Source: Sphingobium herbicidovorans (GTDB taxonomy: Bacteria; Pseudomonadota; Alphaproteobacteria; Sphingomonadales; Sphingomonadaceae). From it: a stretch of 64,000 bases of DNA. How positions within the stretch are numbered: the first letter of the stretch is position 1; each line of letters starts with the position of its first letter. The position numbers and the translations under genes are program-made. The stretch lies in the NCBI RefSeq assembly GCF_002080435.1, contig NZ_CP020538.1, positions 2,785,501-2,849,500 on the forward strand. Reading direction: 5' to 3'. Below, piece after piece: positions 1 through 64,000 of this stretch. The notes under the pieces were generated by a model that was not told where the DNA came from, ran no database searches, and worked only from the letters and a program-made list of their open reading frames with translations.

Positions 1-3000
1 ACGGTGCAGGATGACGCGCCGGTCGCGGCGGTCGATGGTGACACCAGCGTGGTCGAAGGCGCGACGGCGAGCGGCACCTGGTCTCAGACCATCGGTGCGG
101 ATCAGCCGGGGGCTACGACCGTCGTTCTGGTGGGCGCGAACAGCTATGCGATCGGTGCGCCGATCGACACGGGTCTGGGCACGCTGACGGTCAACGTCAA
201 CGGCACCTGGAGCTTCGTTTCCAACAATAATCTCAACAATGCGCTGAACCCATCGCTGAGCTTCACCGTCAAGGTGACGGACGCTGATAATGATGTGGCG
301 CAGGATACGCAGACCATCTCCATCACCGACGGCGCGGGGCCGAGCGCAGGCGCTCCCTTGAGCCTGCAGATGGATGATCAGAATCTGGCCGATGGCCGGA
401 CGCCGGGCGCGGATGATTTCGCTTTGGGCAAGATCAGCTTCACCGCCGGATCGGACGCGCTGGGCTTTGCCTTTGCGTCGAGCGTGGCGACCTTGGGCGG
501 CGGGCTGACCTGGAACCGGGTGTCCGATACGCTGATCGAGGGCTGGGACGGGCCTGTGGGCACCGGCGCCAAGATCGTCGCGCTGACGCTGACGGCTTCG
601 CCGTTGGCCGCAGGGCAGACGGGCAATGTGACGGTCACCGCGACGCTGCTGAACAATTATGACAGCCATCCGACCTTCACCGCCGACGATGTGGCGGCGC
701 TGGGGACCATCGCGGTCGTCGCCTCGGATCAGGATGGGGACAGCGTGTCGGTGGCGGTGACGCTGTCGGTGTCGGACGACATTCCCTCGCTGAGCGTCGA
801 TGGCCAGACGAGCGTCGTTGAAGGCGCGACGGCGAGCGGCACCTGGTCTCAGACCATCGGTGCGGATCAGCCGGGGGCTACGACCGTCGTTCTGATGGGC
901 GCGAACAGCTATGCGATCGGTGCGCCGATCGACACGGGTCTGGGCACGCTGACGGTCAACGTCAACGGCACCTGGAGCTTCGTTTCCAACAATAATCTCA
1001 ACAATGCGCTGAACCCATCGCTGAGCTTCACCGTCAAGGTGACGGACGCTGATAATGATGTGGCGCAGGATACGCAGACCATCTCCATCACCGACGGCGC
1101 GGGGCCGAGCGCAGGCGCTCCCTTGAGCCTGCAGATGGATGATCAGAATCTGGCCGATGGCCGGACGCCGGGCGCGGATGATTTCGCTTTGGGCAAGATC
1201 AGCTTCACCGCCGGATCGGACGCGCTGGGCTTTGCCTTTGCGTCGAGCGTGGCGACCTTGGGCGGCGGGCTGACCTGGAACCGGGTGTCCGATACGCTGA
1301 TCGAGGGCTGGGACGGGCCTGTGGGCACCGGCGCCAAGATCGTCGCGCTGACGCTGACGGCTTCGCCGTTGGCCGCAGGGCAGACGGGCAATGTGACGGT
1401 CACCGCGACGCTGCTGAACAATTATGACAGCCATCCGACCTTCACCGCCGACGATGTGGCGGCGCTGGGGACCATCGCGGTCGTCGCCTCGGATCAGGAT
1501 GGGGACAGCGTGTCGGTGGCGGTGACGCTGTCGGTGTCGGACGACATTCCCTCGCTGAGCGTCGATGGCCAGACGAGCGTCGTTGAAGGCGCGACGGCGA
1601 GCGGCACCTGGTCTCAGACCATCGGTGCGGATCAGCCGGGGGCTACGACCGTCGTTCTGATGGGCGCGAACAGCTATGCGATCGGTGCGCCGATCGACAC
1701 GGGTCTGGGCACGCTGACGGTCAACGTCAACGGCACCTGGAGCTTCGTTTCCAACAATAATCTCAACAATGCGCTGAACCCATCGCTGAGCTTCACCGTC
1801 AAGGTGACGGACGCCGACAATGACGTTGCGCAGGACACGCAGACCATCTCCATCACGGATGGGGCAGGGCCGACCGCGACGAAGAATGCAGCGGTCACGG
1901 TCGATGAAGAAGCGCTGAGCACGGCGAATGCGCTGGGCACGAACCCCACTTCGACAGCTGAGGCGGGCAGCGACACCGTCAGCTTCCTGGCGGGATCGGA
2001 CAATATCACCGGCGTGGCGTTCACCACGGTCGCGGGGATCACCGCCAATGTGGACGGGATCGCGGGCGACGACATCGTGTGGACGCTGGACAGTGCTACC
2101 CAGGTTACCGGCAAGATCGGCGGGATCACGGCGATTACGCTGACCCTTGTCCCGCCGACTTTGCCAATCCTGGCGGGAGCATCGGGATCAGCGACTGTAT
2201 CGGTCACGATCAGCGACAATTTCCCGCATCCCTTTGGTGGGACGGGCAATATCGTCATCAGCGGCATCACGGTGACGGCGACCGATACGGATAATGATTT
2301 GGCATCGGCGACCGCGCAGGTCACGGTGATCGATGATGCGCCGATGGGCACGGCTCCGCTGGCGGTGAGCGTCACTAACAGCGCGAACCAGACGAGCAGT
2401 GCATTTCTGGATGCCGATTTTGACGTCGATAACAATTATGGGGCGGATGGGGGGAAGATCATCTTCACCCAGGCGTCCACCGACGCGCTGATCGCGCGGG
2501 GGCTGACGTCGGGATCGCAGTCGTTGAGCTACGCGATTTCGGCCGATGGCTTGACGCTGACGGCTAGCAACACCGGCGGGTCGGTCTTTACCGTCCAGCT
2601 TCAGCCGGCATCCTTTTCCGACAAATATGTCGTCACCATGCATCAGCCGCTGGATTCACTGACGACGGTGGATTTCAATGGCGGCGGGTATGACTTTGTT
2701 GGCGGCAACGGCGCATGGGCGGGATTTTCGACAGCGGGTAACGACAACAGCAAGGATCTGCTGCTGACCCCAATGACCAATGGCGCCGATGGCGGCACGA
2801 TGAATACCAACGCATCTGAAGGCGGGGTCAGCGACGGCAACTCGGTGAAACAGGGTGAGGCCGTTCGGGTGGATTTCGTTGTCGATCTTACCGGCGCGCC
2901 GGAATCGGGCAAGGATTATGGGTTGCTGGCCAACCAGAACCACGCCTTTGAAGCGCACTATAATGTGAACGGCGCTTCGGCCCTGTTTACGTCGATCGGC

Positions 3001-4601
3001 AACAACAAGACCACCAGCGTCAGGCTTGTCGCGCGCGACGATATCGATGCCGATAATGACATCGGTGACGGCGTCAAGGACACGATCAACGCCGTCGCCA
3101 TCAGCTATAATGGCGAGACGAAGCAGGTCACCGTCGATGGTGCTGTCACGGTCGGTGGGCATGAGTTCAACGTCACATTCAGCGGTCAGGAAGCGACCGT
3201 AACGAATGTGGTGGATAATACCCGCATCGGCGCGTTCACGGCGACCCAATATAACAGCATCGAATTTCACCATGCGGGCGGAGATACGTTCAAGATCGGC
3301 GATTTCTTTGCAGCCGTCCAATCAACGCAGCCAGTCAATTTTACTATCCCCGTCACAATCATCGACGGCGACGGCGACAGCACGGCCAGTGGGAACCTGT
3401 CGATAACGGCGACTGCGTCAACATCGCCAGTCCCCCCATCGCGTTCGACCTGGATGGCGACGGATTGGAGTTTGTCGGGCTGTCGGCTGGCGTCCATCAT
3501 GATTATGGCGCCGGGCTGGTCAATACGGCGTGGGTTTCGTCCGACGACGGGCTGCTGGCTCGTGCGACGGGTGGGGGCTATGACATCGTCTTTGCCGACG
3601 ATGCGCCGGGGGCGGCGAGCGACCTGGAAGGTTTGCGGCTGGCTTATGACAGCAACGGCGACGGGGTTTTCGACGCCAAGGATGCGGCCTTTGGCGAGTT
3701 CGGCATCTGGCAGGACGCAAACAGCAACGGACGGGCCGAGGCTGGCGAGTTCAGGTCGCTGACCGATGCGAAGATCGCCGCCATCGAATTGACGTCCGAT
3801 GGCGCAAGCTATCAGGCTGCGGGCGGCGACGTCACGGTTCTGGGCGAGGCGAGCTATATCCGGGCGGACGGCACCAAGGGCACGATCGGGGACGTCATGT
3901 TCGCGACTTCCAGCCTGAACGAGCCGAGCAAGACGACGGAGACCAGCAGCAGCGCCTTCAATCAGGCCCTGATTGCAGCGAGCCTGGTTGCGGTGGCCGG
4001 TGCGGTTGAAGCGGTCGAGCAGGAGCCGGCGTCGGTGGTTGCCGCAGAGGACGCGCCGCTGGCCGACACAATGCTGGCGAGCACGGCCCCGGCCGAGGCG
4101 GAAACATCGTTGGAGGACAGCCAGTCCACATCGATCGGCTCCACCGAGGATCCGGCCTTGCAGGCGGACGACGAGCCTGTCGCGGACAGCAGCCATGGCG
4201 GGGACGAACCCGCGACGGATCATGCGACGCTGGCCGATGCCAGCGATGCGCCGGCTCCGGTGGAGGCGAGTGCCGACACGGCGCAGCCCGACCTTGGCGA
4301 CCATCAGGGGCTGCTGGCGCAGTCGATCGACCTGCCTGCGTTCGACGGCAGCGCGGCACTGCTTGCGGTTGCGCAGAGCGCTACCACCACGAGTGTCGCC
4401 GAGGTCGTCAGCGAAGCGCTGGGCGCGATCGGTGCGACGGATATCGACACGCTGCTGGCGGCGCTGCCGGGGGACATTGCCCCTGCGCTGTTCAATCCGA
4501 TTGCTGCCGAACCGATCGACAGCGGGCACATGGCGTTCGCGGCGTCCGTCTTCGACGCGGCACTTGCCGCGCATGACGCGATGGCGGTGGCCCATGGCTG
4601 A
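1..4601 (+). CDS. Giant VCBS/Lap-type repeat adhesin, C-terminal part, apparent frameshift
   Basis: Partial gene open at the left edge. It encodes tandem Ig-like/VCBS-type beta modules rich in Asp, Gly, Thr and Val, ending in a distinct C-terminal region. Modules end in motifs such as TDADNDVA and DQDGDSV, as in surface adhesins exported by type I secretion. The first frame runs well past 3400, but from about 3417 the sensible protein continues in the -1 frame: NIASPPIAFDLDGDG, a Ca-binding-like DSNGDGVFD, and on to a stop at 4599-4601. The terminal 200 residues are Ala/Glu/Asp-rich and probably carry the non-cleaved secretion signal; I see no classical GGxGxD RTX block. The genes that follow encode its exporter and a LapG-type protease. 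The N-terminal retention module and LapG cleavage site would lie outside the window. Family assignment is secure at the level of repeat adhesin; the ligand is unknown. Confidence 0.85.
61..1813 (+). repeat. Near-identical 765-bp tandem repeats in the adhesin gene
   Basis: A 765-bp unit (255 residues) occurs at 61-825 and again at 826-1590. A third, partial copy starts at 1591 and stays essentially identical until about 1813, after which synonymous differences and then a different module appear. A visible difference between copies 1 and 2 is a G to A change giving Val to Met (codon at 130-132). The nucleotide identity, including third positions, points to recent duplication or gene conversion. 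Such repeats are prone to copy-number change and to assembly collapse. Confidence 0.95.
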
Positions 4602-4653
4602 TCGGCGGACAGGCGAAAACACGAACTCTCGCGGGGATATAATGGGGAGATTG

Positions 4654-5364
4654 ATGATGAAAAACGGGGTGGGAAGGATTGCGTCCTTCGGCCTGCTGAT
4701 GGGGATGATGTCGAGCGCGGCCTGGGCCGCGCCTGCTTCGCCCCTCTTGCAGCTGAGCAAGGCGGAGCTGAACGATACGCTGAGAAGCCGTTACGATACG
4801 GCGGTGGCGGCAAGCGGGGACGCCAGCCTGCGGGCGGCGCAGGACAGCCGCTGGACCTGGGCCGTCGAGGCCAAGAACCAGTGCGGCATCGCGATCGGCT
4901 TCATCAAATCCGGCACTAAGGATGCGGACAGCATCAACAAGTGCGACGAGTTTGTGGCGCGCCTTTCGGCGTCGCCACCGCCGCCGGTGTCGGCCGCAGT
5001 TCCAGCCCCACCCGCGCTGGACTGTACCGCACCGGCGGTGTCCATCTTCTTTGACTGGAACATGGATACGCCGCTGCCCGAGGGGGCGGCGACGGTCGGT
5101 CAGCTGACGCAGTCGGTCGGTCAGTGCGGATGGACGCGTTTCGGCGTCACCGGTTACACCGACACATCGGGCAGCACCCGTTACAATGACGGCCTGTCGC
5201 TGCGCCGCGCGCAGAATGTCGCCAGCCTGCTGGGTCAGGGCGGCATTGCCGCGGACGCCATCACGGTCAGTGGCCTGGGCGAGACCCAGTTGAAGATCGA
5301 AACGGCCGATGGCGTGCGCGAGCCGATGAACCGCCGCGTCGAAATCACGGCAAGCACGAATTGA
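4654..5364 (+). CDS. OmpA-family outer membrane/periplasmic protein
   Basis: About 236 residues. It has an N-terminal signal peptide (hydrophobic stretch, then AAWAAPAS), a helical mid region with two Cys, a Pro/Ala-rich linker near residue 110, and a C-terminal OmpA-like peptidoglycan-binding domain. In that domain FFDWNMDTPLP starts the fold and the GYTDTSGS, NDGLSLRRAQNV and NRRVEI motifs are visible. It should sit at the outer membrane and grip peptidoglycan non-covalently. The ATG at 4654 follows GGGGAGA; an upstream ATG at 4642 in the same frame is an alternative. It lies between the adhesin gene and the TolC-like gene and so probably belongs to the adhesin export operon, as an accessory that steadies the secretion channel or the anchored adhesin; that role is inferred. 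Confidence 0.85.
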   Translation: MMKNGVGRIASFGLLMGMMSSAAWAAPASPLLQLSKAELNDTLRSRYDTAVAASGDASLRAAQDSRWTWAVEAKNQCGIAIGFIKSGTKDADSINKCDEFVARLSASPPPPVSAAVPAPPALDCTAPAVSIFFDWNMDTPLPEGAATVGQLTQSVGQCGWTRFGVTGYTDTSGSTRYNDGLSLRRAQNVASLLGQGGIAADAITVSGLGETQLKIETADGVREPMNRRVEITASTN

Positions 5365-5378
5365 AGGGGGAGGCGAAC

Positions 5379-6773
5379 ATGACATTCATGCGCAAGACAT
5401 GCGGCAGCCTGATCGCCCTTTGTGTGGCGACGATGGCGGGAACGGCCTGGGCCCAGACGACGGACCTGAAAAGCGCGATCTCTGCGGCGATCGACAGCCA
5501 TCCGGAAATCAACCAGGCGGTCCAGAACAAGGAAGCCATCGAGTTCGAGCGTGAGCAGGCCAAGGGGCTTTACCTGCCGCGCGTCAGCCTCGAAGCGTCG
5601 GCGGGCGTGCGGCGGCTGGAAAACACCACGCGGCGCGCCATCGGTATTGAGGATCAGACGCTCTGGCCGCTCGAAGCCGGGCTGGTCGCGGAGCAGACGA
5701 TCTGGGATTCGGGCTATCGCAGCGCGGAAAAGCGGCGTCAGGCTGCCCGGATCGACGGCGCGGCGTTGCGGGTGGGCGAACGGTCGCAGTTCGTGGCTTT
5801 GAACGTCACGCGCCAATATCTCGACTATATGCTTCAGCAGCGGGTGGTCGCGGCGGCGGAGGACAATATCGCCTTCCACCGCAAGCTGCTCGGCGACCTG
5901 GGCGAAGGCGTCAGCCAGGGTTCAATCAGCATCGCCGACCAGCAGCAGGCCGAGGAACGGTTGCAAGCCGCGCTCGTCCGCAAAAGCGAGGCTGAGCAGG
6001 ACCTGACCAATGCAGCCATCAGCTTTCGCACGCTGACTGGCCTGTCGATAGATCAGGTCAGCATGCCCGATCCGGTGACCAGCGCCGTGCCGCCCACGCT
6101 CGACGAGGCTATCGGGGCTGCGCGCACGCATAATCCGCTGATCCGGGAGGCCGAGGCCGATATTCAGGCCGCTCGTGCGGTCGTGGATGAAGCCCAGTCC
6201 GAACTTGGCCCGACGGTGACGCTGGAAGGGCGTGGACGCGTCGGCGAGGATGTCGATGGCTTCCGCGGCAGCACCAATGACGTGCAGGGCCGCGTTGTCC
6301 TGCGCTGGCAGCTGTTCAATGGCGGCATCAACCGGGCCAAGGTGCAGGAGATGACCCGCCGGGCGAGCGAGGCGCGTTTCCGCCTGAGCCAGCGCCAGCG
6401 CGAGGCGGAAGAGGATGTCCGCACCGCATGGAACCGTTGGGACACGGAAAAGAAGCGCCTGGCTGACCTGTCGCGGCAGGGTACGGTGTCGGATTCGTTG
6501 CTCGTGTCCTATCGCGAGCAGTTCAATGTCGGACGGCGTTCGCTGCTGGACGTTCTGGACAGCCAGAACACGCGTTTCAACACGCAGGTTCGCAGCGAGA
6601 CGGCGCGCTTCTCGGAAATTTTCGCGCAGTATCAGATCCTGGCCGCGACCAACCAACTGCTCGACACGCTGGGGATCGCGCAGCCTTCGGGCGCGGATCC
6701 CTATGCGCGGAAGAAATATGATGTGCCGGATCTGCCGCCCGCCGAATTGCAGCGGCGGCGCTATCCGGGCTGA
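5379..6773 (+). CDS. TolC-family type I secretion outer membrane channel (LapE-like)
   Basis: About 464 residues. A signal peptide (MTFMRKTCGS to TAWAQ) is followed by two TolC-type repeats of long amphipathic helices, with the usual NVTRQYLDYMLQ and DVRTAWNRWD type segments. It would form the trimeric outer membrane channel for adhesin export, meeting the HlyD-like adaptor in the periplasm. The ATG at 5379 has a strong GGGGGAGG ribosome site just upstream; an in-frame TTG at 5361 overlaps the end of the OmpA gene and is less likely. Gene order (adhesin, OmpA, TolC, ABC, hydrolase, HlyD) is that of a dedicated type I system. Confidence 0.92.
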   Translation: MTFMRKTCGSLIALCVATMAGTAWAQTTDLKSAISAAIDSHPEINQAVQNKEAIEFEREQAKGLYLPRVSLEASAGVRRLENTTRRAIGIEDQTLWPLEAGLVAEQTIWDSGYRSAEKRRQAARIDGAALRVGERSQFVALNVTRQYLDYMLQQRVVAAAEDNIAFHRKLLGDLGEGVSQGSISIADQQQAEERLQAALVRKSEAEQDLTNAAISFRTLTGLSIDQVSMPDPVTSAVPPTLDEAIGAARTHNPLIREAEADIQAARAVVDEAQSELGPTVTLEGRGRVGEDVDGFRGSTNDVQGRVVLRWQLFNGGINRAKVQEMTRRASEARFRLSQRQREAEEDVRTAWNRWDTEKKRLADLSRQGTVSDSLLVSYREQFNVGRRSLLDVLDSQNTRFNTQVRSETARFSEIFAQYQILAATNQLLDTLGIAQPSGADPYARKKYDVPDLPPAELQRRRYPG

Positions 6774-6789
6774 GTTTCCATCTTTGGGG

Positions 6790-6815
6790 TCACCCCGGCG
6801 TGAGCCGGGTGGCGC
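6790..6815. repeat. Intercistronic palindrome between channel and ABC exporter genes
   Basis: CCCGGC and GCCGGG pair around a GTGA loop in the 52-base gap. This resembles the short dispersed REP-type palindromes seen between genes in sphingomonads. It may act on mRNA stability; no T-tract follows, so it is not a convincing terminator. Confidence 0.4.
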
Positions 6816-6825
6816 GGGGTAAACA

Positions 6826-8985
6826 ATGTTGGAACGAAGCACAGTCAGCTTGGCCGAATGGCTGAGCCATCAAGGCGCGCCCGGTGACGAGCTGGCCGAT
6901 TGCATCGCCCATGTGGCGCGGCATTTCGACCGCTCGCCGGGCATCGTCAGCCTCCGCGCGGGGCTGGCGGTCGATGAATCGGGGCGCTTGCCCTATCATC
7001 AGGCGGAATCGGCGCTCGACCAGATCGGCCTGCTGACCGATCATGTCCGGGGTCGGCTGGACAAATGGCGGACGGGCAACCTGCCCGCCATATTGCCGCT
7101 GCGAAACAGTCGTTTCCTGCTGCTGCTCGATGTGCGGCAGGGGGACGCACTGGTGCAGTTGCCGCATGCCAGCGAGCCCGTATGGGCGCCGATCAGCGAC
7201 CTTGAGGGGCACTTCACCGGCGAAGCGCTGGTGGTCATGGCCGATCATGGGCGTGAACGCGCCGAGGAACGGCCCTGGGACGAGCGGGCGCGGCAGCACT
7301 GGTTCTGGCGTGAGGTGTGGCGGACGCGGGGGGCGTTCGGCTATGTGATGCTCGCCGCCGCGATCATCAACCTGCTCGCCTTCGCGTTGCCGCTGTTCAC
7401 GATGAACGTCTATGACCGGATCATCCCGAACAAGGCGGCGTCCAGCCTATGGGTGCTGGGCGCGGGCGTGATATTGGCCTTTGCCCTCGACTTCGCGTTG
7501 CGGCTGGCGCGGGCGCGGCTGGTCGATGAGGCGGGTCGCGAGATTGACGAACGGCTGTCGCAGCGATTGTTCGAAAAGGTGATGAACACACCGCTCGCCA
7601 GCCGCGCGGGCAGCACCGGGGCGCTGGCGCGGCGCGTATCCGAGTTTGAATCGGTGCGCGAGTTCTTCACCTCGACCACCGTCGTCCTGGCGATCGATGT
7701 GCTGTTCCTGCTCTTCTTCGTCGTCATCATAGCGCTTTTGGGGGGCTGGCTGGCCATCGTACCGGTCGTCATGATGGGGGTCATGGCGAGCGCAGGATTT
7801 TTCCTGCAACGGTCGATGGCCCGCTTGTCAAGGGATGCGCAGGCGGACGCCAGCTTGCAAAGCGCTGCGCTGGTCGAGGCGATTGGCGGCATCGAAACGC
7901 TGAAGGCGTGCCGGGCGGAAGGGCGCATGCTGGAACGCTGGCGCCGTTATGCGCGGATGAGCGCCGCGACGCAGGAACAGTTGCGGCGTCTGAGTTCGAC
8001 CAGCGTCACCCTGGCGGCGCTGTGTCAGCAGGTGACGAGCATCGCGCTGGTCATCGGCGGTTTCTATATGTTCGCGGCGGGCGACATTTCGATGGGCGCG
8101 ATCATCGCCATCGTCATGCTGGCAGGGCGCTCGCTCGCGCCGGTGGGACAGCTTGCCTTTGTGATCGTGCGGGCGCGGCAGGCCATCACGACGCTGGGCA
8201 GCCTGCAAACCCTGATCGACCAGCCCGACGAGCGGCTGGACGGTGCGCGCGGCATTATCCCCAAGATCCGCAAGGGCGCGATCGTAGCCAAGGATCTGGA
8301 GTTTTCCTATCCGGGCGCAAGCCAGCCGAGCCTGCGTGGCATCAACCTGCGGGTGGAGCCGGGCGAGCGTATCGGCATCATCGGGCGGGTGGCGTCGGGC
8401 AAATCGACGCTGGGTCGTGTGATCTGCGGCCTTTATCCCCCTGCCGATGGCGTGCTGACCATCGACGATATCGATAGCCGCCAATATCATCCGCACGAGT
8501 TGCGCTCCGCCTTTCGTTATGTGGGTCAGGACGCTGAACTGTTCAGCGGGTCGGTGCGCGAGAATCTGCTGCTCGGCGCGCGCGAGGCGGACGACGAAAA
8601 GCTGCTGGATGCGCTTGAGCGCTCGGGGGCATCGCGTTTCTTTGGGCGCGACGCGGCGGGGTTCGACCTGCATATCGGTGAGCGGGGCAACCGCTTGTCG
8701 GGTGGGCAGAGGAGCTTTCTGGTGCTGGCGCGGGCGCTGGTCGAACCGGCCAAGTTGTTGTTCCTGGACGAGCCGACCGGGGCGATGGACAACCAGACCG
8801 AAAATCTGTTCATCGACCATCTTGAAAAGGCGCTGGAGCCGGAACAGACGCTGATCGTCTCCACGCATCGCCATGCGTTGCTGCGCATCGTCGATAGGCT
8901 GATAGTGATCGATCAGGGCGTTGTGCTGGCAGACGGGCCGCGCGACGACATCATCGGGCAACTACAACGCGGGGCGGGGCAATGA
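6826..8985 (+). CDS. Type I secretion ABC transporter, permease/ATPase (LapB-like)
   Basis: 719 residues. Order of domains: an N-terminal C39-peptidase-like domain (about 1-140) that lacks the catalytic His and so should be a non-cleaving, substrate-docking domain; a transmembrane exporter domain (about 165-450); and a nucleotide-binding domain with Walker A GRVASGKST near residue 520, signature LSGGQR, and Walker B LLFLDEPTGAMD. This is the architecture of LapB/HlyB transporters that export large adhesins in one step through TolC. It starts at ATG 6826. The stop overlaps the next gene's start by four bases (ATGA), so the two are translationally coupled. Confidence 0.93.
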   Translation: MLERSTVSLAEWLSHQGAPGDELADCIAHVARHFDRSPGIVSLRAGLAVDESGRLPYHQAESALDQIGLLTDHVRGRLDKWRTGNLPAILPLRNSRFLLLLDVRQGDALVQLPHASEPVWAPISDLEGHFTGEALVVMADHGRERAEERPWDERARQHWFWREVWRTRGAFGYVMLAAAIINLLAFALPLFTMNVYDRIIPNKAASSLWVLGAGVILAFALDFALRLARARLVDEAGREIDERLSQRLFEKVMNTPLASRAGSTGALARRVSEFESVREFFTSTTVVLAIDVLFLLFFVVIIALLGGWLAIVPVVMMGVMASAGFFLQRSMARLSRDAQADASLQSAALVEAIGGIETLKACRAEGRMLERWRRYARMSAATQEQLRRLSSTSVTLAALCQQVTSIALVIGGFYMFAAGDISMGAIIAIVMLAGRSLAPVGQLAFVIVRARQAITTLGSLQTLIDQPDERLDGARGIIPKIRKGAIVAKDLEFSYPGASQPSLRGINLRVEPGERIGIIGRVASGKSTLGRVICGLYPPADGVLTIDDIDSRQYHPHELRSAFRYVGQDAELFSGSVRENLLLGAREADDEKLLDALERSGASRFFGRDAAGFDLHIGERGNRLSGGQRSFLVLARALVEPAKLLFLDEPTGAMDNQTENLFIDHLEKALEPEQTLIVSTHRHALLRIVDRLIVIDQGVVLADGPRDDIIGQLQRGAGQ

Positions 8986-9968
8986 GCGCGCTGGTTCGCA
9001 GCGTCGGCATTGCAGCGCCGGTTGCGGTTGCGGTGGCCATGGCCGCTGCCTGGCATGCCGATCAGCCGCGTCCAGCGATGCAGGCGAAGATCGTGGAGGC
9101 CGCTCCGGCGGTTCCGCGTCAATATATGGCGCTGGTCGCGATGACCGAGCAGGCCGATCCGGTGTCTGAGGGCGAGAAGGCGCGGGAGGAAAATCAGCGG
9201 CTTGGCTTTGTCGATGGTGGAATGGCGGTGGCCAGGCCGTTCCGCGCGGTGGGGCAAGCGGGCGAGGACCATGACCGCGCGCTGCAATGCCTGACGCAGG
9301 CCATATATTATGAAGCCGCGCGCGAACCGGAGGGCGGCCAGCGCGCTGTGGCGCAGGTGGTGCTGAACCGCGTGCGCCACCCGGCCTTCGCCAAGACGGT
9401 GTGCGGCGTGGTGTATCAGCAGTTCAACGCTGCCGTCTGCCAGTTCAGCTTCGTCTGTGACGGTTCGCTCGCGCGGCGGCCCTTGCCTGCCCTGTGGGAC
9501 CGGGCGAAGCGGATCGCGTCGGATGCGCTGGCCGGGCGGGTGGAAAAGAGTGTCGGCACCGCGACCCATTATCATGCCGATTACGTGTTTCCCCGCTGGG
9601 CGCCGCATCTGGGCAAGCTGGCGCAGATCGGCGCCCATATCTTCTACCGCTGGCCCGGTAGCTGGGGACTGCCGGGGGCGTTTACCGGACGATATGCAGG
9701 TGGAGAGCATATACCGGCGTTCGACGCGTCGCGCCTGACCGCTGTGGCAGAGCCAGTGACGGACTATCCGCCGGTGGCGGCCTTGCCGGAGCGGCGCGCG
9801 GCCAATGATCTGGGCGGGCGGATGGACCCCAGCAAGGGCTGGAAACTGTCCATCGCCGACCCTTCACCCAGCGGTAGTGCATTGGGCGACATGGTGGCCC
9901 GGCAGCAAAAAGCCGCGCCCATCGCGCTGGCCGCTGACGATCATAATTTCCAAGGGGTGCAACCATGA
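8982..9968 (+). CDS. SleB-like cell wall hydrolase inside the type I secretion operon
   Basis: 328 residues. An N-terminal membrane or signal segment (about 8-24) precedes a Hydrolase_2/SleB-type domain at about 95-235, with QAIYYEAAREPEGGQRAVAQ containing the likely catalytic Glu, then VVLNRV, VCQFSFVCDG and THYHADYV. The family cleaves peptidoglycan glycan strands or is a transglycosylase. The C-terminal 90 residues are low-complexity. It overlaps the ABC gene by 4 bases upstream and the adaptor gene by 4 bases downstream, so it is made together with the exporter. A role in opening the wall for the trans-envelope channel or the adhesin is likely but inferred. Confidence 0.85.
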   Translation: MSALVRSVGIAAPVAVAVAMAAAWHADQPRPAMQAKIVEAAPAVPRQYMALVAMTEQADPVSEGEKAREENQRLGFVDGGMAVARPFRAVGQAGEDHDRALQCLTQAIYYEAAREPEGGQRAVAQVVLNRVRHPAFAKTVCGVVYQQFNAAVCQFSFVCDGSLARRPLPALWDRAKRIASDALAGRVEKSVGTATHYHADYVFPRWAPHLGKLAQIGAHIFYRWPGSWGLPGAFTGRYAGGEHIPAFDASRLTAVAEPVTDYPPVAALPERRAANDLGGRMDPSKGWKLSIADPSPSGSALGDMVARQQKAAPIALAADDHNFQGVQP

Positions 9969-11239
9969 TTTCGCGCTGGATCAACTGGCTGCGAGGGCAA
10001 CCGGGCAACAAGCAGGTCATATTGTACAGCGGGGGCGGTATGCTGGCTTTTCTGCTGTGGGCCAGCCTGGCGCCCGTGGATGAGGTGACGCGCGGGCAAG
10101 GGCGGGTGATCCCGTCCAGCAAGGCGCAGGTCATTCAGTCCGCCGAACCCACCACGATTGAGGAAATCCTGGTTCGATCCGGGCAGAAGGTGAGCAAGGG
10201 GCAGCTTCTGGTGCGGCTGGACGATGCCATGCTGGCGTCGGAACTGGGACAGATTCAGGCGGAGACCCGGTCGCTGACGGCGCGCGCCGGACGGCTGGAG
10301 AAGGAAGGTACGGGAGAGGGCGCTGCCTGCACAACGGGGGGCCCTGAATGCCAGCAGGAGCAGGCGCTTGCTTCGGTGCGGCAGTCGGCGCTGCGGAGTA
10401 AGCAGGAGGCCATGTCGGCGCAAGTCGAGCAGCGCCGCCGGGAGCTGGGCGAGGCGCAGGCGACGATCGCCAGCCTTTCGGGAAGCGTGCAGTTGTCTCG
10501 ACAGCGGGTCGCGATGTTGGAGCCGCTGGCCGCGAAATCGATCATTCCGCAGACCGAACTGCTCGACGCCCGGCGCGAGGTGGTGGACGCGCAGGGACGG
10601 TTGAACGCCGCGCAGCAGCAGGCTTCGCGCGCTTCGGCGGCGATCCGTGAGGCGCAGGCGCAATTGTCCGAAGCCAATTTCCAGTTCAGGCAGGATGCCT
10701 TGAACGAACGCAGCCAGTTGGAAGCGAAGATCGCGGTGAACAGCGAATCGCTGCGCGGGGCGAAGGGGCGGGCGCAGCGGGCGGAAATCCGATCGCCGGT
10801 CGATGGCGTGGTCAATGACGTTCAGGTGACCACTATCGGCGGTTTCGTCAGTCCCGGCCAGAAGATCATGCAGGTCGTCCCGGTGGGTGACAAGCTGCTG
10901 GTCGAAGCGCGGGTGAAGCCCAACGACATCGCCTTCATCAAGACCGGCGACCGTGCGGTGGTGAAGGTGACGGCCTATGATTTTTCGATCTATGGCGGGC
11001 TGACCGGCACGGTGCAGCAGGTGGCGGCGGACAGCGTCTATGACGAAGCGACGCGGGAAGCCTATTTCACCGTGGTCGTGGAAACCGATCGCGCCTGGCT
11101 GGGTGCAGGCGCGCACAAGCTGCCGATCACGCCGGGGATGGTGTGTGACGTGGAGATCATTACCGGCCGCAAGTCCGTTCTGGCTTACCTGCTGAAGCCG
11201 ATTATGAAGGCGCGGTCGGAGGCGCTGCGGGAACGGTAA
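9965..11239 (+). CDS. HlyD-family periplasmic adaptor of type I secretion (LapC-like)
   Basis: 424 residues. A short cytoplasmic N-terminus and one membrane segment (about 19-37) are followed by a lipoyl-like half motif (GRVIPSSKAQVIQS), a long coiled coil at about 95-265, a second lipoyl half (AEIRSPVDGVVNDV) and a beta-barrel region ending near GMVCDVEIITG. This is the standard HlyD/LapC layout bridging the ABC exporter and the TolC channel. The ATG overlaps the hydrolase stop (ATGA). It is the last gene of the operon and ends 5 bases from the convergent protease gene. Confidence 0.93.
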   Translation: MISRWINWLRGQPGNKQVILYSGGGMLAFLLWASLAPVDEVTRGQGRVIPSSKAQVIQSAEPTTIEEILVRSGQKVSKGQLLVRLDDAMLASELGQIQAETRSLTARAGRLEKEGTGEGAACTTGGPECQQEQALASVRQSALRSKQEAMSAQVEQRRRELGEAQATIASLSGSVQLSRQRVAMLEPLAAKSIIPQTELLDARREVVDAQGRLNAAQQQASRASAAIREAQAQLSEANFQFRQDALNERSQLEAKIAVNSESLRGAKGRAQRAEIRSPVDGVVNDVQVTTIGGFVSPGQKIMQVVPVGDKLLVEARVKPNDIAFIKTGDRAVVKVTAYDFSIYGGLTGTVQQVAADSVYDEATREAYFTVVVETDRAWLGAGAHKLPITPGMVCDVEIITGRKSVLAYLLKPIMKARSEALRER

Positions 11240-11244
11240 GGCGA

Positions 11245-12300
11245 TCAGCGAGCGGCGAAACGCACCGGTGGTGGCGTGGTCACGCGATAGCCATGGGTCC
11301 AGCGCCCATAGGCGTTGAAGCTCATGATCGGCCGATAGTCGCTGACCTGTGACGAGGGCAGAATTTGGTCGGTCATGTTGTCGAGGATCATCAGGTCGCG
11401 GTCTATCCGCACCGCCAGCACGGCATGATCGGCTTGCCGCACGAGATCGCGAGCGATGACGAGGAACATGGCGCGGCGGTCGAACCCGGCGGCCTCAAGC
11501 AGCTTCATCTTGGCGATGGCGTAATCCTCGCAATCGCCTGAACCGCGAAGCAGCGACTGGCTGGCCGGCGCCCAACTGTCGCCGCGATTGCGATCGTCGG
11601 TGAAGCGCAGCCGTTGATTGACCCAGCGGTTGATCATTTCGACCTGCTGCTGCGGCCCCGCGGCCCGCGCGGCATGAACCATGTTGCTCCACAGTCCCCG
11701 GCTGTCGAGCGGTTGCGCTACGGATGCCCATTTGGCGTCGAGCGTCGTGCGCCCGATGGGCAGGGCGACGGAGCCGAAAATGTCAGGTTGACCGATGCGC
11801 GGCGCGGGCTGGGGCTTGGGCTGAGCCGGACGCATCTGAGTCACAAAGGCGCTGTTTTCCGGCGCTGGCGCTGGCGTAAACCCGCGCATGAAGGCGGGTG
11901 TAAGGTCGGGCTGATGATAATTTAGTCCAGCGGTGACCATCGAAAGTTGGACGCCCTGCAACTGCCATCCCGGCAGCTTGCCCAATAGATCGCCGATCCG
12001 GCGGCCGTTAACGATCGCCGACGGCAGCTGCGATGGGGGCGCCCAGTCGCTGCTGACCGTGCCGCCTTGCTGTGCGCTGATCGCGGCAAGGCGGCTCATG
12101 CCACCCGCGAGAAGGTTCGTCGAAATGCGGTCGGCCGGGGAATAGGCCGCGCGGCTCTGCCCGTTATAGGGGGGCGAGGATGGCGCGAGGGGCGCCTGCG
12201 CGGTCGCATGACCGCCTGATCCTGCCAGCAGCAGCGCCGGAACGGCGCGCAATGCAGTGGAGAGAAGGGACGGGACGAAGCCTGACATGCTTCGTAACAT
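11245..12300 (-). CDS. LapG-type transglutaminase-like cysteine protease
   Basis: 351 residues with a signal peptide (about 1-35), a Pro/Gln-rich mid region and a bacterial transglutaminase-like cysteine peptidase domain. The catalytic triad is visible: Cys257 in GSGDCEDYA, His292 in QADHAVLAV and Asp307 in ILDNM. In the Pseudomonas Lap system LapG cuts the adhesin near its N-terminus and releases cells from surfaces when cyclic-di-GMP falls; that role is transferred by family and context. It is convergent with the exporter operon. The start could instead be the ATG at 12288. No LapD-like receptor is present in this window. Confidence 0.85.
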   Translation of the reverse strand: MLRSMSGFVPSLLSTALRAVPALLLAGSGGHATAQAPLAPSSPPYNGQSRAAYSPADRISTNLLAGGMSRLAAISAQQGGTVSSDWAPPSQLPSAIVNGRRIGDLLGKLPGWQLQGVQLSMVTAGLNYHQPDLTPAFMRGFTPAPAPENSAFVTQMRPAQPKPQPAPRIGQPDIFGSVALPIGRTTLDAKWASVAQPLDSRGLWSNMVHAARAAGPQQQVEMINRWVNQRLRFTDDRNRGDSWAPASQSLLRGSGDCEDYAIAKMKLLEAAGFDRRAMFLVIARDLVRQADHAVLAVRIDRDLMILDNMTDQILPSSQVSDYRPIMSFNAYGRWTHGYRVTTPPPVRFAAR

Positions 12301-12367
12301 CCCGCAGAAAATTGAACATAGAGTGCGCTGCGCTGGTTAACGCGGCGCTAGGCATTAATGCCCGGTT

Positions 12368-14341
12368 TCAGGCGTCGATCGCTTCTTCGTCCACCGTTGC
12401 GGCATTTTCCTGGATGAAGGCGAAGCGGTGGGCAGGGTTGGTGCCCATCAGCCGATCGACCAGTTCGCGCACCTGCTGCCGATCCTCGATATCGTCGGGC
12501 AGTGTGATGCGAATAAGACCGCGCGTCTTGGGGTCCATGGTCGTTTCGCGCAGCTGCATCGGGTTCATTTCGCCCAAGCCCTTGAAGCGGCTGATATCGA
12601 CCTTCTTGCCCTTGAACTCGGTGCGTAGCAGCTCCTCGCGATGGGCGTCATCCTTGGCGTAAAGGCTCTTGCCCCCTGCGGTCAGGCGGTAGAGCGGCGG
12701 CTGGGCGAGGTAGAGATGCCCGCGCCGCACCAGCTCCGTCATTTCCTGGAAAAAGAAAGTCATGAGTAGTGTCGCGATATGCGCGCCATCGACGTCTGCG
12801 TCGGTCATGATGACGATGCGTTCATAGCGAAGATTGTCGGGATTACAGTCCTTGCGCGTGCCGCAGCCCAGCGCCAGGATCATGTCGGCGATTTCCTGGT
12901 TGGCGAGGATCTTCGCGTTGTTGGCGGAGGCGACGTTCAATATCTTGCCGCGCAGGGGCAGGATCGCCTGCGTCTTGCGGTCGCGCGCCTGCTTGGCCGA
13001 TCCACCGGCCGAGTCGCCCTCGACCAGAAAGATTTCCGTGCCGTCTGGATCGTCGGTCGAACAGTCGGTCAGCTTGCCAGGCAGGCGGAGCTTGCGCGCG
13101 CTGGTCGCTGTCTTGCGCTTGACCTCTTTTTCAGCCTTGCGCTTAAGCCGCTCGTCCATGCGGTCGATGACATAGGCGAGCAGCGCCTTGCCACGTTCCA
13201 TATGGTCGGACAGGAAATGGTCGAAATGGTCGCGCACGGCGTTTTCCACCAGGCGTGCGGCCTCTGGACTGGTCAGGCGGTCCTTGGTCTGGCTCTGGAA
13301 TTGCGGGTCGCGGATGAATACCGACAGCATGATTTCCGACGAGGTAACGATGTCATCGGCGGTAATATCCTTCGCCTTCTTGTTCCCGACCAGCTCGGCA
13401 AATGCGCGGATGCCCTTTACCAGCGCGGCGCGGACGCCGGTTTCATGCGTGCCGCCGTCCGGCGTCGGAATGGTGTTGCAATACCAGCTGTAGCTGCCAT
13501 CCGACCAGAGCGGCCAGGCGATCGCCCATTCGACGCGGCCCGCCGTATCGGGAAAGTCCTGACTGCCGGAGAAGAAGGCGCTGGTGGCGCATTCGCGCGA
13601 TCCGACCTGTTCCTTAAGATGATCGGCAAGGCCGCCAGGGAATTGGAACACGGCTTCGGCGGGCGTGTCGTCGCTGATGAGTTCGGGCGCGCATTTCCAG
13701 CGGATTTCGACGCCTGCAAACAGATAGGCTTTCGAGCGGGCGAGGCGGTAAAGCCGCGCGGGCTTGAACTTCTGCTCGCCGAAAATTTCATGGTCGGGGA
13801 TGAAGCTGACCGATGTGCCGCGCCGGTTGGGCGCCGCGCCGACCTTTTCAAGGCCGCTGGTCGGAAGGCCCTTGGAGAAGCTCTGGCGGAACAATTCCTT
13901 GTTGATGGCGACTTCGACCACGGTCACCGCCGACAGCGCGTTCACAACGCTGATGCCAACGCCGTGGAGGCCGCCCGACGTAGCATAGGCCTTGTCCGTG
14001 AACTTGCCGCCCGAATGGAGGGTGGTGAGGATCACCTCCAGCGCTGACTTGTCAGGAAATTTGGGGTGCAGCCCGACCGGGATGCCGCGGCCATTGTCAG
14101 TGATGGTCAGCTTGTTTCCGGGTTCCAGCAAGACCTCGATCCGCGTCGCGTGGCCTGCGACCGCTTCGTCCATGCTGTTGTCGAGCACTTCGCTGGCGAG
14201 GTGGTGCAGCGCGCGTTCGTCCGTGCCGCCGATATACATGCCGGGTCGGCGGCGCACCGGTTCCAGCCCTTCCAGAACTTCGATGGATGATGCGTCATAA
14301 CCGGGGGAAGAAAGGGGCTGGCTCGCGAACAGATCGGACAT
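12368..14341 (-). CDS. parE: DNA topoisomerase IV subunit B
   Basis: 657 residues from the ATG at 14341; a GTG six bases further upstream (14347) is a less likely start. The GHKL ATPase domain shows EVLDNSMDEA, ITDNGRGIPVG and GGLHGVGISVVNA. The Toprim domain shows FLVEGDSAGGSAKQ and MTDADVDGAHI, and the C-terminal RFKGLGEMNP motif is present. Length, start and motifs fit ParE rather than GyrB. With ParC it decatenates daughter chromosomes. Confidence 0.95.
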   Translation of the reverse strand: MSDLFASQPLSSPGYDASSIEVLEGLEPVRRRPGMYIGGTDERALHHLASEVLDNSMDEAVAGHATRIEVLLEPGNKLTITDNGRGIPVGLHPKFPDKSALEVILTTLHSGGKFTDKAYATSGGLHGVGISVVNALSAVTVVEVAINKELFRQSFSKGLPTSGLEKVGAAPNRRGTSVSFIPDHEIFGEQKFKPARLYRLARSKAYLFAGVEIRWKCAPELISDDTPAEAVFQFPGGLADHLKEQVGSRECATSAFFSGSQDFPDTAGRVEWAIAWPLWSDGSYSWYCNTIPTPDGGTHETGVRAALVKGIRAFAELVGNKKAKDITADDIVTSSEIMLSVFIRDPQFQSQTKDRLTSPEAARLVENAVRDHFDHFLSDHMERGKALLAYVIDRMDERLKRKAEKEVKRKTATSARKLRLPGKLTDCSTDDPDGTEIFLVEGDSAGGSAKQARDRKTQAILPLRGKILNVASANNAKILANQEIADMILALGCGTRKDCNPDNLRYERIVIMTDADVDGAHIATLLMTFFFQEMTELVRRGHLYLAQPPLYRLTAGGKSLYAKDDAHREELLRTEFKGKKVDISRFKGLGEMNPMQLRETTMDPKTRGLIRITLPDDIEDRQQVRELVDRLMGTNPAHRFAFIQENAATVDEEAIDA

Positions 14342-14374
14342 GCGCACAAGCTATAAGGGTGCGCGCGGCTGGCG

Positions 14375-14409
14375 CAAGAAGAAGGGGCCGGTTCCTTTGA
14401 GAAACCGGC
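14375..14409 (-). terminator. Rho-independent terminator of gcrA
   Basis: On the minus strand GCCGGTT and AACCGGC pair around a 9-base loop and are followed by CCCCTTCTTCTTG. It lies just after the gcrA stop codon and before parE. The T-tract is interrupted by C, so strength is moderate. Confidence 0.6.
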
Positions 14410-14431
14410 ACCGTTCAATGCTTGATCGCGA

Positions 14432-15118
14432 TTAGCGGACGCGCGGGCCGCCGAATGGCAGCGGCGGGGGCGGACGCCGGGTGCCGCGCGGCAACTGGGC
14501 CTGATAGGCGCGGCCGCAATGTTCGACGCAATAGGGGAAGCCGGGATTTACCGCTTGACCGCAAAAGTGGAAATCGGGTTCGCCGGGATGACCCATCGGC
14601 CATTTGCAAATCCGTTCCGTCAGGTCGAGCAGGGTCGTCTTGCCCGCGATTTCCGGGCTGGGCTTTGCGGGCACAAGGCGGCGGGGAGGGGCGGGCGGGA
14701 TCGGCGCCTGCTGGTCGCCGGGCCCCTGGCGCAGGAAGCCGCCGGGCCCAACCGAAATGATGCGCGGCTGAGGGGCGGGGGGCGGGGCATCAGCTGCGGG
14801 AGCGGAGGCTGACGGCGAGATCGCCGCCACCGTCACCGGTGCGGGGTGACGCACAGGCGCAGGCGTACTGTGTTGAATCGGCGCGGGTTTGGGCGCTTCC
14901 GTTTCAGCAACAGGCGCCGGTTTGCGCACCGGCGCCGCCTTTTTGGGCGCCTCGTTAGCCTTTACAGGTGAGGGACGCGATTGCAGGCCAAGGCGGTGCG
15001 CCTTGCCGATTACCGCGTTACGGCTGACCCCGCCCAGTTCTTCTGCGATCTGGCTGGCGGTCAGGCCTTTTTCCCACATTGCCTTGAGCTGGTCGATACG
15101 CTCGTCGGTCCAGGACAA
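14432..15118 (-). CDS. gcrA: GcrA cell cycle regulator, TTG start
   Basis: 228 residues. The N-terminus (MSWTDERIDQLKAMWEKGL, then the GGVSRNAVIGKAHRLGL helix-turn-helix) is the signature of GcrA, which works with sigma-70 at CcrM-methylated GANTC promoters. The middle is a long Pro/Ala-rich linker. The C-terminal domain keeps the conserved Cys/His cluster (ICKWPMGHP, FCG, YCVEHCGRAYQ). I place the start at the TTG at 15118-15116: it gives the canonical MSWTDE start and has AGGAG seven bases upstream. Longer readings up to 15235 add non-conserved residues. Confidence 0.93.
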   Translation of the reverse strand: MSWTDERIDQLKAMWEKGLTASQIAEELGGVSRNAVIGKAHRLGLQSRPSPVKANEAPKKAAPVRKPAPVAETEAPKPAPIQHSTPAPVRHPAPVTVAAISPSASAPAADAPPPAPQPRIISVGPGGFLRQGPGDQQAPIPPAPPRRLVPAKPSPEIAGKTTLLDLTERICKWPMGHPGEPDFHFCGQAVNPGFPYCVEHCGRAYQAQLPRGTRRPPPPLPFGGPRVR

Positions 15119-15130
15119 TGAATGACTCCT
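15116..15130 (-). promoter_or_regulatory. gcrA ribosome site overlapping a GANTC site
   Basis: AGGAG at 15130-15126 precedes the TTG start at 15118-15116. The same bases form GACTC/GAGTC (15124-15128), the methylation target of CcrM, which is the partner of GcrA in other alphaproteobacteria. Confidence 0.6.
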
Positions 15131-15233
15131 CGAATTTCCAATTTCGCGCCCTATATGGGGCGCGCCTGCCCAGGTTAAAACCCGTGCACAACGCCCTTGC
15201 GGCACATCTGACCAGCCGATAGTCGATCGAAGC

Positions 15234-16082
15234 ATGAACGACCAGTCCCAATTTGCACCTTCTTCCCCGGCCAGCCCCCATTTTCACGAGCCGGGCGAGC
15301 TTGTCATCCGCAACGTCAACTGGGCGGGGACGCGCGCGCTGTACCGAAAGGAAGTGCGGCGCTTCATGAAGGTGCAGCTTCAGACGATATGGGCGCCAGC
15401 GGTCACGACGTTGATGTTCCTGGTCATCTTCACGCTCGCGCTGGGCGGGGCGAACCGGCAGGTGCTGGGCGTTCCCTTCGCCGATTTCATCGCGCCGGGC
15501 CTGATGATCATGGGCATGATGAACAATGCGTTCGCCAACAGCAGCTTTTCCCTGCTGGCCGGCAAGATGCAGGGGACGCTGATCGATTATCTGATGCCGC
15601 CTTTGTCGAACGGTGAACTGCTGCTGGCGCTGGTGGGCGCGGCGGTGACGCGCGCCTTGTGCGTCGGGCTGGCGCTCTGGGGCGCGATGGCGCTGTGGCC
15701 CGGCGTCCATGTGACGCCTGCCCACCCCTGGGCGATTGCCTGGTTCGGCCTGATGGGGGCGGCGCTGACGGCCTTCATCGGCGTGCTTACGTCGATCTGG
15801 GCGGAAAAGTTCGATCATGCCGCCGCCATTACCAATTTCGTGATCGGGCCGATGACGTTGCTGTCAGGCACATTCTATTCGATCGACAGGCTGGCGCCCG
15901 TGTTCCAGACGATCAGCCATGCCAACCCCTTCTTCTACGCGATTTCGGGGTTCCGCTATGGTTTCGTTGCGGCGGCGGACGGCGACGTCATGGTCGGCAG
16001 CGTGGTGTTGCTGGTGCTGAATGTCGCCCTAGGCGTGCTCTGCTACACGCTGCTCAAGCGTGGGTGGAAGCTGAAGGCCTGA
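15234..16082 (+). CDS. ABC-2 type transporter permease
   Basis: 282 residues. A soluble N-terminus of about 45 residues (NVNWAGTRALYRKEVRRFMK) is followed by six membrane segments with the ABC-2 pattern: FIAPGLMIMGMMNNAF, then LLSGTFYSIDRLAPVFQ and the HANPFFYAISGFRYGF motif typical of YadH-like exporters. The partner ATPase is not next to it; none is seen in the window. It might export a polysaccharide or drug, but with no ATPase neighbour the substrate cannot be told. It is divergent from gcrA. Confidence 0.85.
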   Translation: MNDQSQFAPSSPASPHFHEPGELVIRNVNWAGTRALYRKEVRRFMKVQLQTIWAPAVTTLMFLVIFTLALGGANRQVLGVPFADFIAPGLMIMGMMNNAFANSSFSLLAGKMQGTLIDYLMPPLSNGELLLALVGAAVTRALCVGLALWGAMALWPGVHVTPAHPWAIAWFGLMGAALTAFIGVLTSIWAEKFDHAAAITNFVIGPMTLLSGTFYSIDRLAPVFQTISHANPFFYAISGFRYGFVAAADGDVMVGSVVLLVLNVALGVLCYTLLKRGWKLKA

Positions 16083-16092
16083 GGCCCAGCAC

Positions 16093-16218
16093 TCAGGTCA
16101 GGCCTGCCATCACTGGCGCGATCAGTGTGACGAGGAACAGCAGGCCCGCCGCGATCACCCAATGGCGCAGGCGGGGAAAGGCGGGGTCATCCCGCCCTTC
16201 CTCCGGCAAGCCGGGCAT
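16093..16218 (-). CDS. 41-residue single-span membrane peptide coupled to ugd
   Basis: Read directly from the minus strand. The ATG (16218-16216) shares one base with the stop codon of ugd (TGATG). The product starts MPGLPEEGRDDPAFPRLRHW and continues as a single hydrophobic helix (VIAAGLLFLVTLIAPVMAG) before a TGA. A charged cytosolic head plus one transmembrane helix and tight coupling to ugd argue for a real small membrane protein, possibly modulating the dehydrogenase or the polysaccharide machinery. No family recognised. Confidence 0.5.
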   Translation of the reverse strand: MPGLPEEGRDDPAFPRLRHWVIAAGLLFLVTLIAPVMAGLT

Positions 16219-17537
16219 CAGGCATCGACGCCTTTGCCGCCCACGCGCGTAAGGGAAAAGCCAGCGGCTTCCGCCTCGCTGCGCGGATAGATGTTGCGCA
16301 GGTCAATCAGCACGGGCTTGTTCATCGAAGCGGCGAGGCGCTTGAGGTCAAGGGCGCGGAAAATGTCCCATTCAGTGACCAGCACCAGCGCGTCGGCTCC
16401 CGCCGCAGCCTCATATGCGTCCTTCACCATGGTAACGCTGGACATCATCGGTTTGGCGACGTCCATGCCTTCGGGATCGTAGGCGACGATCTTTGCGCCC
16501 GCGTCCTCCAGCGCCTGAACGATGGCAAGGCTTGGCGCATCGCGCATGTCGTCGGTATTGGGTTTGAAAGTGAGGCCCAGTAGCGCGACCGTCCTGCCGC
16601 GCGCGTCGCCGCCCAGCGCCTTCACGATCTTGCGGCCCATGGCCCGCTTGCGCAGGTCATTCACCTGCACGACCGTTTCGACGATGCGGATCGGCGTGTC
16701 GAAATCCTGCCCCGTCTTGACCAGCGCCAGCGTATCCTTGGGGAAGCAGGAACCGCCATAGCCGGGCCCGGCATGGAGGAACTTGCTACCAATGCGGTTG
16801 TCGAGGCCGATGCCACGTGACACATCCTGCACTTCCGCGCCGACCGCTTCGCACAGGTCCGCCATTTCATTGATGAAGGTAATCTTGGTCGCGAGGAAGG
16901 CGTTGGCGGCATATTTGATCAGTTCCGCCGTGCGCCGTCCGGTGAACATCACCGGCGCCTGATTGAGGTTTAGCGGGCGGTAAACCTGCGACATGACGGC
17001 GGTCGCCCGTTCATTGCCGGTGGTGCCGACGACAACGCGGTCGGGGCGCTTGAAATCGCCGATGGCCGCGCCTTCGCGCAGGAATTCGGGATTGGAGACG
17101 ACCTGAATATCCAGGTCCGGGCGCACTTCGCGAACGATGCGCTCCACTTCGTCGCCGGTGCCAACCGGAACGGTCGATTTGGTGACGATGACGGTCGGCC
17201 CGTCCACCGCTTCCGCGATTTCGCGCGCTGCGGCGTAGACATAGCTGAGGTCGGCATGGCCATCGCCACGGCGCGATGGCGTGCCCACGGCGATGAAGAT
17301 GGCGTCCGCGCCCTTGACCCCTGCGGCAAGATCCGTGGTGAAGGTCAGGCGACCCGCCGCCGCATTGTTTGCGACCAGCTGATCAAGGCCGGGTTCAAAG
17401 ATCGGCATGCGGCCGGATTCGATCGCGTCGATCTTTCCTGCATCCTTGTCGACGCAACAGACATCATGGCCGAAATCGGCAAAGCAGGCGCCCGAAACCA
17501 GGCCGACATATCCCGTGCCGATCATCGTGATCTTCAT
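16218..17537 (-). CDS. ugd: UDP-glucose 6-dehydrogenase
   Basis: 439 residues. The N-terminal NAD-binding GxGYVG motif (MIGTGYVGLVSG), the central AVGTPSRRGDGHADLS, STVPVGTG and NPEFLREG, and the catalytic Cys264 in GYGGSCFPKDTLAL identify UDP-glucose dehydrogenase. It makes UDP-glucuronate, a precursor of acidic exopolysaccharides. It is divergent from wecB across a 158-base gap that should hold both promoters. The 41-residue ORF downstream is translationally coupled. Confidence 0.95.
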   Translation of the reverse strand: MKITMIGTGYVGLVSGACFADFGHDVCCVDKDAGKIDAIESGRMPIFEPGLDQLVANNAAAGRLTFTTDLAAGVKGADAIFIAVGTPSRRGDGHADLSYVYAAAREIAEAVDGPTVIVTKSTVPVGTGDEVERIVREVRPDLDIQVVSNPEFLREGAAIGDFKRPDRVVVGTTGNERATAVMSQVYRPLNLNQAPVMFTGRRTAELIKYAANAFLATKITFINEMADLCEAVGAEVQDVSRGIGLDNRIGSKFLHAGPGYGGSCFPKDTLALVKTGQDFDTPIRIVETVVQVNDLRKRAMGRKIVKALGGDARGRTVALLGLTFKPNTDDMRDAPSLAIVQALEDAGAKIVAYDPEGMDVAKPMMSSVTMVKDAYEAAAGADALVLVTEWDIFRALDLKRLAASMNKPVLIDLRNIYPRSEAEAAGFSLTRVGGKGVDA

Positions 17538-17695
17538 AAACTACCCGTAGCCTCGTTGAAAAATGAAAGGTTGACCGCGCTCTAGCACAGGTCTTTGCGG
17601 CTGCGAAAGCACGCGTCGGAATTACCCCATGTTCAGCGGATGGTTACGATTTGCTGGCAGGGATTAGCCTTAATCGCTCGCACAAAGGGGCAAAG

Positions 17696-18841
17696 ATGAA
17701 AGTTGCGGTGGTATTCGGGACTCGTCCCGAAGCGATCAAGTTGTTTCCGGTTATCCATGCGCTGCAGGCGCGTGAGCAGATCGACGCGCGCGTCATTGTA
17801 ACGGCGCAGCATCGCGGATTGCTGGACCAGGTGCTGGAAATCGCAGGCATCAAGCCGGATATCGACCTGAACGCGATGATGCCCAACCAGACGCTGGACG
17901 GGCTGACGGCCAAGCTGATCGTGGAACTGGGCAAGGCGTTCGACGCCGAAAAGCCCGATCGTGTGCTGGTGCATGGCGATACGCTGACCACCATGGTCGC
18001 CAGCCTTGCCGCCTATTACCGCCAGATTCCGGTCGCCCATGTCGAAGCGGGGTTGCGGAGCGGGGACATTTATCACCCTTGGCCCGAAGAGGTGAACCGC
18101 CGTGTCGTCGCCTGTATCGCCGACATGAACTTCGCGCCGACGCAGGCGGCGGCTGATGCGCTTTTGCGGGAAAATCGGGATGCCGGGGGCGTTCACGTTA
18201 CCGGCAACACCGTCATCGATGCGCTGCTGGCTACGCGCGAGCGAATCGCGGCCATGCCCTCGCTGGCCCAGGGGCTGGATGATTTGGCGGCGCGCTTTGC
18301 GGGCAGGCGGATCGTTGCGGTCACCAGCCACAGGCGCGAGAATTTCGGCGGCGGCATGGAAGCGATCGCCCGATCCATAGCCGACATCGCAGCGCGGCCG
18401 GATGTCGCGGTGATATTCCCGGTCCATCCCAATCCCAATGTGCGCCCCGTCATGGAAGCCGTGCTGGGCGGATTGCCCAATGTGGCGATGATCGAACCGC
18501 TCGATTACCCGCATTTCGTGCGACTGCTGGATATGTGCCATCTGGTGCTGACCGACAGCGGCGGGGTTCAGGAGGAAGCGCCTTCGCTGGGCAAGCCGGT
18601 GCTGGTCATGCGTGAGACCACGGAACGACCCGAAGGCGTCGCGGCGGGCACTGCGAAGCTGGTCGGCACGGATCGCGCGCGGATTGTGCGCGAAGTGCTG
18701 GCGCTGCTGGACAATGAATCTGCCTATGCCGCGATGGCGCGGGCGCATAATCCCTTTGGTGATGGACAGGCGGCGCAACGGATAGCCGGGGTGATCGCCG
18801 CTGATCGGGCAAGTGTAGAAGGGTTTGAGGAAGCGGCCTGA
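17696..18841 (+). CDS. wecB: UDP-N-acetylglucosamine 2-epimerase (non-hydrolysing)
   Basis: 381 residues from the ATG at 17696, which follows AAAGGGG with a 5-base gap. It opens MKVAVVFGTRPEAIKLFPV, the WecB/MnaA hallmark, and has HGDTLTTM, HVEAGLRSGD, a VTSHRRENFG motif, HPNPNV and LTDSGGVQEEAPSLGKPVLVMR. It converts UDP-GlcNAc into UDP-ManNAc. The next gene encodes the dehydrogenase that oxidises UDP-ManNAc, so the pair makes UDP-ManNAcA for the polymer. Confidence 0.95.
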   Translation: MKVAVVFGTRPEAIKLFPVIHALQAREQIDARVIVTAQHRGLLDQVLEIAGIKPDIDLNAMMPNQTLDGLTAKLIVELGKAFDAEKPDRVLVHGDTLTTMVASLAAYYRQIPVAHVEAGLRSGDIYHPWPEEVNRRVVACIADMNFAPTQAAADALLRENRDAGGVHVTGNTVIDALLATRERIAAMPSLAQGLDDLAARFAGRRIVAVTSHRRENFGGGMEAIARSIADIAARPDVAVIFPVHPNPNVRPVMEAVLGGLPNVAMIEPLDYPHFVRLLDMCHLVLTDSGGVQEEAPSLGKPVLVMRETTERPEGVAAGTAKLVGTDRARIVREVLALLDNESAYAAMARAHNPFGDGQAAQRIAGVIAADRASVEGFEEAA

Positions 18842-18953
18842 CCGCGCGTCCCGGCTTTCACCTACTTCCCGGCGCAAACCGGCGTTGTTACCGAAATCTT
18901 TAGCATTTTCCCGCAGAAACCGGTGAGAATTCATCGGCTTCCAGGATCATAGC

Positions 18954-20249
18954 ATGCCCATCGACAAGCAGCAGAAGGTTTCCGTCATCGGCCTTGGCTA
19001 TATCGGCTTGCCGACCGCCGCCCTGATCGCGCGGGGCGGGGCGCAGGTCGTGGGTGTGGATGTCAGCGGCCATGTGGTCGAGACCGTCAATTCCGGCCGT
19101 GTCCATATCGAGGAAGTCGATCTGGACGGCCTGGTGCAAGGGGTTGTTGCGCGCGGCAATTTGCGCGCCAGCCTGACGGTCGAGCCGAGCGACGTATTCA
19201 TCATCGCCGTGCCGACCCCCGTTTCGGAAGATCGCGCGCCCGACATTTCCCATGTGCTGAAGGCCGCACGCACTGTCGCCAAAGTGTTGAAGTTGGGCGA
19301 TACCGTCATTTTGGAGTCCACCTCTCCGGTGGGCACGACCGAAGCGATGCGCGACCTGTTCGCGCAGCTTCGCCCGGACCTGAAAATGCCGGGACAGGGC
19401 GGCGCGGGGGACGTTGCCATCGCCTATTGCCCAGAGCGCGTTCTGCCGGGCCGCATTCTGGTCGAACTGATCGACAATGACCGCTGCATCGGCGGCATTA
19501 CGCCGCGTTGCGCGCGCAAGGCGCTCGCCTTTTACCGGCAGTTCGTGCGGGGCGCGTGTATCACGACCAGCGCCCGTGCCGCCGAGATGGTGAAGCTGGT
19601 CGAGAACAGCTTTCGCGACGTCAACATCGCTTTCGCCAACGAGCTATCCGTGATCGCGGAGGGCATGGATATCGATGTGTGGGAGGTTATACGTCTCGCC
19701 AACCGTCATCCGCGCGTCAACATCCTGTCGCCGGGCCCCGGCGTCGGAGGTCATTGCATCGCGGTTGATCCATGGTTCATCGTCCATGGCGACCCGGAAA
19801 ACAGCCGCCTCATCCGCACCGCGCGCGAGGTGAATGACGCCAAGACCGATCATGTTGTCGCCAAGGCGTCGGACATGATCGACGAATATCCCGGTGAAGA
19901 CATTGCCTGCCTTGGCCTCGCCTTCAAGGCTAACATCGATGATTTTCGCGAAAGCCCGGCGGTGAAGGTCGCAGCCCGGCTGGCGCGCCGCTACGGTCGC
20001 CGGGTTAAGCTGGTGGAACCCTATGCCCATGACCTGCCGATGGAATTTGCGGGCACCGGCGCTGAGTTGATGGATCTCGATACAGCCCTCGAACAATGCG
20101 GCGTCTTCGTCATTCTGGTAGATCATGACATGTTCACATCAGTCCCGGTGGACGAACGCGCCGGCAAGGCAGTCTATGATACGCGCGGCGTCTGGCCCGA
20201 CCAGCCACGCCGCGTGGCGCACGATCAGCCGGGGCGTATCGCGGTCTGA
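18954..20249 (+). CDS. wecC: UDP-N-acetyl-D-mannosamine dehydrogenase
   Basis: 431 residues. It has the nucleotide-binding start VIGLGYIGLPTAALIA, AVPTPVSEDRAPD, ESTSPVGTTE, YCPERVLPGR and the catalytic Cys268 in PGVGGHCIAVDPWF. These are characteristic of WecC (four-electron oxidation of UDP-ManNAc to UDP-ManNAcA). The 112-base gap after wecB may have its own promoter. The last 20 residues are extra and basic. Confidence 0.93.
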   Translation: MPIDKQQKVSVIGLGYIGLPTAALIARGGAQVVGVDVSGHVVETVNSGRVHIEEVDLDGLVQGVVARGNLRASLTVEPSDVFIIAVPTPVSEDRAPDISHVLKAARTVAKVLKLGDTVILESTSPVGTTEAMRDLFAQLRPDLKMPGQGGAGDVAIAYCPERVLPGRILVELIDNDRCIGGITPRCARKALAFYRQFVRGACITTSARAAEMVKLVENSFRDVNIAFANELSVIAEGMDIDVWEVIRLANRHPRVNILSPGPGVGGHCIAVDPWFIVHGDPENSRLIRTAREVNDAKTDHVVAKASDMIDEYPGEDIACLGLAFKANIDDFRESPAVKVAARLARRYGRRVKLVEPYAHDLPMEFAGTGAELMDLDTALEQCGVFVILVDHDMFTSVPVDERAGKAVYDTRGVWPDQPRRVAHDQPGRIAV

Positions 20250-20396
20250 TCGAGGGGTTGGCATTTCAAACTGTCCAACCTGCGGTTGCCATGACCTTTC
20301 TGGCTCGTTAACCCCGCGCAAGCCATCCGCCGTTTGGCGAATAGCCCGTAAAAGCGTGAGAAGTTCAGACCCGAAATGGACATGCCGAGCGACAGT

Positions 20397-21086
20397 ATGA
20401 AGAAGGCGCTGACCATTGTGTCGGCCCTCTTCCTGCTTGACGCCTGTTCGACGGCTGAAACCGCGCCCAGGGGGGAAGCCGCCTATGCGGCTATACCGCC
20501 TGCACCGGCGCTGGCGAGCGATTATCGTATTTCTCCCGACGACGTCCTGCGGGTGCAGGTCTATCATGAACCCGGCCTGTCGCTGGAAGATGCCCAGGTG
20601 ACCGCCGCAGGCATGGTGCGCATGCCGCTGATCGGCGATGTGCCGGTGGCGGGGCTGTCGGCGGGTGAAGCTTCGGACGTCATCGCGGGCAGGCTTGGCG
20701 AGCGCTATCTGGTTTCGCCGCAGGTCACGATTTTCGTGAAGAAGGCGGTGGGCCGGCGTATTACCGTCGATGGCGAAGTACGCGAGCCGGGCCTCTTTCC
20801 CATTGATGGCCGCCTTGGCCTGTTGCAGGCGATCGCGATGGCCAAGGGGCCGACGCGGCTCGCCAGCCTGAAGCAGATTGTCGTCGTGCGTCAGGCTGAC
20901 GGGATGCGGAAGGCCGCGATGTTCGATCTGTCTGCTATCCGCAGGGGCGAAGCGCCGGATCCTGAAATCCTGCCGGGCGATACGATCATCGTCGGTTCGT
21001 CCCGCGCAAAGGCGATCCTTGGCGGAACATTGCTGGCGCTGCCTGCAATCGGCGCGGGCTTTGTCGCGCTCGAGGGAGGGCGCTGA
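20397..21086 (+). CDS. Wza-like polysaccharide export lipoprotein
   Basis: 229 residues from ATG 20397. A lipoprotein signal (MKKALTIVSALFLLDACS) has Cys as the acylated residue. It is followed by the Poly_export domain (YRISPDDVLRVQVYHEPGLS, VRMPLIGDVPVAGLSAGEA) and an SLBB domain (ITVDGEVREPGLFPI), and ends in a hydrophobic helix. It would form the outer membrane export pore for the polysaccharide. In-frame ATGs at 20376 and 20382 give a longer N-terminus that would bury the signal, so 20397 is preferred. It overlaps the next gene by one base (TGATG). Confidence 0.9.
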   Translation: MKKALTIVSALFLLDACSTAETAPRGEAAYAAIPPAPALASDYRISPDDVLRVQVYHEPGLSLEDAQVTAAGMVRMPLIGDVPVAGLSAGEASDVIAGRLGERYLVSPQVTIFVKKAVGRRITVDGEVREPGLFPIDGRLGLLQAIAMAKGPTRLASLKQIVVVRQADGMRKAAMFDLSAIRRGEAPDPEILPGDTIIVGSSRAKAILGGTLLALPAIGAGFVALEGGR

Positions 21087-23194
21087 TGGCCGAGCGAAGC
21101 ATTCGTATCGACAGCGGTCCTTCACCCATCGGAATGGAAGGAAGGGCGTCGCGCATCGTGACGACGGCGCGGGCGAGTTGGACAGCGATATGGCGCCACC
21201 GCCTGATCCTGTTCGTCACCATGGCGTTGTGCGTGCTGGCGGGGATCATCTTCATCCTGCTTTCCACACCCGATTATCGCGCGACAGCATCAGTCGAGGT
21301 GGAGGATGTGCCTGCCGGAGCGGCGGGGGCTGGCGCGGCGCAGCGGCAGATGACCGCAGCCGACAATGAATCGCTGATGCAGACCGAACTGGAAGTGCTG
21401 CGCAGCCGGGCATTGGCCGAAGACGTCGCGCGTGAACTGGCGCTGGTCGGCAGCCGCACATTTTTCGATGGCATGGATGAACGGCGGCCGGATCGCGGCG
21501 TGGGATCGCTCAACCAGCGGCAGGTGGAAACCGAAGCCGTCATCGGCCTGCTACGCGACAATCTGGATGTTGAGCTGCCAGGCAAGAGCCGGGTGATCCG
21601 CATAAGCTTTACCAGCGCCGATCCCGTTTTGTCCGCCCGCGTTGCCAATAGCTACGCCGACAGCCTGATCCGCGCGGATCTGAAGCGTGGTTTTGAATCG
21701 GGCGTGCAGGCGCGCCGATTCCTGCTGGGCGAACTCGACGGAGCGCGTCGGGATCTGGAACGTGCCGAACGGGACCTGGCCACCTATGCCGCGCAGGCGG
21801 GTGCGTCGCTGGGCGGGCCGGTCGCAGGGCGGGGAGGGAATAGCCCGGATGGCACGACCGCGACGCGCCTGGCGCAATTGAATGCGTTTCGGGCCCAGGC
21901 GATCGCAGACCGCATCGCGGCGCAAAAGCGTTGGGAAAGCGCGCGGCTTTCCAGTGTCGAGACCCTGCCGGAAGTGCTGAACAATGGTGGGATGCAGCAG
22001 TTGATGGCGCAGAGGGCGCAAGCGCGCGCTGCGGTGGTCGAAGAAAGGCAGTTCCGCAAGGACGCGCATCCTGAAATGCGTGAGGCGCGGGCGCGGCTCG
22101 CCGCCCTCGACGATCAGGCCGAGACAATGGCCAACACGATCCGCGCGTCGCTTCGCGAACAATATGAAGTCGCCGTTCATGGCGAAAAGCAGATCGATGC
22201 GGAGATTGCCGGGCTGGAAGGTCAGGCGCAGGCCGAACGGGGGCGAGGGGTGCAGATGAGCATCCTGGAGCGATCCGTCGATACCTATAGATTGCTGCAC
22301 GACAGCCTGCTTCAGCGGTATCGCGACATGGCGTCCCAAGCCGGTTTTCAGGCGGGGCGGATACAGCCGCTGGATCGCGCGGCTGTGCCGACGCGGCCAT
22401 CGTCGCCCCGGATCGGCATCACCATGTTGCTGGCGTCGTTTGGCGGGCTGGTGCTTGGGTTGCTGATGGTTGCGGGACGGCATGTGTTCGATGACGCCGT
22501 GACATCTGCGGACACGCTGGCGGAGCGCGCCAACCTGCCCTTGCTGGGCACGGTGCCGGTGACGGACAAGCCCGCAGCCGAAACCTTCGTTCCGATAGCT
22601 TCATCGTTGCTGCTTGCATCGTCGGACGGCCTGCCTGGTTCGATCCTGGTGACGAGCGCACAGGAGGGCGAAGGCAAATCATCGACCGTCCATGCGCTGG
22701 CGCTTGCCCTGGCCAAGCTCGACCGGCGGGTACTGGTGATCGATGCCGATATGCGCCGCCCCAAGCAACATGGCCTTTTCCAGCTTGCCCCGGAACGTGG
22801 CATCAGCGAGGTGATGACGGGACAGGCCAAGGCGGAGGACGTGATCGTCGATAGCGGTACGCCGGGCGTCTCGTTGCTGCCCAGCGGCGCGATTCCGCCC
22901 AACCCGGCCGAGCTGCTTTCGACATCGGCTCTGGATGTCCTGCTCGCCAGCGTGCAAGGTCGCTACGACACCATCCTGATCGATGCCCCACCCATTTTGG
23001 GCGTGCCCGACGCGTCATTGCTGGCAAGCAAGGCGCAGGCGGCGGTGCTGGTTGTTGAATGGGGCCGCAACCATCATGGTGGGCTGCGCGTCGCGGTCGA
23101 TCGCTTGCGCCGCGCGGGTGGCGCGATCATCGGCGCCGTGCTGACCAAGCAACAGGGGCGGGCGTTTGAATATGATTATCACAGGGGCGACTAG
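21086..23194 (+). CDS. Wzc-like polysaccharide co-polymerase / tyrosine autokinase
   Basis: 702 residues. A Wzz domain has membrane spans at about 39-60 and 444-464, with a long periplasmic coiled coil between (190-420). A cytoplasmic BY-kinase domain follows, with Walker A SAQEGEGKSS (about 525-533), Walker A' VLVIDADMRRP (about 550) and Walker B TILIDAPPILG. The C-terminal tail has only two Tyr (FEYDYHRGD), a short tyrosine cluster compared with enterobacterial Wzc. It controls polymer length and export with the Wza-like protein encoded just before it. Confidence 0.92.
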   Translation: MAERSIRIDSGPSPIGMEGRASRIVTTARASWTAIWRHRLILFVTMALCVLAGIIFILLSTPDYRATASVEVEDVPAGAAGAGAAQRQMTAADNESLMQTELEVLRSRALAEDVARELALVGSRTFFDGMDERRPDRGVGSLNQRQVETEAVIGLLRDNLDVELPGKSRVIRISFTSADPVLSARVANSYADSLIRADLKRGFESGVQARRFLLGELDGARRDLERAERDLATYAAQAGASLGGPVAGRGGNSPDGTTATRLAQLNAFRAQAIADRIAAQKRWESARLSSVETLPEVLNNGGMQQLMAQRAQARAAVVEERQFRKDAHPEMREARARLAALDDQAETMANTIRASLREQYEVAVHGEKQIDAEIAGLEGQAQAERGRGVQMSILERSVDTYRLLHDSLLQRYRDMASQAGFQAGRIQPLDRAAVPTRPSSPRIGITMLLASFGGLVLGLLMVAGRHVFDDAVTSADTLAERANLPLLGTVPVTDKPAAETFVPIASSLLLASSDGLPGSILVTSAQEGEGKSSTVHALALALAKLDRRVLVIDADMRRPKQHGLFQLAPERGISEVMTGQAKAEDVIVDSGTPGVSLLPSGAIPPNPAELLSTSALDVLLASVQGRYDTILIDAPPILGVPDASLLASKAQAAVLVVEWGRNHHGGLRVAVDRLRRAGGAIIGAVLTKQQGRAFEYDYHRGD

Positions 23195-23197
23195 CCG

Positions 23198-23226
23198 CGT
23201 TTGATGTCCGCAAACGGATTTTACAT
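23198..23226. terminator. Weak hairpin between convergent wzc-like gene and map
   Basis: CGTTTG and CAAACG pair around ATGTCCG, followed on the plus strand by GGATTTTAC. It could terminate the polysaccharide operon, but the stem is only six base pairs and the T-run short. Confidence 0.35.
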
Positions 23227-24000
23227 CCTGCGGTCTAGCATCGGGTTTTCATCGCGGCGCAAGGTCAGCACTTCGACGCCGCTGCCGGTTACCGCTACCG
23301 TGTGTTCGAATTGGGCCGAAAGCTTTCCGTCATTGGTGACCACGGTCCAACCATCGTCCCGTGTGGACACTTTGCGCGTGCCCTGATTGACCATTGGTTC
23401 GATGGTGAACACCATGCCTTCGGTCAGCTTCAAGCCGGTTCCCGGCCGTCCGAAATTAAATATGTGCGGATCTTCATGCATTTCGCGGCCAATGCCGTGG
23501 CCGCAATATTCGCGCACGACCGAATAACCATTTTTCTTGGCATGCCGTTCGATTGCAAAGCCGATGTCGCCCAGATGCGCGCCGGGCCGCACCTGTCCTA
23601 TGCCTTTCCACATCGCTTCCTGCGCAACCCTGACCAGCCGTCGCGCGGCCGGAGGCGCGTTGCCGACCATGTAGGTCTTGCTGGAATCGGCAATGAAGCC
23701 GTTCTTTTCTAGGGTGATGTCGAGGTTGATGATGTCGCCGTCCCGGATGATTTCATCCGGCGCTGGCACACCATGGCAGACGACATTGTTGATGGAGCAG
23801 TTCAGGACATATTTGAAGCCATATTGGCCCTTGCTCGCGGGACGGGCTGCCAGGTCGTTGGTGATGAAGCGATCGACCAGATCGTTTATCTGCAACGTCG
23901 AAAGGCCCGCGAGGTCCTGTCCGTCCAGCATTTCGAACACGGACGCGAGCAACTTGCCCGATATGCGCATGAGCGCCAACTCGTCCGGCGTCTTTACCAT
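23221..24000 (-). CDS. map: Type I methionine aminopeptidase
   Basis: 259 residues from the ATG at 24000. Metal ligands of the pita-bread fold are visible: DIINLDITLEKNGF (Asp), DSSKTYMVG (Asp), YCGHGIGREMHEDP (His), FTIEPMVN (Glu) and a final Glu in SAQFEHTVAV. It removes initiator Met from nascent proteins. The gene begins one base after the stop of the ParD-like gene, so expression depends on that upstream cistron and its promoter. C-terminal residues LRRDENPMLDRRM are non-conserved. Confidence 0.95.
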   Translation of the reverse strand: MVKTPDELALMRISGKLLASVFEMLDGQDLAGLSTLQINDLVDRFITNDLAARPASKGQYGFKYVLNCSINNVVCHGVPAPDEIIRDGDIINLDITLEKNGFIADSSKTYMVGNAPPAARRLVRVAQEAMWKGIGQVRPGAHLGDIGFAIERHAKKNGYSVVREYCGHGIGREMHEDPHIFNFGRPGTGLKLTEGMVFTIEPMVNQGTRKVSTRDDGWTVVTNDGKLSAQFEHTVAVTGSGVEVLTLRRDENPMLDRRM

Positions 24001-24001
24001 T

Positions 24002-24205
24002 TCACGCAGCCAAATCCGCGATGCGCACATCGGCGGATTCGAGCTGCATCCTCACAATGTCGTTGAAGGACAAGGTGGGATTAGCTTCGGCCAGCTTGCC
24101 GATCTTCATCCAGAATTCCGCCTGCGCGTTTATGGATCGGCACATGACGGCGCTGGCGCGCCGCACCTCTTCATGCAGATCTTCGTCAATTTTCACGATG
24201 CCCAT
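24002..24205 (-). CDS. ParD-like ribbon-helix-helix protein upstream of map
   Basis: 67 residues starting MGIVKIDEDLHEEVRRAS, with AEFWMKIGKLAEANPTLSFND following. This matches the ParD-like antitoxin family: a beta strand then two helices of an RHH fold. ATG 24205 has AGGGGA about eight bases upstream. No toxin gene is adjacent; the partner position is taken by map, one base downstream. It is therefore more likely an autoregulating DNA-binding protein controlling the map operon than half of a toxin-antitoxin module. Confidence 0.75.
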   Translation of the reverse strand: MGIVKIDEDLHEEVRRASAVMCRSINAQAEFWMKIGKLAEANPTLSFNDIVRMQLESADVRIADLAA

Positions 24206-24222
24206 GATCGGTCCCCTAACCC

Positions 24223-24252
24223 AATATACGATGCGTATATGTTTCGTATATT
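24223..24252 (-). promoter_or_regulatory. Repeated CGTATAT operator upstream of the ParD-like gene
   Basis: ATATACG (24224-24230), CGTATAT (24234-24240) and CGTATAT (24245-24251) lie 18 to 47 bases upstream of the ATG. The first two form an inverted repeat; the second and third are direct repeats 11 bases apart, one helical turn. The outer copies also form a perfect 9-bp inverted repeat (AATATACGA / TCGTATATT). This is the layout expected for RHH protein binding and suggests autoregulation. Confidence 0.6.
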
Positions 24253-24310
24253 CAAAGGTCAAGGACCCGGGGCACCGCGTTTGGCTGCGTGAGCGGACTG
24301 GAGGAATGCC

Positions 24311-26989
24311 CTACTGACGGAGCCGTTCGATCGCCTGTGCGAGTGCGACGTAGAGCTTGCCCATGTCGGAGGACAATATGGCGACGCCCAGCGCATTCCC
24401 GTCGCGGGCAGACAAGATGATCCGCAGCATCGATTCGAAATCGTGGATGTAGCGGTTCACATGCTCCTGAAACTCGGCGTCATTGTCGTAGTGCAAGGCG
24501 ATTTCACGCGATTCGCCTGCATCCAGCAGCTTGACCGCTCGCCGGGTGAAGACGCCGCGATCACCCTTGAGATAGGCGGCCCAGGCCGAGTCGGTGACGT
24601 CGTTCGACAGGATCTTCGTGACGTCGATCGAGGTGCTGTTGAGCGATTCGATCAGCAGGGCAGAACGCCGCGCGAAATGGTCGCGGTCGCGATCTTCCGC
24701 AGCGCGCTCGGCTTCCTCGATCCGCGACTGCACAGTGGCGCTGGTATCGGCGATCGTCAGCAGTTGGCGGGTGAGGCGATCAGATGCCTGATGCGCGGCC
24801 TTGACGGCTTCTTCGGCGACCTGGGCGAGTTTCTGAATTTGTGCCGTCACCGTGCCATCGACCGCCTGCTGGAGTGCCTGCTCGCTTGCCTCGGCGAGCG
24901 ATTGGGCGGCATCGGGAATGGCGCGGCCAAGGGCTTGGCGAGCGCGTTCGGCGGCCTGATCGGCGGTGTCCTTGACCCGCAGAAGTGCAGTGACGAGCAG
25001 GGGGCCTGCACCTTCGGTGATGCGCGTCGCATCCTGGTGCGCATTGTCGAGCGCGGTGCGCAGCTTTTCCACCAGCTCGCGATTTGCTTCCACGCCGCTC
25101 TGCGTGCTTTCCAGCCATTCGGTCAGGCGCCGGCCCTGACCGCGCAACAGTTCCTCGGCCTCCTGGGTGCGGCCCACCAATGCTTCGGAAATGGCCTCCA
25201 GCCGCTCCATCTCGGGCGCGGCACTGTCCAGCAGCGTGCGGCTGGTGGAAATACGGGTGTCGAAACGATCCAGCGCGGCGGGAAATGTTTCGTCCAGTTC
25301 GCGCACGCTGGAATCCAGCGCGACGAGCAGCGTTTCCGCGCTGCTGATAAGCTTTTCCGCCGTAACGCCGCCCGCCGCCAGCGAATCGTCGATGCGCTGC
25401 GTTTCTGCCGTGAGGCGCGACAGGGCTTCGGTAAGGCGTTCGTTGCGGGAAAGCGCGCCTTCTTCCATCGCCGCAAAGCGCGACTGGGCGGCGTCAATCG
25501 CCTCGCCAAGCGTGGCGTGCAGTCCCGATACGAGCGTGCGCTGTCCCTCGATCAGATCATTGACCTGATGAAGGCGGCTTTCGATCTCGCTCATATGATC
25601 GGAGATGGCCGAGACGGTTTCGTCGCCGATATTTTCGATATTGCCGCGCGAACGGGCGACGAGCGCATCGAGCGCCTCCGCCTGACGAGCCAGGCCTTCT
25701 TCGGTGAGCGCCACGCCATCGCGTGCGCGGGCGAAGGCGATTTCGGTCCGCTCGCGAAGTTGCGAGTCGATTTCGTCGGCATCCCGGGACAAGGTGGCAA
25801 GCGCGTTCTGGCTGGTCGCGGCGATACCGGCTTGCGCGGTTTCCACCAGGGTACGAAGCGATTCGGCCTGGGCGGTAAGATCCCGCTCCGCCGCAGCCAT
25901 GCTTTGTTGGGCGTGGGCGACCGTCGCCTCCAAACGCTGACGCACATCGCCTTCGACGCGGTTCAGATCCTGCGTAAGCAATTCGATGGTTGCTTCGGCG
26001 CTGTTGGTGATGCCCGCGCGTGCGCGCTCAAGAAGGTCGGCGAGGGTTCCAGCCTGCCGGTCGAGTTCGGCCGCACCGTCCTGCATTGCAAGACGGGCGC
26101 TCTGTGCCGTCGCGTCGATTCGGCCAGCAGCGATGTCCGCCATGCCGTTCACTTCTTCGGTGGCGGAACGGGTTGCTTCCTGCAGTTGGGTCAATTGGCT
26201 CGACAGGCTCTTTGTCGCCGACAAGGTACGAGCGCGCGCGTCGTCGGACAGTTCGCCAATGGCGTGAAGCCGGGTTTCGAGAGTGTCGATCCGTTCGGCG
26301 AGCGCATGGCCGTTGTCTATGATCTGCGCCGACATGCGCACGGCCCGATCCTCAAGTTCCGGCATTGAGGCAATGAGAGCGTCCATGCGCGCGACAAGGG
26401 CCGCTCCGGCGCGTTCGGCGGCTTCCGCTTTTTCTGTCGTGATGTGGGCACGGCTGGCTATCAGTTCGGCCGACGCCTCCATATTGCTGCTGGCGGCTGC
26501 ACCATAGCTGTCAAGCAACTCCGCCTGGTCCAGCATCGCCTTACGCGCGTTTTCAAGCTGACCGTTGATTCGGGCAAGCCGCAGCTCAAGCAACTCGGTT
26601 TCGGTGCGCAGCGCGCGCGCGGTGTCGAGGTAGCGGCGCGATTCAGCGCGGCTGTTGCGCGCGAGCAGCAGGTAACAGACACCCAGAAGTACGATGGGAA
26701 CCAGCATGGTCGCAACAAGGCCGGGCCAAGCGGCTGGACCGGTTCGCCATTGTCCCGCAGTGATCGTCGCCCAGCCGGCAAAGCCAAGCCACGCCAGCCC
26801 GGCAAGGGCGAACAGCACCTGTGTCCGCCGCGCCGCATGATCGCCATGCTCGGCCGCCTCGATGTCGATGTCCGCTTCAGGGTCATCGGCGACCTGCTCC
26901 AGCAGCAAAGTGTCATCCTCATGCGACTCATCAGTCGTCGCAATGCTTTTGTCTCGCCAGAATTCGACGATGGTGCTGCCCCCGGTCAT
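24311..26989 (-). CDS. Large two-span membrane coiled-coil protein, TipN-like architecture
   Basis: 892 residues. An acidic N-terminus (1-50) precedes two membrane segments (about 58-75 and 88-109, the second ending LVPIVLLGVCYLLLA). The rest is continuous alpha-helical coiled coil of about 700 residues, Ala/Glu/Arg/Leu-rich, with a more globular end from about residue 790 (NDVTDSAWAAYLKGDRGVFTRRAVK). No enzyme motif is seen. Length and layout match Caulobacter TipN, a polarity protein with two N-terminal spans and a long coiled coil, but that comparison is on architecture only. It is divergent from the Hpt-like operon, sharing a 79-base promoter region. Confidence 0.6.
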   Translation of the reverse strand: MTGGSTIVEFWRDKSIATTDESHEDDTLLLEQVADDPEADIDIEAAEHGDHAARRTQVLFALAGLAWLGFAGWATITAGQWRTGPAAWPGLVATMLVPIVLLGVCYLLLARNSRAESRRYLDTARALRTETELLELRLARINGQLENARKAMLDQAELLDSYGAAASSNMEASAELIASRAHITTEKAEAAERAGAALVARMDALIASMPELEDRAVRMSAQIIDNGHALAERIDTLETRLHAIGELSDDARARTLSATKSLSSQLTQLQEATRSATEEVNGMADIAAGRIDATAQSARLAMQDGAAELDRQAGTLADLLERARAGITNSAEATIELLTQDLNRVEGDVRQRLEATVAHAQQSMAAAERDLTAQAESLRTLVETAQAGIAATSQNALATLSRDADEIDSQLRERTEIAFARARDGVALTEEGLARQAEALDALVARSRGNIENIGDETVSAISDHMSEIESRLHQVNDLIEGQRTLVSGLHATLGEAIDAAQSRFAAMEEGALSRNERLTEALSRLTAETQRIDDSLAAGGVTAEKLISSAETLLVALDSSVRELDETFPAALDRFDTRISTSRTLLDSAAPEMERLEAISEALVGRTQEAEELLRGQGRRLTEWLESTQSGVEANRELVEKLRTALDNAHQDATRITEGAGPLLVTALLRVKDTADQAAERARQALGRAIPDAAQSLAEASEQALQQAVDGTVTAQIQKLAQVAEEAVKAAHQASDRLTRQLLTIADTSATVQSRIEEAERAAEDRDRDHFARRSALLIESLNSTSIDVTKILSNDVTDSAWAAYLKGDRGVFTRRAVKLLDAGESREIALHYDNDAEFQEHVNRYIHDFESMLRIILSARDGNALGVAILSSDMGKLYVALAQAIERLRQ

Positions 26990-27068
26990 GACCCCATCCT
27001 ATCATCTTTTGCGCGCAACAAAATGCCCTGTTACCAAAACTTAACGCAAGCCCGATAGCGTTGACCCC

Positions 27069-27371
27069 ATGTCCTATGATCCTGGCGCCCTGAATGCCGC
27101 TCTTGCCGCCGCCGTCGGCGAAGATATCGCGCTGATCGCGGACTTGCGCATCGCCTTTATGGAGAGCGCTGAGCGTCAGCTTGACCTGCTGCGCAAGGCG
27201 CAATCCGATTCCAGTTGGGAACTTGCGTCGTGGCGCCTGAAGGGGCTGGCGGCCAGCTTCGGCCTTACGCACCTGATGGCGCTGGCCGACGAGGCAGCCG
27301 ACTGCGCTCGCGGCGATCCCCGGATTCTCCGGCAATTGCGGATGGCGATCGACCGGCTTCAGCAGGGCTGA
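27069..27371 (+). CDS. Hpt-like protein lacking the phospho-accepting histidine
   Basis: 100 residues, all alpha-helical. The segment SWRLKGLAASFGL aligns with the Hpt/CheA P1 motif H-x-L-K-G-x-A-x-x-x-G, but the His position is Trp55 (codon TGG at 27231-27233). The rest of the motif (Leu, Lys, Gly, Phe-Gly) is kept. It cannot accept phosphate in the usual way and may bind a response regulator or another partner passively. It is first in a plus-strand series ending at 31142, whose last gene is also a degenerate phosphorelay protein. Confidence 0.65.
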   Translation: MSYDPGALNAALAAAVGEDIALIADLRIAFMESAERQLDLLRKAQSDSSWELASWRLKGLAASFGLTHLMALADEAADCARGDPRILRQLRMAIDRLQQG

Positions 27372-27449
27372 GTCGCTGCGCGCTTGCACGATGGCGACAG
27401 CCTTGCGAAAAGGCGTGAGTTTACAAAAACGGGTCGGTTCCATCGCAGC

Positions 27450-28616
27450 ATGACATTTGCGGCCATTATCAGCGCCAGCCGGGCGTCCAGCGATTCCACG
27501 GCGGCGCTCCGCGCGAGCCTGCATTTCGCGGGACAGACGCTGGTTGAATATCAGGCGCGACAGGCGGCGCGGGCGGGCGCGGACCGTATCATGATACTGG
27601 TGAGCGTCATCACGCCCGCGCTGTCGCAAGCGGTCGATCGGTTGAGTGCGGACGGAATCCCTGTTGCGCTTGTCCGCGACATGGTGTCCATGGTCCGGGA
27701 TGCGCCGCGGGATAGCGACGTGCTGCTCGTGGCCGACGGCATCATTGTCGCGCAGGCCCATTTTGACGCGATCGCAGAGCGGGAAGGTAACGCGCTGCTG
27801 GTGACCGATGACAGCCGGGCCAGCGCTCCGCTGGAACGGATCGACGCCGGGCAGCGCTGGGCGGGACTGGCGCGGATCAGCCCGGACCTGCTGTTCGGCA
27901 CGCTGGACATGATTGGCGATTGGGACCTTTCCCTGACACTGGTGCGGGCTGCCGTGCAGAGTGGCGCGCGGCGCGTTACCGTGCCGCAGGATGACCTGAT
28001 GACCGGCCGGGTCGCACTGGTCGATGGTCAGGCACAGGCCGATCTGGTGGCGCAGGCGGTCATGTCCGCAGGTTCAACGGCCAAGCGGATGCGGGGCGCG
28101 GGCGAGCATTACATTCTGTGCCCGGTAGCCCGGATGTTGAGCCCGGCGCTGATGCGCACGCAGGTTCCCGCGACACAGGTCCGTATCGCGGCGATGGCAC
28201 TGGGCGCGATATCATTGGTGCCCATAGAGCTGCTCTGGCCAGCCGCCGGTTTCCTGATGTTGTTGCTGGCGCTTGGGCTGGCGGAGATTGCCGATCGGCT
28301 GGACGAATTGGCGCTGCGATCGCCACCTGCCGGGTGGACCGCCTTTGTCGTGCCTTTTTTCGCGGTAGGCGGGATATCCCTGGCGGGGGGCAGCGTGATG
28401 GCGACATGTCTGGCGCTGTTGCTGGCGATCGTCCAGCTCGCCGACCGGTGGCGCAAGACGGGAGCAGCGAGGCCCTGGATGATCTTCACGCCCGCCAGCG
28501 CGATTTTCCTGCTGCTGCTGACGGCGATATTCGGCGCCATCAGCCTGGGTTTCGAGCTGGCGATGCTGGCCGTCATCGCCTCGGTCGGCGCGATCATCCT
28601 GCTCAAGCGCGCCTGA
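27450..28616 (+). CDS. Nucleotidyltransferase-like protein with C-terminal membrane domain
   Basis: 388 residues from ATG 27450 (a longer reading to 27384 adds an unlikely tail). The N-terminal half looks like a GT-A/NTP-transferase-like fold: FAGQTLVEYQARQAARAGADRI, then a VLLVADGIIV strand and GNALLVTDD. The G-x-G-T-R-x signature of active enzymes is not clear, so activity is doubtful. The C-terminal half has about five hydrophobic segments from residue 245 on. I cannot assign a substrate. It lies 78 bases after the Hpt-like gene and 46 before the DUF2336-like gene, in what looks like one operon. Confidence 0.55.
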   Translation: MTFAAIISASRASSDSTAALRASLHFAGQTLVEYQARQAARAGADRIMILVSVITPALSQAVDRLSADGIPVALVRDMVSMVRDAPRDSDVLLVADGIIVAQAHFDAIAEREGNALLVTDDSRASAPLERIDAGQRWAGLARISPDLLFGTLDMIGDWDLSLTLVRAAVQSGARRVTVPQDDLMTGRVALVDGQAQADLVAQAVMSAGSTAKRMRGAGEHYILCPVARMLSPALMRTQVPATQVRIAAMALGAISLVPIELLWPAAGFLMLLLALGLAEIADRLDELALRSPPAGWTAFVVPFFAVGGISLAGGSVMATCLALLLAIVQLADRWRKTGAARPWMIFTPASAIFLLLLTAIFGAISLGFELAMLAVIASVGAIILLKRA

Positions 28617-28662
28617 GAATATTTCCCCTTTAGGGTTTAGTGCATTTTAAGGACGTGCGGCT

Positions 28663-29757
28663 ATGTTGGCCGTCATGAGCGCCTTTTCGTTCCTTACCGG
28701 GCCGACCGCGGCTGACAGTTGGCCGACGGCTCCCGTCCTGGCCGGCATGTCCGCCGTTCCCGTCGGCCATGCCATTGATCTGGCGTTTTTCTTCCCCAAT
28801 GAGGGGCGCGAACGCCATGATGCCCTGATGGCGGAGACGCGACGGCACCTGGGCGCGTGCGTGACCGGTATCGAGCGATCATTGCGATTCGCGCTGGAGC
28901 AGCAACCCGATGTCGCCGCCGTGCTGACGCCAAGAATGGAGGCGATCTGCTGGCCCACCATTTGCGCGCAGCCCACACTGCTGGGTCCGGCATTGCTGGC
29001 TCATATGCAGATGCGAGCGGGCGTGACGTTGCTGCTGCGGCAATTCGGGCAGCCCGATGACCGGCTTGACGAGTCTGAGGCGGAAACCATCCTGCCGACC
29101 AATGATGCCGCCGTTGCCGAAGCGATCGTTGCGTTGACAGAGGCGGAGGGCAGATGGCTTGCGCCCGGCGCTGAGGACGAACCGATGCAGCCGGATCTTC
29201 CCGCCGAGCATTTCGCCGAGCTGATGTGGACAGCTGCTGCATCCATCATGGCGCTGGTGCAGCGATCCGCATCAACCGACGCCGGCATGATGCTGCCAGC
29301 TTTCGAAAAGGCGGGATGGACGCTACTTTCGGAACATGACGAAACCAAAGGGCCGATCGCAGCGGCGGAGCGGCTGGTGCGGCGTCTGGGCGAGCGTGCG
29401 GATGCGCCCGAATTGTTGGGTGCGGCGCTGGGGCAGCGGCGATTCCTGCTCTTCGCGGCCCTGACGGCGCGCCGGTTGCGCATGGACTGTGCGCATGTCG
29501 CCGACATATTGGTGATGGGCCCGGTCGCGGAACTGGCGGCCCTGTGCCGTTCCCTCGGCGGGTCGGATGCGGATTATCGGCATCTGTTGCTGGCCCTGCG
29601 GCCGGTGCGGCCATCGCTCACCGACGCGGCGATTATCATTGAGGCCGAGCGTTATCAGGCGTTGACAGAGGCGCAGGCGGACGGTTTGGTAAATGCATTG
29701 CGCGCGCCGCGGGCGCTTCGCGCAAAGCTCGATCATTTGCGGCAGGTCACCATCTGA
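28663..29757 (+). CDS. DUF2336-like alpha-helical protein
   Basis: 364 residues, helical throughout with no membrane segment. The overall pattern, including the C-terminal RLRMDCAHVADILVMG region, is reminiscent of the alphaproteobacterial DUF2336 family, but I am not certain. AAGGA lies nine bases before ATG 28663; an inner ATG at 28675 is possible. The stop shares one base with the start of the following kinase-like gene (TGATG), so the two proteins are made together and may interact. Confidence 0.5.
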   Translation: MLAVMSAFSFLTGPTAADSWPTAPVLAGMSAVPVGHAIDLAFFFPNEGRERHDALMAETRRHLGACVTGIERSLRFALEQQPDVAAVLTPRMEAICWPTICAQPTLLGPALLAHMQMRAGVTLLLRQFGQPDDRLDESEAETILPTNDAAVAEAIVALTEAEGRWLAPGAEDEPMQPDLPAEHFAELMWTAAASIMALVQRSASTDAGMMLPAFEKAGWTLLSEHDETKGPIAAAERLVRRLGERADAPELLGAALGQRRFLLFAALTARRLRMDCAHVADILVMGPVAELAALCRSLGGSDADYRHLLLALRPVRPSLTDAAIIIEAERYQALTEAQADGLVNALRAPRALRAKLDHLRQVTI

Positions 29758-31142
29758 TGAATATGCCGGCGCATCCCGCGATCATTCGCGCGACGGTAGC
29801 GGCCAATGGGCTGCTGCTGAGCGCAGATGCGCCATTGCTGGCTCTTCAGCGAGAAGCGGGTTCGGATGTGGGAGCGGTGCTGGCGATCCCGCAACTGGCG
29901 GCGGTCGCGCGCTTGGCGTCGCGTTTGGGTGTAACGGTCTCACGCCCTGTCACTGCCGCTGCCGAACACGGCGACGTCGAAATGTGGGTCCGGGCACGGC
30001 CCGAAGCGGACGGGGTGCAGATTTCCGTCATCGAATGGAACGAACGGCCCGCCGCCCCTGCTCCAATAGATGGCGTTCGGCGGGACGCCGACATTGCCGC
30101 TGTCGCGGAAGGCTGGACCTGGCAGATCGACACCCAGCTTCGTTTTCAGATGGTGCTGGAAGGGGCGGGGGCAGAAAGCGCCTTGCCTGAGGCTCCTCCT
30201 GTAGCGGGAAGCCGATTTACAAGCTATTTTGAACTTCGGCCGGACGAGGAGGGCGATTTGCCGATCCTGCGGGGCTTTGCGCAGCGGCGCGCGTTTCGCG
30301 ACCAGATCGCCACGTTGATCGCCGAGCCGGAGCAATGCGTGCGCCTGACCGGCTTTCCGATGTTCGATCTTGCCGGACAGTTGCTCGGCTATCGCGGCAA
30401 GGCATTTCCGCTGGATCGCGCCATTTTGGCCCCGCATGTTCCGGCGGCGCCGGCAGTGGTCATCTACCCGGCCGAGTTCGGGCGGCGGCTGGACCGCTCG
30501 CTGCGACAGCCGCTGGGGCGGATCATCGCCAATGCCGATTCGATCAACGCGCAGATCGACGGGCCGCTGCGCCCCGACTATGCCGGTTATGCGTCGGACA
30601 TCGCAGCGGCTGGACGTCATTTGATGGCGCTGATCGATGATTTGGCGGACCTGCAGGCGATCGACCGGCTGGATTTTACCGTGGCCACCGAAGATGTTGA
30701 TCTGGCCGACATTGGACGGCGTGCCGCAGGGCTTTTCGTGGTCAAGGCCATGGACCGCAAGATCCGCGTCGTCGCTCCGGCGGCTGACCAATCGGCCGTG
30801 GCGACCGGAGAGTTCCGGCGGGCGCTTCAGATATTGATGAACCTGGTCGGCAATGCGGTGCGCTATGCGCCCGAGGACAGCGAAGTGCGGATCGAGACAG
30901 GCCGCGATGACGGCTTTGCCTGGATTGCGGTGATGGACCAGGGCGAGGGCGTTCCCGAAGGCAGCCGGGAGCGGATATTCCATAAGTTCGAGCGGCTGGG
31001 CCGCAGTGATTCGGGCGGAAGTGGCCTGGGCCTCTATATTTCACGCAGGCTCGCGCTGGCGATGGGTGGGGATATTCGTATTGATGACGCGCCGGGCGGC
31101 GGCGCCCGGTTCACCCTGACGCTGCCCACCAACAGCGGCTAG
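29757..31142 (+). CDS. Histidine-kinase-like protein without the H-box histidine
   Basis: 461 residues, no membrane span. The N-terminal 235 residues are probably one or two PAS-like sensor domains. The dimerisation helix reads RRLDRSLRQPLGRI: Arg247 (CGC at 30495-30497) replaces the His of the canonical H-E-L-R-T-P-L motif while Leu-Arg-x-Pro-Leu is kept. The ATPase domain is intact: N-box NLVGNAVRYAP, G1 DQGEGVP, F-box FHKFERLG, G2 GGSGLGLYIS. It resembles DivL-type pseudokinases in logic (altered H position, intact ATPase fold). It is last in its operon, followed by a terminator. Confidence 0.8.
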   Translation: MNMPAHPAIIRATVAANGLLLSADAPLLALQREAGSDVGAVLAIPQLAAVARLASRLGVTVSRPVTAAAEHGDVEMWVRARPEADGVQISVIEWNERPAAPAPIDGVRRDADIAAVAEGWTWQIDTQLRFQMVLEGAGAESALPEAPPVAGSRFTSYFELRPDEEGDLPILRGFAQRRAFRDQIATLIAEPEQCVRLTGFPMFDLAGQLLGYRGKAFPLDRAILAPHVPAAPAVVIYPAEFGRRLDRSLRQPLGRIIANADSINAQIDGPLRPDYAGYASDIAAAGRHLMALIDDLADLQAIDRLDFTVATEDVDLADIGRRAAGLFVVKAMDRKIRVVAPAADQSAVATGEFRRALQILMNLVGNAVRYAPEDSEVRIETGRDDGFAWIAVMDQGEGVPEGSRERIFHKFERLGRSDSGGSGLGLYISRRLALAMGGDIRIDDAPGGGARFTLTLPTNSG

Positions 31143-31155
31143 TCCAAGCAAAAGA

Positions 31156-31185
31156 AACGGCGCCCGGTGAGGCGCCGTTCTTCTT
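31156..31185. terminator. Terminator between the kinase-like gene and gltA
   Basis: AACGGCGCC and GGCGCCGTT form a perfect 9-bp stem with a CGGTGA loop, followed by CTTCTT on the plus strand and preceded by AAAGAA, so it can serve both convergent genes. Confidence 0.8.
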
Positions 31186-31204
31186 GATACCGTTAAAATC
31201 TGGA

Positions 31205-32491
31205 TCAGCGCTGGCTGACGGGGACGTAATCCCGTTCTGCCGGGCCGGTATAGAGCTGGCGCGGGCGGCCGATTTTCTGCGCTGGGTCCGAAATCATCTC
31301 GTTCCACTGGGCGACCCAACCCACGGTGCGGGCGAGGGCGAAAAGAACGGTGAACATCTCGGTCGGGAAGCCGATTGCCGAGAGGATCACGCCCGAATAG
31401 AAATCGACATTCGGATAGAGCTTCTTTTCGATGAAGTAAGGATCGTTGAGCGCGATCTGCTCCAACTCCTTCGCGACGTCGAAGATGGGATCGGTAACGC
31501 CCAGCTTTGCCAGAACGTCCTTCGCGGTCTTTTGCATGACGGTCGCGCGCGGATCGTAATTTTTATATACGCGGTGGCCGAAGCCCATCAGGCGGAACGG
31601 ATCGTCCTTGTTCTTGGCGCGGGCGATATATTCCGGGATGCGATCGACGGTGCCGATTTCCCGCAGCATGTTGAGCGCGGCTTCATTCGCGCCGCCATGC
31701 GCCGGGCCCCAGAGGCATGCGATGCCGGCCGCGATGCAGGCGAAGGGATTGGCTCCCGAGGAACCCGCGAGACGCACGGTCGAGGTGGAAGCATTTTGTT
31801 CATGGTCGGCATGGAGAATGAAGATCTTGTCCATCGCATCCACGACCACCGGATCGGGTTCATATTCCTCGGCCGGGACGGAGAATGTCATGCGCAGGAA
31901 ATTGGCGGTGTAGCTTAGGTCGTTGCGCGGGTAGACGAAGGGCTGGCCCACCGAAAATTTGTACGCCATGGCCGCGATCGTGGGCATCTTGGCGATCAGG
32001 CGGTGGCTGGCGATCTTGCGCTGTTCCGGATCGTTGATGTCCGTCGAATCATGGTAGAAAGCTGAAAGCGCGCCAACGACGCCGCACATGATCGCCATCG
32101 GGTGCGCGTCGCGACGGAAGCCGCGATAGAAGGTCGTCAGCTGTTCATGCACCATAGTATGGCGCGAGATGGTGTAGGTGAAGTCTTCCAGTTCCTTCTT
32201 GGACGGCAGTTCGCCGTTCAGCAACAGGTAGCTGACTTCCATGAAGCTGGATTGTTCGGCGAGCTGGCCGATAGGATAGCCGCGGTGCAGCAGCACGCCT
32301 TCATCACCATCGATGTAGGTCAGGCCGGAATCGCAGCTGGCGGTCGAAGTGAAGCCCGGATCATAAGTGAACATGCCGGTGTTTGCGTAGAGCTTACGGA
32401 CGTCAATGACCTTGGGGCCGACCGAACCATTGAGGATGCCATAATCCTTGGCATCACCATCGACCGTCAAAGTCGCAATATTGTCCGACAT
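31205..32491 (-). CDS. gltA: Citrate synthase
   Basis: 428 residues from ATG 32491 ([12 protein letters not shown]), preceded by AAGGAGAA. Active-site motifs: the His in [18 protein letters not shown], the [15 protein letters not shown] segment with the second His, and [14 protein letters not shown]; Asp lies further on. It condenses oxaloacetate and acetyl-CoA at the entry to the TCA cycle. A reading from 32512 would overlap the gltX stop and lacks a ribosome site. Confidence 0.96.
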
Positions 32492-32511
32492 CTCGTTCTC
32501 CTTAACTACCA

Positions 32512-33966
32512 TCAGCTGGCGATGCCGTTTCGGGCATCTGCAAGCCGCTCCAAGCTTTTGTCTTTTCCAAGGAGGAAAAGGACATCAAAAATCCCTGGCG
32601 AAACCGTGCGACCGGTCAGCGCCGCGCGAAGCGGCTGGGCGACTTTGCCCAACCCCAGACCGGCATCCTCTGCGACGCGGCGGATCGCATCCTCAATCGC
32701 TTCGACGGTCCAGGATTGGACAGCATCGAGAGCGTCGGCTGTCTTGCCCAACAGCTCGCGCGCCGAGTCGTCTAGCAGAGCAAGGGCCTTCTCGTCAAAA
32801 TCCAGCGGGCAATTTTTAAACAGAAACTCCGCGCCTTCGGCAATTTCGTTAAGCGTCTTGGCGCGGGGCTTCAGCGAGGGGATCGCCTGGGTAAGCAGTG
32901 CTTCGGAGTTGTCCGGCAGGGTTGCCGCCAAGCGCGCGGAAATTCGGGGCAGCACCAGCGCGGCGAGGCGGGCGTCGTCAGCCTCACGCAGATAGAAGGC
33001 GTTGAGATTTTCCAGCTTCTTTATGTCGAAGCGGGAAGGTGATCGGCCGACGCCCGAAATGTCGAACAGCTCGATAGCGCGATCGCGAGAGATCGTCTCT
33101 TCGTCGCCATATCCCCAACCAAGACGCAGTAGATAGTTCAGGACCGCTTCGGGAAGCATGCCCATTTCGTCGCGATAGGCATCCACGCCCAGGGCGCCGT
33201 GGCGCTTTGACAGCTTTGCGCCATCCGACCCGTGGATCAGCGGGATATGCGCGTAGATCGGCTCTTCCCAGCCCATGGCCTTTATAATGCCGAGTTGCCG
33301 GAAAGCATTGTTGAGATGATCGTCGCCCCGGATCACATGGGTAACGCCCATGTCATGATCATCTACCACCACGGCGAGCATATAGGTGGGCGTCCCGTCG
33401 GAGCGGAGCAGGATCATGTCGTCAAGCTCTGCATTCTGCACGACGACGCGCCCCTGCACTGCGTCCTCGATCACCGTTTCACCTTCGCGAGGCGCTTTGA
33501 GGCGGATGACGAAGGGCGCGCCTGCGGGCGCTTCGGCAGGATCGCGGTCGCGCCAGCGCCCGTCATAGCGCATCGGCTGCTTGGCGGCGCGTTGTTGTTC
33601 GCGCAGCTCAGAAAGCTCTTCGGGCGTTGCGTAGCAGCGATAGGCATGCCCGCCCGCCAGCAGTTGATTGGCGACTTCGGCATGACGCTGCGAGCGTTCG
33701 AACTGGAACACGGCGGGCTCATCGCCGGCAAGGCCAAGCCATTCGAGACCGTCGAAGATCGCGGCAACCGCTTCTTCTGTTGAGCGTGCGCGATCGGTAT
33801 CTTCGATGCGCAACAGGAACTTGCCGCCATGGTGACGGGCGAATAACCAGTTGAACAAAGCGGTGCGCGCGCCGCCGATATGAAGGAAACCCGTGGGCGA
33901 TGGCGCAAAACGGGTTACGACTTGCTTGTTCAAACCCGTTGCACTCACAGTCCTATTCCCCGACAT
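32512..33966 (-). CDS. gltX: Glutamate-tRNA ligase
   Basis: 484 residues. It has the class I HIGH-type motif ([19 protein letters not shown]), [10 protein letters not shown] and the KMSKS-type motif GAKLSKRHG. The anticodon-binding domain occupies the C-terminal third. It charges tRNA-Glu. It lies 20 bases upstream of gltA in the same direction and is divergent from comEC, with only 15 bases between the starts, so the promoters must overlap the coding starts. Confidence 0.95.
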
Positions 33967-33981
33967 CCGCCTTGCTCATTC

Positions 33982-36141
33982 ATGAACGCGACGCCCCCTA
34001 GCATGGCTTTTGAGCCACGACAAACCTCCGTCTGCCGGAATATCAGGCGTGCGGGGGAAGGGCTTTTCGCGCGGCTGGAGCGGGGACTTGAAGCGGAGCG
34101 AGAACAGCTCGGCCTGTGGGTTCCCGTAGCAGTGGGAATCGGCATTGCAGCTTGGCTATCTCTTTCTAACAGACTGGAATGGCTTGCTTTCTGTTGCGGT
34201 GCGGTAGCTTTGGCGACTGGCGGATTGGCCCTGCCGGTTGGCGCGCGCCTGCGTCAGATGCTGGTGTTGGCGGGCTTGCTGGCCTGTGCAGGCTGCCTGT
34301 TGATATGGGGTAAAGCGACCATCTTTGGCGCACCGCCCCTGCCGAGGGCGGTCTTTCTGGAGGTTACAGGTGAGGTCATGGCCGTCAACGCCGTGCCCGC
34401 GCAGCAATTGAGTCGCGTGTCGATCCGTCCGATCGAGCCGGTAGCTCTACCCCCTTTGATCAGGGTAAATATCGCCGCAGCCGATATGCCCGCGGGCATT
34501 GGGCGAGGCGCCATCATCCGGTTTCGAACGCGCTTGATGCCGCCCGCACCAGCCAGCCTGCCAGGCGGCTATGATTTCGCGCGCCGCGCCTATTTCCAGG
34601 GAATAGGGGCCACAGGCCGTGCGCTGAAGCCGATCGCGGTGCTCAGGCCCTCGGAGGAAGCGCCGCCGCTGCGCAACCGCTTGTTCGCGCACATATTGCA
34701 ACAGGCGGACGGCGATGGCGCTGGCATTGCGGCTGCCCTGGCGACCGGGGATCAGGGCGCCATCGCCGAGGAGGATGCAGAGGCGATGCGCCGTAGCGGC
34801 CTTGCCCATCTGCTCTCGATCAGCGGTCTGCATGTTACGGCGCTGATCGGGGCGGTCATTTTCCTGCTCATGCGGGTCATGGCGCTAAGTCGTCGCGCGG
34901 CGCTCAGCTTGCCGCTGATGCTGATTGCGGCAGGGGGCGGCGCGCTGGCGGGTGTCGGCTATACGTTGCTGACGGGGGCGGAGGTGCCGACCGTCCGGTC
35001 CTGCGTGGCGGCGCTGCTGGTGCTGGGCGGGCTTGCCCTTGGCCGGGAGGCGATCACTTTGCGCTTGATCGCCGCAGGTGCGCTGGTCGTGTTGTTCTTG
35101 TGGCCGGAAGCGCTTGCCGGGCCGAGTTTCCAGATGAGTTTCGGGGCCGTGATCGCACTCGTCGCATTGGGCGAACATCCCCGGTTTCGCGCCTTTGCGG
35201 CGGTGCGGGAGGAAAGCGCGCTGCGCAAGTTCGGGCGATCAGTTGCGATATTGTTGTTTTCCGGGTTCGCGGTCGAACTGGCGCTGGCGCCCATTGCGCT
35301 TTTTCATTTTCACAAGGCGGGGATGATGGGCGCATTTGCAAATCTGATCGCCATTCCCCTGACCACTTTTGTCGTCATGCCACTGGAAGCACTGGCGCTG
35401 TTGCTGGACGTCGTCGGTCTGGGCGCTCCGGCCTGGTGGCTGGCCAGCCGGGCTCTCGGATTATTGCTGTGGATAGCGCATGCGGTGGCGGCGAGCCCGT
35501 GGGCGGTCGTTACCGCGCCGGTGGTGCCCAACGCTGTCTTTGGCATGATTGTGTTGGGTGGGCTATGCTGTCTGTTATGGCGAGGTCGTTGGCGTTGGAT
35601 CGGACTGGCGCCGGTCGCGATCGGGATTGTGATCATCGTGACGACGTCCCCACCGGAGATTCTCGTTACCGCTGATGGACGCCATGTGGCGGTCCGGAGC
35701 GCAGACGGCGGCATGGCCATCCTGCGGGATCGGGCGGGCGATTATGTGCGGGACATGATGGCGGAAAGCGCGGGGTATGACGGCGCTCTTGCCGCGATGG
35801 CGGATTTGCCAGAAGCCAGTTGCTCAAGGGATCTCTGCATGGTCGCCCTATCGGCAGGCGGTCGGGTTTGGCGGCTGCTCGTAACACGAACCGGCGACTT
35901 GGTGCCGAAATCGACGCTGGCAGGGGACTGCGCCCGTGCGGATATTGTTGTCGCCGATCGCCGCCTGCCGTCATGGTGTCGTCCGCGCTGGTTGAAGGCT
36001 GACCGGCGGCTGCTGGCGCGGACAGGCGGGCTTGCTATCGATCTGGACGAGGGCAAGGTGCGGGCCGCGAAAGTTGCCGGCGACGCGCACCCCTGGATCG
36101 CTCGACCTTCGGAACGATGGCCCCGCCGCCGTTCCGATTAG
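33982..36141 (+). CDS. ComEC/Rec2-family membrane protein without metallo-beta-lactamase motif
   Basis: 719 residues from ATG 33982; 34003 is also possible. An N-terminal membrane pair and soluble DUF4131-type region (up to about 220) precede the Competence domain, with [15 protein letters not shown] (about 276), [22 protein letters not shown] helices and many spans up to about 550. The C-terminal 160 residues are soluble but contain no HxHxDH zinc motif, so the nuclease-like domain of canonical ComEC is missing or eroded. The family moves single-stranded DNA across the inner membrane in natural transformation. It overlaps the convergent lexA by four bases. Confidence 0.85.
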
Positions 36142-36809
36142 TTGTAGCGGCGCAGCAATCCCGCCAGCTTGCCCTGAATGCGCACTTGCCGCGTGTCATA
36201 GATTTGCGGTTCGTAGACGCTGTTGGCCGGATCGAGCCGAACCTTCGGCCCTTCGCGATGGAAATATTTGAGCGTAGCTTCGCTATCTTCAATCAAGGCA
36301 ACGACGATCTGTCCTTCGCGCGCAACCTCGGTCTTTTGGATCAGGGCGAAGTCGCCATCCAGAATACCCGCCTCGATCATGGAGTCGCCCGAGACTTCAA
36401 GCGCGTAATGATCGCCAGCGCCGAGCAGCGCGGCGGGGACGGACAGCATATTCTGTCCCTCCATCGCCTCTATCGGAACGCCGGCAGCGATCCTGCCGTG
36501 AAGCGGGATTTCAATCACGTCATTCGCGGCGATCGGTGGTCTCGACGCCAACTGAGGTTTTGGCGGGACCACGATCTTGGGCGCACGATGCATCGCTTCG
36601 GGCAGTTTCAGCACCTCCAGCGCGCGCGCGCGATTAGGCAGGCGACGAATAAAGCCGCGCTCTTCCAGTGCATTGATCAGCCGGTGGATGCCGGACTTGG
36701 ACCGCAGGTCAAGCGCCTCCTTCATTTCCTCGAAGGATGGCGAAACGCCACCTTCCTCCAGCCTGTTTTGAATGAAGCTGAGCAATTCCTGTTGCTTGGG
36801 CGTCAGCAT
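36138..36809 (-). CDS. lexA: LexA repressor
   Basis: 223 residues. An N-terminal winged helix ([14 protein letters not shown], then [20 protein letters not shown]) is followed by the self-cleaving S24 domain: cleavage site Ala109-Gly110 in HGRIAAGVP, catalytic Ser143 in [10 protein letters not shown] and Lys181 in EATLKYF. It represses the SOS regulon and is inactivated by RecA-stimulated autocleavage. A matching box lies directly upstream, so it should control itself. Confidence 0.96.
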
Positions 36810-36827
36810 GCCTGCGTGTCCTCCATG

Positions 36828-36842
36828 GAACGGATGGAGAAC
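36828..36842 (-). promoter_or_regulatory. Alphaproteobacterial SOS box upstream of lexA
   Basis: GAAC-N7-GAAC on the plus strand, that is GTTC-N7-GTTC read toward lexA, 19 to 33 bases before its ATG. This is the alphaproteobacterial LexA operator, exact in both half-sites. Confidence 0.85.
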
Positions 36843-36896
36843 ACTTAGGAAACGAAAACGGGGAAGTCAAGCAGGCTTACGCCGAGCGTAACGAAA

Positions 36897-36921
36897 GGAA
36901 CGGACCTGCCGCCCGGCCGTT
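36897..36921 (+). promoter_or_regulatory. EcfG-type general stress promoter
   Basis: GGAAC (36897-36901), 16 bases, CGTT (36918-36921). This is an exact match to the EcfG/SigT consensus GGAAC-N16/17-CGTT of alphaproteobacteria. It points at the small Gln-rich gene starting at 36962, leaving a short leader with its own ribosome site. Confidence 0.75.
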
Positions 36922-36961
36922 TATTCGCCGCCTTCCCAAAGAGGGTGAATAGGAGAGTAAC

Positions 36962-37117
36962 ATGCCTAATCAGAACGACAAGGACAGCAGTCAGCGCCGT
37001 CAGCAAGGTGGCGACCGTTCGGACCAGACCGGCCGTCAGCAGCAGCAGGAAAATCGCCAGGGTCAGATGGGCGACGCCCAGAAGAACAAGAGCGATCAAG
37101 GCAAGCAGCAGCGCTGA
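36962..37117 (+). CDS. 51-residue hydrophilic Gln-rich protein, predicted stress gene
   Basis: The product starts MPNQNDKDSSQRRQQGGDRS, has runs of Gln, Arg, Lys, Asp and Gly throughout and ends KQQR. It has no hydrophobic core and should be intrinsically disordered. AGGAGAG sits just before the ATG, an EcfG promoter lies at 36897-36921, and a strong terminator follows at 37143, so it forms a complete one-gene unit. Small, very hydrophilic proteins are common in the general stress response (desiccation, osmotic stress). Function unknown. Confidence 0.75.
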   Translation: MPNQNDKDSSQRRQQGGDRSDQTGRQQQQENRQGQMGDAQKNKSDQGKQQR

Positions 37118-37142
37118 ACCAGCGTCCGGTTTGCGAATTGGG

Positions 37143-37168
37143 AGGGGCCGCGATGCGGCCCCTTTCTC
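37143..37168 (+). terminator. Terminator of the small stress gene
   Basis: AGGGGCCGC and GCGGCCCCT form a 9-bp stem with a GAT loop, followed by TTCTC. It lies 25 bases after the small gene's stop and abuts the 3' end of convergent moeA. Confidence 0.7.
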
Positions 37169-38351
37169 ATGCGTGAAGCGAAATGACGGCCACCTGGTCG
37201 CCGACCGCCGCTGGAGCAGAGCCTGCGGTGCGTACGATGAGGCTGTCCGCCCGGGCCAAGGCGGCGGTCGCTGCGCTGTCCTGCGATGTGACCGCAATCA
37301 ATCCATCGCCGGTGCGGAAGGCGCGGAGATAATCATCGCGTTCGCCGGTAGCTGGCAGGGGCGCGGCCAAAGTGGCGCTGGCGATGCGTGGCAGTGGATC
37401 GGCAGCGCCCGCCATGTGCCGGACGAGGGGTAGCAGAAAGAGGGTCGCCGTCACAAAGGCGGAAACCGGGTTGCCGGGCAGTCCGAGGAAAATGGCGTCG
37501 CGCAGCTTCCCTGCCATCAGCGGCTTTCCCGGACGCATGCGGATCTTCCAGAAATCGAGATCACCCCCCGCGGCGGCGAAGGCGGGGCGAACAAGATCGT
37601 GATCGCCTACCGATGCGCCACCTGTGGAGACGATGATGTCCGCCTGACTGGCTCGCTCCAGCGACTGTATCATCAGATCGAGATCGTCTGGCACGATGCC
37701 GATGTCGAGAATTTCGCAGCCCAGGGCGCCGAGCATCGCGCCCAGCATGGGCCCGTTTGACGAGGGCAGGCGGCCGGGCGGTGTCGGCGCGCCCGGCGGC
37801 ACAAGTTCATTACCGGTGGAGATCAGCGCCACGCGCGGGCGGGCGCCCACCGGCAGGCTGCCATGACCGCCCAGAACGGCCAGCGCAATCTGCGCCGGGC
37901 CCAACGCAGCGCCTGCCGTCAGAAGCTGCTGGCCCTTGTGAAAGTCGGAAGCTGCTGGCCGGACATTGCGCCCCACCGACAAGCCGGGCCCGCGTGCATG
38001 GAGAAGGCCCTCCTCAAGGTCGGCATCTTCCTGGATAAGGACGGTGTCTGCGCCCGGTGGCAGTGGAGCGCCCGTGAAGATTCGGGCGCTTTCGCCCGCA
38101 GCCAGGGGGAGGGGGAGGCCGCCGCCTGCTATGCTTTCGGCCGTGACGCGCCAGGGGCCGGGCCATTCACTGGCACGGATGGCGTAGCCGTCCATGGCGG
38201 AAAGGTCGGCCCAAGGCTGATCGCGCAGGGCATGGATATCGCGGGCGAGCCAGCGTCCAGCGCACGCGGAAGCAGGCACATCCTCGGCGGCAAGGCGATC
38301 TCCGAGCGCCAGCAGGCGTGCCTGTGCCTCCGCGACCGGGAGCAGGCTCAT
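37167..38351 (-). CDS. moeA: Molybdopterin molybdenumtransferase
   Basis: 394 residues. MoeA motifs: [14 protein letters not shown], the [20 protein letters not shown] block, the [11 protein letters not shown] strand, [12 protein letters not shown] and [11 protein letters not shown]. It inserts molybdate into adenylated molybdopterin. Its start overlaps the moaC stop by four bases. Confidence 0.95.
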
Positions 38352-38818
38352 GCCGCGCGCCAGTCGCCCGACTTGCCGCCGGACTTGGCGAGCAACCGCA
38401 CATCGCCGATGATCATGCCCTTATCCAGCGCCTTGGCCATGTCGTAGATGGTAAGGAGCGCAACCGATGTGGCGGTGAGCGCCTCCATCTCCACACCGGT
38501 CTGTCCGGCGGTTCTGGCGGTCGCGGTTGCGGTGACGCCAGCGGGTTCAAGGTCGAAGTCGATGTTGACAGAGCTTAGCGCGATGGGATGACAAAGGGGA
38601 ATGAGGTCGGCGGTGCGCTTGGCGGCCATAATCCCCGCCACCCGGGCAACCGCGAGGACGTCGCCCTTTTTGACAAGACCCTGCGCTATGGCGGCGGCGG
38701 CTTCATTGCTCATCGCGATATGGCCCGTGGCGACGGCCTCGCGGCTCGTCACTGCCTTGGCCGACACATCGACCATGCGGGCAGATCCATCCTCATCAAG
38801 ATGTGTGAGATTGGTCAT
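38348..38818 (-). CDS. moaC: Cyclic pyranopterin monophosphate synthase
   Basis: 156 residues, the full family length. Conserved segments: [32 protein letters not shown] and [20 protein letters not shown], then the [21 protein letters not shown]-terminus. It makes cyclic pyranopterin monophosphate in molybdenum cofactor synthesis. Overlaps of four bases with trpC upstream and moeA downstream indicate one transcript. Confidence 0.96.
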
Positions 38819-39606
38819 TTGTCGGTAAGAAGCGTGCGGGTCGCGGCTTCCACGTCAGGCTGCCGCATCAGGCTTTCGCCGACCAGGAAACAGCGGACGC
38901 CATGATCCGACATGGCGACCAGATCGGCATGGCTGCCAAGGCCGCTTTCGGCGACGAAGGTGCAGCCTTCGGGCGCGTGGGCGACCAGTTCGTAGGTGCG
39001 CGCGAAATCTACGCTGAAGTCACGCAGGTCGCGATTGTTTACGCCGATGAGACGTGAGCGCAGCTTGAGTGCGCGCTCAAGCTCGCTGGCGTCATGCACT
39101 TCGACAAGGGCGTCCATGCCCAGGCCGAGCGCGGCGTCCTCAATCTCCTCCATCTGCCCGTCGTCCAGGGCGGCAACGATGATGAGGATGGCGTCTGCGC
39201 CCAGCGAGCGGCTTTCCAGCACCTGCCATGGGTCAACCATGAAATCCTTGCGCAGGACGGGCAACGAGCAGGCCGAGCGGGCGGCCATCAGATAGTCGTC
39301 ATGACCCTGGAAATAGGGTTCGTCAGTCAGGACCGACAGGCATGCCGCGCCCGCAGCGGCATAGGCTTGCGCATGGGCCGGAGGATCAAAATTTTCGCGG
39401 ATAAGCCCCTTGGACGGGCTCGCCTTCTTGATTTCCGCGATGAGGCCGAAGCCGGAGCGGGCGGCGCTGTCCAGTGCCTGCCGAAAGCCGCGTGGCGGCG
39501 TCTGTTCGGCGGCGCGGGCGTGAAGGGTGGACACGGTGATCGCAGCCTTGCGGCGTGCTACCTCCTCCCGCTTCGTGTCGCAGATTTCGATGAGCTTGTT
39601 GGTCAT
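38815..39606 (-). CDS. trpC: Indole-3-glycerol phosphate synthase
   Basis: 263 residues from ATG 39606 ([20 protein letters not shown]). TIM-barrel motifs: [69 protein letters not shown], and [12 protein letters not shown]. It closes the indole ring in tryptophan synthesis. The ATG overlaps the trpD stop by one base (TAATG). Confidence 0.96.
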
Positions 39607-40595
39607 TAATAGGCAATCCAGCAATTGAGCAGCGCATTGGCAAGCCCGCGATCAATGGTTTCGGCCGCTTCTTCGACGCCTTCACGCAGGTCGGCAACGG
39701 CGTCAGCCACCACGAGCGCGGCGGCGGCGTTGAGCAGCACTGCATCGCGATACGGGCCTTCCTCCCCTTGGAGCAGCGCGCGAAGCGCGGCGGCGTTGTG
39801 GGCCGGGTCGCCGCCCCGGATCGCCTCGACGGGGTGGGTGGGAAGTCCGGCGTCCGTAGATGTGATGCGGCGCATGGCGACAAGGCCCTGTGCGGTGACC
39901 TCGGCCACGTCATTGCCACCTGCGAGCGACAGCTCGTCCAGCCCTTCATCGCCGGAGACGATCATTGCGCGATCGACCCCCAGGTCGGCGATCGCTTCGG
40001 CATAGATCGGGACATAGGCCGGGCGGGCGATGCCGACGAGCTGGCGGCGGACCCCCGCTGGATTCGCAAGCGGGCCCATCAGGTTGAAGATGGTGCGCTG
40101 GCCAATCGCCTTGCGGATCGGGCCGAAGCGTTTGAGCGCCGGGTGATGTTTTTGCGCGAACAGGAAACAGATGCCGAGATCGGCTAGCGTTTCCTCGGCG
40201 GTTTCGGCGGCGCGATCAAGGTTGAGGCCAAGAGCTTCGAGCGTGTCCGCCGCCCCAGCCTTGGACGAGGCGGCGCGATTGCCATGCTTGGCGACCGGCG
40301 TTCCCGCCGCCGCGACCACGAGCGACACGGCGGTCGAGACGTTGAGCGTATGATGGCCATCGCCGCCAGTGCCGCATACGTCGATGGCGCCGGCGGGGGC
40401 GGCGACCGGGATCATGCGCGCGCGCATGGCGCGGGCGGCGGCGGCGATCTCGATCGCGCTTTCGCCCCGGTGCGCCATGGTTAGAAGGAAGGTGGCGATG
40501 TCCGCTTCGGCCAGATCGGCGTCGAACAGCATATCGAAGGCGCGGGCGGCCTCGGGAGCGCTCAGCGGCGTTGCGGGATCGGGCAGGCGGGTCAT
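39606..40595 (-). CDS. trpD: Anthranilate phosphoribosyltransferase
   Basis: 329 residues from ATG 40595. Motifs: [18 protein letters not shown] (PRPP-binding), [30 protein letters not shown], and [12 protein letters not shown]. It joins anthranilate to PRPP. The gap to trpG is 104 bases and holds a degenerate version of the dispersed sphingomonad repeat (GGTTTCAACACGCTCAGCCC). Confidence 0.95.
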
Positions 40596-40699
40596 CGCCT
40601 GTGCCTTAATCAATCTGCGCTGCTTGAGTCGAGGGTTTCAACACGCTCAGCCCCGCCGCGCGGCGAAAATCTCAATCATGCATCGGGGAAGAGCGGTAA

Positions 40700-41290
40700 T
40701 CAGGCGGCTACCCGCTTTCGCACCGGAATGCCCGCAATACGCATGAAGTTGGCCAGCATTTCATGGCCATATTCGGTCGCAATGCTCTCCGGATGGAACT
40801 GGACCGAGTGGATCGGCAGGCTCTGGTGACGGAAACCCATGACTGAGCCATCCTCGCTGGTCGCGTTGACGACGAGGCTTTGCGGAATGTCCTCGACGAT
40901 AAGCGAATGATAGCGCGTGGCGGTAAAGGGCGAAGGGATGCCTTCAAACAGGCCAGTGCCGTCATGGGTGACAGGCGATGTCTTGCCATGCATCAGGCCG
41001 CCACGCACGACCCGACCGCCGAAATGCTGGCCAATCGCCTGATGGCCGAGGCACACACCGAGCAGCGGCGTCCCCGCATCCGCGCAGGCGCCTACAAGCT
41101 CCAGGCTGACGCCCGCTTCATTGGGTGTGCAGGGACCGGGCGACAGCAGAAAGGCGCTGGCGCCGCTGGACATGGCTTGTCCCGCCGAAATGGCGTCGTT
41201 GCGGACCACTTCCACCTCTGCGCCCAATTCCATCAGATAGTGGACGAGGTTCCAGGTGAAGCTGTCGTAATTGTCTATGACGAGGATCAT
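40700..41290 (-). CDS. trpG: Anthranilate synthase glutamine amidotransferase subunit
   Basis: 196 residues. Class I amidotransferase with [27 protein letters not shown], nucleophile Cys in [11 protein letters not shown] and the His-Glu pair in [13 protein letters not shown]. It supplies ammonia to TrpE. trpE is not in the window: immediately upstream is the divergent hemerythrin gene, so the large subunit must be encoded elsewhere. Confidence 0.94.
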
Positions 41291-41388
41291 GGGGTGGAGG
41301 CTATAGTGCGCCAGATGCGCGCGGCCAACGAGAATCGGCGCGGGCGGCGTTCGGCTTCCCGCTGTCGCCCAAGAATGAGGTGAGTGCC

Positions 41389-41413
41389 GGAACCGACAGC
41401 GCCGTCAGCCGCT
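41389..41413 (+). promoter_or_regulatory. Possible EcfG-type promoter for the hemerythrin gene
   Basis: GGAAC (41389-41393), 16 bases, then CGCT (41410-41413), one base off the EcfG -10 CGTT. Placed 34 bases before the ATG. Weaker than the site at 36897. Confidence 0.4.
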
Positions 41414-41446
41414 TCATGAGCATATTTGTTCGTGAGGAGGATGGAA

Positions 41447-41959
41447 ATGGCCAAAGCCGAATTTACTGACGCGATTGCCCTGCTGAAAGCTGACCACCGG
41501 AAGGTCGAGGACCTGTTCGAGCAGTTCGAAAAAGCCAAGGCGGCAAGCCGCAAGCAGGACATCGCGCATCAGATCTGCACCGAGCTGAAAATCCACACGA
41601 TGATCGAGGAAGAGATTTTCTATCCGACCTTTCGTGGCAAGATAGAGGATGACACGCTGGACGAAGCCTATGTCGAGCATGATGGTGCGAAATTGCTGGT
41701 GAATGACATCGAGGCGGGGTCGCCTGAGGATGATTTCTACGATGCCAAGGTGACCGTGCTGTCTGAAGAGATCAAGCACCATGTGAAGGAGGAGGAGCAG
41801 CCGTCAGAGGGCATGTTCGCCCAGTGCCGCAAGACGGATGTAGACCTGGTTGAATTGCGTGATCGGATGATGGCCCGCAAGGAGGAACTGATGGCGCAGG
41901 CCAAGGCCAGCGGACTGCCGGCAGCCCAGCCACGGACCGTCAATCAGGTGCCCGCCTGA
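41447..41959 (+). CDS. Hemerythrin HHE domain protein
   Basis: 170 residues from ATG 41447, six bases after GAGGAGG. Four-helix hemerythrin fold with iron ligands: KADHRKVEDLFEQFE, then IHTMIEEEIFYPTFR, HDGAK and IKHHVKEEE. The C-terminal 40 residues are a charged helix and Gln/Pro tail. The family carries a di-iron site for O2, NO or redox sensing and storage. A stress promoter may drive it. A different start at TTG 41426 is less likely. Confidence 0.9.
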   Translation: MAKAEFTDAIALLKADHRKVEDLFEQFEKAKAASRKQDIAHQICTELKIHTMIEEEIFYPTFRGKIEDDTLDEAYVEHDGAKLLVNDIEAGSPEDDFYDAKVTVLSEEIKHHVKEEEQPSEGMFAQCRKTDVDLVELRDRMMARKEELMAQAKASGLPAAQPRTVNQVPA

Positions 41960-41973
41960 CCAGCTTGAAAAAG

Positions 41974-41999
41974 CCAGCGCATTATCCCATATGCGCTGG
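41974..41999. terminator. Hairpin between the hemerythrin gene and ssrA
   Basis: CCAGCGCAT and ATGCGCTGG form a perfect 9-bp stem with an 8-base loop. A T-tract (CTTTTTC) follows only on the minus strand; on the plus strand it directly precedes the tmRNA acceptor piece and may instead mark its 5' processing region. Confidence 0.5.
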
Positions 42000-42350
42000 T
42001 GCCGGGTTCGCCCGGCTATGGTGATAAATCGTATCGTGCAATAGGCGCAGCGGACCCGGGGGCAGTACCCGGCGGCTCCACCACATGTCCCGCACTGCCG
42101 GGGCGTCTGATGGGGCCGAACTAGGATCGACGTGTGTTGAAAAGCGAATGCCTTCACCCGGCCTGAGTACGCCGTAAAAAGGTTCGAAACCTACAAGTGC
42201 CAACGATAACGAGGCTCTTGCTCTTGCTGCGTAATTGATGGCCTCACGGCCGGACATTACTCAAAAAGAACGCGGTTGAACCCACCGGGCAACAGAAGGG
42301 AATTCAGCGGCTTCCGGAGGAGCCGGGCAACAGAATCCTCCGGACCCTTC
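42000..42350 (+). ncRNA. ssrA: Transfer-messenger RNA, two-piece (circularly permuted) form
   Basis: Acceptor piece first: T-stem CCGGG/CCCGG with loop GGCAGTA (42056-42072), acceptor strand CGGCTCC (42073-42079), A, and encoded CCA ending at 42083. Then a 28-base intervening segment, and the coding piece starting GGGGCCG at 42112, which pairs with CGGCTCC including a G3-U70 wobble, the alanine identity element. The tag frame at 42199-42234 reads ANDNEALALAA then TAA. Pseudoknot-like GGGCAACAGAA repeats (42285-42297, 42323-42335) and a hairpin (42313-42344) follow. It rescues stalled ribosomes and tags the peptides for proteolysis. The outer ends are approximate. Confidence 0.92.
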
Positions 42351-42610
42351 CTATATCAATGATCGCGCGCTTCGGCTTTCCGGCGGGACAGCGGGACGTT
42401 GTCCATTCGACTCGTCCCGGGGATTCGACTCGGGTCCATATCTCCGAGACCATTCAATTACAGTTTTATGACACTAAAAAGAATTTATCTTAATCAATTG
42501 TTTTAAAAGGAATAAAAAACCTTTTCGAATGCTCTTCCTGATCTTGTCCCAATGTCATCATAGTGAAATAATCATCGCTACATTGGAGAGTTTTTTTCGG
42601 GAGAAACGGG
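42351..42610. other. AT-rich upstream region with a GANTC cluster and palindrome
   Basis: No gene seen. ATTCGACTCG occurs twice (42405-42414, 42423-42432), giving three GANTC sites in 23 bases. AAAAGG-N9-CCTTTT forms an inverted repeat at 42505-42525. A single Pho half-site-like ATGTCAT lies at 42552-42558. This should be the promoter region of the gene at 42611. Confidence 0.5.
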
Positions 42611-42994
42611 ATGGTGAAGGGCGCTGTAGCCATGGGCTTGATACTGGCTTCGATTGCATCGGCTCCGGCTTTGGCCGCGTCGGATGAAGTCGTTGTTGTG
42701 GGTGTCCCGGATGGCGAGCTTGCCGCTGCTTCCCTGTTGGCCGGACGTTATGAAAAAGCGGCTGACCGTTTGGCCGCCGCCTGGCCGGATGGCGCGAACG
42801 ATCCAGCGCGGCTCATAAACCTTGGTAACGCATATGTCGGCCTGGGTCGAATGAAGGATGCGCGCGAGGCTTATGTCGCTGCTCGCTTTGCACCGGACTC
42901 GGCGCTGCTGCTGGCTAACGGTGCGGAAGCCTCTTCGCGGGAAGTCGCCCGTCGTGCGCTTGGCCGACTTGAGGCGAGCTACGCGATGCGCTGA
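42611..42994 (+). CDS. Small exported TPR-like protein
   Basis: 127 residues. Signal peptide (MVKGAVAMGLILASIASAP to ALAASDE), then an alpha-helical region with one recognisable TPR-type repeat (NLGNAYVGLGRMKDAREAYVAAR) and part of another (LLAGRYEKAADRLAAAW). It probably acts in the periplasm as a protein-protein adaptor. A purine-rich ribosome site (GGGAGAAACGGG) precedes the ATG. It lies upstream of the Pho-box region of the lipoprotein/TonB receptor genes; a link is possible but unproven. Confidence 0.65.
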   Translation: MVKGAVAMGLILASIASAPALAASDEVVVVGVPDGELAAASLLAGRYEKAADRLAAAWPDGANDPARLINLGNAYVGLGRMKDAREAYVAARFAPDSALLLANGAEASSREVARRALGRLEASYAMR

Positions 42995-43102
42995 GGCGAG
43001 TTTTTCGATTGTAGCCGAAAGGGGTGTCGTTCGGGGGAGCGGCGCCCCATTTTCGTACATGAAACGCCCGAATGTCACCGAACTGGCACAAAAGTCTCAA
43101 AA

Positions 43103-43153
43103 ATGTAATTTTCTAGTCACGCATTCGTCACTGAAACAAAATGTCCCTGTCAT
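43103..43153 (+). promoter_or_regulatory. Tandem Pho-box-like repeats upstream of the lipoprotein gene
   Basis: Seven-base half-sites in phase every 11 bases: ATGTAAT (43103), TAGTCAC (43114), TCGTCAC (43125), a degenerate unit (43136) and an exact CTGTCAT (43147). This matches the PhoB operator design (CTGTCAT-N4 repeats). It lies 112 bases or more before the ATG at 43265. Confidence 0.6.
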
Positions 43154-43264
43154 TTGCCACCCCTAGCTGCGGCCATCGAGGGCGACAGGGGGCGTTGTCC
43201 GATTCGTAATTCCCCTGCGCTCCGCATCCTATCACAAACCGGCAGTAGCCGGAGCGGAGACGAC

Positions 43265-44860
43265 ATGGCCAAGATGAACCGTATCACTACCATTCTTCTG
43301 GCGGGTTGCGCCAGCGCGGCGCTGAGCGCGTGCGGCGCGGATGACATTGCTTCGCCCGGCGAGGGGACGATCGTCCTGCCCGCGCCGACGCCGAGCCCGA
43401 GCCCAACGCCAACCCCGACACCAACGCCTACTCCGGGTCAGGTGACGGCAGCTGCGAACTGCCCGACCATTCCGGGCGCCGTTCAGCTGACCAACCGCGG
43501 CACGATTTCCGACAACAATGGCAACAGCTGGCGCAACTGCGGTTTCCCCGCGCGCTTCACTGAAACCACGACGATCCCCAAGGTCGCCGGTGTGATCTAT
43601 TCGCTGCCGGGCCGTGTAGATGTCGGCACCGACCAGGGGGCCGCCAGCACCAACACCGAAGTTACGTTGAACGTCGATCCCGGCGTCGTCGTTTTTGCGT
43701 CCACGGGCAATGCCTATCTGGCCGTCAATCGCGGCAACCGTATCAATGCGGTCGGCACCGCATCGCAGCCGATCATCTTCACCAGCGAATCCAATGTTCT
43801 TGGTACAGCCAATGACCAGACATCGCAGCAGTGGGGCGGCGTTGTTCTCCTCGGACGTGCACGCATAACCGACTGTCTGGCTCCCGGCGCAGCGCCCGGC
43901 ACCGCCGCCTGCGAACGCGACACGGAAGGCAGCAGCGGCGCGCTTTATGGCGGCGCGAACGATGCCGATAATTCCGGCCGCATGTCCTACGTTCAAATTC
44001 GCTATTCGGGCTTTGCCCTGGCTGGCGGCAGCGAGCTGCAGGGCCTTACCCCGTCGGGCGTCGGTTCCGGCACGCAGCTGGACCACATCCAGGTTCACAA
44101 CAGCTCGGACGACGGCATCGAAGCGTTTGGCGGCAACGTCCACTTCAAGCATCTGGTCCTGACCGGCAACGAAGACGATAATTTCGACTCCGACGTCGGC
44201 TATCGCGGTACGGTTCAATATGTCATCAGCGCCCAGCGCGCGAACAACGACATCGGTGACGGCTTCCTAGAAACCGACTCCAATGGCGGAGCCGAGGCCA
44301 ACAACAGCGAAGACGCGCTGCCCCGCCAGTATCTGAAGATTGCGAACTTCACCTACATTCATCGTTCGACCACGGGCAGCAATGGCGCGGCCATGCTGCT
44401 GCGCGGCGGTGCGGACCTGACGCTGGTGAACGGCCTGATCGTTGCTCCGACCAACAGCTGCCTGCGCATCGACAGCACGACCACCGTACGTGACGCCGAC
44501 ACTGCGCTGCAGGATGCTGGCAAGCCGCGCTACATCTCTGTGGCGATGCAGTGCAACAGCACGCCTTACAAGGGCAGCCGTGGCGTAGACGCAGCAACGG
44601 TCCAGTCGATCTTCGAAGCGGGTCCGAACAGCACCATCAGCTACACCCCGTCGCTGACGAGCCTGTTCATCAACGGCGCAACGGAAACCGCGCTGACGGC
44701 GATCGATCCCAAGACGATCGACAGCGCATTCGACACGACCAACTATGTCGGCGCGGTGAAGGACAGCAACGACACCTGGTACGCCGGCTGGACCTGCAAC
44801 TCGGTGACCGCCAGCTTTGGCAGCGCCAGCGGCAGCTGCACGGCCATCCCGACGACCTGA
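43265..44860 (+). CDS. Large surface lipoprotein paired with a TonB receptor
   Basis: 531 residues from ATG 43265. Lipoprotein signal with lipobox LSAC-G, then a Pro/Thr/Ser-rich linker (about residues 40-57) that would hold the protein away from the membrane. The body has features of a right-handed parallel beta-helix: repeated Gly/Asn/Ser-rich turns, RMSYVQIRYSGFALAGG, LDHIQVHNSSDDGIEAFGG and FKHLVLTGNEDDNFDSDVG. The next gene is a TonB-dependent receptor, so this is probably its substrate-binding surface partner, by analogy with SusD-type lids. The substrate is unknown; the Pho-box context suggests a phosphorus compound. Confidence 0.7.
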   Translation: MAKMNRITTILLAGCASAALSACGADDIASPGEGTIVLPAPTPSPSPTPTPTPTPTPGQVTAAANCPTIPGAVQLTNRGTISDNNGNSWRNCGFPARFTETTTIPKVAGVIYSLPGRVDVGTDQGAASTNTEVTLNVDPGVVVFASTGNAYLAVNRGNRINAVGTASQPIIFTSESNVLGTANDQTSQQWGGVVLLGRARITDCLAPGAAPGTAACERDTEGSSGALYGGANDADNSGRMSYVQIRYSGFALAGGSELQGLTPSGVGSGTQLDHIQVHNSSDDGIEAFGGNVHFKHLVLTGNEDDNFDSDVGYRGTVQYVISAQRANNDIGDGFLETDSNGGAEANNSEDALPRQYLKIANFTYIHRSTTGSNGAAMLLRGGADLTLVNGLIVAPTNSCLRIDSTTTVRDADTALQDAGKPRYISVAMQCNSTPYKGSRGVDAATVQSIFEAGPNSTISYTPSLTSLFINGATETALTAIDPKTIDSAFDTTNYVGAVKDSNDTWYAGWTCNSVTASFGSASGSCTAIPTT

Positions 44861-44880
44861 TCGGACCTGACCTCAACAGG

Positions 44881-44917
44881 GGCGGGGGAGCGGCAAATGC
44901 GCTTCCCCGCCTTCTTT
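44881..44917 (+). terminator. Intercistronic terminator between lipoprotein and TonB receptor genes
   Basis: A 12-bp stem (GGCGGGGGAGCG with CGCTTCCCCGCC, one G-U pair), a 7-base loop and TTCTTTG. It sits 20 bases after the lipoprotein stop. Read-through would give more lipoprotein than receptor transcript. Confidence 0.75.
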
Positions 44918-44953
44918 GCACCTTTCTAATTTCCCAAAGGGGGACCTTTAGCC

Positions 44954-47632
44954 ATGTCGAAGCCGCTCAGCCTGGCGCGCATGCTCCTGATTACATCCGC
45001 ATTGTCCGCCCCGGCGGCGATGGCGCAAACCGCACCTGACAACGCGCCAACGTCGGGCGTGCCGAGCGCTTCGGAAGAAGCGGACGCGCAGACCGGCAAC
45101 GTCGATGTGTCGATCCCCGGATCGGACATCATCGTCACTGGCCGCCGCACCAGCAATGTGTCGCAGGCTGCGCCGCAGGTGGTGAACATTCTTTCCGCCG
45201 CTGACATCAAGCGCACGGGCGAAGGCGACATCGCCGGGTCGCTTCAGCGCGTGACAGGACTGTCAGTCGCCTCGGGCGGTTTCGTCTATGTCCGTGGTCT
45301 TGGCGACCGCTATTCGCTGGCGCTGCTGAACGGTTCGCCTCTGCCAAGCCCTGAGCCGCTCAAGCGTGTGGTGCCGCTCGACATCTTCCCGACCAGCGTG
45401 ATCGCATCGACGCTGGTGCAGAAGAGCTTTTCGGCTAATTTCCCCGGAGAATTCGGCGGTGGCGTCATCAACCTGACGACCAAGGCGATACCGGTCGAAA
45501 GCTATCTTGAAATCGGACTGGGCAGTTCGGCCAATACCGAAACGTCGGGGCAGCTTGGCTACACCCACTATGGCGCCAAGTCGGACTGGACCGGCTTTGA
45601 TGATGGCACGCGCGATGTGCCGCCATTGCTGCAACAGGCTTTCAACAGCGGGGTGCCGTTTTCCGACATGGCGCGCGCCGACTTGCGTGGCATCGCCATG
45701 CAGTTCCAGAACAGCGATACGTCGGTCGTGCAGCGCACCAATAGCCTGCCGTTCAATTTTTCCGCGTCGCTGAATGGTGGCACCGCCTTTGATATAGGCA
45801 GCGATGGGCGTCTGGGTATCCTGGCGACCGCGTCCTACAATAATAAATGGCGCACGCGCGACACGTTGCAGCAGGCTTCGTTGGACGTTGCGAATGGTGC
45901 TGGCCGGAACAACCAGCAGATCAGCACCGAGAATCAGGTGACCGTCAACGGCCTGTTGGGCGTCGGCCTGGAATTGGGCGACCAGAAGCTGCGTTGGACC
46001 AACATCTATATCCGTGACACTCTTAAGCGCAGCGCGCTGGCGATCGGCCAGAATGACGGGCTGATCCAGGGCGCGGACTATCTGACGCAGCAGACTGCAT
46101 GGTACGAGCGTCAGTTGATCGACACGCAGTTTGCGGGCGAGTTCAAGCTGGGCGACCTGAGCCTGGATGTGCGGGGCAGCTACGCCAATTCGCAACGAGA
46201 GGCGCCCTATGAGCGGGAATTCGTCTACGTCCGCACCAATGTCGATACGGCCATCGATCCGGTTGGCGACCGCTTCGTCAACGCGCTCAACCGTCAGCGC
46301 GGCGATGCTTCGGTAACGTTCAGCGACCTGAATGAAGATTTGTGGTCTGCGGGCGTGGATCTCAGCTACAAATTCTCGCCTGACCTGTCGGCGACCATTG
46401 GTTATGCATTCAGTGACACGAAGCGAACGTCGTCGCGCTATGAACTGCATTTCGATGCCGTCAACCTGCCGCTCGCGGTGCAGCAACTGCGCCCCGACTA
46501 TCTGCTGTCGGATGCGTCGATCCAACTGTATGATATTGGCCTGCTGGAATTTTCCGGCAATTATCCGGTTTACGACGCCGCGCTGCGGACCCATGCGGGC
46601 TACGCGCAGGTGAAAGCGTCGGTGTTGCCGGGCCTGTCCTTCGACGCAGGTGTGCGTTTCGAAAAGGGTCGCCAGTCTGTGACGGGCGTGGATGTGTATG
46701 ACACCGGCATCACGCCGTTCAATCAGATCCGCAAGGAATATTGGCTGCCTGCCGCTACGATCACGCTGGAAGCGGCGAAGGGTCTTCAGTTCCGCCTGAG
46801 CGGTTCCAAGACGATTGCGCGGCCTCAATTCCGCGAGCTGATTGCGCAGCCATTCCTCGATCCTGAATCGAACCGCTTCTATCGCGGTAACCCCTTCCTG
46901 CAGGACAGCGAATTGTGGAACGCCGACCTGCGTGCGGAATGGTATATGGGGCGTGACGAGCGGTTGACGGCGGCAGCCTTCTACAAGAAGATCAAGAACC
47001 CGATCGAAACCTATACGACGATCACCGACACCTACACGGTGACGACCAGCTTCGCCAATGCTCCGGAAGCTACACTGTACGGGTTTGAAGTTGAGACGCA
47101 GAAATATCTGCCCCTCGACGGCTGGTCGGACAGTGATTTCTTCCAGAGCCGCCGGATCGTGCTGATCGGCAACTACACCTATACCCAGTCGGAGTTGAAG
47201 GTCGGGGCAGGCGATACGACCATCCCCTACAGCTACACGACCGGACCTTTGCCAGCCGCGTCGGACTTCTTCCAGGATGGCGTGCCGTTGACCGGACAGT
47301 CGGACCATCTGGTCAACTTGCAGATCGGTCTGGAGGATACGGACAAGCTGTCGCAGCAGACGCTGCTGTTGACCTACGCCAGTCCGCGCGTCACCAGCCG
47401 TGGTCCAAACCTGCAGCCGGACATCAAGGAAAAGCCGGGCGTCACGCTGGACTTCGTCGCGCGGCAGGGGGTGACTTTGCCGGGCCGCGTTAACAGCGAG
47501 TTCAAGTTCGAGGTCCGCAACATCTTGGGTCGCAAGTTCCAGGAGTTCCAGGAACTGGACGGAAACAAGGTGTTCTATAACCGGTACAAGATCGGCACGA
47601 CCATTTCGGCTTCTCTGACGGTCGCGTTCTGA
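44954..47632 (+). CDS. TonB-dependent outer membrane receptor
   Basis: 892 residues. Signal peptide ending in AMAQ, a short acidic stretch, the plug start DIIVTGRRTSN, plug domain (about 60-175: VYVRGLGDRYSLALLNG, PEPLKRVVPLDIFPTSVI, FPGEFGGGVINLTTK), then a 22-strand barrel ending in a typical C-terminal aromatic signature (SASLTVAF). It imports a ligand with TonB energy. It follows the lipoprotein gene and a partial terminator, with AAAGGGGGA before its ATG. Ligand unknown. Confidence 0.92.
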   Translation: MSKPLSLARMLLITSALSAPAAMAQTAPDNAPTSGVPSASEEADAQTGNVDVSIPGSDIIVTGRRTSNVSQAAPQVVNILSAADIKRTGEGDIAGSLQRVTGLSVASGGFVYVRGLGDRYSLALLNGSPLPSPEPLKRVVPLDIFPTSVIASTLVQKSFSANFPGEFGGGVINLTTKAIPVESYLEIGLGSSANTETSGQLGYTHYGAKSDWTGFDDGTRDVPPLLQQAFNSGVPFSDMARADLRGIAMQFQNSDTSVVQRTNSLPFNFSASLNGGTAFDIGSDGRLGILATASYNNKWRTRDTLQQASLDVANGAGRNNQQISTENQVTVNGLLGVGLELGDQKLRWTNIYIRDTLKRSALAIGQNDGLIQGADYLTQQTAWYERQLIDTQFAGEFKLGDLSLDVRGSYANSQREAPYEREFVYVRTNVDTAIDPVGDRFVNALNRQRGDASVTFSDLNEDLWSAGVDLSYKFSPDLSATIGYAFSDTKRTSSRYELHFDAVNLPLAVQQLRPDYLLSDASIQLYDIGLLEFSGNYPVYDAALRTHAGYAQVKASVLPGLSFDAGVRFEKGRQSVTGVDVYDTGITPFNQIRKEYWLPAATITLEAAKGLQFRLSGSKTIARPQFRELIAQPFLDPESNRFYRGNPFLQDSELWNADLRAEWYMGRDERLTAAAFYKKIKNPIETYTTITDTYTVTTSFANAPEATLYGFEVETQKYLPLDGWSDSDFFQSRRIVLIGNYTYTQSELKVGAGDTTIPYSYTTGPLPAASDFFQDGVPLTGQSDHLVNLQIGLEDTDKLSQQTLLLTYASPRVTSRGPNLQPDIKEKPGVTLDFVARQGVTLPGRVNSEFKFEVRNILGRKFQEFQELDGNKVFYNRYKIGTTISASLTVAF

Positions 47633-47654
47633 TCGACTTGTTTGTCGATAAGAG

Positions 47655-47686
47655 GGCCGGCTCGCGTCAAGCGGGTCGGCCTTTTT
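47655..47686 (+). terminator. Terminator after the TonB receptor gene
   Basis: GGCCGGCTCGC pairs with GCGGGTCGGCC (two G-U pairs) around a short loop and is followed by TTTTT. Confidence 0.8.
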
Positions 47687-47751
47687 GCTTGCTGATTCGC
47701 TCGCTCGACCGGGATATGCTAGGTGACCGCTAAAAGGCGGAGACGGCCCCG

Positions 47752-49209
47752 GTGAAGCAGGAAGTCGAGCTGAAGTTGGAGTTGCCGCGAGGCGCGGTGG
47801 ACGCCTTTGAGCGTTCGGCGGTGTTGCCCTCCCAAGGGGGCAGGGCAATGCTGGAGGCGGTCTATTTCGACACGCCCGATAAGCAGCTTCAGGCGCTGGG
47901 CTATACGCTGCGCATACGCCGCTCGGGGGATGAGCGCATCCAGACCGTGAAGGCCGATCAAGGCGAAACCGGCGGTGGATTGTTCGCGCGGGCGGAATGG
48001 GAAATGCCGGTCGCGCAGGATGAACCCGTACTCGATACACGCACGCCCATTGCTGCGGCGCTCGGCGAAGCGGCAGGCACAATCGCGCCTGTATTCCATG
48101 TCAATGTCGAGCGACGGACCTGGCTGATCAGCGAGGGTCGCGCCAAGACCGAGCTGGTGTTCGACCAAGGGATGGTGCGCGCAGGCGATCGGCAAGCGCC
48201 GATCTGCGAGATCGAGCTGGAGCGCAAGGCTGGCGAACCTGCCGCGCTGTTCGCGTTGGCGCGGCGCATCGAATCGGTGGCGCCGGTGCGGTTGGGCGTG
48301 GCCGCGAAATCCGAGCGGGGCTACCGGCTGCTGGAGGCCGCCTCCGCCTGTTTCAAGGCCGAAAAAGTGTCGTTGAAGGCCGGGGCGCGCGCAGTTGACG
48401 CGTTCCAGACTATCGCCCGGGCGTGCGTGCGGCATTATCGGCGGAACGAGGACCTGCTGCTCGATAATTATGATCCGCAGGCGCTGCATCAGACACGGGT
48501 GGCGGTGCGGCGGCTGCGATCGGCGCTGACGCTGTTCAAGCCAATGCTTGCCGAGGCGGATGTTACCCGCTTCCAGGATGAGTTGCGCTGGTTGGCGCAG
48601 CTGTTGGGCGAGGCGCGCGATCTGGACGTACTGATCCAGCGCACCGAGGCAGGGCAGCTTCATGACAGGATCCATGAGGTGCGCGGACCAGTTCATGCCG
48701 AGGTTGTCGAAGCACTCGATTCCCGGCGTGTGCGCGGCATGATCATCGACATTGTGGAATGGCTGACCGTTGGTGCTGGAAAAGCGGACGCGGATAGGCA
48801 GCAGCTGCGCGACGAACCTGCGGAACAGTTTGCGGCCCGCCGCTTGCAGCATTTTCATCGCTGGGTGGTGAAGCACGGGCGGCGGATGACGAAGCTGGAT
48901 GACCAGCGGCGTCATGAAGTCCGGAAAAAGGCAAAGAAGCTGCGCTACGCATCGGAATTTTTCTCCGAACTCTTCGCCGGGACGAAGAAGGAACGGCGGC
49001 GATATGTCCGCTACATCGAGACGCTGGAAAAGTTGCAGGATGAACTGGGCGCGCTCAACGATCTGGTCACCATGCCCAGCCTGTTGGCTCGATACGGGCT
49101 GACCGACGATGCGGCGATGGTCAAGGGCGGCGGGAGCAAGAAGAAACGCCTCGCCGCTGCCGCTGACGCTCATGAGGAATTGGCGGATGCCAAGCGCTTC
49201 TGGCGCTGA
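47752..49209 (+). CDS. CYTH and CHAD domain protein (polyphosphate/triphosphate-linked)
   Basis: 485 residues from GTG 47752, eight bases after AAGGCGGAGA. The N-terminal CYTH domain (1-200) opens with the ExExK motif (EVELKLELP) and has YFDTPDKQL and TLRIRRSGDERIQTVKAD: a triphosphate tunnel fold usually hydrolysing inorganic triphosphate. The C-terminal CHAD domain (about 215-480) has conserved His in ALHQTRVAVRRLRSAL, HDRIHEVRG and RRHEVRKKAKKLRYASEF; CHAD domains bind polyphosphate. It lies between two Pho-box-controlled units, which fits a role in phosphate storage. Confidence 0.88.
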   Translation: MKQEVELKLELPRGAVDAFERSAVLPSQGGRAMLEAVYFDTPDKQLQALGYTLRIRRSGDERIQTVKADQGETGGGLFARAEWEMPVAQDEPVLDTRTPIAAALGEAAGTIAPVFHVNVERRTWLISEGRAKTELVFDQGMVRAGDRQAPICEIELERKAGEPAALFALARRIESVAPVRLGVAAKSERGYRLLEAASACFKAEKVSLKAGARAVDAFQTIARACVRHYRRNEDLLLDNYDPQALHQTRVAVRRLRSALTLFKPMLAEADVTRFQDELRWLAQLLGEARDLDVLIQRTEAGQLHDRIHEVRGPVHAEVVEALDSRRVRGMIIDIVEWLTVGAGKADADRQQLRDEPAEQFAARRLQHFHRWVVKHGRRMTKLDDQRRHEVRKKAKKLRYASEFFSELFAGTKKERRRYVRYIETLEKLQDELGALNDLVTMPSLLARYGLTDDAAMVKGGGSKKKRLAAAADAHEELADAKRFWR

Positions 49210-49212
49210 CGA

Positions 49213-49860
49213 TCAGGCCCAAGGCCGTTCGCGAAACCATTTGGTGATGATGTGTTTGACGCCGCTTCGCACCTTCATGCCGTGATGCAGGCTGGCGCCA
49301 TTATATTTACCCGGCTCCAGACGGTTGTTCCAGGCGAGTAGCTTGCCGGTTTCGGGCTGGACCGTCTTGCCGATCTTGACGAAGCGCGTTGCTCCCCCAG
49401 CGGCGGGCCGGTTGAGATAGACCATCAGCGTCCAGGTGCGGTTGCCCGCGACCGAACAATAACGCTCGAAATCCATACCGCGCGGCTCGAAATAATCAGT
49501 GTGCGGCTTGAATTCCTGTCCCACCGCATAACGCTGGCCCTGTATCGGTTCGCCATAGGCGGGGTCGATACCTGCAAAGGCCGCGAGCTTCTCGTCGATC
49601 GCGGCGATGAATGGGTCGGCGCGATCCAGATCGCAGGTCTCGCTGGTACGAAAGCCGATATCGCCATTGGCATCGGCGATGGTGGAAGGTCGGCGGATAG
49701 CTTCAATCCGGTCTATCAGGCCCGCGCATTCGTCTGGCGTCAGGAAATCGCGCCGGATGAAGAGGGTTAGCTCACGGCTAGGCACGCGTTGCACATGGGG
49801 ATGCCCGGCGATCCACGCAGGGTCGGCGTCGGTATATCTGGGGACAGGTCGGTCGGGCAT
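49213..49860 (-). CDS. 2-oxoglutarate/Fe(II)-dependent oxygenase, prolyl 4-hydroxylase-like
   Basis: 215 residues. The double-stranded beta-helix core carries the iron-binding HxD (FKPHTDYFEPRG) and the distal His near LHHGMKV, with a basic residue for 2-oxoglutarate in VKHIITKWFRE. FRTSETCDL is also typical of the prolyl 4-hydroxylase alpha-subunit-like group. Substrate unknown. It is divergent from gspC, so the Pho-box region at 49941 lies between the two starts and could act on both. Confidence 0.85.
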   Translation of the reverse strand: MPDRPVPRYTDADPAWIAGHPHVQRVPSRELTLFIRRDFLTPDECAGLIDRIEAIRRPSTIADANGDIGFRTSETCDLDRADPFIAAIDEKLAAFAGIDPAYGEPIQGQRYAVGQEFKPHTDYFEPRGMDFERYCSVAGNRTWTLMVYLNRPAAGGATRFVKIGKTVQPETGKLLAWNNRLEPGKYNGASLHHGMKVRSGVKHIITKWFRERPWA

Positions 49861-49940
49861 GGACAGCCATCAGGTGAGGAGCAGCCCTCTAGCTATCGCC
49901 GGACGTTTGAAATGCAAGCGTCGTCGCTTGCGAATTGCTG

Positions 49941-49969
49941 TTGTCACAGATAGGTCACATGTTTGTCAT
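49941..49969 (+). promoter_or_regulatory. Pho-box array upstream of the type II secretion operon
   Basis: TTGTCAC (49941-49947), AGGTCAC (49952-49958) and TTGTCAT (49963-49969), each separated by four bases, giving the 11-base periodicity of PhoB operators. A looser fourth unit TAGTAAA follows in phase. It is 58 bases or more before the gspC start and also faces the oxygenase gene. Confidence 0.75.
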
Positions 49970-50026
49970 CCAATAGTAAAAACAGTTTCCTAGCAGGCGC
50001 CGGTATCAAGGGGGATCACCAGCTTC

Positions 50027-50851
50027 ATGCGCGTGCCGTTCCGCGACAATATTCAGAGCTTTGGCAGCCGGCTGGCGCCGATCGAATGGCCGCGCGTCAT
50101 CGAAAAGCTGTTGCTCGGCGTTCTCGCCCTGCAATGCGCGCGACTGGTATGGGCGGTGCTGACGCCGGTCGGCAGCTTTGGGCCATGGGAAGGCAGGCAG
50201 GCGCAGTTTCCCAGCGTGGCCGCGCGGCAGGCATTGTTTTCCAGCTTCGATCCGTTTTACCGGGCGGGACCGCAGCAGGCGGCGGGTGGCGGTGTCGTCA
50301 CTTCGCTGGCGCTGACCGTTTACGGCATCCGGCTGAATGAGGGATCGGGGCTGGGGTCGGCAATCGTCGCTGGTCCAGATGGCGTGCAGAACAGTTTTGC
50401 GGTTGGTGAAGAGATATTGCCGGGCGTGGTGCTCAAGGCGGTTGCGTTCGATCATATCACCATCGATCGGGGCGGCGCTGAGGAGCAAGTGTTCCTCGAC
50501 CAGTCGCAGCCTGCATCTGATGCGCCCGCGCCGGGGGAAGGCGCGCCGCCTGTGCCCGTGACCGGCATCGACAACCCAACGGCGGATGGCTTGAAGCGCG
50601 ACATCGGCTTTGCGCCACGCATGCAGAATGGCCGTATCACCGGCCTGATCCTGACGGGGCGCGGGCCGACGTTCCAGAATGCCGGGTTCCAGCCCGGCGA
50701 TATCGTCACCCAGGTCGATGGACAGCCGGTTGGTTCTCCCAGCGATCTTCAGGCGCTGCAGGGCAAGATTGTCCCCGGAGCGCGGATTTCCCTTACTGTC
50801 GAGCGTGGCGCGAGCCTTTCGACGATCAACCTAACCCTGCAGGGCCAATGA
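50027..50851 (+). CDS. gspC: Type II secretion inner membrane protein GspC
   Basis: 274 residues. A cytoplasmic N-terminus and one membrane segment (about 27-46) lead into the periplasmic HR domain (SLALTVYGIRLNEGSGLGSAIV) and a C-terminal PDZ domain (about 200-272: ILTGRGPTFQNAGFQPGDIV). It links the inner membrane platform to the secretin. AAGGGGGA lies 11 bases before the ATG, a slightly long spacing. First gene of the gsp operon; its end overlaps gspD by four bases. Confidence 0.9.
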   Translation: MRVPFRDNIQSFGSRLAPIEWPRVIEKLLLGVLALQCARLVWAVLTPVGSFGPWEGRQAQFPSVAARQALFSSFDPFYRAGPQQAAGGGVVTSLALTVYGIRLNEGSGLGSAIVAGPDGVQNSFAVGEEILPGVVLKAVAFDHITIDRGGAEEQVFLDQSQPASDAPAPGEGAPPVPVTGIDNPTADGLKRDIGFAPRMQNGRITGLILTGRGPTFQNAGFQPGDIVTQVDGQPVGSPSDLQALQGKIVPGARISLTVERGASLSTINLTLQGQ

Positions 50852-53028
50852 CCAGAAAATTGCTTCTTTCCGCCTCCCTGGCCCTCGTCCTGGCAGCGCC
50901 CATCGCTTCGCCGGTGCTGGCGCAGCAGACGCTGAATGTACGAGACGCCGACATCCGCGCGTTTATTCAGGATGCCGCGCGGGTGACCGGGCGGACCTTC
51001 ATCATCGACAATCGGGTGCAGGGAAAGGTGTCGGTCGTGACCGACCGGCCGCTGTCGCGATCCGAATATTTCGAGATTTTTCTGTCCACCCTGCGTGCGA
51101 ACGGCTTGGTGGCCGTGCCAGCACCGGGCGGAGCCTATCGCATCCAGCCTGCCGATGGCGCGGCAGGGCAGCCCAGCGTCGTGGGGCGTGGCTCCAATCG
51201 CAATCAGTTCGTGACAGAGGTGTTCCGCCTGCGCTCCATCGACGCGGCGAGTGCGCTTGAAACATTGCGGCCGTTGGTGAGCAAGGATGGGTCCGTGACC
51301 GCCAACCGCGCCGGTAACAGCGTCGTGGTGGCCGATTATGCGGACAATATCGGCCGTATTCGGCAGGTTTTGGCGCGGATCGATCGAGACACGGCGGCGA
51401 CGCAGACGGTGACGTTGCGCAATGCGGGCGCGCGCGAGATTGCGACATCGCTTCAGGCGTTGGTGCAGAGCGGCGGGGAGGGCGCGCAGCGGGCGGCGAC
51501 GATCGTACCGATCGATAGCAGCAACTCCGTCGCAATCCGGGGCGATTCAGGAACGGTCGCTCGCCTGGCGCAGATGGCGCGCGATCTGGACCGGCAGGCG
51601 GCGAGCGGGACAGAAATTCGCGTCTACTGGCTGGAACATGCCGATGCGGAAAAGCTGTTGCCGGTGTTGCAGCAACTGGTTGGGCAATCGGCCGGTTCGG
51701 CGGTGACGGCTTCGGTCCCTGTGGCGGCGGATGGACCGCCTCCGCCAGCAGCGGCCCCTGCTGCCATGCCGTCCAGCGGATCTTCGGGCAGCGGCATTTC
51801 GACGCGCGGGCCGGCGATCGTGACGCGCTATGAAGGCGCAAACGCGATCATCGTCGCAGCAAACAGCGACGTGCAGCGCATGCTGGGCGAGACGATCCGT
51901 CAGCTCGACACGCGGCGAGAGCAGGTGCTGGTGGAAGCGATCATCGTCGAAATCAGCGATGCCGCCGCCAAGAAACTGGGCGTTCAGTTCCTGATCGGCA
52001 GCACCAAGACAGGCTTTGCCGCTACCAATTATTCCAACGCTTCACCCAATCTGCTGACGATTGCCGGAGCCGTCGCGGCTCGCGAACTTGGAGACAGAAC
52101 GACAGTCACCGTAGAAAGCAACGGCACGACGACGACGACGACCTCGCGCAACAGCAGCGATCTGGAATCGACGTTGGCGGAGGCCGCGTTCAACAGCCTG
52201 ACCAGCGCCACCGGTGTTATCGGCGGTCTTGGGACGCAAATTGGCCAGAATGGCATTTTCGGTGCGATCATCAATGCGGTGAAGTCCGATACCGACAGCA
52301 ATATCCTGTCCACGCCTTCGGTCATGACGCTGGACAATCAGAAGGCGTCGATCCTGGTGGGCCAGCAGGTGCCCATCACCACCGGAGAGGCGCTGAGCCA
52401 GAATTTCGATAATCAGTTTCGCACCGTTCAGCGGCAGGATGTCGGCGTCAAGCTGGAGGTGAAGCCGCAGATCAATACCGGCGGCGCGATCAAGCTGTTC
52501 CTGAAGCAGGAAGTGTCGAGCGTCGCAGGGCCGGTTTCCAACAGCAGCAGCGACCTCATCATCAACAAGCGTGAGATCGAGACGACTGTGACGGTGGATG
52601 ATGGCGAGATATTGGCATTGGGCGGCCTGCTGGACGATAATGAACGCAAGACGATCGAGCGCATCCCTTTGTTATCCGACATTCCGGGGCTGGGCGAGTT
52701 GTTCAAGTCGCGCAGCAAGAGCCGGACCAAGACCAACCTCATGATCTTCATCCGGCCGACCATCCTGCGGTCCAAGGAGGATGCACAGCGCCTGACGCAG
52801 CAGCGGTACGGCTATGTCCGCGACATGCAGTTGCGGCGTAATCCCGATGTCGAACCGAGCATCGACGAATTGGTGCGCGACTATATGGGCGCGACGCCGC
52901 CGGCAGCCGCGACTCAGGCGAGCGATGCGGTGGTACAGCCTCCGGTGGAAGTCATCGAGCCGACCGCTCGCCGGTCGAGCAGCGTGGTGCGGCCGATCGA
53001 TGTTCCGGTCAGTGGATCACAGCGATGA
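50848..53028 (+). CDS. gspD: Type II secretion secretin GspD
   Basis: 726 residues. Signal peptide (ending SPVLAQ), N0 domain (LNVRDADIRAFIQDAARVTG), N1-N3 repeats, a Ser/Gly/Pro-rich loop near 300, and the secretin domain with VEAIIVEIS, LSTPSVMTLDNQKASILVGQ, and GGLLDDNERKTIERIPLLSD. It forms the outer membrane pore. A C-terminal extension after about 680 may bind a pilotin; none is encoded here. Confidence 0.95.
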   Translation: MTRKLLLSASLALVLAAPIASPVLAQQTLNVRDADIRAFIQDAARVTGRTFIIDNRVQGKVSVVTDRPLSRSEYFEIFLSTLRANGLVAVPAPGGAYRIQPADGAAGQPSVVGRGSNRNQFVTEVFRLRSIDAASALETLRPLVSKDGSVTANRAGNSVVVADYADNIGRIRQVLARIDRDTAATQTVTLRNAGAREIATSLQALVQSGGEGAQRAATIVPIDSSNSVAIRGDSGTVARLAQMARDLDRQAASGTEIRVYWLEHADAEKLLPVLQQLVGQSAGSAVTASVPVAADGPPPPAAAPAAMPSSGSSGSGISTRGPAIVTRYEGANAIIVAANSDVQRMLGETIRQLDTRREQVLVEAIIVEISDAAAKKLGVQFLIGSTKTGFAATNYSNASPNLLTIAGAVAARELGDRTTVTVESNGTTTTTTSRNSSDLESTLAEAAFNSLTSATGVIGGLGTQIGQNGIFGAIINAVKSDTDSNILSTPSVMTLDNQKASILVGQQVPITTGEALSQNFDNQFRTVQRQDVGVKLEVKPQINTGGAIKLFLKQEVSSVAGPVSNSSSDLIINKREIETTVTVDDGEILALGGLLDDNERKTIERIPLLSDIPGLGELFKSRSKSRTKTNLMIFIRPTILRSKEDAQRLTQQRYGYVRDMQLRRNPDVEPSIDELVRDYMGATPPAAATQASDAVVQPPVEVIEPTARRSSSVVRPIDVPVSGSQR

Positions 53029-54569
53029 GCGACGACGTCGATGATGCAGGCAAAGCCGCGCCCCATTTTGCGCCCCGCGTGGTGGACATTCCCTACATAT
53101 TCGCGCGCAAGAATGGGGTCGTTATGCTGCCGGTCGAAGGCGATCGTTTGACGATAGCCGTACGCGAAGGCAGCGACCCGCGCATATTACTGGAAGTCCG
53201 GCGACATCTGGCCCGCAGTTTCGACGTCCGGTTCGTCGATGGCGCGCAGTTCGACAAGCATCTGTCCGATCATTATGCGATGGAAGGCAGCGCAGCTGCC
53301 ATGGCGGGATCGCTGGAGGTTGGGGCTGATGAGCTGGATATCCTGGCCGCTGACATACCCACCGCCGACGACCTGCTTGACAGCGCGGACGATGCGCCCG
53401 CCATCCGGCTGATCAACGGCATCATCGCCGAAGCGGCGCGGCAGGGCGTTTCGGACATTCACATCGAACCTTATGAAACCGGCCTGATCGTGCGGATGCG
53501 GATCGACGGCGTATTGCGGGAAACGCTGCGCATGCCGCCGCATGTCGCGCCGGTGGTCGTTAGCCGCATCAAGGTGATGGCGCGTCTGGACATTGCTGAG
53601 CGCCGGGTGCCGCAGGACGGGCGCATCGGCCTGACGCTGGGCGGCAAGCTGCTCGACGTGCGCGTATCGACGCTGCCCAGCCGGGCGGGCGAGCGCGTGG
53701 TGCTGCGTATCCTGGACAAGGAAAATGCGGGCATGAACCTCGATCTGCTCGGCATGGCGGGAGCGGCTGACCGGATTTTTCGTGAAGGATTGCAAGAGCC
53801 GAACGGGATTATTCTGGTCACGGGTCCGACAGGATCTGGTAAGACCACTACGCTCTATGCCGGTTTGCGGCAGTTGAATGACGGCACCCGCAACATCCTG
53901 ACGGTCGAGGACCCGGTCGAATATGCGATCGAGGGGGTGGGGCAGACGCAGGTCAATGCGAAGGTCGGGCTGACCTTTGCGGCCGGACTGCGCGCCATTT
54001 TGCGGCAAGATCCCGATGTGGTGATGATCGGCGAAATCCGCGACCGGGAAACGGCGGAGATCGCCGTGCAGGCATCGCTGACCGGGCATCTGGTGCTGTC
54101 CACGGTGCATACAAATGACGCCGTTGGCGCGATCACGCGGATGCGCGACATGCGGGTGGAGCCGTTCCTTCTGGCATCGACGCTGCGGGCGGTGATTGCG
54201 CAGCGGCTTGTGCGGCGTTTGTGCCAGCATTGCCGCGAACCGGTGCAGGCGGACAAGTCGGCCAGCGCCCTGCTTGGTTTCGATCCCGGAACGATCATCT
54301 ACCGCGCGCGGGGATGCGAGGCATGTAACGGGACCGGCTACAAGGGACGGATCGGCGTGTTCGAGGCGATCCGCGTGGATGATACGATCCGCCGCCTGAT
54401 CAACGATGGTGGTGACGAGTCGCTAATCGCGCGCCACGCTTTCCTGAATGCGCCCAACCTCGGTTCGGCCGCCCGCGCGCTGGTGCGCGACGGTCAGACC
54501 ACGGCCGAGGAGGCGATCCGGGTGTCGCGGCGTGACGCTGCGGAGGTGGAAACCATCGCAGATGGCTGA
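53025..54569 (+). CDS. gspE: Type II secretion ATPase GspE
   Basis: 514 residues. N1E-like domain, then Walker A GPTGSGKTTT (about 266), the Asp box ILTVEDPVEY, Walker B PDVVMIGEIRDRETAEIA, the His box LSTVHTNDA and the tetracysteine motif (CQHC then CEACNGTGYKGR). It powers pseudopilus assembly. Overlaps: four bases with gspD, eight with gspF. Confidence 0.96.
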   Translation: MSDDVDDAGKAAPHFAPRVVDIPYIFARKNGVVMLPVEGDRLTIAVREGSDPRILLEVRRHLARSFDVRFVDGAQFDKHLSDHYAMEGSAAAMAGSLEVGADELDILAADIPTADDLLDSADDAPAIRLINGIIAEAARQGVSDIHIEPYETGLIVRMRIDGVLRETLRMPPHVAPVVVSRIKVMARLDIAERRVPQDGRIGLTLGGKLLDVRVSTLPSRAGERVVLRILDKENAGMNLDLLGMAGAADRIFREGLQEPNGIILVTGPTGSGKTTTLYAGLRQLNDGTRNILTVEDPVEYAIEGVGQTQVNAKVGLTFAAGLRAILRQDPDVVMIGEIRDRETAEIAVQASLTGHLVLSTVHTNDAVGAITRMRDMRVEPFLLASTLRAVIAQRLVRRLCQHCREPVQADKSASALLGFDPGTIIYRARGCEACNGTGYKGRIGVFEAIRVDDTIRRLINDGGDESLIARHAFLNAPNLGSAARALVRDGQTTAEEAIRVSRRDAAEVETIADG

Positions 54570-55779
54570 GTTCGACTATATCGCCATCGATCCTGCGGGG
54601 AAGGAGCGGTCGGGCAAGGTCAAGGCCGATACGATGGACGACGCGCGCGCCAGGCTGGATGCGCGCAAGCTGTTCATCGTGCGGATCGAGCCGGGCGCCG
54701 TGGAAAAGGCCGCAAGCCGAACGGGGCTATCGCTGCGCTCTCCGCGGCTGTCGGCCAAGGAACTGACGCTGTTTACCCGCCAGCTATCGACGCTGATCCA
54801 GGTCAGCCCGCTGGAGGAGACGCTGCGCACGATCGGGCGGCAGAGCGAGCAGGCACATGTCCGGGCCATCGTGAGCAAGGTCCATTCGGGCGTGCTGGAA
54901 GGGCGGCGGCTGGCCGATGCGTTGGGCGCCGAGCCCAAGAGTTTCCCCCCGCTGTATCGGGCGATGGTGTCGGCGGGCGAAAGCTCAGGCAGCCTGCCGC
55001 CGATCATGGAGCGGCTGTCGGACCTGATGGAACGGCAGGCGGTGATCCGGTCCAAGGTGCTGACCGCCATCGCTTATCCCAGCGTGCTCGCGGTTTTTGC
55101 GGTGTGCGTGGTCGCGGCGTTGATGATCTTCGTCGTGCCCAAGGTGGTGGAGCAGTTCGATACGGTGGGGCAGGATCTGCCGCTGCTGACGCGCATGGTG
55201 ATGGGGCTTTCCGCCTTTCTGGCTGGCTATTGGTGGCTGCTGCTGATCCTGATGGGGATCGGCGCATTCGCTTTCTGGCAAGCGTTGAAGGTGGGGGCCT
55301 TTCGTTATCGGTTCGATGCGCTGCTTCTGCGATTGCCGCTTCTGGGGCGACTGATCCGCGACCTGCACGCAGCGCGAATGGCGCGGACCCTGTCGACGAT
55401 GGTTGCAAGCCGACTGCCGTTGATGGAGGGGCTGACGCTGACCACGCAGACGGTGCATAATCGGGTCCTGCGACAGGCATCGGAGGACATTGTCGAAGCT
55501 ATTCGGGGCGGCGGCAGCCTGTCGGCGGCGTTGCGCCGCGCGGGCGTTTTTCCGCCCCTGCTGGTCTATCTGGCCGCGAGCGGGGAGAGCGCGGGACGGC
55601 TCGACACGATGCTGGAACGAGCGGCGGACTATCTGGAGCGGGAATTTGACAGCTTCACCTCGGCCGCGCTCGCCATGCTGGAGCCAGTTATCATCATATT
55701 GATGGGCGGTATTGTGGCGGTCATCATCCTGTCTATCCTGCTCCCCATCCTGCAATTGCAGAGCCTTACCGGGGCCTGA
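54562..55779 (+). CDS. gspF: Type II secretion inner membrane platform protein GspF
   Basis: 405 residues from ATG 54562 (MAEFDYIAIDPAGKE). Two T2SSF domains (about 70-195 and 270-395), with SLSAALRRAGVFPPLLVYL in the second, and three membrane spans (about 170-192, 215-240, 375-398). It couples GspE to pseudopilin assembly. An upstream in-frame extension to 54448 lies within gspE and lacks the conserved start. Confidence 0.95.
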   Translation: MAEFDYIAIDPAGKERSGKVKADTMDDARARLDARKLFIVRIEPGAVEKAASRTGLSLRSPRLSAKELTLFTRQLSTLIQVSPLEETLRTIGRQSEQAHVRAIVSKVHSGVLEGRRLADALGAEPKSFPPLYRAMVSAGESSGSLPPIMERLSDLMERQAVIRSKVLTAIAYPSVLAVFAVCVVAALMIFVVPKVVEQFDTVGQDLPLLTRMVMGLSAFLAGYWWLLLILMGIGAFAFWQALKVGAFRYRFDALLLRLPLLGRLIRDLHAARMARTLSTMVASRLPLMEGLTLTTQTVHNRVLRQASEDIVEAIRGGGSLSAALRRAGVFPPLLVYLAASGESAGRLDTMLERAADYLEREFDSFTSAALAMLEPVIIILMGGIVAVIILSILLPILQLQSLTGA

Positions 55780-55811
55780 AGGAGTGAATATGTTTGATTG
55801 TGGTTCAGCTT

Positions 55812-55887
55812 CCGTTCGCCCCGATCCTGTCGGAGGGCTTCTCCCGCTTTCAGAAGAAAAGGGCTTCGACAAGTCCAGCCCGAACGG
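55812..55887. repeat. REP/MITE-like palindromic element at the gspG start
   Basis: CCGTTCG (55812-55818) and CGAACGG (55881-55887) bound a 76-base imperfect inverted repeat whose right arm contains GGGCTTCGACAAG and CCAGCCCGAACGG, a common dispersed motif in sphingomonads. It separates the strong AAGGAG-ATG at 55781-55792 from the conserved part of gspG. Confidence 0.6.
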
Positions 55888-55924
55888 GGAGGGGGTGGCT
55901 CGCCGATCGGTTGAAAACGGCTTC

Positions 55925-56359
55925 ATGCTTTCGAGGCGTTCTGCCGAGCACGGCTTTACCCTAGTGGAACTGATGGTCGTGATCGTGATCATCGGATTGC
56001 TGGCGACGATTGTGGCGATCAATGTCATCCCCGCGACCGACACGGCGCGGGTGGAGAAGGCCAAAGCCGACATTGCCACGATAGAACAGGCGCTGGAGCA
56101 ATATCGGCTGGACAATATGACCTATCCATCGGCGACCGATGGCCTGCAGGCGCTGCTCAACCCGCCCGCTTCGCTTGCGCAGCCGCAGCGTTACCGGCGT
56201 GGCGGCTACATCAAGAAGCTGCCCAACGACCCATGGGGCAGGCCCTATGCCTATGCCATACCGGGGCGGAAGGGCGCGTTCGATATCAGCTCGCTGGGCG
56301 CGGATGGCCAGCCGGGCGGCGACAGTGAAAATGCCGACATCTATTCCAGCGAGCTTTGA
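55925..56359 (+). CDS. gspG: Major pseudopilin GspG
   Basis: 144 residues from ATG 55925: leader MLSRRSAEHG, cleaved before FTLVELMVVIVIIGLLATIV with the Glu5 that pseudopilins need; then the GspG core with YPSATDGLQALL, YIKKLPNDPWGRPY and DISSLGADGQPGG (calcium-site region). An in-frame ATG at 55790 with a strong AAGGAG would give a 55-residue leader, because a palindromic repeat is inserted between the two. The short leader is canonical, but 55925 has a poor ribosome site, so the start is uncertain. Confidence 0.85.
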   Translation: MLSRRSAEHGFTLVELMVVIVIIGLLATIVAINVIPATDTARVEKAKADIATIEQALEQYRLDNMTYPSATDGLQALLNPPASLAQPQRYRRGGYIKKLPNDPWGRPYAYAIPGRKGAFDISSLGADGQPGGDSENADIYSSEL

Positions 56360-56384
56360 GATTTCCGAAGTCCTTTTCCGTCGT

Positions 56385-56873
56385 GTGGGACGTCCGCTTT
56401 TGCAAGGCGCCGGTCGGCTGGAAGCCGACGGGCGCTCCGAAGGCGGCTTTACCCTTGTTGAGCTGATGGTCGTGCTGACGATCATCGGCTTCATTTCCGC
56501 TGCGGTCGTTCTGGCGATCCCGGACCCGCGCGGGAGGGTGATCGAGGATGCCGACCGCTTCGCCGCGCGCGTAGCCGCCGCGCGCGACGAAGCGGTCGTG
56601 ACTGCCCGTCCCATGGGCGTGTGGGTTTCCGCTTCAGGCTATGGTTTTCAGCGGCGTGAAGGTGCGCAATGGACGCCGTTGGAGGACAAGCCCTTTGTCA
56701 CCGCCAATTGGAAAGGCGGCACGCGGGCACTGGTGGGCAAGGACGGACGGCAGCAGATCGGCTTTGACGGCACGGGCCTGCCCACCGACGCGATGACGGT
56801 GACGCTGGCGCGCGAAGCCGAGCGTGTGTCAGTGACCGTGGACATGGCGGGGAAGGTCATGGTCGGTGGCTGA
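56385..56873 (+). CDS. gspH: Minor pseudopilin GspH, start uncertain
   Basis: About 162 residues. Cleavage is expected in EGG-FTLVELMVVLTIIGF, followed by the type II H domain (ARDEAVVTARPMGVWVSASGYGFQ). No ATG is available in frame between the gspG stop and the cleavage site; I use GTG 56385 (TTG 56400 is the alternative). A 7-bp hairpin GTCGGCT/AGCCGAC (56413-56429) lies in the leader, again suggesting a repeat inserted at the gene start. Ends overlapping gspI by eight bases. Confidence 0.78.
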   Translation: MGRPLLQGAGRLEADGRSEGGFTLVELMVVLTIIGFISAAVVLAIPDPRGRVIEDADRFAARVAAARDEAVVTARPMGVWVSASGYGFQRREGAQWTPLEDKPFVTANWKGGTRALVGKDGRQQIGFDGTGLPTDAMTVTLAREAERVSVTVDMAGKVMVGG

Positions 56874-57249
56874 AGGCGGTCGTCCAGTTCGCGCCGGTGA
56901 GAGGGGCTTTACCCTGCTGGAGATGCTGGTGGCGCTGGCGGTGTTCAGCCTGGCCGCGCTGGCGCTGGTGCGGTTGCAGGGCGTGACGCTGCGGACTGCG
57001 GCGGACCTGGACAGCAAGGCGCTGGGCCAGATCGTTGCGCGCAACCTGATGGTGGAGGTGCAGACGGACCCCGCACCGCCTGCATTGGGTAGCCAGCAGG
57101 GCGAGGTTGACAATGGCGGCCGGCGCGGGCGCTGGAAGCGCGAAGTCAGGGCCCTGGACGACAAGCGGCTGTTGCAGGTCAATCTGACCGTCGACGGGGC
57201 GGCTGGATCTTCGCCGGTCGTGCTGAGCTTCGTGCGGGTGGTGCAGTGA
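56866..57249 (+). CDS. gspI: Minor pseudopilin GspI
   Basis: 127 residues from GTG 56866. Leader MAEGGRPVRAGERG cleaved before FTLLEMLVALAVFSLAALAL, then the GspI core (ALGQIVARNLMVEVQ and WKREVRALDDKRLLQV). It caps the pseudopilus tip with GspJ and GspK. Coupled to gspH upstream by overlap. Confidence 0.85.
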   Translation: MAEGGRPVRAGERGFTLLEMLVALAVFSLAALALVRLQGVTLRTAADLDSKALGQIVARNLMVEVQTDPAPPALGSQQGEVDNGGRRGRWKREVRALDDKRLLQVNLTVDGAAGSSPVVLSFVRVVQ

Positions 57250-57302
57250 TGCGCCTTTTACCTTCCCCCCATCCTGCCGGGACGGGCGTGCCGGATCTGC
57301 TG

Positions 57303-57937
57303 ATGTCGGGGGAAGCGGGGAGGGCGGCTTTACCCTGATCGAACTGCTGGTCGCGCTGATGATTTTCGCCATGCTGTCGGCGGCGGGCGTGCTGCTGCTG
57401 GGCAACAGCGTGTCGGCGCAGGCGCAGATCAAGGTGCGGCTGGACGATCTGGCCGCCGTGCAGCGCGCTGGCGGCGCGCTGGCGGCTGATCTTGGGCAGG
57501 CGGCGCCGCGCATCAGCCGCACCGAAATCGGAACGCTTGCGCCTGCTTTCTGGTCGCATCGAGAGGGCGAAGCCGTGCCGGTGCTTCAGTTCGTGCGCGG
57601 GGGCTGGGACAATCTGGGCGATCTGCCGCAACCTTCCCTGCGAAAGGTTGAATATTGGGTGCGGCAGGGGCGGCTGGAACGGCGGACCTATGCCCAGGTT
57701 GATGGCGCGGCGGGCGATGAGCCTGCGGCCCTGCTGGACAATGTCGATGAAGTCGTCCTGCGTTTCCGGGATGCGCAAGGGAGTTGGCGGGATGAATGGA
57801 CGCCGACCCAACCGGACCTGATGCCCTGGGCCGTCGAGATGACGGTGACGCGCACCGGGGAGCCACCGGTAACCCTGCGCTTCCTGGTCGGGCCAGGGCC
57901 AGCCGAGCGATTGCCGGAGGAGGCTGCCGGTGCCTGA
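57303..57937 (+). CDS. gspJ: Minor pseudopilin GspJ, apparent frameshift in the leader
   Basis: The mature protein (from FTLIELLVALMIFAML, 57329) is intact to a stop at 57937 and includes LRKVEYWVRQGRLERRTY and LLDNVDEVVLRFRD, typical of GspJ. In its own frame there is no ATG, GTG or TTG between the preceding in-frame stop at 57224 and the cleavage site. ATGs at 57249 (overlapping the gspI stop) and 57303 are one frame off. Adding one G in the G-rich run at about 57317-57324 would give the canonical leader MSGEAGRGG. So there is a one-base deletion or a sequencing error. Confidence 0.75.
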
Positions 57938-58919
57938 TCCCCGCAAGCAAGGCGAACGGGGTGCGGCCCTGCTGACGGTGCTGCTGCTCGTAGCGGTGAT
58001 GGCGGTGGTGGCGTCCACGGCGCTGGAGCGGCTCGCGCTGGCGACGCGGATGACGGGCAATGGCGGAGCGATCGACCAGGCGCGCGCCTTTGCCGATGCG
58101 GGCGTGGAAATCGCGCGTTTGCGGATTGGCGATCTGGTGGCGGCGAATCCGGGTAAGACGACGCTGGCGGGCAATTGGATGGGAACGCCGCAGCCCATCG
58201 CCGTTCCGGGCGGCATGGCCAGCGCGCGGGTGAGGGACGCGGGAAACTGCTTCAACCTCAACAGCGTGGTGGCTGGCGAAAATGAGGCCAATCTGAAAGT
58301 CCGGCCGGTCGGCATTTCGCAATTTCAGGCATTGTTGCAGGCGCTGGGCGTCGATGCACGGCAGGCGCAGGTGGCGGCGACCTCACTGGGCGACTGGATT
58401 GACAGCGACAGCGTACCGCAGCCGGGCGGCGCGGAGGATGAGACCTATGCGCAGGCGGCGCGGCCCTATCGTGCCGCCAATCGCTTCATGGTCGACGCCA
58501 GTGAATTGCGGGCCGTCCATGGCGTGACGCCTGCCATTTACGATCTGGCGCGGCCCTGGATATGTGCGCTGCCGACGGCGGATCTGTCGCCGATCAACAT
58601 CAATACGCTGCTGCCTGAACAGGCGGTGCTGTTCGCGATGCTGCTGCAAGGGCAGGTAAGCGTGGCGCAGGCGCGGCAATTGCTGGCGCAACGCCCTGCC
58701 GAGGGCTACGGCAGCACCGTCCAGTTTTGGGCGCCGCTCGCCAGCCAGGGCATCAATCCGCTTGAGGAAGCGGCCAATCAGGTCAAGTTGACGACAGGAT
58801 TTTTCGGGGTGGAAATTACGGTGGACGTTGGGGGAACACAGCTTGTCGAGCGGGCGCTGATCGATGCCCGGCAGAGCCCGGCGAGGCTGATCCGCCGCAG
58901 TTGGGGAAGCGGCGCGTGA
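57930..58919 (+). CDS. gspK: Minor pseudopilin GspK
   Basis: 329 residues from GTG 57930. Short leader MPDPRKQGERG, hydrophobic helix AALLTVLLLVAVMAVVAS without Glu5, as usual for GspK. The large globular domain has SVPQPGGAEDETYA (calcium-binding loop region) and DLSPININTLLPEQ, the helix-hairpin-like part. It tops the pseudopilus. The start overlaps gspJ by eight bases. Confidence 0.92.
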   Translation: MPDPRKQGERGAALLTVLLLVAVMAVVASTALERLALATRMTGNGGAIDQARAFADAGVEIARLRIGDLVAANPGKTTLAGNWMGTPQPIAVPGGMASARVRDAGNCFNLNSVVAGENEANLKVRPVGISQFQALLQALGVDARQAQVAATSLGDWIDSDSVPQPGGAEDETYAQAARPYRAANRFMVDASELRAVHGVTPAIYDLARPWICALPTADLSPININTLLPEQAVLFAMLLQGQVSVAQARQLLAQRPAEGYGSTVQFWAPLASQGINPLEEAANQVKLTTGFFGVEITVDVGGTQLVERALIDARQSPARLIRRSWGSGA

Positions 58920-60025
58920 GTGTGCGGGACGGCCTGATCGTAACCCTGCCTGAACAGGGAGAGCCGCAATGGATGCGTGTGGCCGATGGCGTCGTGACGC
59001 AAAGCGGCGAGGGCGCGAACTGGCTTGCGGCTTGCGGACTGGCCGCTCTGCCAGCCGACATGGTGGTGATGCTGGTGCCTCCCGCTGCGCTGGTCACGCT
59101 GCACTGGGCGCATTATCCTGAACTTGCGCCGCGTCAGGGGCGGGCGGCGGCGCGGCTGGCGGCGCTGGCGTCCGGCATCGTCCCCGCCGATCAGTTGTTT
59201 GCGGCGGCGAACGAGAATGACGACCCCGCGGCCGCTCACATCGTGGCGGTCGCGGCGCGCAGCGACATGCAGCATTGGCTGTTGTGGGCGCAGCATCATG
59301 GGCTGGACCCGGACATCATCGTACCCGCGCCGTTGCTGCTGCCCGAACCCGTCGAGGGCGTGGCGAGAGGCATGTTCGGTGGCGAGGTGCTGTTGAGAGG
59401 CAAGGATGCTGCTTTTGCCGGCGAACTTGCGCCCATTCTTCCGCCCGATGCGGTGATCGAGCATGTCTCGCCAGATCAGGTGGAGACGCTGGTGATCGCG
59501 GCGCTGCAAAGCCCGCCGCTGGACATGCGGCAAGGTGATTTCGCCAAGCGGGTGCGCCGAACAGCCGACAAGCGGACGTTCGGGCGTATCCTGCTGTGGA
59601 GCGCGCTTGTCCTGGCGGTGAGCCTGTTCATCACCCTGATCGCGGTGGTGCGGCAGCATGTGGCGGCTTCGAACCTTGATGCGCAAAGCCTTGAGCTGGC
59701 GCGGCAGGTGGCGCCGAATGCCGGTGACCTGGACCTGGCGGAAGCGGAGATCGAGCGGCAGCTGGCGGCTCGGGGTGCTGGCGCCTACGCCTTTACCGCG
59801 CCCGTCGCGGCATTGCTTGGCGCGCTGCAGGATACGCCGGGGGTGTCATTGACCGCTCTGTCGCGCGACCCTGACGGGATGATCCGCGCGACATTGGCGG
59901 CGGCGAAGGTAGAGGAAATCAACAGCATATTGCTGGCGTTGCAGGGAGCGGGCTTCACCATCACGGCGACGCCTTCGCAGGATCCCGGCGGCCGGGCGCT
60001 CGCGGACATCACGGTGCGATCATGA
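58916..60025 (+). CDS. gspL: Type II secretion platform protein GspL
   Basis: 369 residues from GTG 58916, overlapping the gspK stop (GTGA). Cytoplasmic actin-like domain (1-215), one membrane span (about 228-250) and a periplasmic ferredoxin-like domain. It tethers GspE to the membrane and pairs with GspM. A longer reading from TTG 58901 is unlikely. Confidence 0.88.
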   Translation: MSVRDGLIVTLPEQGEPQWMRVADGVVTQSGEGANWLAACGLAALPADMVVMLVPPAALVTLHWAHYPELAPRQGRAAARLAALASGIVPADQLFAAANENDDPAAAHIVAVAARSDMQHWLLWAQHHGLDPDIIVPAPLLLPEPVEGVARGMFGGEVLLRGKDAAFAGELAPILPPDAVIEHVSPDQVETLVIAALQSPPLDMRQGDFAKRVRRTADKRTFGRILLWSALVLAVSLFITLIAVVRQHVAASNLDAQSLELARQVAPNAGDLDLAEAEIERQLAARGAGAYAFTAPVAALLGALQDTPGVSLTALSRDPDGMIRATLAAAKVEEINSILLALQGAGFTITATPSQDPGGRALADITVRS

Positions 60026-60510
60026 CGGAAGCTTTACAGAAATATTGGGCAGAGCGGTCGCCGCGCGAGCAATGGATGCTGGGCGTGATGTTCGCCATGC
60101 TGGCCGTGGTGATATTCTGGCTGGGCATCATGCGGCCGTTGGCGTCGGCGCAGCGGTCAACACATGACGCGTTGATCGAGGCGACGGATCGCAATGCGGC
60201 AATGCGGACGAAGGTCAGCCTGCTCAAGACGTTACCCCGGACTGTCAACGCCGGGCCGACGGATTCAGCGGTCGACCAATTGGTAGGCCAAAGCGCGGGT
60301 GAGGCCGGATTGACGCTGGAGCGGGCGCAGGCCCAGGGGACAGGGCGGATCGAAATCGCGATGGCATCGGTGCGGCCGGTCGCGCTCTTTTCCTGGCTTG
60401 CGGCCTTGGAGACGCAGGGGGTCCGCGTGGAAACGATGAGCGCGCGGCCTTCGCCGACGGCGGGTAGCGTATCGGTGCAGGCGGTGCTGGTGCAGGGAAC
60501 AGGACGATGA
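60022..60510 (+). CDS. gspM: Type II secretion protein GspM
   Basis: 162 residues. Short N-terminus, one membrane segment (about 22-38), coiled coil, then a ferredoxin-like periplasmic domain. The opening (YWAERSPREQWMLGVM) is characteristic of GspM. Coupled to gspL and gspN by four-base overlaps. Confidence 0.88.
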   Translation: MTEALQKYWAERSPREQWMLGVMFAMLAVVIFWLGIMRPLASAQRSTHDALIEATDRNAAMRTKVSLLKTLPRTVNAGPTDSAVDQLVGQSAGEAGLTLERAQAQGTGRIEIAMASVRPVALFSWLAALETQGVRVETMSARPSPTAGSVSVQAVLVQGTGR

Positions 60511-61229
60511 AGTCGCTCCAACTATCGGGCCGTGCGCGCGCCGTGCTGATCCTGCTGTTCCTGTTCGGTTTGATCGCGTTCATGCCGATGCGGATCGCGC
60601 TGGGGCTGACGGGCCTGGAGCGTGTCGGCGTATCGGCGCGGGACGTGCGAGGTTCCTTGTGGAGCGGGCGCATCGATCAACTTATGTTGGGCACGATACC
60701 GGTGGGAGCGGTGCGAGCGGGGCTTTCCCCCATATCCCTGCTGATGGGCCGCGCGCGTATCGACATCTGGCGGCGGCGGGGGGCTGCCGACGATCTGAGT
60801 GGCGCCTTGACGGTAGGGTTCAACCGCATCGGCATTGACGATGTGACCGGCGCGGTGCCGCTGGGGCGCAGTTTTGCGCCGCTGCCGATCGGCAGCCTGG
60901 TCATGGAGGATGTGACCGCTTACTTTTCCGGAGACCGTTGCGGCCATGCCGAAGGCCGGGTGCGCGCGCAACTGGCGGGGCAGTTTCCTGGCCTGAACCT
61001 GTCGCAGGGCTTGTCGGGCACGGCCAGTTGCGACGGCGACGCCCTGCTGCTGCCGCTGGTCAGCCAATCGGGCCTTGAAAAGATCAGCCTGCGGATCTGG
61101 CGGTCGGGACGCTATGTCGCGGAGATGCGGGTTGAGACGGCCGATGCCGGGCTGGGGGCTGCGCTGGCAAAGGCGGGCTTCTCCGATGCGGGTGGCGCAC
61201 AGTTGCTGAAGGTCGAAGGGACGTTGTGA
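60507..61229 (+). CDS. gspN: Type II secretion protein GspN
   Basis: 240 residues. One N-terminal membrane segment (about 10-30), then a beta-rich periplasmic part with RGSLWSGRIDQL, the T2SSN hallmark. GspN occurs in a subset of systems; its exact role is unclear. Overlaps gspM and the prepilin peptidase gene by four bases each. Confidence 0.85.
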   Translation: MKSLQLSGRARAVLILLFLFGLIAFMPMRIALGLTGLERVGVSARDVRGSLWSGRIDQLMLGTIPVGAVRAGLSPISLLMGRARIDIWRRRGAADDLSGALTVGFNRIGIDDVTGAVPLGRSFAPLPIGSLVMEDVTAYFSGDRCGHAEGRVRAQLAGQFPGLNLSQGLSGTASCDGDALLLPLVSQSGLEKISLRIWRSGRYVAEMRVETADAGLGAALAKAGFSDAGGAQLLKVEGTL

Positions 61230-61975
61230 TCGACCCGCTATGGGCCTTGCTGGGCGGTATGGCAGGCGCGATTGCGGGCAGTTTTCTTGGCACGCTGGCG
61301 CTGCGGTGGCCAGAAGGGCGCGGCGTGATGCGCGGCCGGTCTGCCTGTGACGGGTGCGGCCGGACATTGGGCATTGTTGATCTGGTCCCGATTTTAAGCG
61401 CGGCGCTGTTGCGTGGGCGGTGCCGAAGCTGCGGGGCCGCCATCGATCCGCTGCACGCGCGGGTGGAGATGGGCTGCGCGATCATCGGGGCGATCGCCTG
61501 TGGCGCCATGCCCGGATTTGCCGGTGCTGGCTGGTCGCTTTTAATGTGGCTATTGCTGACCCTGGCTGTGCTGGACTGGCGGCATTTCTGGTTGCCTGAC
61601 GCGTTGACCCTGCCGCTGGCTTTTCTGGGCCTGACGGCTGGCCTTTGGGTGACGGACCCGTCCCTGCCGGATCGGTTGATCGGCGCTGCGGGGGGCTATC
61701 TGATCCTCCTGACTGTCGCTGTCCTATATCGGACGACGCGAGGCCGGGAGGGCCTGGGATTGGGTGACGCCAAACTTTTGGGCGCGCTTGGCGCATGGTT
61801 CGGCTGGCAAGCCTTGCCCTTCATCCTGCTGCTGGGCGCTAGCCTGGGCCTGCTAGGGGCACTGGCGGGTATTGCGAGCGGGCGAACGGTTGATCGTTCG
61901 ACACGCCTGCCGCTCGGCACCTGCCTTGCGCTGGCGGCGTTGCCGGGCTGGTGGTTGTCAGGGTTGATCAGATAG
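61226..61975 (+). CDS. gspO: Prepilin peptidase GspO/PilD-like
   Basis: 249 residues from GTG 61226. Multi-span A24 peptidase with zinc-type cysteines (CDGCG and CRSCG) and both catalytic Asp: one in LDWRHFWLPDALTLP, the second in GLGLGDAKLLGALGAW. It cleaves and N-methylates GspG to GspK. Last gene of the gsp operon, so this system carries its own processing enzyme. Confidence 0.93.
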   Translation: MIDPLWALLGGMAGAIAGSFLGTLALRWPEGRGVMRGRSACDGCGRTLGIVDLVPILSAALLRGRCRSCGAAIDPLHARVEMGCAIIGAIACGAMPGFAGAGWSLLMWLLLTLAVLDWRHFWLPDALTLPLAFLGLTAGLWVTDPSLPDRLIGAAGGYLILLTVAVLYRTTRGREGLGLGDAKLLGALGAWFGWQALPFILLLGASLGLLGALAGIASGRTVDRSTRLPLGTCLALAALPGWWLSGLIR

Positions 61976-62032
61976 CCTCGGGCAGCATGGCTTCGGACCT
62001 GCTTGCGACTGCTTTCGATGCGTGCGTCCAGA

Positions 62033-63328
62033 TCAGTCTTCGTGGCGGAGGTTCGCGCTGCCCGCCTGATGCGATGGGCCAGCATGCAGGTAGATGTCGC
62101 GCTGGGGATAGGGCAGGCCGATGCCATGCGTCTGAAAGAGGTCCCACAGCCGGTTGAGGATGTCGGACTGCACATTCCCCACACCCTGTTCAGGATCGAG
62201 TATCCAGACCATGATGTCATGTTCCAGCCCCCGTTCGCCGAAGGCGAGGAGCCATACTGTTGGCTCGGGCTTTGGCAGAACCCGATGGGATGCCTTGGCT
62301 GCCTGAATCATCAGCTTTTGCGCCAGGTTCAGGTCGCTCTCATAGGAAATGACGACGGGAATGTGGATGCGGACGTCCCGGTTGGAAAAGGACCAGTTTT
62401 CCACGGCCTGGGTCATGAGTTGTTCGTTCGGGATCAGATGTTCCTTGCCATCGCGCGTGATGACGGACACCGCGCGAACGCCGATCTTGTTGATCGCCCC
62501 GAACGTATCACCGACTGCAATCACGTCTCCCGGCTTGACCGACTTGTCCATCAGCAGGATCAATCCGGCGATCAGATTGCCAAAGGTTTTCTGAAGGCCG
62601 AAGCCAACGGCAAGACCCAGCGCGCCGGAAAAGACCGTAAGCGTCGTCAGGTCGATCCCCAATATATCGACGCCAAACAGGATCGCCACGACCACCACGG
62701 CAAGGCTTCCCAATTTCTGGAACAGCGCGCGCTGTGAAAGATCGAGGGCTGAAAGGCGGCCCACTGCATGTGTCATGATGCGGTTGGCTATTCTGGTCGC
62801 GGCAAACAATATGGCGCCGACGAGCAGGAAGTTGACGACGTTGAGCAAGGATATCCGCCGGCGGCCAACATGCAGCGCAGTGGCGTCAAGGCTCGTCGTC
62901 AGCGCCCCGACTCCGCCGAGGGCTGCGGCCAGGGTCAGGACGAAAGCTACTGCTGCGAGAAATATGCACATCCACAAAGGCAGGCTGGCGATGCGCAGCA
63001 CATAGCCCGTGGTCATCATGAGCGCGCCGCTGAATGCGAAAGCGATGATCATCAACGCAGGCTCTGCAAATGGCAGCAGCGCGAGAGGAAGAATGAGGAT
63101 GAGCGCCCCTGTCGCGAAACGCAGAAGGTCCGGGACGCGCTTGCCCAGCAATGCGCCTCGCGTCCCCACATCGGATCGCATCCACCGGCGAGATGCCGGT
63201 CCGCCCCAACGAGCGGCCGCTTCGCCCGCGATCACGGCAAAGGCGACGAGCGATCCGGCGATCACCAGTTGCGCCATGCTGGAGTTCCAGCCCATGTCGG
63301 ATAACCAGATCTCGATAGCTTCGGTCAT
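62033..63328 (-). CDS. MscS-family mechanosensitive channel
   Basis: 431 residues. About five N-terminal spans up to residue 215, then the pore helix region (LTVFSGALGLAVGFGLQKTFGNLIAGLILL) with the Gly/Ala packing of MscS, and the beta domain (VKPGDVIAVGDTFGAINKIGVRA, IPNEQLMTQAVENWS). The C-terminal alpha-beta vestibule is followed by a His-rich tail. It opens under hypo-osmotic membrane tension. It is convergent with gspO; the 57-base gap shows no clear terminator. Confidence 0.92.
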   Translation of the reverse strand: MTEAIEIWLSDMGWNSSMAQLVIAGSLVAFAVIAGEAAARWGGPASRRWMRSDVGTRGALLGKRVPDLLRFATGALILILPLALLPFAEPALMIIAFAFSGALMMTTGYVLRIASLPLWMCIFLAAVAFVLTLAAALGGVGALTTSLDATALHVGRRRISLLNVVNFLLVGAILFAATRIANRIMTHAVGRLSALDLSQRALFQKLGSLAVVVVAILFGVDILGIDLTTLTVFSGALGLAVGFGLQKTFGNLIAGLILLMDKSVKPGDVIAVGDTFGAINKIGVRAVSVITRDGKEHLIPNEQLMTQAVENWSFSNRDVRIHIPVVISYESDLNLAQKLMIQAAKASHRVLPKPEPTVWLLAFGERGLEHDIMVWILDPEQGVGNVQSDILNRLWDLFQTHGIGLPYPQRDIYLHAGPSHQAGSANLRHED

Positions 63329-63561
63329 GGGTGCACCATCTCATGAAGGCGGCATGGACACCGCATGGCACTGGACAACGCCATTTCATCCCTTTCGTCG
63401 CAATTTTCGGCGCAGTGGGCAAGTGAGGGATGGCCGCGCCACCGAAACCGGTTTCGTGCGTTACCGGCTCTGTGGGGACGAACAGCAAAAAAATCGCCGA
63501 CCGCCATAACGCTTCTTGCTGTTAGACCGCATGCACGCCACCGCCGCATCAACGAGGTCCG
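63329..63561. other. Divergent intergenic region
   Basis: 233 bases between the MscS-like gene and the SLC13-type gene. I see no supported ORF, hairpin or operator here. It should contain both promoters. Confidence 0.5.
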
Positions 63562-64000
63562 ATGACATTACCCCAATGGCTTTCAGTCGCCACCCTGGCC
63601 GGGATGATGGCGCTCTTTCTTTGGGGTCGTTTCCGTTACGATGTGACCGCGGTCATTGCGCTGCTTGCGGCACTGCTCATCGGTGTCGTCAAGCCGGAAG
63701 ACGCCTTCAAGGGCTTTGCCGACGATATCGTCATTATTGTCGGCTCTGCGCTTGTTATCTCTGCCGCTGTGCGGCGATCGGGGGCCATCGAGATCGCCTT
63801 GGGTTTTCTGTCCGGGCGGGTGAAAAGCGTTCGGTCACAGCTTCTCGTGCTGACCGGATCGGTGGGCGTTTCATCCGCGCTGGTCAAGAATGTGGGAGCG
63901 TTGGCGATGCTGATGCCCGCCGCTTTCCAGATGGCGAAGAAGAACGGAGCCAATCCATCGGTTTTCCTGATGCCCATGTCCTTCGCATCGCTGTTGGGCG
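63562..64000 (+). CDS. SLC13/ArsB-type permease, N-terminal part
   Basis: Runs off the right edge; 146 residues visible from ATG 63562, which follows CGAGGTCC. Four or so hydrophobic segments are seen, with the family pattern: an ADDIVIIVGSALVISAAVRRSG segment, then SALVKNVGALAMLMP, corresponding to the SNT-like substrate/Na motif of SLC13 carriers (here Lys-Asn rather than Asn-Asn-Thr), and SVFLMPMSFASLLG. It could carry dicarboxylate, sulfate, phosphate or arsenite; the window does not tell. Confidence 0.75.
   Translation, partial: MTLPQWLSVATLAGMMALFLWGRFRYDVTAVIALLAALLIGVVKPEDAFKGFADDIVIIVGSALVISAAVRRSGAIEIALGFLSGRVKSVRSQLLVLTGSVGVSSALVKNVGALAMLMPAAFQMAKKNGANPSVFLMPMSFASLLG

Follow-up and report, generated by a model that had tools for sequence, protein, structure and literature searches.

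How should an operon be read whose kinase is named a sensor histidine kinase in public records, yet lacks the usual acceptor in 72 of the 79 genera read (the other seven have His)? This kinase is encoded in Sphingobium herbicidovorans, in a stretch of 64,000 nucleotides (the window) taken from a 4.24 Mb genome of 5 contigs. From the letters of the window, an initial annotation had proposed an undescribed pseudo-phosphorelay operon that uses its folds for binding or ATP-driven allostery. Among the listed papers of the open-licence PMC literature we found none on the operon.

Layout of the operon and its products

The initial annotation had described four genes in one direction with a coupled last pair, and this layout was confirmed: four open reading frames lie on the + strand at 27069-31142, and the DUF2336 and kinase genes overlap by one base at 29757. 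Counted from ATG 27450 for the membrane protein, the intergenic gaps are 78 and then 46 bases, followed by the overlap (Table 1). This ATG is the most likely start of the membrane protein, judged by its Met, which is kept in 12 of 12 aligned rows; the TTG at 27384 was not upheld. The divergent coiled-coil gene starts 79 bases away from the Hpt gene. The terminator-like hairpin pattern after the kinase matches on both strands, and the region has 5 such sites versus 3.4 in shuffles. At another locus (L252, G196:C5:102732-104024) the gltA match carries one in-frame TGA, possibly an assembly or sequence error.

Table 1. Features of the operon and its flanks, in window coordinates
Feature	Position	Strand	Basis or remark
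Divergent coiled-coil protein, 892 aa	24311..26989	-	Conserved beside the operon
Pseudo-Hpt, 100 aa	27069..27371	+	Pfam Hpt match, 25.3 bits; site survey
Hpt codon 55 (Trp), phospho-His site	27231..27233	+	
Membrane protein, nucleotidyltransferase-like and degenerate CDP-alcohol phosphotransferase-like domains	27450..28616	+	Start by conservation
DUF2336 protein	28663..29757	+	PF10098 match; all-helical model
Putative pseudo-histidine kinase, 461 aa: two PAS-like domains, DHp, HATPase	29757..31142	+	
Kinase codon 247 (Arg), phospho-His site	30495..30497	+	
Kinase codon 255 (Arg)	30519..30521	+	Conserved across the non-His set
Terminator-like hairpin, between kinase and convergent gltA	31155..31180	.	
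gltA, convergent flank	31205..32512	-	Locus marker in 84/100 loci

The coiled-coil protein may be TipN-like, judging by its architecture. Among the 120 of its 202 homologues that were listed none is named TipN, the names given being hypothetical, ATPase, coiled-coil, Smc and others, and neither the profile searches nor these listed names identified a polar factor. A polar location of the system would be a guess drawn from this neighbour and from the ancestral flagellar link described below.

The Hpt-like protein matches the Pfam Hpt profile at 25.3 bits versus a cut-off of 24.6. Its residue 55 is indeed the Trp that had been noticed at the His site, in the context ASWRLKG, and the same segment of the His-bearing orthologue at locus L053 reads AAHRLKG. 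Across 76 Hpt rows the site is non-His in 72 (W 27, M 16, L 14, Q 9, and Y, F, G, E, S and V one each) and His in 4. W50 is invariant in all 76 rows, and the rest of the family motif is widely kept (R43 in 64, R45 in 62, C46 in 60, D47 in 65 and N49 in 61). The His-bearing L053 Hpt is without the R43/R45/C46/D47/N49 motif, and the window protein, with K43, Q45, S46 and S49, retains the family motif at D47 and W50 only.

The kinase was likewise read correctly as having Arg at its His site and an intact ATPase: residue 247 is Arg, and the N, G1, F and G2 boxes are kept. Pfam gave HATPase_c at 92.9 bits and HisKA at 20.8, below the cut-off of 26.9. Similarity to solved histidine kinases begins at the DHp domain, in which LDRSLRQPL, around Arg247, aligns where a solved kinase has MSHEIRTPL and the His-bearing relatives have MSHELRTPL. 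The AlphaFold model, of middling confidence (mean pLDDT 71, pTM 0.44, residues 100-155 below 50), places PAS-like folds at about 10-98 and about 116-218, the DHp hairpin at 238-302 and the CA domain at 312-457. Together with the PAS_4 match of L062, a relative that bears His, this model suggests two PAS-like regions.

The DUF2336 protein matches PF10098 (40.1 bits versus a cut-off of 34.6), and its model is all-helical (pLDDT 79), with no match in the PDB at E <= 0.001. The domain was found in 78 of 142 genomes of the class and is often multi-copy in sister families; searching DUF2336 in the open-licence PMC literature returned no match.

The description of the membrane protein as nucleotidyltransferase-like stood, with a weak NTP_transf_3 match below the cut-off. 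The window protein also aligns with a fusion protein at L053 that bears a CDP-OH_P_transf domain (Pfam) and, judged by sequence, it is a descendant of a CDP-alcohol phosphotransferase-like fusion. CDP-alcohol phosphotransferases carry the signature D-x2-DG-x2-AR ... G-x3-D-x3-D. Its first part, DxxDGxxAR, is absent in 91 of 94 membrane-protein rows, the window included, and present in three (L053, L059 and L070); the whole signature, as a pattern written in this form, was found in 0 of the 94 rows. The transferases at L053, L059 and L070 may therefore themselves be unusual. At these three loci (L053:1562-10291, L059 and L070) a myo-inositol-1-phosphate synthase gene set is joined to DUF2336 and the kinase. 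The L053/L059 locus encodes an Hpt, a CDP-alcohol phosphotransferase, the CDP-OH_P_transf fusion, myo-inositol-1-phosphate synthase, a nucleotidyltransferase, a Wzi-type protein, DUF2336 and the kinase, and L070 has the inositol genes and a kinase without His. The set is a candidate inositol-lipid locus in low-branching family members.

Conservation and constraint across the family

Kinase matches at E <= 1e-35 were obtained in 326 of 397 family genomes and 80 of 96 genera, and 71 of the 397 genomes gave no match at this threshold. The loci read come from 79 genera, mostly with one or two genomes each, some of them incomplete; the relatives found with the kinase mostly carry the name Sphingobium (14 loci, of which three are MAGs with broader names). 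Gene order is well kept among 100 kinase loci, some of which end at contig ends and others of which are genuinely without a gene: DUF2336-kinase in 91, membrane protein-kinase in 92, Hpt-membrane protein-kinase in 72, all five genes from coiled-coil to kinase in 66 and all six with gltA in 55. By profile, 8 loci with the membrane protein and the kinase lack DUF2336, and 14 with the coiled-coil and membrane-protein genes lack Hpt, so neither is strictly needed. In Sphingobium lactosutens (L042), S. abikonense (L043) and S. naphthae (L044), DUF2336 is missing between the membrane protein and the kinase, although its neighbours are otherwise conserved. The four operon genes are under selection, with dN/dS of 0.08-0.23 over five Sphingobium loci (a rough NG86 estimate at dS of about 0.8-1.5); gltA gave 0.04-0.05 over four of the five.

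The acceptor site is non-His in 93 and His in 8 of 101 kinase rows. L144, fetched as a kinase candidate from one of the 71 genomes without a match, proved to be a different locus; it is excluded here as elsewhere and counted only in the 102-row figures. Twelve residues replace His (P 42, R 24, A 8, Q 6, K 4, D 2, E 2, and N, S, G, V and T one each), and in the most divergent rows the residue assigned to the site depends on the alignment: at L070 it is Gly by pairwise and Asp by multiple alignment, non-His either way. Conservation of Trp55 and Arg247, which the initial annotation had put forward as a check, holds near genus level and fails family-wide, where the constant is "not His". Arg247 occurs in 44 of 44 aligned rows (43 from the 120 homologues listed, plus the window), and Gln in L049 and L050, from genomes that belong to the same GTDB genus. 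For the following figures we used 82 non-His kinase rows, a set that omits nine Sphingobium loci and eleven rows that bear His, branch low or lie off the locus. Site 247 ranks 51st in variability among the 224 columns of this set.

Around the variable site, other positions are strongly held. N362, N366, D394, G396, F408, G421, G423 and G425 of the ATP boxes are invariant in 102 of 102 kinase rows. At position 248 the Glu has become mostly Ala, Val or Ser in non-His rows. The helix after the lost acceptor has a new conserved sequence, RIIANAE, with I256 and A260 in 82 of 82 rows and Arg255 in 78 of 82, where the six His-bearing rows compared have Ala. By these alignments the kinase has lost its phosphotransfer features, while its nucleotide features and the new helix sequence are kept. 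H288, considered as an alternative acceptor, is invariant in the 82 rows and appears structural, because the His-bearing L053 and L235 sequences have it too.

Among 75 loci with both proteins, neither has His in 71, the Hpt alone in one (L154) and the kinase alone in none; the loci are related, so this pairing is a matter of consistency and not of 75 independent events. Orthologues with His at both sites, which the initial annotation had set against its reading, were found at the remaining three (L053, L059 and L062, the last with a short and weak Hpt match of 28 bits). They lie low on the gltA tree, which places the loss and leaves the pseudo-state unrefuted.

Ancestry of the kinase and loss of the acceptor

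To examine the ancestry, 29 outgroup genomes were searched with the His-bearing L053 kinase and 20 loci from six sister families were fetched, with kinase cores 43-55% identical to L053 in these 20 genomes. A DUF2336 gene stands beside a His-bearing kinase at all 20, indicating one loss of His, or a few, within the family. On this comparison, the pseudo-state arose from an ancestor with His by loss within the Sphingomonadaceae-type GTDB family.

The gltA tree (100 rows, without nine close Sphingobium loci) puts six His rows low in the family, together with two non-His rows (L070 and L143), and unites a 77-row set (SH-aLRT 98) of 76 non-His rows and the His-bearing L109. The His/non-His label changes 4 times on this tree and 2 times on the kinase tree, which was built with the site and its neighbour removed and carries a long-branch warning. 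L109 falls within the non-His clade by the gltA tree and outside it by the kinase tree. Four His-bearing family members (L062, L065, L067 and L071) are grouped with outgroup rows by the kinase tree, so transfer or a wrong root is possible. L131, like L109, has His at the acceptor site, here in the non-canonical context DHSFKPSI; the kinase tree nests it within the non-His clade, an apparent reversal without the usual acid. The His-bearing sister families, the His-bearing basal members, L070 and the non-His genera form a natural series, which makes testable what purpose the kinase fold has after phosphotransfer loss, and whether the invariant ATP boxes are a nucleotide switch.

The ancestral pair often adjoined flagellar genes. 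Matches to flgK and/or flgL (here, "FlgL" is our name for the flagellin-family gene beside flgK) occur at 9 of the 20 outgroup loci (L233, L236, L238, L243, L244, L246, L248, L249 and L250), with FlgK_D1 and flagellin domains by Pfam at L249 and L244, and at the His-bearing family loci L062, L067 and L071. A FlgK match was found in all 8 His genomes and was missing in 35 of the 78 non-His genomes checked. A solely flagellar role today was rejected on this count, which points to a present role independent of the flagellum even though the ancestor was often beside flagellar genes.

Candidate mechanisms and known systems

Phospho-sites have been lost in two proteins, yet selection has kept their genes, so the proteins probably serve partner binding, with ATP as a switch. 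The preference of the initial annotation for binding or nucleotide-driven allostery over phosphotransfer is supported by the two lost sites, the conserved operon and the intact ATP boxes. We think it probable that the pseudo-kinase is a nucleotide-gated binding switch that works without phosphotransfer, DivL- or NifL-like in its logic. In this account the operon began with an ancestral DUF2336-histidine kinase pair, using ordinary phosphorylation and in many relatives adjoining flagellar hook genes; within the family the kinase lost its acceptor His and the following acid, the Hpt its His and the membrane protein its DxxDGxxAR. PAS-like input and putatively bound ATP or ADP may now set the conformation of the DHp and CA domains, which in turn may bind or release a partner, such as a receiver protein or a second kinase, close to the membrane protein. 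DUF2336 and the pseudo-Hpt would act as optional helpers or competing surfaces. A tight complex is made doubtful by the loci that lack Hpt or DUF2336 and by the poorly kept motif of the window Hpt. A broader proposal, that the whole operon turned from catalysis to binding, losing kinase, Hpt and transferase motifs, gaining new conserved sequence and forming a nucleotide-gated, membrane-linked assembly beside phosphorelays, is possible but tentative; it is weakened because little of the motif is left in the window Hpt and because the ancestor-like transferases depart from the signature.

The invariant ATP boxes, F box included, would also suit a kinase acting in trans, whose intact CA domain would pass phosphate to the His of its partner kinase in a heterodimer and whose own acceptor is dispensable. 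The acid after the acceptor His belongs to the substrate helix, so its loss would cost nothing in trans, and 33 HATPase_c places occur in the genome at E <= 1e-8, which need not all be histidine kinases. This reading is nonetheless unlikely, since it leaves the loss of the Hpt site unexplained and the operon encodes no second kinase. We give less credence to a regulator acting as a phosphatase only, which would use nucleotide as a cofactor to remove phosphate from a response regulator and would not need the acceptor His. The retained nucleotide boxes and DHp helix are consistent with it, as is Gln at H+4 in 48 of the 82 non-His kinase rows; however, the usual residue there is Thr or Asn, seen in just 3 of 82 (2 T, 1 N) at a variable position, and the H+1 acid is lost. 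Relict genes drifting towards loss could explain why motifs are gone from three proteins and why DUF2336 and Hpt are missing at some loci, but dN/dS of 0.08-0.23 within Sphingobium disfavours such drift, as do ATP boxes invariant in 102 rows and presence in 79 genera, and we consider it very improbable. It is hardly credible that the kinase is the sphingomonad DivL orthologue. Both are PAS-bearing, kinase-like proteins that have intact boxes and lack the acceptor His, and the DivL structure 4q20 matches the window kinase at E 5.9e-18; yet 4q20 is only its ninth PDB row, with fold ranks 28 and 30, and the same genome encodes a protein (L288) whose best PDB hit is 4q20 at E 1.9e-41, a stronger match that speaks against orthology.

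By analogy, DivL would be the nearest alphaproteobacterial case of the switch that we favour, and NifL the nearest described logic. In PMC4211667 the Caulobacter pseudo-histidine kinase DivL is described with a conserved Tyr at the site (Ala in one species). DivL and the operon kinase share a PAS and DHp-CA fold that lacks the acceptor His and keeps the other boxes, and both are alphaproteobacterial. Alignment, model and fold matches all show such a kinase fold without acceptor His in the operon protein. The two differ in that Tyr is conserved in DivL and 12 residues occupy the site in the sphingomonad kinase, whose operon also encodes a pseudo-Hpt, DUF2336 and a degenerate membrane transferase and whose genome has a separate DivL-like protein. 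Azotobacter NifL, also PAS-bearing and kinase-like, binds ADP/ATP and controls its partner through binding, with no kinase or phosphatase action, according to the review PMC11509896. In the Foldseek search with the kinase model, a NifL-NifA complex chain (9qq6_A) came second, with low TM-scores of 0.31 and 0.29. Unlike NifL, which regulates the activator NifA, the four operon genes show no transcription factor or receiver by Pfam.

The DUF2336-histidine kinase pairs of the six sister families (L232-L251) share the adjacent pair with the operon and differ from it in keeping His (20/20) and in their flgK and/or flgL matches (9/20); the Hpt profile found no match within the fetched stretches of their loci. 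The HmrABCX system of Caulobacter resembles the operon in having putative Hpt proteins that work with a kinase, and CCNA_03265 is reported to lack the conserved His; it differs in that HmrA, a hybrid kinase that spans the membrane, is proposed to belong to a working relay, and the word DUF is absent from that text (PMC11481889 throughout).

If the broader proposal is true, the operon would add a further pseudo-kinase hub next to DivL, standing beside and not running through the phosphorelays of the cell. The H-box pattern was recognised at 9 of the 30 loci read for the other kinases of this genome. L288 (L288:1-1830, G000:C1 near 336780) is DivL-like, with SYELRTPL and Tyr at the His site, so that a single cell allows comparison of two distinct kinases that lack His.
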